In this document: positions 1 through 34,638 of the stretch, piece by piece | How positions within the stretch are numbered: the stretch's first letter is position 1 | Layout: every line of letters starts with the position of its first letter | Source of the DNA: an uncultured Alcanivoracaceae bacterium | Lineage (GTDB): Bacteria > Pseudomonadota > Gammaproteobacteria > Xanthomonadales > Marinicellaceae | Length of the DNA stretch: 34,638 nt | Assembly: GCA_947311585.1 (NCBI GenBank) | Contig: CAMZLQ010000129.1 | Coordinates: 1-34,638 of the forward strand | Direction: 5' to 3' | Translations under genes and position numbers: made by a program | Notes under the pieces: model-generated | The model's input: only the letters and a program-made list of their open reading frames with translations | The model's database searches: none | What the model was told of the DNA's origin: nothing

Positions 1-269
1 GCCATGACTCAATTAATTGTTAATGTAAATAAAATAGCGTTGTTGCGTAATTCTCGTGGCAGAGACTTTCCGAATGTCATTAATTCAGCCAATTCATAGG
101 CATCTTTAACCGTGATATGGCGTTCATCTTGTCGTGGATGTACAGTAATGCCGTGCACGCCTAAATCCATAAACTTCTTGGCAAAATTAATGACATTGGG
201 AAAGTCTCTGCCACGAGAATTACGCAACAACGCTATTTTATTTACATTAACACTTAATTGAGTCATGGC
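1..269. repeat. Terminal fold-back inverted repeat (arms 1-85 and 185-269, two mismatches)
   Basis: Reverse complement of 185-269 equals 1-85 except at 17/253 and 72/198. Confidence 0.95.
9..266 (-). CDS. pdxJ: Pyridoxine 5'-phosphate synthase PdxJ, N-terminal fragment (genuine sequence only about 86-266; the rest is fold-back)
   Basis: LSVNVNKIALLRNSRGRDFPNVINFAKKFMDLGVHGITVHPRQDERHIT matches the PdxJ N-terminus; residues after YELAEL are the reverse complement of the gene start. Confidence 0.85.
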   Translation of the reverse strand: MTQLSVNVNKIALLRNSRGRDFPNVINFAKKFMDLGVHGITVHPRQDERHITVKDAYELAELMTFGKSLPRELRNNAILFTLTIN

Positions 270-461
270 GCTATTTTACCTCTTTTAGAGACCGCTTTGC
301 AACGACTCAAGGCATCGTTCTTCTCGTTAAACTCCATTACAAAGATAAATCTGACTAGTAGACTATGTTGAGCTATTTTTTTAGTTCAAACCATCAAGAA
401 TCTCTCTGTAAGTTTAGAATGCATTTTGAAAAATCTCAATTTAATCAAATATCATCTAAAA

Positions 462-1325
462 TCATTTTTCTGCGCAAATGAGTATTTGCTCGCCTCCTAA
501 ATAACAATATTTTTCTGACCAGAATAATATAATATAGGCATTTTTAAACCCTGCTTTTCTTAACTCTTCTAATAACTCCCACCCAAAAGTATAAAAGCTT
601 AGACAGCCTTTTTTTGAGAGAGGATCGCCGTGGTATTCTGGAGTAGTTAAGTGTTTAATTTCACCTTCACTTATTGTTGCACGAACTAGATTGCTTTGGC
701 TGTTCAAATCAAAAGGGACAGAGAAAAGCAACTTCCCATTAGGTTTTAAAACCCGAAAAACTTCTTTTAATGCCTTTTTATAATGTGGAATGTGTTCAAA
801 ACAATCAAACGAAAGAACATAATTAAAAATACCGCTATTAAAGCTCAGCTTGGTTAGGTCTTGGTGTTGGATTCTAATTGGAAAGTATTTAAATAATAAC
901 TTTATTTTATGCATAAAAGTATCATTTTCAAAATACTCACTGCCAACAACATTGTCGTATTTATTATTCATCCACTTCGCTAATAAACTAACCTGTTCAG
1001 TCATGTATATTTTATCTGTTAATTGGGGTTTAAATAAAGTTTCAAAAACATGAATACAACCTCTAATTCTATTGTTCAATTTTGTTTTGTTGCAGATTAA
1101 CCTCTCTCTAAGGTTAAGTTCATTGCCATTTGAATAAAGAGTATCTACCAAAAATTCACTGTTAGATTTTGCAGTCCAAGAATAGCCATCGATATAAAAC
1201 TGTTTAAGTGTTTTTATTTTTTGATTGAGTTTAAAATCAATACCTCGCAACACTTTTATTTGCTTATTATTTTTTTGTAAGTGAGATTGATACTCTTTAG
1301 AATTAGAAATTCTGTTAATATGCAT
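462..1325 (-). CDS. Class I SAM-dependent methyltransferase (Methyltransf_11-like)
   Basis: FNYVLSFDCFEHIPHYKKALKEVFRVLKPNGKLLFSVPFD is typical of motif II/III in class I methyltransferases. Confidence 0.8.
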   Translation of the reverse strand: MHINRISNSKEYQSHLQKNNKQIKVLRGIDFKLNQKIKTLKQFYIDGYSWTAKSNSEFLVDTLYSNGNELNLRERLICNKTKLNNRIRGCIHVFETLFKPQLTDKIYMTEQVSLLAKWMNNKYDNVVGSEYFENDTFMHKIKLLFKYFPIRIQHQDLTKLSFNSGIFNYVLSFDCFEHIPHYKKALKEVFRVLKPNGKLLFSVPFDLNSQSNLVRATISEGEIKHLTTPEYHGDPLSKKGCLSFYTFGWELLEELRKAGFKNAYIILFWSEKYCYLGGEQILICAEK

Positions 1326-1613
1326 AGTTTTTAATGATTATAATGTAAACCTATAATACAAAAACTTTCTTATTCTAGCCAATAGTATTTATAAAAAAAA
1401 TGATTAGAGGTATTTGCATAATTTTGGAGCGATGAAAAACTTTTTAAAAGAGATTGATCCCAGTTTTACAAACAAATATTGGAACAAGATACAAGAGTAA
1501 AAATTAAGGAGTCAAAACTTTAAGTTTTTTAATCCCTAAACATGTTTTATCTGGATTATCAGTTTTAACCGATAAATTTGGTTTATTTTTGATTCGATTG
1601 TTGCAAAACATCA

Positions 1614-1780
1614 CTAGGAGCTTGTCCGAGAATAGAGAACCTACTGCGGAAAAGGTGAATTTGGTCAATTTTTTACCTGATTTTCGTTAAATAGCGGAGC
1701 TATTCGCCTCAAATCATGCAAAAACTTGCCTCAAATTACCTTTCCCTCGCTACGGTTCCTATTCTCGGACAAGCTCCTAG
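1614..1780. repeat. 167-bp imperfect palindrome / MITE-like element with perfect 22-bp terminal inverted repeats
   Basis: ctaggagcttgtccgagaatag (1614-1635) is the exact reverse complement of 1759-1780; central hairpin aatagc-gga-gctatt (1690-1704). Confidence 0.85.
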
Positions 1781-1812
1781 GAGCCTTTCCGAGAATAGAA
1801 AATCTATTACTG
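1777..1812. repeat. Degenerate second copy of the left end of the 1614-1780 element
   Basis: ctaggagcctttccgagaatagaaaatctattactg versus ctaggagcttgtccgagaatagagaacctactgcgg; shares CTAG with the first element. Confidence 0.7.
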
Positions 1813-1887
1813 AATTACGGTATTATATCGTGGGGTTGATATGCAAAGGCGCCTAATATATTGAACCTTGGGTAAAGTGAGCTTGCA

Positions 1888-2331
1888 TTAAAAGGGTTTT
1901 GCCAAAACAAGGTAAATTATTGCGATTAAAATAAAGACGGGCATTTCATTAAACCACCGAAACCATTTATGGGAGTGTGTTTCTTTATTGTTTATAAAAT
2001 TTTGGTGAATCTTTTTACACCAAAAATGGTAGGCAATTAATAAAATCACAAATAAAATTTTGGCGTGAATCCATCCCTGCTGGAAATAATATTTTTCAAA
2101 ACCGCCAGAAACAATATAAAGCAACCACGTACCCGTAATAACAACAAAAACAAGGGTAAAATCCATCATTTTTATTAAACGGTGCTCCATTCCAATTAAA
2201 AGCTCATGATGAACCGTGTCTTTCTGACTGGCATGGTTCACAAACAGCCGAGGCAAGTAAAAAATACCCGCAAACCAAGAAATTACAAAAAAAATATGAA
2301 AGGTTTTAACCCAAAGCATAAGCAGTCTCAT
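1888..2331 (-). CDS. hemJ: HemJ / CopD-like protoporphyrinogen oxidase, membrane protein (UPF0093)
   Basis: MRLLMLWVKTFHIFFVISWFAGIFYLPRLFVNH...; KWFRWFNEMPVFILIAIIYLVLAKPF. Confidence 0.85.
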   Translation of the reverse strand: MRLLMLWVKTFHIFFVISWFAGIFYLPRLFVNHASQKDTVHHELLIGMEHRLIKMMDFTLVFVVITGTWLLYIVSGGFEKYYFQQGWIHAKILFVILLIAYHFWCKKIHQNFINNKETHSHKWFRWFNEMPVFILIAIIYLVLAKPF

Positions 2332-2457
2332 TGATAAATGTTAAGTTTACCTTGTCTATCACCACAAATGAAGTGCTATAATTCGCATTCTTTAATAAAG
2401 GTTAAAATCCACGTGGGTATAGAGATACCAAAATATGTTATTCAAGAAAAAGGGACG

Positions 2458-3117
2458 ATGCAACCGCGTTCAAACGCGCCTATCATCCTTAGTGCTTTTA
2501 TTGCACTTGTCGTTGGTTTTGTTTTTAATGAACTATACTCCAATAGAAAACTTGAGACACTTAGAGTGCAAAATGATGTGCTAGAAGAAAACAACAGAGT
2601 TAATTTAGATAAAATAGCCCAATTAGAAAGCAAAAACAGCTTGCTTGAAACAGAGTTAAAAATTAAACAACAAGCCGTTATTGCCCTACAAAACGATTAC
2701 AAGTTACGCCTTGACGAGCTCAATCAATCTAAAAAAGACATTCAGTTTTATGAACGGTTGTTAAGCCCAAACATTAAAAATAAAGGTTTGCGTGTGTTTG
2801 AAGCCGTTATATCAGAAAAATCGGCAACTCTAAAAACGCTGTCGATTATTTTTGTGAACAAAATAGCACGAGCGAACGAAGTTTATGGCAAATACAGTAT
2901 TCAGATACAGGGTAAAAAAGGCAACAACCAACAAAGCATTAACGTATTAGATCAGGAAACAAATAAGTACCGGTTCAGGTATTTTCATAAGGTTTCTTTT
3001 GACTTTTCTTTACCAGATGGTTTTAAACCCGAACAACTGGTAGTAAAATTATTTCCTAAGATTAAAAAAGCAAAAACAATAGAATACAAAGCCCCGTGGC
3101 ACTCATTAATAAAATAG
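2458..3117 (+). CDS. DUF6776-like membrane-anchored coiled-coil protein
   Basis: N-terminal TM, coiled coil, then QFYERLLSPNIKNKGLRVFEAVI; likely start MQPRSNAP at 2458 rather than the longer ORF start. Confidence 0.6.
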   Translation: MQPRSNAPIILSAFIALVVGFVFNELYSNRKLETLRVQNDVLEENNRVNLDKIAQLESKNSLLETELKIKQQAVIALQNDYKLRLDELNQSKKDIQFYERLLSPNIKNKGLRVFEAVISEKSATLKTLSIIFVNKIARANEVYGKYSIQIQGKKGNNQQSINVLDQETNKYRFRYFHKVSFDFSLPDGFKPEQLVVKLFPKIKKAKTIEYKAPWHSLIK

Positions 3118-3126
3118 GTAAACATT

Positions 3127-3558
3127 ATGTTTAATAGCAAAGACAACAACACAAAATCAAACAACACATCAACTGGCAACACAAAAAAAGGCCATACATT
3201 ATTGGGTGAAGGAACAACAATAAATGGCGATATTAGCTTTAGTGGCATGTTAATTTTAGATGGAACAATCACAGGAAGCATCACCGGTTCACAAAATGAT
3301 GATGTATTAACCATCAGTGAAAGTGGATTAATTGAAGGCAAAATTAATGTCGCCAATATAGTCGTTAATGGCAAAATTAAAGGAGATATTAGCTCATCAG
3401 GAAAAGTTGAAGTTGCCTCAAAAGCAAATATTGAGGGCAATGTTTATTACCGCACTATTGAAATGAATACGGGTTCAAGAATTAATGGGCAGTTAATTTA
3501 TCAGGACGATAAAAAGAACAGTAAAATTGCTAACATTGAAGACAAGAAAAGTAAATAA
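3127..3558 (+). CDS. Bactofilin (polymer-forming cytoskeletal protein)
   Basis: [30 protein letters not shown]...[42 protein letters not shown]. Confidence 0.9.
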
Positions 3559-3560
3559 AC

Positions 3561-3893
3561 ATGCAAAACACTATTGTTTTATCCAACTCAGCTGCTAGCA
3601 AAATTAGAGAATTGGTCTTAGAAGAACAAAACCCAGACTTAAAACTGCGGGTATACATCATCGGTGGCGGTTGTTCTGGCTTTCAATACGGCTTTGCTTT
3701 TGAAGATGAAACCGAAGAAGGTGATTTTATTATTGATAATGACGGTGTTTGCATGATGGTTGATCCCATGAGTTATCCTTATTTGATAAACTCTGTCGTC
3801 GATTATAAGGAAGACTTGCAAGGCTCACGTTTTGTTGTTGATAACCCAAATGCCAAAACAACCTGTGGCTGTGGCAGCTCGTTTTCAATTTGA
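3561..3893 (+). CDS. erpA: Iron-sulfur cluster insertion protein ErpA (A-type carrier)
   Basis: [15 protein letters not shown]...[10 protein letters not shown]-type carrier motif. Confidence 0.92.
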
Positions 3894-3901
3894 GGTAAAA
3901 A

Positions 3902-4792
3902 ATGAGCAAAAACGAAAAAAATATTTATTTTGGAGCGCAGAAACTAGACCGAGCCTCACATTTGCGAGAGCGTGAAGCTGAGCTCAAAGAGATGCAAGCC
4001 ACTCATGATTGCAAATATATACCCGTCTATAACGGCAACCACATTTACATGAACCGACATGGGAGCATTTATCGCCGCTCAAACCCGTTCGAATGTGAGG
4101 CAACATGCTTTTTGGGATTTGTTGGCGACCAAATGTGGTACTCATGCCCATTAAGTGAACAACAAGCTGAAAATCTTGAAAAAGAAGTGGGTAAACAATT
4201 TTCTTCTATTCGTCGTTATGCCTTGAAACTTAATGATGACTTGGCTCATATTGCACTGTACTCTCGGGGTTTAGATTTGTGGCAAAGAAACCGACTATAT
4301 TGCCCCAAATGTGGCACTAAGAACACCCTTGATTGGACGGGCCACAGGCTTCTCTGTGAAAATAATCACGAGCAATTTCCGCATATTGAACCAGCTATTA
4401 TTGTTTTGGTTACACACGGAAATAAGTGTTTACTTGGTCGAAAGCCCGAATGGCCCAGTTATGCTTATTCAACTTTAGCAGGCTTTGTTGAACCAGGAGA
4501 AACAATTGAAGAGGCCGTCAAGAGAGAAGTGGAAGAAGAATCCAATATACGTGTCCATAACGTCGATTACTATGGCTCACAACCCTGGCCATTTCCAGCA
4601 GCCTTAATGCTGGCATTTACCGCTGAGGCAGAAAACGAAGACATCAAAACCAATGAAGAAATGGAAGATGTGCAATGGTTTACGCGCAAACAACTTAATG
4701 AAATGCTTAAAGAAGGCTATGTCACCATTGCACCGCGTTATACTGTAGCGCACAACCTTATTGTTGAGTGGTTAGAAGAACAAGATGCCTGA
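3902..4792 (+). CDS. nudC: NAD(+) diphosphatase NudC (Nudix)
   Basis: YCPKCGTKN zinc ribbon; GFVEPGETIEEAVKREVEEESNI Nudix box; SQPWPFP. Confidence 0.93.
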   Translation: MSKNEKNIYFGAQKLDRASHLREREAELKEMQATHDCKYIPVYNGNHIYMNRHGSIYRRSNPFECEATCFLGFVGDQMWYSCPLSEQQAENLEKEVGKQFSSIRRYALKLNDDLAHIALYSRGLDLWQRNRLYCPKCGTKNTLDWTGHRLLCENNHEQFPHIEPAIIVLVTHGNKCLLGRKPEWPSYAYSTLAGFVEPGETIEEAVKREVEEESNIRVHNVDYYGSQPWPFPAALMLAFTAEAENEDIKTNEEMEDVQWFTRKQLNEMLKEGYVTIAPRYTVAHNLIVEWLEEQDA

Positions 4793-5603
4793 ACTGCCCG
4801 AGGTTGAAACTACGGTAAATGGCATAAAGCCATGGCTTGAGAATAAAGTCATTAAAAAAATTAACGTTTACAATGACTCTTTGCGTTGGAAAATACCTGC
4901 AAATTTACCCGACAAATACCAAACCCAAACAGTGACAAGCGTTACACGTCGAGCAAAATACATTCTCATTCACCTTGATAGTGGCACTACCTTGATAATG
5001 CATTTAGGCATGTCTGGTTCTTTAGTTGTCAACACGGAGAATGCATCACTTGCCAAACATGACCATTTTGAAATGGTTATGGATGATAATACTTCTCTTC
5101 GCTTTAATGATCCACGTCGGTTTGGTTGCATTCTCGATAGCCAAGATTATTTGAATCATAAACTTATCAGAAATCTTGGACCTGAACCTTTAGCCGATGA
5201 GTTTGATGGCACAAGACTCAAAACAAAAGCTCAAAACAAAACTCAAGCGGTAAAAAACTTTATTATGGATGGTAAAGTTGTTGTTGGGGTTGGCAATATT
5301 TATGCCAGTGAAGCCCTGTTCATGGCAAAAATAAAACCCACAAAACCAGCAGGTAAAATTTCTCTCAAGCGTTACCAAATCCTTGCCGATAAAATAAAAC
5401 TGGTATTATCTCGTGCCATAACAGCAGGTGGAACAACTTTATCAGACTTTGTAAATGCCGATGGAAAACCAGGTTATTTCGCGCAAGAACTCAAAGTATA
5501 TGGAAAAGAAAATGAACCGTGTGTGGATTGTGGGACCTCTATAAAGAAAGTGGTTATTGGTCAGCGCAGTACATTTTATTGTTCTAAATGTCAAAAAAAC
5601 TAA
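4785..5603 (+). CDS. mutM: Formamidopyrimidine-DNA glycosylase
   Basis: MPELPEVETTVNGI N-terminus and C-terminal zinc finger CVDCGTSIKKVVIGQRSTFYCSKCQ. Confidence 0.97.
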   Translation: MPELPEVETTVNGIKPWLENKVIKKINVYNDSLRWKIPANLPDKYQTQTVTSVTRRAKYILIHLDSGTTLIMHLGMSGSLVVNTENASLAKHDHFEMVMDDNTSLRFNDPRRFGCILDSQDYLNHKLIRNLGPEPLADEFDGTRLKTKAQNKTQAVKNFIMDGKVVVGVGNIYASEALFMAKIKPTKPAGKISLKRYQILADKIKLVLSRAITAGGTTLSDFVNADGKPGYFAQELKVYGKENEPCVDCGTSIKKVVIGQRSTFYCSKCQKN

Positions 5604-5610
5604 GTATTCA

Positions 5611-7764
5611 CTATTTTTTGTAGATGGGCAAATTAATCTCAATAACGGCACCAAGAGCATCATTATAGGCCTTAATATTTCCCCCGTGTTCTTCAACAAT
5701 TTTTTTAACAATGGCTAAACCAAGTCCAGAACCTGTTGCTTTGGTGGTTTCATAAGGTTCAAATAAATGCTCTAAAATTCTTTGTTTAAAACCATTGCCG
5801 TTATCACTAAATCTCAACACCAGTATATTATCTAATTGTTCACTGATTAGGGTTTCAATTTTAATCGTCAACTCTTGACCTTCGGCACTTTCAGATGAAT
5901 TTTTAATTAAGTTCGTTAATAACTGCGAAAAACGCACTTTATCAATAAACATAGTGGGTTCAGGGTTGTGTAAAACCAAATCAAAATTTATTCCAGCGTG
6001 TGAAATATAATACAAATCCACGGCTTCTTTAATTAAACGATTCAGTCCACGCGGTTCTCGTTTTAATTCAGGGGCTTTGGCATAATCCGAAAATGCATTC
6101 ACCAATGTTTTTAAATTATCCACTTGAGAGACGATGGTTTGAGTGGCTCTATCAAGAACATCTTTGTCTTCTTCGGGTAGTTTTTTCAAAAATCGCAGAC
6201 GCAACCGTTCAGCAGATAATTGAATCGGTGTTAAGGGGTTTTTTACCTCATGCGCCAAACGCCGTGCCACCTCGGACCAAGCGGCATCCCGTTGAGCTTG
6301 ATTAATAATGGTCTGGTCATCAAAAACAACAACAATACCACCCTCATCCTGCTCCTGTTCAGGAATGTGGCTGCCTCGCACAACCAATACTTTTCGCTCA
6401 TCCTTTTGGGTAATTAAAATTTCTTGTTGCCATTCTTCGTTGTGGTCATTTAATTTAGTAATAATTAATTCGACCAAAGGTTCTAGCCCTTCATTTTTAA
6501 CGGTTAATTGGCGGATGTTTTGGTTAACAATATCTATTGACTTGAGATTCACTATTTTCAAAGCTGCAGAGTTTGCCATAAGAATGCGTTGTTCTTTATT
6601 GACACTCAAGACACCACTGGATAAATGTGATAACACATTTTGCAGGTACAGCTGTTGATTCAAGGCATCGGTTTGCGCTCGGTGAGCCAGTGCACTGGAA
6701 GCGGCTAATTGAGAAGACATGGAATTAAAGGACTTAACTAAAAATCCAATTTCATCATTGGAGGTAACGGGTAACGTTGAGCTGTAATCGCCTTCTGCTA
6801 TTCTTTCGGTTGCCTTGTAGAGCAGCCTAACAGGAGCAACCAGGTTTTTAGCTGCTGAAAAGGCCCACAACAAAGCTAACAACATAACAAGTAACAACAC
6901 CAAGGCCAAAATAATATTGTAAGAGTTTTTGAGCTGCTCCCGTTGGTATTTTTGCTGATTATAGCCAATGGCAGCTTCTTCAATGTTATAGGCTAACTTA
7001 CTGTATTGTTTTGGAATTGCAAAGAGACCTTGTAAATACCTAAAGTTTGATGAAACTCGCAACACGTTTTCAATTTTCACTAATACTCTAATTTGCAACA
7101 AAGACCCTTCTCTGGTTTCTATGCGGGTGAAATTGGTCCCATTACGAACATCTCTAAAAGCATTTTGTGGAGGCAAGTCCGTGGTTAAATCAAGGATGTC
7201 AATACTGGCTCTTTCGAGTATTTTTTCACTAGCAGAAATCAATGAAAGGCTAGTGGCATTAGATTCATCAAGAAACTTTTCTAGATAAATGGCTTGCCTT
7301 GGATTGTCTATATCTGCCAATTGAGCCGCTATTTTTTTTGTTTGATCTAATGCCTGTTTACTTTGTGTATTTAAAAATATTTCACCTAATTCAAGAGAGT
7401 CGTTTAACGCTTTGTCAATTTTAATGTCAAACCAACTGTCAATATAGTTATTTAAAATTTGAGTGGAAAAGAGATAAATGATAAGAACAGGCGGTAATGA
7501 AAGTGATGCAAAAGTTGTTACCATTCGAGTCGTTAAGCGAATGCCAGCTTCCTTTTTTTTGTTTTTTAAATACAGCCAAACCAGTCGTTGTGTGATGACT
7601 ATGGCTAAAGTCAAAACCGCTAAAATTGATGCGCCAAAAAGCCACAAGTAAATACGATTAAACTGCTGCGAACCCTTGATAATCTCGCCCAAAGAGAATA
7701 AGGCAAAGAGCAAAGCCGATATGACAATAATGATTATTGTTTTTTTAACCAGACTTTTGTTCAC
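5611..7764 (-). CDS. NtrY-like sensor histidine kinase (HAMP-PAS-HisKA-HATPase)
   Basis: AWSEVARRLAHEVKNPLTPIQLSAERLR H-box; FSDNGNGF, GSGLGLAIVKKIVEEHGG ATPase motifs; N-terminal TM helices. Confidence 0.9.
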   Translation of the reverse strand: MNKSLVKKTIIIIVISALLFALFSLGEIIKGSQQFNRIYLWLFGASILAVLTLAIVITQRLVWLYLKNKKKEAGIRLTTRMVTTFASLSLPPVLIIYLFSTQILNNYIDSWFDIKIDKALNDSLELGEIFLNTQSKQALDQTKKIAAQLADIDNPRQAIYLEKFLDESNATSLSLISASEKILERASIDILDLTTDLPPQNAFRDVRNGTNFTRIETREGSLLQIRVLVKIENVLRVSSNFRYLQGLFAIPKQYSKLAYNIEEAAIGYNQQKYQREQLKNSYNIILALVLLLVMLLALLWAFSAAKNLVAPVRLLYKATERIAEGDYSSTLPVTSNDEIGFLVKSFNSMSSQLAASSALAHRAQTDALNQQLYLQNVLSHLSSGVLSVNKEQRILMANSAALKIVNLKSIDIVNQNIRQLTVKNEGLEPLVELIITKLNDHNEEWQQEILITQKDERKVLVVRGSHIPEQEQDEGGIVVVFDDQTIINQAQRDAAWSEVARRLAHEVKNPLTPIQLSAERLRLRFLKKLPEEDKDVLDRATQTIVSQVDNLKTLVNAFSDYAKAPELKREPRGLNRLIKEAVDLYYISHAGINFDLVLHNPEPTMFIDKVRFSQLLTNLIKNSSESAEGQELTIKIETLISEQLDNILVLRFSDNGNGFKQRILEHLFEPYETTKATGSGLGLAIVKKIVEEHGGNIKAYNDALGAVIEINLPIYKK

Positions 7765-8294
7765 TATTGCATCACTTTTTGTTCATGCCATGGCGTGTTT
7801 ATATCCCAATTGGAATCAAATAAAACAGGCAATTGCATGGCAATAGGAAGACCGCCTTTATCAAGCATGATGCGTAACTTTACCCAACTCTTTGAGGTTA
7901 TTGCAGAGTTAGGAAATTCAAAAACCATTAACTTTTCGAGTTCTTTCCACAGTTGCGGGTATTCATTAACGCCGATTTGCTCATCGGTTTTTATGTTCTT
8001 AATTTTGTAATGCTTGCCCAATGAAAAGTAAGAAACCTCCAAGGTGACTTTTTGTTTTTTTAAGGTTTTATTAAACCACAAACTTTGCGGTTCATACAAA
8101 TCTACTTTTGCTATAATATTAATGCGAATACCGTTATCAATGGCTTCTTTAATTTGCACTGAGGTGCGAAAATCAAGTTGAGGTTTAATAACTGTGCTGG
8201 TTTCATTGCTGCTAATTTCTAAAAAAATAACATGGTTTTCAGCCACCACAAGCGTGCTGAAAAACAACAGTGTTAGTAACAGTTTAACGTTCAT
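7764..8294 (-). CDS. DUF4390 domain protein
   Basis: Secreted protein between rsmB and the ntrY-like gene, the usual DUF4390 context; likely start MNVKLLLTLLF at 8294. Confidence 0.7.
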   Translation of the reverse strand: MNVKLLLTLLFFSTLVVAENHVIFLEISSNETSTVIKPQLDFRTSVQIKEAIDNGIRINIIAKVDLYEPQSLWFNKTLKKQKVTLEVSYFSLGKHYKIKNIKTDEQIGVNEYPQLWKELEKLMVFEFPNSAITSKSWVKLRIMLDKGGLPIAMQLPVLFDSNWDINTPWHEQKVMQ

Positions 8295-9525
8295 TTTTTT
8301 GAAGGTAACAGTAATAAAAACCATCCATATCTTGTGAGCCAGTTATTACTTGAATACCAAACTCACAACTCATTGCAAAGGGATATTTTAACTTGATTTC
8401 ACTAAATTCAGGGTGAGAATTTAAAAATAATTTAATCTGTTGGCTATTTTCTTGCTTAAAAACCGAACAGGTGGCATAAAGTAGCCGTCCTCCGATCGCT
8501 AGTAATTTTGCAGCCGAGGACAAAAGCTCTTGTTGTGTTTCGCATATAGCCTTTAAATCTTCGGGCTTTCTCTGAAATTTAACATCCACTTGTCGGCGCA
8601 CAATTCCTGATGCACTGCATGGAGCATCCAATAAAATTTTGTGGTATTTTTGACCTCCAAACCATGCATCACTTTGTGAACCATCGCCAACAATTACCTT
8701 TGCTTTTAACTTTAAACGATGCAAATTTTCATGGATTTTCTGTGCGCGGTTTTGGTATAACTCTAAAGCATCGAGTGAAATATTACTATTCAACTCGAGC
8801 AAATGCCCTGTTTTTCCACCAGGGGCGGCACACATATCAAGTATATGTTCATTGTCTTGCGGATTTAAAATATGTCCTGCCAATTGCGCACTGACATCTT
8901 GTACCGATAAATTACCTGATAAAAAATCATCATTACTAGTAATAATTTGTGCTTCAATTTTATAAGCACCTTCAATACTTGGGTGTTTTTGAGCACTCTC
9001 TATTGGTTTTTTAGAGCGCACCCATAGCGGTGGTTTTTGGTTGTTTGCTTGCATGATTGTTTGCCAATCAACAGGCCAATCGTTCTTGAGTTGATCTATC
9101 CACCATTGTGGGTGCTCATATTGTGCAACTTCATCTTTCGGCTTATACTCTTTGTTTTTCAAAACCTGTCTTAGCGTGGCATTGATTAATCCACATGCCC
9201 AACGTTTTTTAAGTTTTTTTGCCACTTTGGAGGCTTCATTTACCACTACGTGTTCGGGCTTTTGTTGGTAATAAAACTCGGCAAGGGCTTGCGATAAAAT
9301 GACTCGAACCAACTTATCCTTGGGTAATTTTTTCACGAACTGTTGCCAGCGATCTTGCAACTGCAAATAATGCCGAATGGTGTCATAACACAAGGCCTTG
9401 ACTGCTGATTTAAACTCAGGAGCAAGGTTTTCACTTAGGCGTTGCTTAAAAAGCTCGCTTAAGTTTTGTTTTTTAAAAACCACTTCATAAGTAATTTGTG
9501 CGGCAATTATTCGTTGATTACTCAT
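8284..9525 (-). CDS. rsmB: 16S rRNA m5C967 methyltransferase RsmB
   Basis: SVQDVSAQLAGHILNPQDNEHILDMCAAPGGKTGHLLEL; LLDAPCSASGIVRR; LLYATCSVFKQEN. Confidence 0.95.
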   Translation of the reverse strand: MSNQRIIAAQITYEVVFKKQNLSELFKQRLSENLAPEFKSAVKALCYDTIRHYLQLQDRWQQFVKKLPKDKLVRVILSQALAEFYYQQKPEHVVVNEASKVAKKLKKRWACGLINATLRQVLKNKEYKPKDEVAQYEHPQWWIDQLKNDWPVDWQTIMQANNQKPPLWVRSKKPIESAQKHPSIEGAYKIEAQIITSNDDFLSGNLSVQDVSAQLAGHILNPQDNEHILDMCAAPGGKTGHLLELNSNISLDALELYQNRAQKIHENLHRLKLKAKVIVGDGSQSDAWFGGQKYHKILLDAPCSASGIVRRQVDVKFQRKPEDLKAICETQQELLSSAAKLLAIGGRLLYATCSVFKQENSQQIKLFLNSHPEFSEIKLKYPFAMSCEFGIQVITGSQDMDGFYYCYLQKNER

Positions 9526-10442
9526 ATAAACCAATCAGTCTTGGCTTGCATAAATTGGGTGATATCCATGCGTTTTTTACCCGACTTTTGAATGGATAAA
9601 ATGTTCAGCTGACCTTTTTTGCATTGAATAGACAAAGAGGATTTGTCTGCTCGCGCAATTTCTCCCACTGCGGCTTGACTGTCCTCTTCAATAAATTTTG
9701 ATTGCCAGATTTTATAATCATCACCGGCAATATTTGCAACGGTTCCAGGCCAAGGAACCAACGCCCTAATTTTTCTATCAATCATCTCAGCACTTTGACT
9801 CCAATCAATCACCGACTCAGCTTTTGTTAATTTCTTGGCATAGGTTACTTTGTCTTCATCCTGAACCATTGGCGGTGGCAAATTGTTGTCCTGCAATAAC
9901 TCAATGGCTTCAAGCAAGGCATTAGCACCCATCACGGCTAATTTATCGTGTAACTTTTCAGTGGTTTCATCATCAGCTATGGCGCATTCATGCTGCACAT
10001 ACACCGCACCAGTATCAAGGCCTGCTTCCATCTGCATAATGCCCACACCAGTGCTTTTATCACCTGCCAATAGAGCACGATGAATAGGGGCAGCACCACG
10101 CCAACGAGGCAATAACGAAGCATGGATATTCCAGCACGAAATTGTGGGAATATCCAAAACAGCTTGCGGCAAAATCAAACCATAAGCAACTACCACCAAC
10201 AAATCTGGTTTTAAGGTGCGCAATTCTTCAATCGCATCTCCATCACGCAAGGAAACTGGTTGATAAACCTCAATATTATGCTCCAAAGCACATTGTTTAA
10301 CTGCCGAAAACTGTACCTTTCGACCTCGCCCAACCCCTCGATCGGGTTGAGTATAAACGGCTACCACTTCGTGCTTGTTCTGGATTAGTTTTTTTAAAGG
10401 AGCAACTGAAAACTCTGGGGTTCCGCAAAAGACTATTCGCAT
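9522..10442 (-). CDS. fmt: Methionyl-tRNA formyltransferase
   Basis: [44 protein letters not shown]. Confidence 0.97.
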
Positions 10443-11086
10443 GAATGTTTCTCCACAATTGGCAAAGATAGCTGGATGGACTCAATAATGCCTTCATCAT
10501 AAAATATGCGTTTGTATTCAGCACGAGACACCGAAATATAACGGTCATTACCTCCAATTTCGACTTGTGCACCTGATTTCACCGCACGCCCTGCCTCGTC
10601 CACACGAACAACCATGGTCGCCTTTGCACCCGAATGGCAAATGGTTTTAAGCTCCACCAAATGATCTGCCCACGCCAATAAATATTGACTGCCAGTAAAC
10701 AATTCACCCTGAAAATCTGTCCGCAAACCGTAAGCCAAAACAGGAATATGCAATTGATCCACCACTTCGGTTATTTGATAGACTTGATCTTTGCTTAAAA
10801 ACTGCGCTTCATCCACCAAAACACAATGGATATTGTGTTCTTTGTGGTATTTATTAACCAAATTTAACAAATTTTCTTTTTCAGAAAAAATCACAGAAGG
10901 CGAATCAATACCAATCCGCGAAGTCACCTTGCCGACACCAAAACGGTTGTCAAAAGCTGGTGATAGAATCAACGTGTTCATGCCACGTTCGCGGTAATTG
11001 TAACTGGATTGCAACAAATGCGTGGTTTTTCCCGCATTCATCGCCGAATAATAAAAATACAGCTTAGCCATAGAATAAAAATGCAT
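10433..11086 (-). CDS. tdk: Thymidine kinase
   Basis: [40 protein letters not shown]; likely start at MAKLYF. Confidence 0.95.
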
Positions 11087-11195
11087 GAATAAAAAAATCT
11101 ATTTTAGCAGTATTCTATCGTTTTGGGATTTTAAAAACACTCAAAGGATAAAAATATGTTTTGAACTATCTCAAATCCATTCCCAACACAATCGT

Positions 11196-12500
11196 TTAGC
11201 CCTTTGGACTTTTTGTGATGCCTTCATGAAAAATAATGCCTTCAGTTTTTAAGGCAGCAAGAATAGGTTGGTATATGTCTTTTGTTACGGGCAGTATCAA
11301 CCCTTTGTTTTTGATTTTATTATTTGCAATCAGCTGGGCTGCCATTGCTGCTGGATACCCCACTGTTTTTGCCATGGCGCTGTATCCACCAACCTCTCCG
11401 ATTTGTTTTAAAACAGAAGTCAGGTTATATCGACTACCATCTGGCTCTTTTATAACAAATTCATGTTGTAATACGACCATGTCTTTTTCGCCTTCTTTGT
11501 AGCTTAACCTTTGTAAAAGCAGTGCACAAAAAGCATCCAATGCTGAAGATTTGGTTGCAACCTTTTCATCAGAAAAACAACCTAGCCATTCCAATGCGTT
11601 CAATGACTTTTTATCAAGATTGGACTGAATATTTTTCAAGTCATTTTCACCATTTAGTGCCACCATAAAATCACGCCACGAGATGTCTTTGGGGATTGCA
11701 ATGGTTTTGGGGTTTAAGAGGCCCAGTAATTTTGCGGATTGAATGATTTGACTAAACCCTTGGTAACGCAACGTTCCTCGCAGGATTGTTTTAGCAGATT
11801 TTATGGCATAGATTTTTTTATAACTAATGGATTCACGATTGGGATAACCCTCTAAATCCAAATTTGCTATTTTCATGGGTTTGCTCCACAACAACAAATC
11901 CTCACCTTTAACCTTTATCACTTCATCCTTGTCTAAATAAACGGCATCATTTAACAGCGCCATTAAAGCACCGCGTGGTTCCCATGAAAACTTATAACCC
12001 AAAGGATTATTGTTGTTATCAGGAGCAGGAATGCCACCACACCAAGAGGTAAAGGACTCGATTTTCTTACCATTTTTATGAGCTGTATCTATAATTTCCA
12101 TGGCACTTAAGTGATCAATGCCAGGATCGAGTCCTATTTCATTGAGAATAATAATGCCTGCAGCTTTTGCTTGTTGGGCTAACTCACGCATGGCATCAGT
12201 CTCGTAGCTAGCGGTCACTAAATGTGATTTTTGTTCAATACAAACCTGTGCAACAAGAGCATGAAATGGCGCGGGAACGAGACTAAGCACCACCTGTTTA
12301 TCTTTAACAAGTTTGGTTAAATCGGCTTTATTGCTAACATCAATTTGTAAATTTGAAACGTGCGGGTATTTATTAGCAACCTTTTTGGTGTTTTCATAAT
12401 CATAATCTGCCAATGTGATGCAATTATTTTTGTTTCTGCTTAAATATTCAACCACTGGTTCAGCAACAAAGCCAGCGCCCAAAACTAAAAATCTAGTCAT
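11196..12500 (-). CDS. Saccharopine dehydrogenase family protein
   Basis: FLVLGAGFVAEPVVEYLSRN Rossmann; NEIGLDPGIDHLSAMEIID; FTSWCGGIPAPDNNNNPLGYKFSWEPRGAL. Confidence 0.88.
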   Translation of the reverse strand: MTRFLVLGAGFVAEPVVEYLSRNKNNCITLADYDYENTKKVANKYPHVSNLQIDVSNKADLTKLVKDKQVVLSLVPAPFHALVAQVCIEQKSHLVTASYETDAMRELAQQAKAAGIIILNEIGLDPGIDHLSAMEIIDTAHKNGKKIESFTSWCGGIPAPDNNNNPLGYKFSWEPRGALMALLNDAVYLDKDEVIKVKGEDLLLWSKPMKIANLDLEGYPNRESISYKKIYAIKSAKTILRGTLRYQGFSQIIQSAKLLGLLNPKTIAIPKDISWRDFMVALNGENDLKNIQSNLDKKSLNALEWLGCFSDEKVATKSSALDAFCALLLQRLSYKEGEKDMVVLQHEFVIKEPDGSRYNLTSVLKQIGEVGGYSAMAKTVGYPAAMAAQLIANNKIKNKGLILPVTKDIYQPILAALKTEGIIFHEGITKSPKG

Positions 12501-12562
12501 TGTTTATTCTCTTTTTATTTGTTACTATCTTATGTCAATATTAATGGTGAGTAAAAAGCTTA

Positions 12563-14050
12563 ATGGAAAACTACGGTTTTATTTCAATTGTGCCTGTGTT
12601 GGTCACTTTATCGGTTGCCCTTTGGTCAAAAAATGTTATTTTGGGGCTTTTTATTGGCGTTTTGCTTGGTGTATTAATTTTACATGGCTTAAATCCTTTT
12701 ACAGGTGTTGGCATTGTGGTTGAAAAATACATTGTCGCTCAAGTGACAAAAAGCTCTAATGCGGGCATTTTGGTGTTAATGGCATTTATCGGTGGGCTGG
12801 TTGGCTTAATGGAGAAATCAGGAGGCGCTGCTGCTTTTGCTGGCATGGTGGTTAAATACATTACCAACAAGACCAAAGCTAAATTGGCCGCTTGGGCTAG
12901 TGGCTCTTTATTGTTTTTCACTGACTCAGGAACCCCGCTGATTGTTGGCCCTTTATTTCGTCCAATTATGGATGGTTTAAAAATCTCGCGCGTAAAACTG
13001 GCATGGATAATTGATTCCACCGCTTCTCCTGTGGCTGTATTGATTCCTTTTATTGGCTGGGGTTTGTATTCTCAAGGGTTGATTGCTCAAGAGTACGAAG
13101 CACTTGGCATAACAGAAGATGCTTTTACCACTTACGTAAAAGCTGTTCCGTTTCAGTTTTATTCAATCCTTGCTGTTTTGATTGTGCCTTTAATCATTAC
13201 CATGAAAGCAGACTTTGGACCAATGAAAAAAGCCGAAGAAAACCGTGCAAATGGCATTGCTCTTGAAGGCGATGTGGTTGAAAAAATTGAACTCGAAGAC
13301 ACCTCAAATGCCAAACCAATTATGGTATGGTTGCCTTTATCCATAATGATGTTGGTTCTTTTTGCTTTACTTATTCCACACGGATTCCCTTTTGATATGA
13401 CCCATATTCCATCCAATGCCTTTCGTTCTGCGTTGTCTACTGGTTATATTTTTGCCTCATTATCACTTATAGTATTGATGGCAAAATACGGCATAAAGAG
13501 CCTTACTGAGGGTTTTAATTTATACCTTAAAAGCATGGGCAATATGTTTAGTATTTTAATAATTTTGATACTAGCGTGGTCACTTGGTGCAATAGGCAAG
13601 GACTTAGGCACTGCAAATTATATTGTCACTCTTGCCGACGGCTCTTTTCCTGCTTATTTAATTCCTCTTATTGCTTTTATTATTGGTGGAATTATTTCCT
13701 TTTCCACAGGTTCTTCTTGGGGAACATACGCTATATTAATTCCCTTGATTGTACCCATGGCTTACCAGTTTGACGCTCCCATGTATGTGTGTATTGGTGC
13801 TGTATTATCTGGCGGTCTTTTTGGCGATCATTGTTCGCCAATTTCTGATACCACTATTCTTTCTGCCACGGGTGCGGGTTGTTCACAAATAGATCATGTT
13901 AAGACTCAATTGCCTTATTCATTATTTAATGGTGCGTGCTGTATTGTTGCTTATTTGTTTGCTGGATTTACTGGTAGCGTTTGGGGGTTGGCGGTAGGTG
14001 TTGTCTTGTTAGTGCTTGGTTTATTAATCATTAAAAAACGGTCGAACTAA
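12563..14050 (+). CDS. NhaC-family Na+/H+ antiporter
   Basis: Multi-TM protein; FSTGSSWGTYAILIPLIVPMAY...LFGDHCSPISDTTILSATGAGC. Confidence 0.9.
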   Translation: MENYGFISIVPVLVTLSVALWSKNVILGLFIGVLLGVLILHGLNPFTGVGIVVEKYIVAQVTKSSNAGILVLMAFIGGLVGLMEKSGGAAAFAGMVVKYITNKTKAKLAAWASGSLLFFTDSGTPLIVGPLFRPIMDGLKISRVKLAWIIDSTASPVAVLIPFIGWGLYSQGLIAQEYEALGITEDAFTTYVKAVPFQFYSILAVLIVPLIITMKADFGPMKKAEENRANGIALEGDVVEKIELEDTSNAKPIMVWLPLSIMMLVLFALLIPHGFPFDMTHIPSNAFRSALSTGYIFASLSLIVLMAKYGIKSLTEGFNLYLKSMGNMFSILIILILAWSLGAIGKDLGTANYIVTLADGSFPAYLIPLIAFIIGGIISFSTGSSWGTYAILIPLIVPMAYQFDAPMYVCIGAVLSGGLFGDHCSPISDTTILSATGAGCSQIDHVKTQLPYSLFNGACCIVAYLFAGFTGSVWGLAVGVVLLVLGLLIIKKRSN

Positions 14051-14054
14051 AATT

Positions 14055-14519
14055 ATGAAAATAACTGCTAATCGAATGAAGTGGTTCTTGCGCTTTTATC
14101 CACCCTATCTTGGAGCTGGAATTAAAGTGGACTACATCAGCGATGACTGGATGGATGCTCAAGTCTCAATGAAACTCAAGTGGTATAACCGCAATTACGT
14201 CAAAACCCATTTTGGTGGCAGTTTAATCTCGATGACTGACCCATTTTATATGCTCATGTTAAGCAATATTTTAGGGAGCAACTACGTGGTTTGGGATAAA
14301 GTAGCCAGTATAGATTTTATCAAGCCAGGTGTAAGTAAAGTTTCTGCACAGTTTAGGTTGACCGATAAAATTATTGATGAAATATTTGAGCATACAAAAA
14401 GCGGTGAAAAATACTTGCCTACTTTCAACGTCAATATATTTGATGAAAAAGGAATAGTTATTGCAAAAGTGCATAAGACGCTTTATATCAGAAAAAGACC
14501 ACTCAGGAAGACTGTTTAA
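14055..14519 (+). CDS. DUF4442-type hotdog-fold protein (putative thioesterase)
   Basis: WFLRFYPPYLGAGIKVDYIS...RNYVKTHFGGSLISMTDPFYMLML. Confidence 0.8.
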   Translation: MKITANRMKWFLRFYPPYLGAGIKVDYISDDWMDAQVSMKLKWYNRNYVKTHFGGSLISMTDPFYMLMLSNILGSNYVVWDKVASIDFIKPGVSKVSAQFRLTDKIIDEIFEHTKSGEKYLPTFNVNIFDEKGIVIAKVHKTLYIRKRPLRKTV

Positions 14520-15387
14520 ATTGAGTTAAAAGCCATTTATGAATTTCTTGTGCTGTTTGCTTATCATCTGAACGAGCAGAGTTGTGAGGTGTTATGGAAA
14601 TATCTTTCCTGTTCCAAAAAACATGGTTTTCGGGCAATGGCTCAATGGCAAAAACATCGATAACGGCTCTTTTAATTAAACCTTTATCCAGTGCATCAAT
14701 TAAATCGCTTTCTATCAGTTGTTCTCCTCGACCAACGTGAATGATTATTGGGCGTTTTTTGCAGTACGCCAAATATTTTTTATTCAGTATGCCTTCGGTT
14801 TTTGCAGTTAACGGCAATAAACACACAATATAATCACTGGTTTGCATAACATGCTTCAAACCTATTTCGCCATGAAAGCACTCAATGTTTTCAACTTCTG
14901 AGTGGTGTGTATAAGCAATGGTATCGAACCCTAAGTCTAAAAATTTATCCGCAACGAATTTACCAATGCTTCCTAGCCCTAAAAAACCAACAGTTTTCTG
15001 CGGCAACTCATTCACACACCACACTTTGTTTTGTTGTTGCGTTTTATAAGCTTTTAATTCCCTGTAATCGCTTAGAACATAAGCCAAAATATATTGTGCC
15101 ATTTGCTGTTTTAAAAACGGTGTTACAATACGGTGAACGGGAATATTTGAGGGCAAACCTGCATCACTTGTAATAAAGTCAGTTCCTGCTCCAAGAGAAG
15201 TTACCGCCTTTAAGTTTTTGAACTCAAGCAATATTCCTTTAGGTTGCTTCCACAAAACAGCGCACTCTACTTCTTCAGGGTTATAAATATCAGGCCAAAC
15301 TTGAATAGCTAAATCGGGTTGCAACAACTGCAAGTATTGTTTTAAATTCTTTGTGCAACGATCGGTAACAACAATGGCAAGGCTCAT
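14503..15387 (-). CDS. D-2-hydroxyacid dehydrogenase / glyoxylate-hydroxypyruvate reductase A-like
   Basis: [26 protein letters not shown] motif; [35 protein letters not shown]. Confidence 0.88.
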
Positions 15388-15863
15388 CTTTGTGCTTTTG
15401 CCAATTCTTCAAGGTGTTTGAGTGCTTTGATGTAAACCCCTTTCTTGAATTTCACCACTTTTTTAACGGGATACCAAAAATGCACCCATTTATAATCATC
15501 AAACTCTGGTGAGCCTGTGTGATTAAAGCTTAAGTGAGAGTCTTTGCCGAGAAATTTTAACAAGTACCACACTTGTTTTTGCCCAATACATAATGGTTTT
15601 GAGTTTTTCCTTTGGAATTTTTTAGGTAACTTATAACGTAACCAACCGGGGGTAGAACCTAACAATTCGACGTGCTTTGGTCTTAAACCAATTTCTTCAT
15701 AGAGTTCTCGGTACATTGCCTCTTCACTGGTTTCGCTAGAATCTATCCCACCTTGTGGAAATTGCCAGCCGCTATCTTGATACCTTTTTGCAAAAAAAAC
15801 TTTACCATTATCAGAAAGCAAGATGATGCCAACATTTGGGCGGTATCCATCTATATCAATCAT
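15384..15863 (-). CDS. rppH: RNA pyrophosphohydrolase (Nudix)
   Basis: [43 protein letters not shown]. Confidence 0.95.
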
Positions 15864-16050
15864 AATTAATGTGTGCTGCTGCGTTTAAACAACAGTCTAA
15901 AATAGTTAAACTGTCTTTATTCTTTCAAAAAAATATAATAAATACAATGTTTTCTCCACTAACTATGGCTTTAATGTTAAATAGGGTTGAAATTCAACTG
16001 CCCATACCTTAGTATTGAACGTACTAATTTAATCGTATAATAGGCACTCA

Positions 16051-16354
16051 ATGAGAAATATCTTTATAACATCTTTAACAATCTTTTTTTTAGTAAACTG
16101 CGCATCTAAGTGTAGGAAAAAATAATAGAGCAAGAAATATTGAAGTTTCCAAACATTCAAAACTTGTTCTTGCAGATAAAGATAGTGATGAAAAAGTGAT
16201 TTGTAAGCAAACACGTCGCATCGGCTCAAATCGTATAACTACAATTTGCAGATCGCAATCAGAAATCAAAAAAGTCAGAGATGCAACGCAAATAGATTTA
16301 CATAAAAGAATTCAAGGTGGTCCAGGAGGAGCCTCCGAGTCTGGAGGTTTGTAA
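16051..16354 (+). pseudogene. Small exported Cys-containing protein, apparently split by a +1 frameshift
   Basis: Frame 1: MRNIFITSLTIFFLVNCASKCRKK*; frame 2 continues NNRARNIEVSKHSKLVLADKDSDEKVICKQTRRIGSNRITTICRSQSEIKKVRDATQIDLHKRIQGGPGGASESGGL*; removing one A from the A6 run at about 16115-16120 joins them. Confidence 0.55.
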
Positions 16355-16379
16355 AATTACTTTAAGATAATAAATTAGA

Positions 16380-16415
16380 GGTTAATACACTCATGCAAAA
16401 AAGAGTGTATTAACC
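16380..16415. terminator. Perfect 13-bp inverted repeat downstream of the small ORF (hairpin, terminator-like)
   Basis: ggttaatacactc (16380-16392) / gagtgtattaacc (16403-16415), loop atgcaaaaaa shifted by stem ends; no strong T-tract. Confidence 0.5.
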
Positions 16416-16476
16416 AATTAACCAGTATATTATTAATCCGTGGTACATTTAGCAAATCTTAATTTTCAAGTTGTTA

Positions 16477-16595
16477 GAGACTTTTGCACAACTCGTGGAA
16501 CGTAGAAAAAAGTTGTAAATAACTGGCTAATTCTAAGTTTTTCAACTCATAGTAGCGAATTTTATGTCCTTCTTACTCATCATCAGAATATTTTC
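16477..16595 (-). mobile_element. Possible IS relic: terminal-repeat-like end plus transposase C-terminus-like reading
   Basis: gagacttttgcacaactc at 16477-16494 resembles IS5-type ends; minus-strand reading GHKIRYYELKNLELASYLQLFSTFHELCKSL* ends in that motif. Confidence 0.3.
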
Positions 16596-16684
16596 ACATC
16601 CTCTTTAGCCCACAGTATAAAAGGCTATTTTTTGATGGGTGTAGCCTATTGACATTTAAATATCCACAGTGATTCAATAGAACT

Positions 16685-19198
16685 TTATTTATTTACCTCT
16701 GTTTTATCAATTATCGATGCAAAATAAATGGCATTGATTAGCCATTTTTGCGTGCCTAACCAGTAGCCTCGGAAGGTTGGGTTAAAACCAAACTTAATGA
16801 GGCTGCCTTTGCCATTACGTTCGGCGATAGCCATGGGGGCTTGAGCAAATTGTTTTTGTTTTTCTGCTGATAAATAACCTGCAGCCAATGGGTTTTGGTT
16901 GGCTATTAGAGGTGTGGCATAGGGGTTTTTGGAAGTTTCTAATTGGCTATTGCCTTTGAGTAACAGAAATTGACTTTGTTGGTGCATGCCATAAGCTAAC
17001 GGATGAGTTAAATCAGCCCTGGCAGAGATAATGGCTCCACCGATGGTATTTTTGGCGTTATCTTTTTCAAAATCACCGTAGCTGCGGTTTTCAACAATTT
17101 CGGCTTCTTCATTTGATGAGTTTTCTTGTGTTTCTTTTTTCTTATTTAGCAGGTTTTTCTCTGCCCATTTTGCTGACTTTTGCAAACTGATAAGATGCCC
17201 ACCTTGTTTTATCCAGGCTTTTATTTTTGCATTGGTTTTTTCTGTTAGGGATTTGTAGTTACCCGATGGCAATATTATATGACTGTAATCGCCTAGTTGA
17301 ATTTTTGGCAGCTGTTTTTTGTTAATTTTAGTCAATGGCATACCAACTTGGGTATCAAATAAATGCCAAATACTGCCTGTTTGGTAACTGTTAATGCCTT
17401 CACCCATTACCATCAACACTTTGGGCTTGTTGAGGGTGACAACTGCAGGCGAACCTAAATCAATGCCCTTTTTGTTATGCACTTTTGTTAGCGCATAACT
17501 TGGCACTTGAAAAAATTCGGCACAATTGGCGACGGCTTTGGTAATTTCGGTATTTTTGCCGTCTTTTTTTAAGTCAACAATAATCGAGCCTGGTTTAAAT
17601 TCAATGGTTTTGCCCTCGATTTGAATGCTGAATGGTTTTTTTATTACTTTGGTGCTGATGTCTCTTTGTTGCAGGTAATTCAATGCAGCAGCGGTATTGC
17701 CTTTATCCCAATTAAAAGCATAGGCTATGGCATCTTTTTGGTAATGGTTTTGGGTGACTTTGAAGGTGATTTTTTTGGTCTTTGGCGTGCTTTTGATTTG
17801 GGCGTAGTCAACTCCCCACGCCATGCCAATATTCCAAGCAGAAACATCGTAAAAGGTGTTGTCTTTGAATTGAGTATCGGTATTAAATAATGATTTTATC
17901 AAGGTGTATTGTTTTTGCTCAATTGGAATGTAAAGTGAAGTATTGGCGTTGTATGTGTGTTTATTGAGCGTGATGTTTTCATCGAGCATTGTCACTTTTA
18001 TGTTGTGAATGGATAAGTAGTCTGCCATCTTTTGGGCTTTGATGCTGTCCTTTTCAAAGTCTAATAAGTAGCCTTTGAAATTTTCCAAACGGGCTTGTTC
18101 TAAGGCATTTTTGAAAAATTCTCTTTTGTAGTTTAATAATTTTGTCTTGAGTGCAAAAGCTCCTTTTAAGGTTGAAAGTGCGGTGCGAAATTGGTTGTCA
18201 ATTCCATCAACCAAGGTGCGCATGCCTTCATCGGTGGATAAATTACCACCATTGGCACGGGCTTGTTCGAATAATATACCAATACTGCCTTGTAAGTCGG
18301 GATAAGTCGAACCCTTTCCAGGGTAAAAATCATCGTAGCTTTCTTGGCTGTAAAAACGCATGCCTTTGTCGCTTAATGTTTTGGCGTGGTAAGTAGCTAG
18401 TTCGGTGGTTAAGCCGATATTATTTTGTGGTATCAGCGGATTGGTTCGATCAGGCACGCCTGGTTGAAAAAAGAAGGTTTTGTCACTGCTCATTTCGTGG
18501 TGATCATCCAGCACATGTGGGTTCCATTGATGGAAAGCTTTAATGCGTGCTTGAGTTTCTACTTGCGATAACAGCAGCCAATCGCGATTAAGGTCAAAGA
18601 AATAATGATTGGTTCTGCCGTTGGGGGATTGTTCCTTGTGTGCTAAATCATTTCCATCTGGGTTGTCAATCATGCCACGATGAGAATTAATGTCGGTGAC
18701 ATAACGGTCGTATCCATCAGGGTTAATGGTTGGGTCGATAATAATTAAGCTTTGGTTAAGTATTTGGTCAATTTCATCTGAATGCCCAGCAATGAGGTGA
18801 TAAGCATACAAAATACTGGCATTGGCACCACTGGCTTCATTGCCGTGCACACTAAAACCGTTCCATACCCGTAAAATTTTGTCATTAGTGGCAAGTGCTT
18901 CGAGGTTTTCCATGTTTTTATCAGAACTGATGAACAACAAAACCAAACGCCTGCCTTCATTGGTCATACCATAATCGACCAATCGAGCACGGGCAGATGA
19001 AGCCGCAAGAATGCTTAAATAATTAATGATTTGGTCGTGACGGTAGTGCCTTTGACCGACTTCCAACCCAGTAACCGCTCGCGGTGATGGAATCGAGGTG
19101 TCGTAACGCGTGTCATCGGGAAGATAGTCTTCTAAAACTACCGCATTAACTGACAGACTGGCGAAAAACATAAAAAGTAGAGTGGTTAATTTAATCAT
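16685..19198 (-). CDS. Secreted M14-family zinc carboxypeptidase-like protein
   Basis: Signal peptide MIKLTTLLFMFFASLSVNA; NGFSVHGNEASGANASILYAYHLIAG; DPTINPDGYDRY; DDHHEMSSDKTFFFQPG; GILFEQARANGG. Confidence 0.88.
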   Translation of the reverse strand: MIKLTTLLFMFFASLSVNAVVLEDYLPDDTRYDTSIPSPRAVTGLEVGQRHYRHDQIINYLSILAASSARARLVDYGMTNEGRRLVLLFISSDKNMENLEALATNDKILRVWNGFSVHGNEASGANASILYAYHLIAGHSDEIDQILNQSLIIIDPTINPDGYDRYVTDINSHRGMIDNPDGNDLAHKEQSPNGRTNHYFFDLNRDWLLLSQVETQARIKAFHQWNPHVLDDHHEMSSDKTFFFQPGVPDRTNPLIPQNNIGLTTELATYHAKTLSDKGMRFYSQESYDDFYPGKGSTYPDLQGSIGILFEQARANGGNLSTDEGMRTLVDGIDNQFRTALSTLKGAFALKTKLLNYKREFFKNALEQARLENFKGYLLDFEKDSIKAQKMADYLSIHNIKVTMLDENITLNKHTYNANTSLYIPIEQKQYTLIKSLFNTDTQFKDNTFYDVSAWNIGMAWGVDYAQIKSTPKTKKITFKVTQNHYQKDAIAYAFNWDKGNTAAALNYLQQRDISTKVIKKPFSIQIEGKTIEFKPGSIIVDLKKDGKNTEITKAVANCAEFFQVPSYALTKVHNKKGIDLGSPAVVTLNKPKVLMVMGEGINSYQTGSIWHLFDTQVGMPLTKINKKQLPKIQLGDYSHIILPSGNYKSLTEKTNAKIKAWIKQGGHLISLQKSAKWAEKNLLNKKKETQENSSNEEAEIVENRSYGDFEKDNAKNTIGGAIISARADLTHPLAYGMHQQSQFLLLKGNSQLETSKNPYATPLIANQNPLAAGYLSAEKQKQFAQAPMAIAERNGKGSLIKFGFNPTFRGYWLGTQKWLINAIYFASIIDKTEVNK

Positions 19199-19208
19199 AA
19201 GGATTTCT

Positions 19209-19976
19209 CTAATAGTCAAACTCTGCCACAACTGGCGTGTGATCTGAGGGGCGTTCCCACGCCCTTGGCTCTTTATCAATATAGGCAGCTGTTAGCATTT
19301 CAGACATCGGTTCGTTGGTGAGGATTAAATCAATACGCAGACCTAAGTTACGCGGAAAACCTCCCATTCGATAGTCCCACCACGAATAATGCCCACCATC
19401 ATCGTGTAATAGACGGAAGGAATCATCAAAACCTAAATCTAAAATATCTTCAAGCTTGGCTCGTTCTTTGTCCGTGCACAGTATTTTACCCCGCCAATAC
19501 TCGGCATCGTAAACATCGCGGTCATCTGGAGCAATATTAAAGTCCCCTAAGACCACCACATTTTCGTATTCTTCTAATTGCTGACCGATAAAATTGGTGA
19601 CTTGTTCAAGCCAGTGCATTTTGTAGGTGTATTTTTCAGAGTCAGGTTCTGACCCATTTACCACATATAAGTTAATAATACGCACGTCATCAATGGTGGC
19701 AGCCAAAATCCTGCGTTGCGGATCGTCCAATCCTTCAATATCGGTAACAACATCCGTTGCAGCTGATGAACTGATAATGCAAACACCATTATAAGTGGGC
19801 TGTCCCGAATAAACCACATGCCAACCGGCTGCAGTGATTTCCTTTTCAGGAAATTTATCATCGGTGAGCTTGGTTTCTTGAATGGCTAAAACATCAGGCG
19901 AGTTTTGTTTCGACCATTGTAAAACGTGTTCTAAACGAACTTTAAGAGAATTAACATTCCAACTAACAATTTTCAT
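19209..19976 (-). CDS. xthA: Exodeoxyribonuclease III
   Basis: MKIVSWNVNSLKVRLEHVLQW; LAIQETKLTD; VVLGDFNIAPDDRDVYD; GLRIDLILTNEP; SDHTPVVAEF. Confidence 0.96.
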   Translation of the reverse strand: MKIVSWNVNSLKVRLEHVLQWSKQNSPDVLAIQETKLTDDKFPEKEITAAGWHVVYSGQPTYNGVCIISSSAATDVVTDIEGLDDPQRRILAATIDDVRIINLYVVNGSEPDSEKYTYKMHWLEQVTNFIGQQLEEYENVVVLGDFNIAPDDRDVYDAEYWRGKILCTDKERAKLEDILDLGFDDSFRLLHDDGGHYSWWDYRMGGFPRNLGLRIDLILTNEPMSEMLTAAYIDKEPRAWERPSDHTPVVAEFDY

Positions 19977-20162
19977 GCGGATTTAAAAAGAGTATAAAAA
20001 ATAAACTTTACCACACTATTAGAATTGTGGTGGTGTTTTTATTCAAAACTATCGCGAGTGACACCAAAATTATACAAGGCTTCACTAGTGAGAATATTTC
20101 ATAGGATATGCAATATTTTAGACCGCTAAATTCGAGTCATAAGCGCAACTCCATTGATTTAC

Positions 20163-20645
20163 TCATGCTTTTCTCGACAATAACCAATAAAAAGTGCCCA
20201 CTGCGACTACATCACCTGAAGAATCCTTGATGGTGGTTTGCACTTGGTATTTGAGTTCATCTTTAACCTCTGGAATTTCGCAAATACACTGCGCAGTTAA
20301 ATCACCTTTGGCTTTCTTGATGTATTCCATTTCCATTTTGGTTAAGATGCCGCGAATCTGACTGCTCATGCCTGACAATACCGCCAAACCACTGGTAACT
20401 TCTCCAAGATTTATCAAGGCAACCGCATGAATACTGCGCAGGTGATTTTTATTCGATTTTCGCTCTTTTAAAAATGCGTGGCAATGCCCTGGCTTTAAAT
20501 CGGTGATTAATGCTTTAATGCTTCCCGTGTAAGCCGCCATTCGGCCCACCATGTGGGAAAATAGCTTTTTACCAAAAGGTTTGTCTTTTAACTTTTTCCA
20601 GTTCGCTAGTATTTTTTCGCCAGGTGATTCGTTATTTTGTGCCAT
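20163..20645 (-). CDS. DUF4442-type hotdog-fold protein
   Basis: NWKKLKDKPFGKKLFSHMVGRMAAYTGSIKALITDLKPGHCHAFLKERKSNKNHLRSIHAVALINLGEVTSGLAVLSGM. Confidence 0.8.
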   Translation of the reverse strand: MAQNNESPGEKILANWKKLKDKPFGKKLFSHMVGRMAAYTGSIKALITDLKPGHCHAFLKERKSNKNHLRSIHAVALINLGEVTSGLAVLSGMSSQIRGILTKMEMEYIKKAKGDLTAQCICEIPEVKDELKYQVQTTIKDSSGDVVAVGTFYWLLSRKA

Positions 20646-20670
20646 AATACGATTTTTTTATAATTGAGTA

Positions 20671-21966
20671 ATGAAAATGTACCCCAATCATTATAAATAT
20701 GTTTCAAAAATTATCAACCAAGGACTGCAAAAGGCAAGACTTGATGGTGTTCTTATCTATTCTGGGCATGCAAACAATTATTTTCTTGACGATATGCCGT
20801 ATGCTTTTGTTTGCAACCCGCATTTTAAATGGTTGGTGCCGATTACCGAAACACCGCATTGCATTATTCATTATAAACCAGCAGAAAAACCTAAATTATA
20901 TTTGTATCAACCCAAAGATTATTGGCATTCGTTGCCAAAAACAGTCAAAGGGCAGTGGGCAGAGTATTTTGAAATCATTCCTGTAGCCAATAAAGAAGAA
21001 GTGCCTGATTTTAGTCAGTTAAAAAACCATGCTTGGATTGGACAAGAAGATTCTTGCGAATACGACAACCTCAAACACAATCCGCGCACTTACATGGATT
21101 ACGTACATTGGCACCGTGCAGTTAAAACCGAATATGAAATTAATAACATACGTCAAGCCAACACACGGGCACTGCGTGGTCACAAAGCCGCATACCAAAG
21201 CTTCAAAAAAGGCTTTAGTGAATTTGAATGCCATTTAGCGTATATGCTTGCCACAGAACATAATGAATACCAACTGCCTTATGGCAATATTGTGGCTCAA
21301 AATGAAAACGGTGCGGTCTTGCATTACCAACACACGCAACGTTTTCGTCACCCTGTAGAAAACCTTAAATCCTTTCTTATTGATGCAGGTTGTCAGGTTA
21401 ATGGCTATGCCTCCGACATCACACGCACTTATGCTTACGATGACAAAAGTGAATTTGCCCAATTAATTACTGCTCTTGAAAAAATGCAAATAGAAATTGG
21501 CAAAAAGGCGGTTGTTGGCAGCAGTTATGTTGACCTGCACGCCCAAGCACATTTTATGATAGCCAATATTTTAATTGATTTTGAAATTATTTGTGGTTCG
21601 GCAACCCAAGCCGTGGAAACAGGCTTAAGCAATGTCTTTTTACCTCATGGTTTAGGGCATTATTTGGGCTTGCAAGTGCATGATATCGGTGGTCATCAAA
21701 GCGATGAAGAGGGCAATATTTTATCGCCACCCGAATTACACCCTTTTTTACGACTCACCCGAACTCTGCAAGAAAACAATGTTTTAACCATAGAACCAGG
21801 CATTTATTTTATTGATATGCTGCTCGAAAAAGCCAAAGCAACAAAGCAAGGGAATTTTATTAATTGGTTACGAATCGAAGATTTTAAACCTTATGGTGGC
21901 ATCAGAATCGAAGATAATATTGTCGTTAAAGCAAAAAACTCTCTTAATTTGACACGTGGTTATTAA
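20671..21966 (+). CDS. pepQ: Xaa-Pro dipeptidase
   Basis: GLQKARLDGVLIYSGHANNYFLDDMPYAF; IDAGCQVNGYASDITRTYAYD; LPHGLGHYLGLQVHDIGGH; TIEPGIYFI. Confidence 0.93.
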   Translation: MKMYPNHYKYVSKIINQGLQKARLDGVLIYSGHANNYFLDDMPYAFVCNPHFKWLVPITETPHCIIHYKPAEKPKLYLYQPKDYWHSLPKTVKGQWAEYFEIIPVANKEEVPDFSQLKNHAWIGQEDSCEYDNLKHNPRTYMDYVHWHRAVKTEYEINNIRQANTRALRGHKAAYQSFKKGFSEFECHLAYMLATEHNEYQLPYGNIVAQNENGAVLHYQHTQRFRHPVENLKSFLIDAGCQVNGYASDITRTYAYDDKSEFAQLITALEKMQIEIGKKAVVGSSYVDLHAQAHFMIANILIDFEIICGSATQAVETGLSNVFLPHGLGHYLGLQVHDIGGHQSDEEGNILSPPELHPFLRLTRTLQENNVLTIEPGIYFIDMLLEKAKATKQGNFINWLRIEDFKPYGGIRIEDNIVVKAKNSLNLTRGY

Positions 21967-22244
21967 CCCTGCTAGATAATACCATTCATCAGGAGTTAAA
22001 GAAATTCCCATATCAAGGCGTAGCCTGCAATTAATGGTTGTTCCCTTGATAAAGGCTGCAACGCTGAGATGGGGGTTTCTTTAACTCCCTATCTTGTTGA
22101 AATATAAATGAAAGGTCTAAACCTATTCGCTCTTGGACTGCGTTATCAGCATTTGATATAGGATGGCTAAACCTTCATGCTGATGCCTTGCCAAGAACAA
22201 ATAGGATTAGACTGATGAGCGGTATTATCTAGCAGGGTTAATAA
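21960..22244. repeat. 285-bp nested multi-arm palindromic element
   Basis: 24-bp perfect outer inverted repeat (21960-21983/22221-22244); arm 1 21992-22011/22069-22088; arm 2 22114-22136/22191-22213; each arm has an inner hairpin (22012-22018/22044-22050; 22145-22152/22177-22184). Confidence 0.9.
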
Positions 22245-22251
22245 TAAAGCC

Positions 22252-22824
22252 TTACTTCATCCTTGGTAGGGTTACACCTTTTTGACCTTGGTATTTGCCT
22301 TTTTTGTCTTTGTAGGAGGTTTCGCATTCTTCATCGGATTCAAAGAAAAGAAATTGTGCCACGCCTTCATTAGCATAAATTTTGGCTGGTAAGGGTGTGG
22401 TGTTTGAAAATTCGAGTGTAACATGTCCTTCCCATTCGGGTTCTAGCGGTGTCACATTGACGATGATTCCACAACGGGCGTAGGTAGACTTACCTAAACA
22501 AATAGTCAAAACATTGCGAGGAATTTTTAAATACTCGACTGTTCGAGCCAGTGCAAATGAATTTGGCGGGATAATGCAAACATCCGACTTGACATCGACA
22601 AAGCTAGCAGGGTCAAAGTTTTTTGGATCGACAATGGACGAATTAATATTAGTAAAGATTTTAAATTCATCCGCACACCTGACATCGTAACCATAGCTTG
22701 AAGTGCCGTAGGAAATTTTTTTATTATCCTTATCTGAAGAAGTGACTTGTCCGTCCTCAAAAGGAGAAATCATGCCATGTTCCAATGCCATTTTTTTTAT
22801 CCATCTGTCTGATTTTATTGTCAT
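22252..22824 (-). CDS. dcd: dCTP deaminase
   Basis: [76 protein letters not shown]. Confidence 0.96.
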
Positions 22825-22832
22825 CTTTATGC

Positions 22833-23873
22833 CTATAAGTTATGAAGTTTAAGTTCAGGGATGTCTTTATTAATATCTACGGGTAATTGAGCGAGTAACT
22901 GCCCCACTTTCATTGCCACAACCAAGCCTTTTTGAGAAATTTCAGAATCTATTCCCCAAACATTTTCGGGTGTGCCTTCGTCCATGTTTTGGCGGATATT
23001 GATATTTAAAGGCAGTTGCCCAAGTAAGTGCGTATCAAATTTGGCTAACATTTTGTTTGCCGCACCTTCTCCAAAAATATGCGATTCGTGGTTGCAATTT
23101 GGGCAGGTAAAGACACTCATGTTTTCGATAACTCCAAGCACTGGAATTTCGACTTTTTCAAACATTGCAAAGGCTTTTTGTGCATCTATCATGGAAATAT
23201 CTTGCGGCGTGGTGACCACAACGGTTGCGGTAACTGGTATTTTTTGTACCATTGTTAATTGAATATCGCCGGTTCCTGGTGGTAAATCTATCAACAAATA
23301 ATCCACTTCATCCCAACGGGTTTCTTCCACCATTTGCATCAAAGCCTTGGTTATCATTGAACCACGCCAAATAGCCGGGGATTCTTCATCTATCATGTAA
23401 CCCAAGGACATGCTTTGAATGCCATCGGCATTAACTGCAATAAAGCTTTTGTTGTCAGGAGAGGTGGGTTTACCGTAATCTCCTAGCATACGAGGCATAC
23501 TCGGTCCATAAATATCGGCATCCAAAATGGCAACGCGTGCACCCAGTTTTTGTAAAGACTTGGCAAGCATGACTGTTACTGTAGATTTTCCAACACCGCC
23601 TTTTCCTGATGCGATAGCAATTATATTTTTCACACCCTTTATTGATTCAATGTCTTTTTTTGTTTTGTGGGTGCGAATTTCAGTTTTTAATTGAGACTCT
23701 TGATTGTAACACGCATTTAGAGCCTGACTGATTTCGGATTCAAATCCTTGAAAAGGAAATTTTAGCGAGAAATGTACGGCGTCTTTTTCCTTAACTTCGA
23801 TTGATTTTCCAAAAGTTAAATCGGTGACAGGATTTTTTGCATTTGCCACGCATTGTTTGATTTCTTTATTCAT
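22833..23873 (-). CDS. apbC: Mrp/ApbC family Fe-S carrier P-loop ATPase
   Basis: [57 protein letters not shown]. Confidence 0.94.
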
Positions 23874-25416
23874 GTTCTAGCACCTTGGCTAATAGCTGTT
23901 GGGTTGATTTATCAAGATGAACTTCTTCAAGAGTATCGTCTTGGATGTGCTCAACTATATTTCGAGCAATGGATTTACCGAGTTCAACTCCTGGTTGATC
24001 AAAGCAGTTGATGTTCCATATAACGGATTGAACATATATCATGTGTTCGTACATAGATAACAATTGACCAAGTGAACTGGGCGTTAACTCTTTGAGCAAG
24101 ATTGTGGTGCTTGGACGGTTGCCGGGGCAGTTGAACTGTTTTTCATCGTCATCGCTGCCATTCATTAACGCTGCTGATTGGGCTAACATGTTTATCAACA
24201 AGTATTTTTTTGCTTCCGTTTGCGGCCCCAGAACCCCAATAAAGTCGATGGGTAATACGTCTTTACTTTGGTGAAAAGCTTGAAAAAAAGCGTGTTGAGA
24301 TAATTGCCCATGATCACCAAATAACCATGGCGATGTAGATACACTGACTTCTTCGCCATTGACGTCATGCATTTTGCCGTTGCTTTCCATCATCAGTTGT
24401 TGTAACCATGCAGGCAGATGCTTTAAATTGGCATCATAGGGAATCACAGCATAGGCAGTGAGCTGCATGAAATTACGGTACCATATTGATAGCATTGCCA
24501 TCAAAACAGGTATATTTTGAGCAAAATTGGTTTCTTTAAAATGTTTATCCATTTTCTCAGCGCCAGCCAAAAAGGATAAAAATGCTTTTTCGCCAATTGC
24601 CATCAATAAGGGAAAGCCAATGGAGGACCAAACCGAAAACCGTCCGCCGGTTGCATTATCAAATGGCAATACATGACTCTTGGGAACACCAAATTGCTCA
24701 GCTTTAGGTTCATTTGCTGTTGCAACAACAAAAGATTGGTTGTTTTGGGTTGGCTGATAATTTTTCTTTTTGACCAACAGCGCTTTTATCGCATGTGCAT
24801 TTTTTAGTGTTTCTATCGTGCCTAAGCTTTTTGAGCTAACACAAAAGAGTGTTCGCTCTATATCGGTTGTATTGACTATTGATTTTAATCTAACATCGTC
24901 AATACTGGCAAAATAGAGTACCTTAACTTTGCTTTTCATTTGCAAGTCCGTCAAAGCTTGAATGGCAATTTTGGGCCCAAGGTAAGAGCCTCCTATGCCA
25001 ATATTAACCACAGTTTCAACGCGCTTGCCAAATGCAGTTAACCACTTACCTGAAGAGTAGTTTTGCGCCACTTTAAACATTTTATTTCTGTCGTTTATCA
25101 TCTGAACAGGTGGGTTTGTTTGCCTTTGTAAAGTGTGCGTTGCAGGTTTGTTCTCAGTGACATTAATGTTATGCCCTGTAAATAGGTGAGTGATTTTTTT
25201 TGCGAGTTGACTGGCGTTTGCTAATTTTATTAAAGAGCTAAGAATTTCTGGAGTTATCCAGTTTTTTGAGAAATCAACAAAAACATCTTCCACTTCAAAT
25301 GATAACGATGTGGCTCTGTTATGTGATTGACTAAATAGCGCTTGCAAATCTTTAACCGATTCATCACACGCTAATTTTTTTAATTGTTGCCACTGGGCTA
25401 AAAAATCTTGATTCAT
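23866..25416 (-). CDS. pgi: Glucose-6-phosphate isomerase
   Basis: NIGIGGSYLGPKIA; GGRFSVWSSIGFPL; LPAWLQQLMMESNGK; FDQPGVELGKSIA. Confidence 0.96.
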   Translation of the reverse strand: MNQDFLAQWQQLKKLACDESVKDLQALFSQSHNRATSLSFEVEDVFVDFSKNWITPEILSSLIKLANASQLAKKITHLFTGHNINVTENKPATHTLQRQTNPPVQMINDRNKMFKVAQNYSSGKWLTAFGKRVETVVNIGIGGSYLGPKIAIQALTDLQMKSKVKVLYFASIDDVRLKSIVNTTDIERTLFCVSSKSLGTIETLKNAHAIKALLVKKKNYQPTQNNQSFVVATANEPKAEQFGVPKSHVLPFDNATGGRFSVWSSIGFPLLMAIGEKAFLSFLAGAEKMDKHFKETNFAQNIPVLMAMLSIWYRNFMQLTAYAVIPYDANLKHLPAWLQQLMMESNGKMHDVNGEEVSVSTSPWLFGDHGQLSQHAFFQAFHQSKDVLPIDFIGVLGPQTEAKKYLLINMLAQSAALMNGSDDDEKQFNCPGNRPSTTILLKELTPSSLGQLLSMYEHMIYVQSVIWNINCFDQPGVELGKSIARNIVEHIQDDTLEEVHLDKSTQQLLAKVLEHE

Positions 25417-25470
25417 ATTGTCGGTATTTTACCTATTGCATACTTATTTTAAAACAATATACCCAAAAAA

Positions 25471-25496
25471 AAACCCATCCGATCCTGGATGGGTTT
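25471..25496 (-). terminator. Rho-independent terminator, likely for the pcnB-folK transcript
   Basis: 10-bp stem aaacccatcc/ggatgggttt with 6-nt loop; minus-strand T-tract follows (tttttttttgggtat). Confidence 0.8.
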
Positions 25497-25592
25497 TATT
25501 AATGCTATATTATTTATTTTGCCCTGTATCGTTTTGTAGATGGAAATGAAAAGTAACCTGCTTCAAAACATGCGTCTATATTAGCAATGCTT

Positions 25593-25686
25593 TGGTATTT
25601 ATGCAACTATTTGTTGTTTTTGCTCAAAATAGTTGTAAATTTGTCTCTAATCAGCAACTTCTTATTATTATGTTGCATAAATACCA
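25593..25686. repeat. 94-bp nested palindromic element abutting the pcnB-folK stop codon
   Basis: Perfect 15-bp inverted repeat tggtatttatgcaac (25593-25607) / gttgcataaatacca (25672-25686); internal caactattt...aaatagttg. Confidence 0.8.
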
Positions 25687-27435
25687 CTATATTTTTTTAA
25701 TAATGTCGTTTGCTTCACTCTTTTTATCGTAATATTTTCCTAATTTTCCTTTTTTTGGGATGATTATCTCACTATTTAATTCGAGTAATGGAACAATAAC
25801 GAAGCTTCTTTCGGTTATATGGGGGTGGGGAATCTCTAAATGTTGCTGTTTTACCACATTATTGCCATACAATAAAATATCAATGTCGATGACTCGCGGA
25901 CCCCATTTTTCAGTTTTGGTTCTTCCCATCTTAATTTCAATTATTTTTAACGCTTCAAGTAAATCCACAGGTTTGAGTTTTGTTCTGATTTTGATTGCCG
26001 TGTTAATAAAGTCTTGTTGATTTGTTTTACCCCACGGCTTGGTTAAATACAGACTTGCCGTTTCAAGTGTTGTTATGTGGGCTGATTCATCAATCAGTTC
26101 CAGGGCTTTTTTAATATTGGCTTGAGAGTCGCCAACGTTACTGCCTAAACCCAAATAACAAGTGTGTGATTTAGGGCTTAGTTTTATTTTTTTAACTCGG
26201 GGTGGAAAAATAAGTTCTTTTTGCTTTTGGGCTGATAGTTTTTGAATATCCGTCCACCACTGCGCTAGTGTTTCAATTTCTGGAGTTTCGGATTGACGTA
26301 ACAATAAAAAATCATAAGCGGCTCTAAAGCGAGGATTCTCTAATGTCGCAAACACCCTTTTGCCTTTAGTAAAATTAAAACGGTATTGCAACAACCAAAT
26401 ATGCCTAATGCCTATTTGAATAACTTTGGGAATCGCCAAACGTGTTCGTGCTATAATAAATGTTTCATTCGCAGCGGTATTGACCGCTTCATAAAGTGGC
26501 ACTTTTTTGTTTTCCAATCGGTCGATTATTTCTCGTGCAAAGGGCCACATAAAACAGGCAAAAAGGAAAATTGGGGTGATACTCTTACCTTGTGCAATAC
26601 GCGAATCGGTGCTGTTCAATGCACGCTCTATAAAAGACTTGTTTTGGGGATTTTTATCTATAGCAGAATGAATTTTTGGAAAAATAAATTGAAACAAGTT
26701 AAATTTTTTCATTAACCTATAGGCTTCTGTGCCATTACTGCAATGAAATAACTTAACCAATTCATCAAATAGCCGTGCTGGAGATACATTGGCTATTGTT
26801 TGGTGTTCGGATTGGGTGGCTTGAGTAATTTTGTCTGACATTTTCAAGCCCAGTTTTGCTTGAAACCTTATCGCTCGAATCATTCTCACAGGGTCTTCAA
26901 TTATTCGTGTGCGATCATCCCCAATAAACTTTAGTTGGTTTTCTGATAGGTCTTTGTAACCATTGCAATAATCCAAAATATTGGCATTTTGAATATCAAA
27001 ATACAACGCATTACAGGTAAAATCACGCCTTACTGCGTCTTGATCAATTGTGCCAAATACATTATCCCTAACTATTTGACCTTTTTTTAACTCTCTTTGT
27101 CCGTGTTTTTGCGATCCTCGAAATGTTGCTACTTCGTACATTTCATGATTGCAGTAAACATGAGCTAAACGAAAGCGACGCCCAATAATGCGGCATTCTC
27201 GCTTAAATACGGCTTTTATTTCATCAGGAGTGGCATTGGTGGCAATGTCAAAATCTTTAGGCTGTTTGTTCAACAGTAAATCGCGAACAGCTCCACCAAC
27301 AATATAAGCTTGGTAGTTGTTTTCGATGAGTTTAGTGATTATGACTTGAGCAGAAGGTGAAATTTTACCAGTATCAATGCCGTGTTGGGACTGATTGTAG
27401 GTTTGAAGTTTGATTTTAGACAATTTTTTCAACAA
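25687..27435 (-). CDS. Fusion: poly(A) polymerase PcnB (N-terminal) plus 6-hydroxymethyl-dihydropterin pyrophosphokinase FolK (C-terminal)
   Basis: N-term AYIVGGAVRDLLLNKQPKDFDIATNATPDEIKAVFKR, RRDFTCNALYFD; C-term CYLGLGSNVGDSQANIKKAL, KWGPRVIDIDILLYGNNVV, IPHPHITERSFVIVPLLEL, all in one ORF. Confidence 0.92.
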   Translation of the reverse strand: MLKKLSKIKLQTYNQSQHGIDTGKISPSAQVIITKLIENNYQAYIVGGAVRDLLLNKQPKDFDIATNATPDEIKAVFKRECRIIGRRFRLAHVYCNHEMYEVATFRGSQKHGQRELKKGQIVRDNVFGTIDQDAVRRDFTCNALYFDIQNANILDYCNGYKDLSENQLKFIGDDRTRIIEDPVRMIRAIRFQAKLGLKMSDKITQATQSEHQTIANVSPARLFDELVKLFHCSNGTEAYRLMKKFNLFQFIFPKIHSAIDKNPQNKSFIERALNSTDSRIAQGKSITPIFLFACFMWPFAREIIDRLENKKVPLYEAVNTAANETFIIARTRLAIPKVIQIGIRHIWLLQYRFNFTKGKRVFATLENPRFRAAYDFLLLRQSETPEIETLAQWWTDIQKLSAQKQKELIFPPRVKKIKLSPKSHTCYLGLGSNVGDSQANIKKALELIDESAHITTLETASLYLTKPWGKTNQQDFINTAIKIRTKLKPVDLLEALKIIEIKMGRTKTEKWGPRVIDIDILLYGNNVVKQQHLEIPHPHITERSFVIVPLLELNSEIIIPKKGKLGKYYDKKSEANDIIKKI

Positions 27436-27555
27436 CTCACTATTTTATTACTTTACCATTTACTAATATAAGAGGATAATGAGCAGACTGCGTTATTACA
27501 CCTCGTATTGAACAAACGCAAGTTTAACATTTATTAAGAAAAATTGGAGAATTAA

Positions 27556-27879
27556 ATGACATTTGTGGTTACTGAAGCATGTATTAAATGCAAATATACA
27601 GATTGTGTGGAAGTCTGCCCTGTTGATTGCTTTCACGAGGGACCAAATTTTTTAGTTATTGACCCAGAAGAATGCATTGATTGCACTTTATGTGAGCCCG
27701 AGTGTCCCATTGAAGCAATTTACCCTGAAGATGATTTGCCAGAAGGACAAGAACAATTTATAAAAATTAATGAAGAGCTTTCTTTAGATTGGCCTGTTAT
27801 TACTAACATGAAAGACGCACCTGAAGATGCCGATGATTGGGCAGAGGTTATTGATAAACTTCACTTATTAGAAAAGTAA
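27556..27879 (+). CDS. fdxA: Ferredoxin FdxA (7Fe-8S type)
   Basis: [62 protein letters not shown]. Confidence 0.95.
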
Positions 27880-27900
27880 GCTTTACTTTTAGGACACAAA

Positions 27901-27940
27901 AAAGAGTTTAGATTGCTTCAATAAGCTTACTAAACTCTTT
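27901..27940. terminator. Bidirectional terminator between the convergent fdxA and dsbA-like genes
   Basis: 11-bp stem aaagagtttag (27901-27911)/ctaaactcttt (27930-27940), A-rich upstream and T-rich downstream. Confidence 0.8.
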
Positions 27941-27947
27941 GTATTTT

Positions 27948-28679
27948 TTACTGAGCAACAAGCCCCATTGCCTGTGCCTCTTTTTTAACCAAAAAATTCA
28001 ATACTTTTAAGGTTCTATTCCTGTCCTTAATTTTGTTTGAAACTTTATATTTGCCATTAACAACCAAACTAGGGGTTCCTGTTATTTGCATTTTAAACCC
28101 CGTGTTATCGGCCTTGCGTTGGGCAGCATCCAATATAAAAGACTCGGCCGTACTCAGAAAAGCTTCTTTATTGACACCTGCTTCATTCGCGTACCAACTT
28201 GCGAGTTCATCAATAGTCCTAAATCTTTTATGGTCTTCATGCAAAGCCTTAAATAGCTGGCTGTGGGTCTTATCCAAAATACCCATTGTTTCTGCGGTAA
28301 GAAAACTTTGTTGAAAAATTGCCCATGCTGGTTGAAAATTAAGAGGAACTCGTTTTAAAACAGCATAATCAGGCTTGCCTTCTACCCATTTATTTAAAAA
28401 AGGTTCAAAGTGATAACAATGAGGGCATGTGTAACCAAAAAACTCGTACACAACCACATGAGATTTGTCATCCGTTTCATAGGGTGTACCAAGTTCGAAA
28501 TAATCAACTCCAACTTTAAATTCTTCCTGAGTTGTTGTCGATTCTTTATCAACCTTTTTATCAGAACTTAACGGTTTTGTTTGAACAGTCTTAACTGGTT
28601 CTTGAGTCGTTTTAGGCTCATCTTTATTGCAAGAAGTTAAAGCCACCGATAGAAAAAAAGTCAATAAAAGTATTCTCAT
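27948..28679 (-). CDS. DsbA-like thiol:disulfide interchange lipoprotein
   Basis: Lipobox LTSC in MRILLLTFFLSVALTSCNKDE; active site FFGYTCPHCYHFEP; ITGTPSLVVNGKY. Confidence 0.88.
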   Translation of the reverse strand: MRILLLTFFLSVALTSCNKDEPKTTQEPVKTVQTKPLSSDKKVDKESTTTQEEFKVGVDYFELGTPYETDDKSHVVVYEFFGYTCPHCYHFEPFLNKWVEGKPDYAVLKRVPLNFQPAWAIFQQSFLTAETMGILDKTHSQLFKALHEDHKRFRTIDELASWYANEAGVNKEAFLSTAESFILDAAQRKADNTGFKMQITGTPSLVVNGKYKVSNKIKDRNRTLKVLNFLVKKEAQAMGLVAQ

Positions 28680-29332
28680 TATTGCGTTAACCCCATTTCT
28701 TTAGCTTCTTTTTTTGCGACAAAATTAGCTAAGTCCAATACCGCAGTAAAGCTTTTAAGCACCTTTTTATTGGGCGCATATTTGCCATTAATAACAATAG
28801 ATGGCGTCGAAGTAATTTTCATCTTTCTCATCATGTTATCTGACTGACGAATCTTGGAGTCAATCATAAAAGAGTTGGCAGTAGAGAGAAATGCTTCTTT
28901 ATCAACATTAAATTTTTCAGCATACCATTGAGCTACCTCTTCTATGGTTCGAAATTTGATGTGTTCTTTATGAATAGCATCAAACATGGCTCTGTGTGTT
29001 TTTTCTGCAATCCCCATAGTCTCGGCTGTGTAATATGCCTTAGCTAAAACATCCCAACCCCGCTGAAAAACAACAGGAACCCTGACAAGCTTCACATTTT
29101 TGGGCAGGTTTTTTTGCCAAGGCGCTTCTAAGACTTCAAAATGCGCACAATGAGGGCATTTATATCCAAAAAACTCATAAATAATGACTTGGTCTTTAGT
29201 TTCTGTATCAAAAACTGGATTTAAAAGAGTGTAGTGTAAACCTTCTTCGTAGGGAACTTGAACTTTAGCCTCTGTTTGAGAGAATGCTGTAAAAGAAACC
29301 AACAAAAAAACTATTGTGATTAGTTTATTCAT
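28679..29332 (-). CDS. dsbA: Periplasmic thiol:disulfide interchange protein DsbA
   Basis: Signal peptide; FFGYKCPHCAHFE; ITSTPSIVINGKYAP. Confidence 0.9.
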   Translation of the reverse strand: MNKLITIVFLLVSFTAFSQTEAKVQVPYEEGLHYTLLNPVFDTETKDQVIIYEFFGYKCPHCAHFEVLEAPWQKNLPKNVKLVRVPVVFQRGWDVLAKAYYTAETMGIAEKTHRAMFDAIHKEHIKFRTIEEVAQWYAEKFNVDKEAFLSTANSFMIDSKIRQSDNMMRKMKITSTPSIVINGKYAPNKKVLKSFTAVLDLANFVAKKEAKEMGLTQ

Positions 29333-29358
29333 AATTAAATCTCGATATAAAATATTAT

Positions 29359-29958
29359 TTAGTATAGACCTTGGATATAACTTGCCAATGCTTTGATTTC
29401 AGCGTCGCTTAAGTATTGTGCAACATCTGCCATAATTTTGCCATTGTCATCATCTGCGGTAATTTCACCCGCCTTAAAAGCCATTAAACGTTGTTCGGTG
29501 TAGGCTGAGTGTTGACCCGCTAACACGGGATAACCTGATAAAGGGTTGCCTTTACCTGTTATGCCATGACACGCCATACAGGCAGGTATTTTTAATTTCT
29601 TAACTCCGCCTTGGTAAATTGCTTTACCCGCTTCCATTAAATCAGCGTTAGCAGAACCAATATTTGATTTTTGAGAAGAGAAATAAGCGGCTAAATCTTG
29701 CATATCCGCATCATTTAAACCAGCTACCATACCACCCATCACCGTGGCTTTTCGTTGACCACTTTTAAATAAAGACAACTCTCTGGCAATATACTGTTCA
29801 TGCTGACCTGCTAGTTTGGGCCAAACTGGATTGGTACTATTACCATCTGCTCCATGACAAGAGGCACACATTGCCGACTTTGTTTTGCCCGCTTCTGCAT
29901 CACCAGCATTAACATTTAATGCAAAAAATAAAGACATTATAACAATAGCTTTTTTCAT
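29359..29958 (-). CDS. Cytochrome c4-like dihaem c-type cytochrome
   Basis: Two CXXCH sites (CASCHGADG, CMACHGITG); likely start MKKAIVIMSLFF at 29958. Confidence 0.92.
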   Translation of the reverse strand: MKKAIVIMSLFFALNVNAGDAEAGKTKSAMCASCHGADGNSTNPVWPKLAGQHEQYIARELSLFKSGQRKATVMGGMVAGLNDADMQDLAAYFSSQKSNIGSANADLMEAGKAIYQGGVKKLKIPACMACHGITGKGNPLSGYPVLAGQHSAYTEQRLMAFKAGEITADDDNGKIMADVAQYLSDAEIKALASYIQGLY

Positions 29959-30183
29959 GATTGTTTTTACTCCTAACCGAATTTGTTGTTTCAATATCGG
30001 TATTATAAGGCGAAACCCCCTGTTGCATAAAGTGATAACGTAAAAAGTTGTCATTTTAACCCCATAACATGGACTTCTAGCTCAATCAGCTTTAAAGTGA
30101 TATATGCATAAATCACCTTAATTATTTTTGATTGAGTGATTTTGACCACAGCTTTGCCTAATAGTTTAAAAGTAATCTGTTTT

Positions 30184-32211
30184 TTATTCAAAACCATCAA
30201 CAAACATCTGCTCAGGCAAGGGCGAAACTGCAACAGTTATAATCGATGAGCAATCATTAACGTTATTTTCATCAAGTCCAAATGTATCATTATAACAAGC
30301 TCTATAATAATAAGTGCCCACTTCATTTTCGTTAAGGATAAAGTCATGAGTAACCATTTGATTCTTCCCTATTTGTAAATAATCATGGTTTAATACCACT
30401 GGTTCAAAGCCATTAAATACAGGAACGAGTGAACGGTATAAAGCAACGGGTGTTGTGACACTGACAATATCGCCCATATTTCTCGCATCGACTGTTAGAG
30501 TGAAATTTTCATTAATAGTAGGGCTTGCGTTGCCAGTGTTAGCAATTGAAAAGACTTCAACGTCATAACTTTGAGTGAATTTTATGGCATTTTGATACAA
30601 ACTATTGGCTGCTTGTAAGGCAAACCCTTCGGCTTTCCATATAACCCACCAGGATAAAAAAGCCGAATATGGTGAGAATTCCATAACAGAAAAGATTTCA
30701 TCAGAACCATAGTTATTTATATCCAACCCATCTTCTTGTGCGTCGTATAAATCCCATAAAGCACCTGTTACATGACCTTCGACCTTGTGCCCATCAAGTC
30801 CACAATCCCAAGTGGGAAAACATTCATCAAAACTCGGGTCAACTTCATAAGATATACAGTTGCTAGTAGAAGGTGCAAAACAACGGGTCGGATCGTCATT
30901 AACCATGTTTGCAAAGGCACTTGCCCAGCCTTCAGTCCACGCACATTGCGTGCCACTAATTAATTGCACATAATGTGGATTGGGGCAATCTGTTGGTGTG
31001 GTGGGGAAGGTTCCAGCGTTATACATCACATTATGCCCTAGTTCATGTAAGACTGTATGGTTGGTGCCATCAGCAACATCTGCCTTAAAGTGTATATTGC
31101 CACCTAATGAGTAGAAATTCCCAATAGTGCTACTGGATTTCCATTCTGCAGTAAAAGGACCGCGAGCTGTAGAATTTTGTTCTAAATAGGCGTACGCATC
31201 GTCCATATCGTGTTTTATCCACATAGCCCTTAGGCTCCCTGTTAAACTAAAAGGAGTGCTTGCTAACCCTAAATTAACGTTACCTCCAATTAAAACATTA
31301 ATTTTACTAGTTGTTTGGGAATAAAACAGACCGTACTTGGTTGGGTCAGAAGCCGCATTATCAACACAAACATTTGCATTGCAGACACCATAACCTAAGC
31401 CCCCAGCTATAAATCTTACGGAAAAAACTCTTATACGTATGCCATCAGATCCGGGATGTGGTACAGCTGGAAAAATAACTTCACCTTGATTATCAGAATA
31501 GGACCAAGCCAAATGGGCTCCAGTTGTGCCATTGATTAATTGCATAAGGCTGTTTTTATAGGCATAAGCACCATCATTTTGACGATTTCTCATGATATAC
31601 GAGATTTGAATGGTCACGGTGCCGATTGTTCCTTTTGTGGAAGCATCAAATTGCTCTTGGGTTAGCTTTTTAGTAAACTTATTCAAGTTTTCATCTGCAG
31701 CAGCTATGTGATAAAAACCGTTTTCATCGGCTTTGAACTCAGTTTTGATAGTTGGGTAGTGAACACTCAAGGTCTCATTCATTTTTGTATCCCAGCCAAT
31801 TTTGTTTAAATTTTTATTTTCAGAAGTGGTAAAATAAAAATAGTCAAATCGATCGGTATATCTTTCCCCTTCAACACTGCCAGTCACTATAATGGTGATT
31901 TTGTGTTGTCCTGGTTTGTTTACCCTAAAGCTAATTGAATTGCTAAAAGGAATTTCAGGCTGAAGAAGTTCCACTCTCTTATAGGCTTCTTTTGTATTTA
32001 ATACAACCCCATCCGTTGCAACAACTTCAATCTCTATATCTTCAATCAACTTAAGACTGGCGCTTATTTTATAATCTAGTGACGATAAATTATTTAACGT
32101 GGGCGGTGTATTCGTGCCCAGTTTTATTTTTATATCATATCCAAGATGAGCCGTTTCTTGTGCAGAAACAAGAGTGCAAAAAAGCAAAACAATTAAAGAA
32201 AAATATTTCAT
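30184..32211 (-). CDS. Secreted zinc metalloprotease-like protein with C-terminal ...MFVDGFE tail
   Basis: Signal peptide; HTVLHELGHNVMYN (HExxH) then WTEGWASAFANMV; CARDB-like C-terminal region; ends LPEQMFVDGFE. Confidence 0.75.
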   Translation of the reverse strand: MKYFSLIVLLFCTLVSAQETAHLGYDIKIKLGTNTPPTLNNLSSLDYKISASLKLIEDIEIEVVATDGVVLNTKEAYKRVELLQPEIPFSNSISFRVNKPGQHKITIIVTGSVEGERYTDRFDYFYFTTSENKNLNKIGWDTKMNETLSVHYPTIKTEFKADENGFYHIAAADENLNKFTKKLTQEQFDASTKGTIGTVTIQISYIMRNRQNDGAYAYKNSLMQLINGTTGAHLAWSYSDNQGEVIFPAVPHPGSDGIRIRVFSVRFIAGGLGYGVCNANVCVDNAASDPTKYGLFYSQTTSKINVLIGGNVNLGLASTPFSLTGSLRAMWIKHDMDDAYAYLEQNSTARGPFTAEWKSSSTIGNFYSLGGNIHFKADVADGTNHTVLHELGHNVMYNAGTFPTTPTDCPNPHYVQLISGTQCAWTEGWASAFANMVNDDPTRCFAPSTSNCISYEVDPSFDECFPTWDCGLDGHKVEGHVTGALWDLYDAQEDGLDINNYGSDEIFSVMEFSPYSAFLSWWVIWKAEGFALQAANSLYQNAIKFTQSYDVEVFSIANTGNASPTINENFTLTVDARNMGDIVSVTTPVALYRSLVPVFNGFEPVVLNHDYLQIGKNQMVTHDFILNENEVGTYYYRACYNDTFGLDENNVNDCSSIITVAVSPLPEQMFVDGFE

Positions 32212-32948
32212 GATATTCTCTCACCAAACTTGTTATCAGAAATATAAACCCAGAACAAAACCAAAAAGACAAGCATTAAAAAGCCATAAAAGCTTATGGC
32301 AGGAACGTTTTGAGGGGCGCTTGCCGAGATTGTGTTAGCAGTAATTGTATCAATGGCAATAGTGCCAGCATTAAAGTCAGGTGATCCCGTATCCATAAAA
32401 TACAAGAAAGCAACCCTACCACTGCCATTTATATTTGCCGTAAATTGAGTCCAATCTTGTGGATAGCCACTGGCGGACTGCGAGTTATTTATAGTCAAAA
32501 CAGTTTGAAAATCACCAAAAGCAGAAACTCCTTGAGGGCTTTTATCTGGAGTCGATGAAGTGCAGTCGCCCGTGTTAATTGCTCCTGTTGGGCTGTACAT
32601 GACCAATAAACGCGTGACCTCATTTTGCAGTCCTTGCGAACGCGTAAAAAAGCTTAATTGATCAACAAATCCAATATTTGGCATAATCAACCAGTTACAA
32701 ACCAAGTTAACGCCTGTGCTAGTGTCATTTATAATATACGAATTAGCAACTCCAGATTGAGCTGAAAAGGCTGTGGCATCTCCTTGTGCCCAGGTTGTCG
32801 CAGTTGGCATATTTGAGCGGTTATCAAACACCCAACCATTGCTTGGTAAGGTACTAACATTATCAAAATTCTCTATAACTTGTTGTGCTTGCAGGCTAAG
32901 GCTAGCGATTATTCCACTAAGTAAAATTAGTTTTTTAATGGCATTCAT
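32208..32948 (-). CDS. Secreted choice-of-anchor J-like protein with C-terminal sorting/TM segment
   Basis: VIENFDNVSTLPSNGWVFDNRSNMP...WLIMPNI; C-term VPAISFYGFLMLVFLVLFWVYISDNKFGERIS resembles IPTL/PEP-type anchors. Confidence 0.7.
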   Translation of the reverse strand: MNAIKKLILLSGIIASLSLQAQQVIENFDNVSTLPSNGWVFDNRSNMPTATTWAQGDATAFSAQSGVANSYIINDTSTGVNLVCNWLIMPNIGFVDQLSFFTRSQGLQNEVTRLLVMYSPTGAINTGDCTSSTPDKSPQGVSAFGDFQTVLTINNSQSASGYPQDWTQFTANINGSGRVAFLYFMDTGSPDFNAGTIAIDTITANTISASAPQNVPAISFYGFLMLVFLVLFWVYISDNKFGERIS

Positions 32949-33014
32949 TTAATTCTCCAAAAGTAATTTTTATAAGTGGCATTGTAAGAATTAGGGTTTG
33001 ACTTTTCAGGACAT

Positions 33015-34558
33015 GTGCAAGACAATTACAAGACATTTGGGCTACATAACACTTATAACATGGCTAAAAACAACGCTTCGGCATATCACCACTGTGATTC
33101 TTTATTTTTTTTGGATTATCAAATTAATCCACAAACACGAGAAGTTATGCAAAGTGAATTGGCATTAAAATTAAGCAAAAAGAGTTATGAGTTGTTGTTG
33201 TTTTTAATCAAAAACCAAGGTAAGGTTGTTGCCAAACAAGACATGATTGATGCCGTTTGGACAGGGCAAATAGTGACAGATGCAGCACTTAATAAACAGG
33301 TTGCACGTTTGCGCCAAGACTTAAACAGCGAACAAGAAGTTATAGAAACAATACGAGGTATTGGTGTTCGGTTTATACCAGAAATTACCAACAAGCCCAA
33401 CTCAGTTAAAACTGCAAAGCTAAAGATAAAACGTAAAACCTCCTATAAAAAATCCTTTCTCAGTATTTTTTTCTTAACGCTAGTGGCAGTAATTTTAACT
33501 CTTTATTTAACGCCGACTACGCAAAAAAACAAACCAAAAACCAACACCACAGAGGCAAGCATCAATCTTGCTATTGTGCCCTCTAAAGAGTCGATTAATT
33601 GGCTTAATATAGGTGGGCTTAATTACCTTTCTGAAAAACTGCAAAAACACAAACAAATTCAGACCCTAAGCCCACACAACAAATGGTTTAACAAAAACAA
33701 CCAAAAATCTTTGGCTATCCAAATGTCACAAAAAAAAGGCATTGACTATGTGTTGTCTATACACAACCTAAAAACAAATAAAATGTACAGCGCTAGCCTT
33801 GAACTTCGAAATCACGACAGCCTACAAGCCAAAGCTTCTATCGAGGCTCAAGGACTCAATAGCTTGTTTGATAAAATAGATGCATGGGTTGTTAATCAAC
33901 TCTCTATCAAAGCAAAAATAGCAAAGGGCACGGTGTTTAACTACAAAACAACAGACTTCGTGCTAGAAAGCTACCTAAGAGGACGTGAAACTGCTATCCA
34001 TAACAGCTACAAGAAAGCTTCTCAATTATTTGAAACAGCTTACAACCAAGACCCAAGTTTCTTGCCCGCCTTGACGGCACTGGCAGAAACTGAAGCAAGG
34101 TTAGGAAATAACGAAAAAGCCCTCGCTTTGATAGAAACCGTTATAAAACAAAAGGATTTCAACCCTAAATTAAGCAATAAAATGTTAGTACTCAAAGCGA
34201 GTTTTCTTACTGGCATGAATAAACTGGATGAGGCACAAGAGTTATTGGAGAAGGCCATTTCGTTATCAAAATCTCAAAAAGATAATTCCACATTAATTGA
34301 TGCCATAACCATTGCGACTCAATCACATTTTAAAAAAGGAAAGATTAGCAACAAAACCATTTCATTATTGCAAACCCAAATTACTTTATTGACAAAACAC
34401 AAACCAGACACGTATCTTTTAGCACTTGCCAATTACAACCTCGCCAGCGCATATCACCAACTTGGACAAGTCAAAAAAGCCATCAAAGCCATTAATAAAA
34501 GCAACGAACTTTACACCATTGATAACAATAGCCGAGGCAGGGTTATTAGTGCCAGTTT
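33015..34558 (+). CDS. CadC-like regulator: N-terminal winged-helix DNA-binding domain, TM helix, TPR repeats (truncated by the contig end)
   Basis: LALKLSKKSYELLLFLIKNQGKVVAKQDMIDAVWTGQIVTDAALNKQVARLRQDL; TM SFLSIFFLTLVAVILTLYL; TPR-like repeats. Likely start 33060. Residues beyond 34558 are fold-back. Confidence 0.88.
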
Positions 34559-34638
34559 GTTGCTTTTATTAATGGCTTTGATGGCTTTTTTGACTTGTCC
34601 AAGTTGGTGATATGCGCTGGCGAGGTTGTAATTGGCAA
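34426..34638. repeat. Terminal fold-back inverted repeat (80-bp perfect arms)
   Basis: 34426-34505 is the exact reverse complement of 34559-34638. Confidence 0.95.

Follow-up and report, generated by a model that had tools for sequence, protein, structure and literature searches.

Palindromic element between pepQ and dcd

In the window, the whole 34,638-nucleotide stretch of DNA from an uncultured Alcanivoracaceae bacterium that was analyzed here, a long palindromic element separates two convergent genes, pepQ, encoding Xaa-Pro dipeptidase (NF010133, E 1e-164), and dcd, encoding dCTP deaminase (TIGR02274, E 7e-50), with the dcd stop codon 8 nt past the element (Table 1). The palindrome folds far beyond chance, with a DNA energy of -70.2 compared to -29.1 in shuffles (z -10.4) and RNA folding z scores of -10.6 on the + strand and -12.5 on the - strand against dinucleotide shuffles, and 0 of 100 shuffles folded as well. 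The original prediction had described a 285-bp palindrome (21960-22244) with a 24-bp perfect outer stem, which encloses two long arms and contains the pepQ stop codon in its terminal repeat. The terminal inverted repeats are identical at 24 of 24 positions (21960-21983 with 22221-22244) and extend to 33 nt at 94% through TCATCAG/CTGATGA, past two mismatches; both arms are found inside this outer stem, and the TAA of pepQ lies within the left repeat. The palindrome was thus described correctly, but its extent was not, as the mobile unit is one base shorter at each end and measures 281 bp plus one TA of the target duplication, or 283 bp with both TA.

Table 1. Coordinates of the element and its parts in the window, with the basis of each assignment.
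Feature	Position	Strand	Basis
Whole element	21961..22243	.	Sharp copy-alignment ends; exact empty sites of two other copies
Left TA of target duplication	21961..21962	.	Single TA in other copies' empty sites
Right TA of target duplication	22242..22243	.	Single TA in other copies' empty sites
Left terminal inverted repeat, outer stem (TATTAACCCTGCTAGATAATACC..TCATCAG)	21961..21992	+	Inverted repeat I1; similar IS630 end in G009
pepQ stop TAA, inside left terminal repeat	21964..21966	+	ORF table
Arm 1: 24-nt stem (88% paired), 49-nt loop region	21992..22088	+	Inverted repeat I2
Hairpin A, reverse-strand copy of conserved hairpin	22007..22072	-	Covariance model R1, 63.8 bits
Hairpin A motifs	CAAGGC 22014-22019; AACGC 22060-22064		
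AT-rich linker joining arms 1 and 2	22089..22113	+	Unpaired in consensus structure
Arm 2	22114..22213 (start approximate)	+	Consensus structure, helices 5-8
Hairpin B, forward copy of conserved hairpin	22132..22198	+	Covariance model R1, 78.6 bits
Hairpin B internal loop	GCGTT 22140-22144; GCCTTG 22185-22190		
Right terminal inverted repeat, outer stem	22212..22243	-	Inverted-repeat search

Copies, empty sites, and the IS630 partner

The element is multicopy: its own genome (G000) contains additional copies, both full and partial, 9 of the 10 other genomes from the genus contain at least one, and a 97% identical copy is located at an unrelated place in G009. Alignment of the copies with their flanks gives sharp ends (TATTAACC / GGTTAATA) between unrelated flanking sequences. 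The G000:C68 copy has an exact empty site (GGAT-TA-TAAC) in G009 (99%) and G003 (95%), and the G009:C64 copy has one (TTAA-TA-TCTG) in G005 (86%); in these three comparisons of two copies, the filled form TA-element-TA is matched by a single TA in the empty form, and the target duplication is consequently TA. The genome search for copies thus returned many, where a single one without covariation would have counted against the original prediction, and the MITE that had been listed there among several options is in agreement with the multiple copies, their unrelated flanks, the two exact empty sites, and an IS630 with closely related ends. Short, without coding capacity, multicopy, bounded by terminal inverted repeats and by a TA target-site duplication with empty sites, and carrying ends in common with autonomous IS630 elements, the element is almost certainly an IS630-type MITE. 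One copy (L005, G000:C178) has about 70 bp of extra sequence inside the arm 1 loop. In addition, TA-bounded elements of 34-47 bp consist of a pair of terminal repeats placed back to back and have the appearance of minimal mobile palindromes (L114 122-156; L113 509-543; L301 217-250; G354:C11:68853-68899).

An intact 1.1-kb IS630 element in G009 (G009:C53) contains one gene for a 344-aa transposase (NF033545, E 9.5e-64; PF13358, E 3.3e-39) and has ends closely related to those of the MITE, with the terminal inverted repeat TATCAACCCCGCGACATAATACCGC. A second IS630 version in G009 has the end TATTAACCCTGCTAGATATTACC, which is one base off the MITE end TATTAACCCTGCTAGATAATACC, and continues like the 3' end of the G009:C53 element. 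This second version sits at more than 12 contig ends of G009 (L098-L112), where a high-copy IS630 apparently interrupts the assembly. In the genome of the window, which is 85% complete, an intact IS630 with a matching end was not found, and only a 5'-truncated remnant with the matching end GCGGGGTTAATA is present (G000:C91); across the genus, only 3 of 11 genomes yielded an IS630. The complete genome G124, from another family, contains four end pairs spaced 1100-1112 bp apart, with an IS630-like gene in all three of these elements that were fetched and a DDE_3 domain in the one tested against Pfam, and its IS630 end, TATTAACCCGGC, is also borne by MITEs in the same genome. For the end TAGTACTCC, no IS630 was found in G354 and G561, which contain only MITEs and very short end pairs with it. 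With its TA target and a DDE_3 transposase gene between matching ends, the element has the properties of an IS630-mobilized element, for which the transposase gene is in the autonomous IS630 copies, and a presumed mobilization in trans by IS630 is well supported by the relatedness of the ends.

Probable insertion at the pepQ stop codon and location near other gene ends

In the window, pepQ ends in GGT TAT TAA, with one extra Tyr codon ahead of the stop, while pepQ in relatives ends in GGT TGA, GGT TAG, GGT TAA, or GGA TAA. Compared with relatives without the element, the window copy is longer by this one Tyr, which is consistent with the earlier suggestion that an inserted MITE supplied the stop. 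An exact empty site for the pepQ insertion was not found among the relatives, which vary in the 10-20 nt past the stop. In the proposed mechanism, an IS630 transposase made elsewhere would recognize the terminal repeats (TTAACCC...) and move the element, which would insert at a TA that is doubled. In the simplest history, pepQ most likely ended in GGT TAA before the insertion, the target was probably the TA of this stop codon, and the element end would now supply the stop (GGT TAT TAA) with the addition of one Tyr. pepQ and dcd form the convergent pair in G000, G007, and apparently G003, and the two genes are non-adjacent in several relatives (G005, G008, G009, and G010 loci compared).

A location near gene ends is also frequent elsewhere. 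Among 48 elements with enough flank, and based on rough ORF calls, a gene 3' end lies 46 nt or less from the element edge in 32 of 48 measured, and 15 gene stops lie inside the element. A frame starting at the target TA reaches a stop at codon 1 or 2 in 22 of 24 end types, which were hand-picked and are not independent. The ends of 22 of the 24 begin with TAG, TAA, or TAYTAR, and an element that inserts at a stop-codon TA would therefore nearly always restore a stop within one codon.

The conserved hairpin and its distribution

Arms 1 and 2 carry inverted copies of one hairpin, which is laid out as GCGTT, a stem of 7-8 bp enclosing a small hairpin, and GCCTTG, and is 51 nt long as a rule. Selection for folding, at which the original prediction had hinted, is supported by covariation among the copies, although the following figures are somewhat inflated by related rows and by the RNAalifold-derived structure: in 22 diverse sequences, the hairpin stems have 81 two-sided changes compared to 28 in shuffles, and in 20 whole elements, the fold of the outer stem and two arms has two-sided changes in 71 of 96 pairs (33 of 37 pairs in helices 2-4 of arm 1), with 408 two-sided cells (shuffles, 122; slid controls, 57 or fewer), and 95.9% paired cells compared to at most 42% in slid controls. 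The fold is thus supported by covariation in the manner of a structured RNA. Own arms pair at 74.9%, compared to 44.1% for swapped arms (59 clusters). Both GCGTT and GCCTTG are kept in 147 of 188 distinct rows, which were aligned by a model that favors both motifs. The earlier argument from G-T wobble pairs is only partly borne out: the inner stem has 91 G.T and 50 A.C on the GCGTT strand, and the ratio is opposite in the outer stem (57 G.T and 288 A.C on the same strand, largely at recurrent mismatch positions); in whole-element counts, arm 1 leans to the other strand. The wobble counts conflict and do not favor one strand. A coding origin of the conserved core was rejected, because spacing varies and stops occur.

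Searches with covariance model R1 gave hairpin matches in 85 of 299 genomes at the level of the order (E<=1e-4), in 69 of 369 genomes at the level of the class (E<=1e-6), and in 39 of 399 genomes of a phylum sample, where all matches outside the class belong to one family (f217); copy numbers per genome are to be read as "at least" in many genomes. Terminal inverted repeats bounded by TA flank 117 of 163 hairpins, and several of the remainder, without a detected terminal repeat, are cut by contig ends or degenerate. Element lengths are near 161-176 bp (mostly one hairpin) or 259-285 bp (two hairpins), the common plan is an outer repeat of 33 nt with arms of 23/51 and 22/54, and some elements are single-armed. 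About 24 end types were seen among hairpin-bearing elements. Plasmids from Azotobacter chroococcum and Pseudomonas aeruginosa are the named carriers, and their elements have the end TAGGGTCTGTTGACG; on the conjugative plasmid of P. aeruginosa PA83 (L311 1147-1415), such an element lies between two co-directional genes of acyl-CoA metabolism. An IHF-like sequence, WATCAANNNNTTR, was seen by eye in several linkers of the TTAACC type (e.g., L049 and L151), and linkers of other end types have mini-hairpins, CCCGAAGGG or CCCTTCGGG, in its place. In one MITE with a reduced arm 1 (L285, G083:C1:1203052-1203832), an element of the IS200 type (Y1_Tnp), bounded by hairpin ends of its own, is located in the linker.

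Possible roles of the hairpin and alternative explanations

The fold and its key bases recur across many gammaproteobacterial families while the remaining sequence differs, and this suggests a function of the fold itself. The hairpin is absent from the autonomous IS630 elements examined (G009 and G124), and the transposase itself therefore does not need it. The architecture is symmetric under reverse complement, and transcripts entering from pepQ or from dcd would therefore adopt the same cloverleaf. Within the MITE reading, our favored guess, held tentatively and at somewhat less than even chances, is that the interior acts as folded RNA at gene ends, because pairing in the stems is maintained, the fold is the same for both strands, and the insertions are located near stop codons; the conserved hairpin may work there as folded RNA (or single-stranded DNA), for example by ending or protecting transcripts. 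Taken by itself, the broader proposal that the 51-nt hairpin is an independently selected module recognized by a widespread factor has about an even chance of being correct; such a module would have come to lie on some two dozen IS630-like MITE end types, within Gammaproteobacteria and a single family outside that class, either because ends were exchanged or because they diverged fast around a fixed core.

A less probable reading of the same MITE is that the hairpin is kept as DNA, in cruciform or single-stranded form, and is recognized by a protein such as a host or transposon factor that aids mobility or replication. The near restriction of the hairpin to TA-bounded elements and the conservation of the non-pairing loop bases GCGTT/GCCTTG would both agree with this, and the presence of both orientations within one element suits DNA and RNA alike. 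However, autonomous IS630 copies are without the hairpin, and elements of 34-47 bp composed of two ends only also exist, so that movement does not depend on it. No partner protein was identified. It is rather improbable that the covariation is a by-product of template switching, in which one arm is copied to the other and stems become complementary without selection for folding. The outer stems do change freely yet stay paired, as such correction would give, and the terminal repeats must match for the transposase anyway, but template switching would also remove the unpaired GCGTT/GCCTTG loop and the C.A mismatch that recurs among copies, both of which persist class-wide, and arm lengths and spacings are also kept.

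Movement as a REP/REPIN by a Y1 (HUH) transposase, brought to mind by the two inverted hairpins and by the IS200 transposase within one copy (L285), is extremely unlikely, as the foot of the hairpin is GCGTT/GCCTTG without a GTAG tag, the elements are 160-285 bp long with terminal inverted repeats, TA duplication, and IS630 ends, the empty sites have a single TA, and the IS200 of L285 is a single nested insertion with its own ends. An intrinsic terminator acting in cis or an RNA gene native to the pepQ-dcd locus would suit the site between convergent genes and the strong fold, but can be given hardly any credence, as the element is absent from the pepQ-dcd loci of the relatives examined and present at unrelated places, neither the window nor the element (at both thresholds) matches Rfam, and a terminator scan returned only one weak site inside the element and one just outside, with 0.6 expected in region shuffles.

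Relation to known repeat families

IS630-type MITEs are already known from the Correia and RUP elements (PMC2229807, PMC2817692). The Correia elements of Neisseria (CREE/NEMIS) are likewise TA-bounded MITEs with terminal repeats of about 24 bp and long stem-loops (PMC2229807) and are linked to IS630 (PMC2817692), and their longer form has an IHF site (PMC2229807). They differ in being 105-155 bp long with a single long stem-loop and no reported two-arm cloverleaf (PMC2229807), whereas the present elements are 259-285 bp long, with two inverted conserved hairpins, and occur across families of a whole class; compared by description only, the window element, with 283 bp and a three-way fold, is outside the Correia form. 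RUP of Streptococcus pneumoniae has ends that match the resident IS630-Spn1 and a TA target (PMC2229807) but is 107 bp long with no conserved internal structure reported. Similarly, CIR of Caulobacter/Brucella consists of two arms and a linker with a conserved RNA fold (PMC2229807), but no terminal repeats are listed for it, and it has a GANTC motif and occurs in alphaproteobacteria. REPIN and GTAG REP sequences with RAYT are inverted pairs of short hairpins in high copy number, mostly extragenic (PMC2817692, PMC3733652), and differ in their 20-40 bp units, GTAG/GGAG tag, HUH transposase, and lack of TA duplication. MITEPsy1/2 are unrelated, as their ends differ, and an integron attC identity was rejected because the motifs do not fit.

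At the Rfam gathering score, the element remained unmatched in 13 loci of the class, where only two tRNA genes scored. Viral contigs contained no exact match to a 20-base element end, and phages contained no match to two elements of the class. The original prediction had recognized no described family, and no match to a named IS/MITE family emerged here either; a literature search by words and sequence, mostly outside subscription journals, returned no described family for the element or the hairpin. A hairpin module conserved class-wide under changing ends is thus absent from Rfam and from the papers searched, although a subscription paper on it may exist.

MITE interiors are usually regarded as neutral filler that decays between species. 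In the present elements, the fold of the interior, together with a few unpaired bases, is preserved class-wide while the terminal repeats vary, which provides a testable case for the function of MITE interiors. The covariance model can be used to annotate a common, apparently unnamed repeat, which Azotobacter and Pseudomonas aeruginosa plasmids also carry, and the MITE reading explains many odd palindromes at stop codons.
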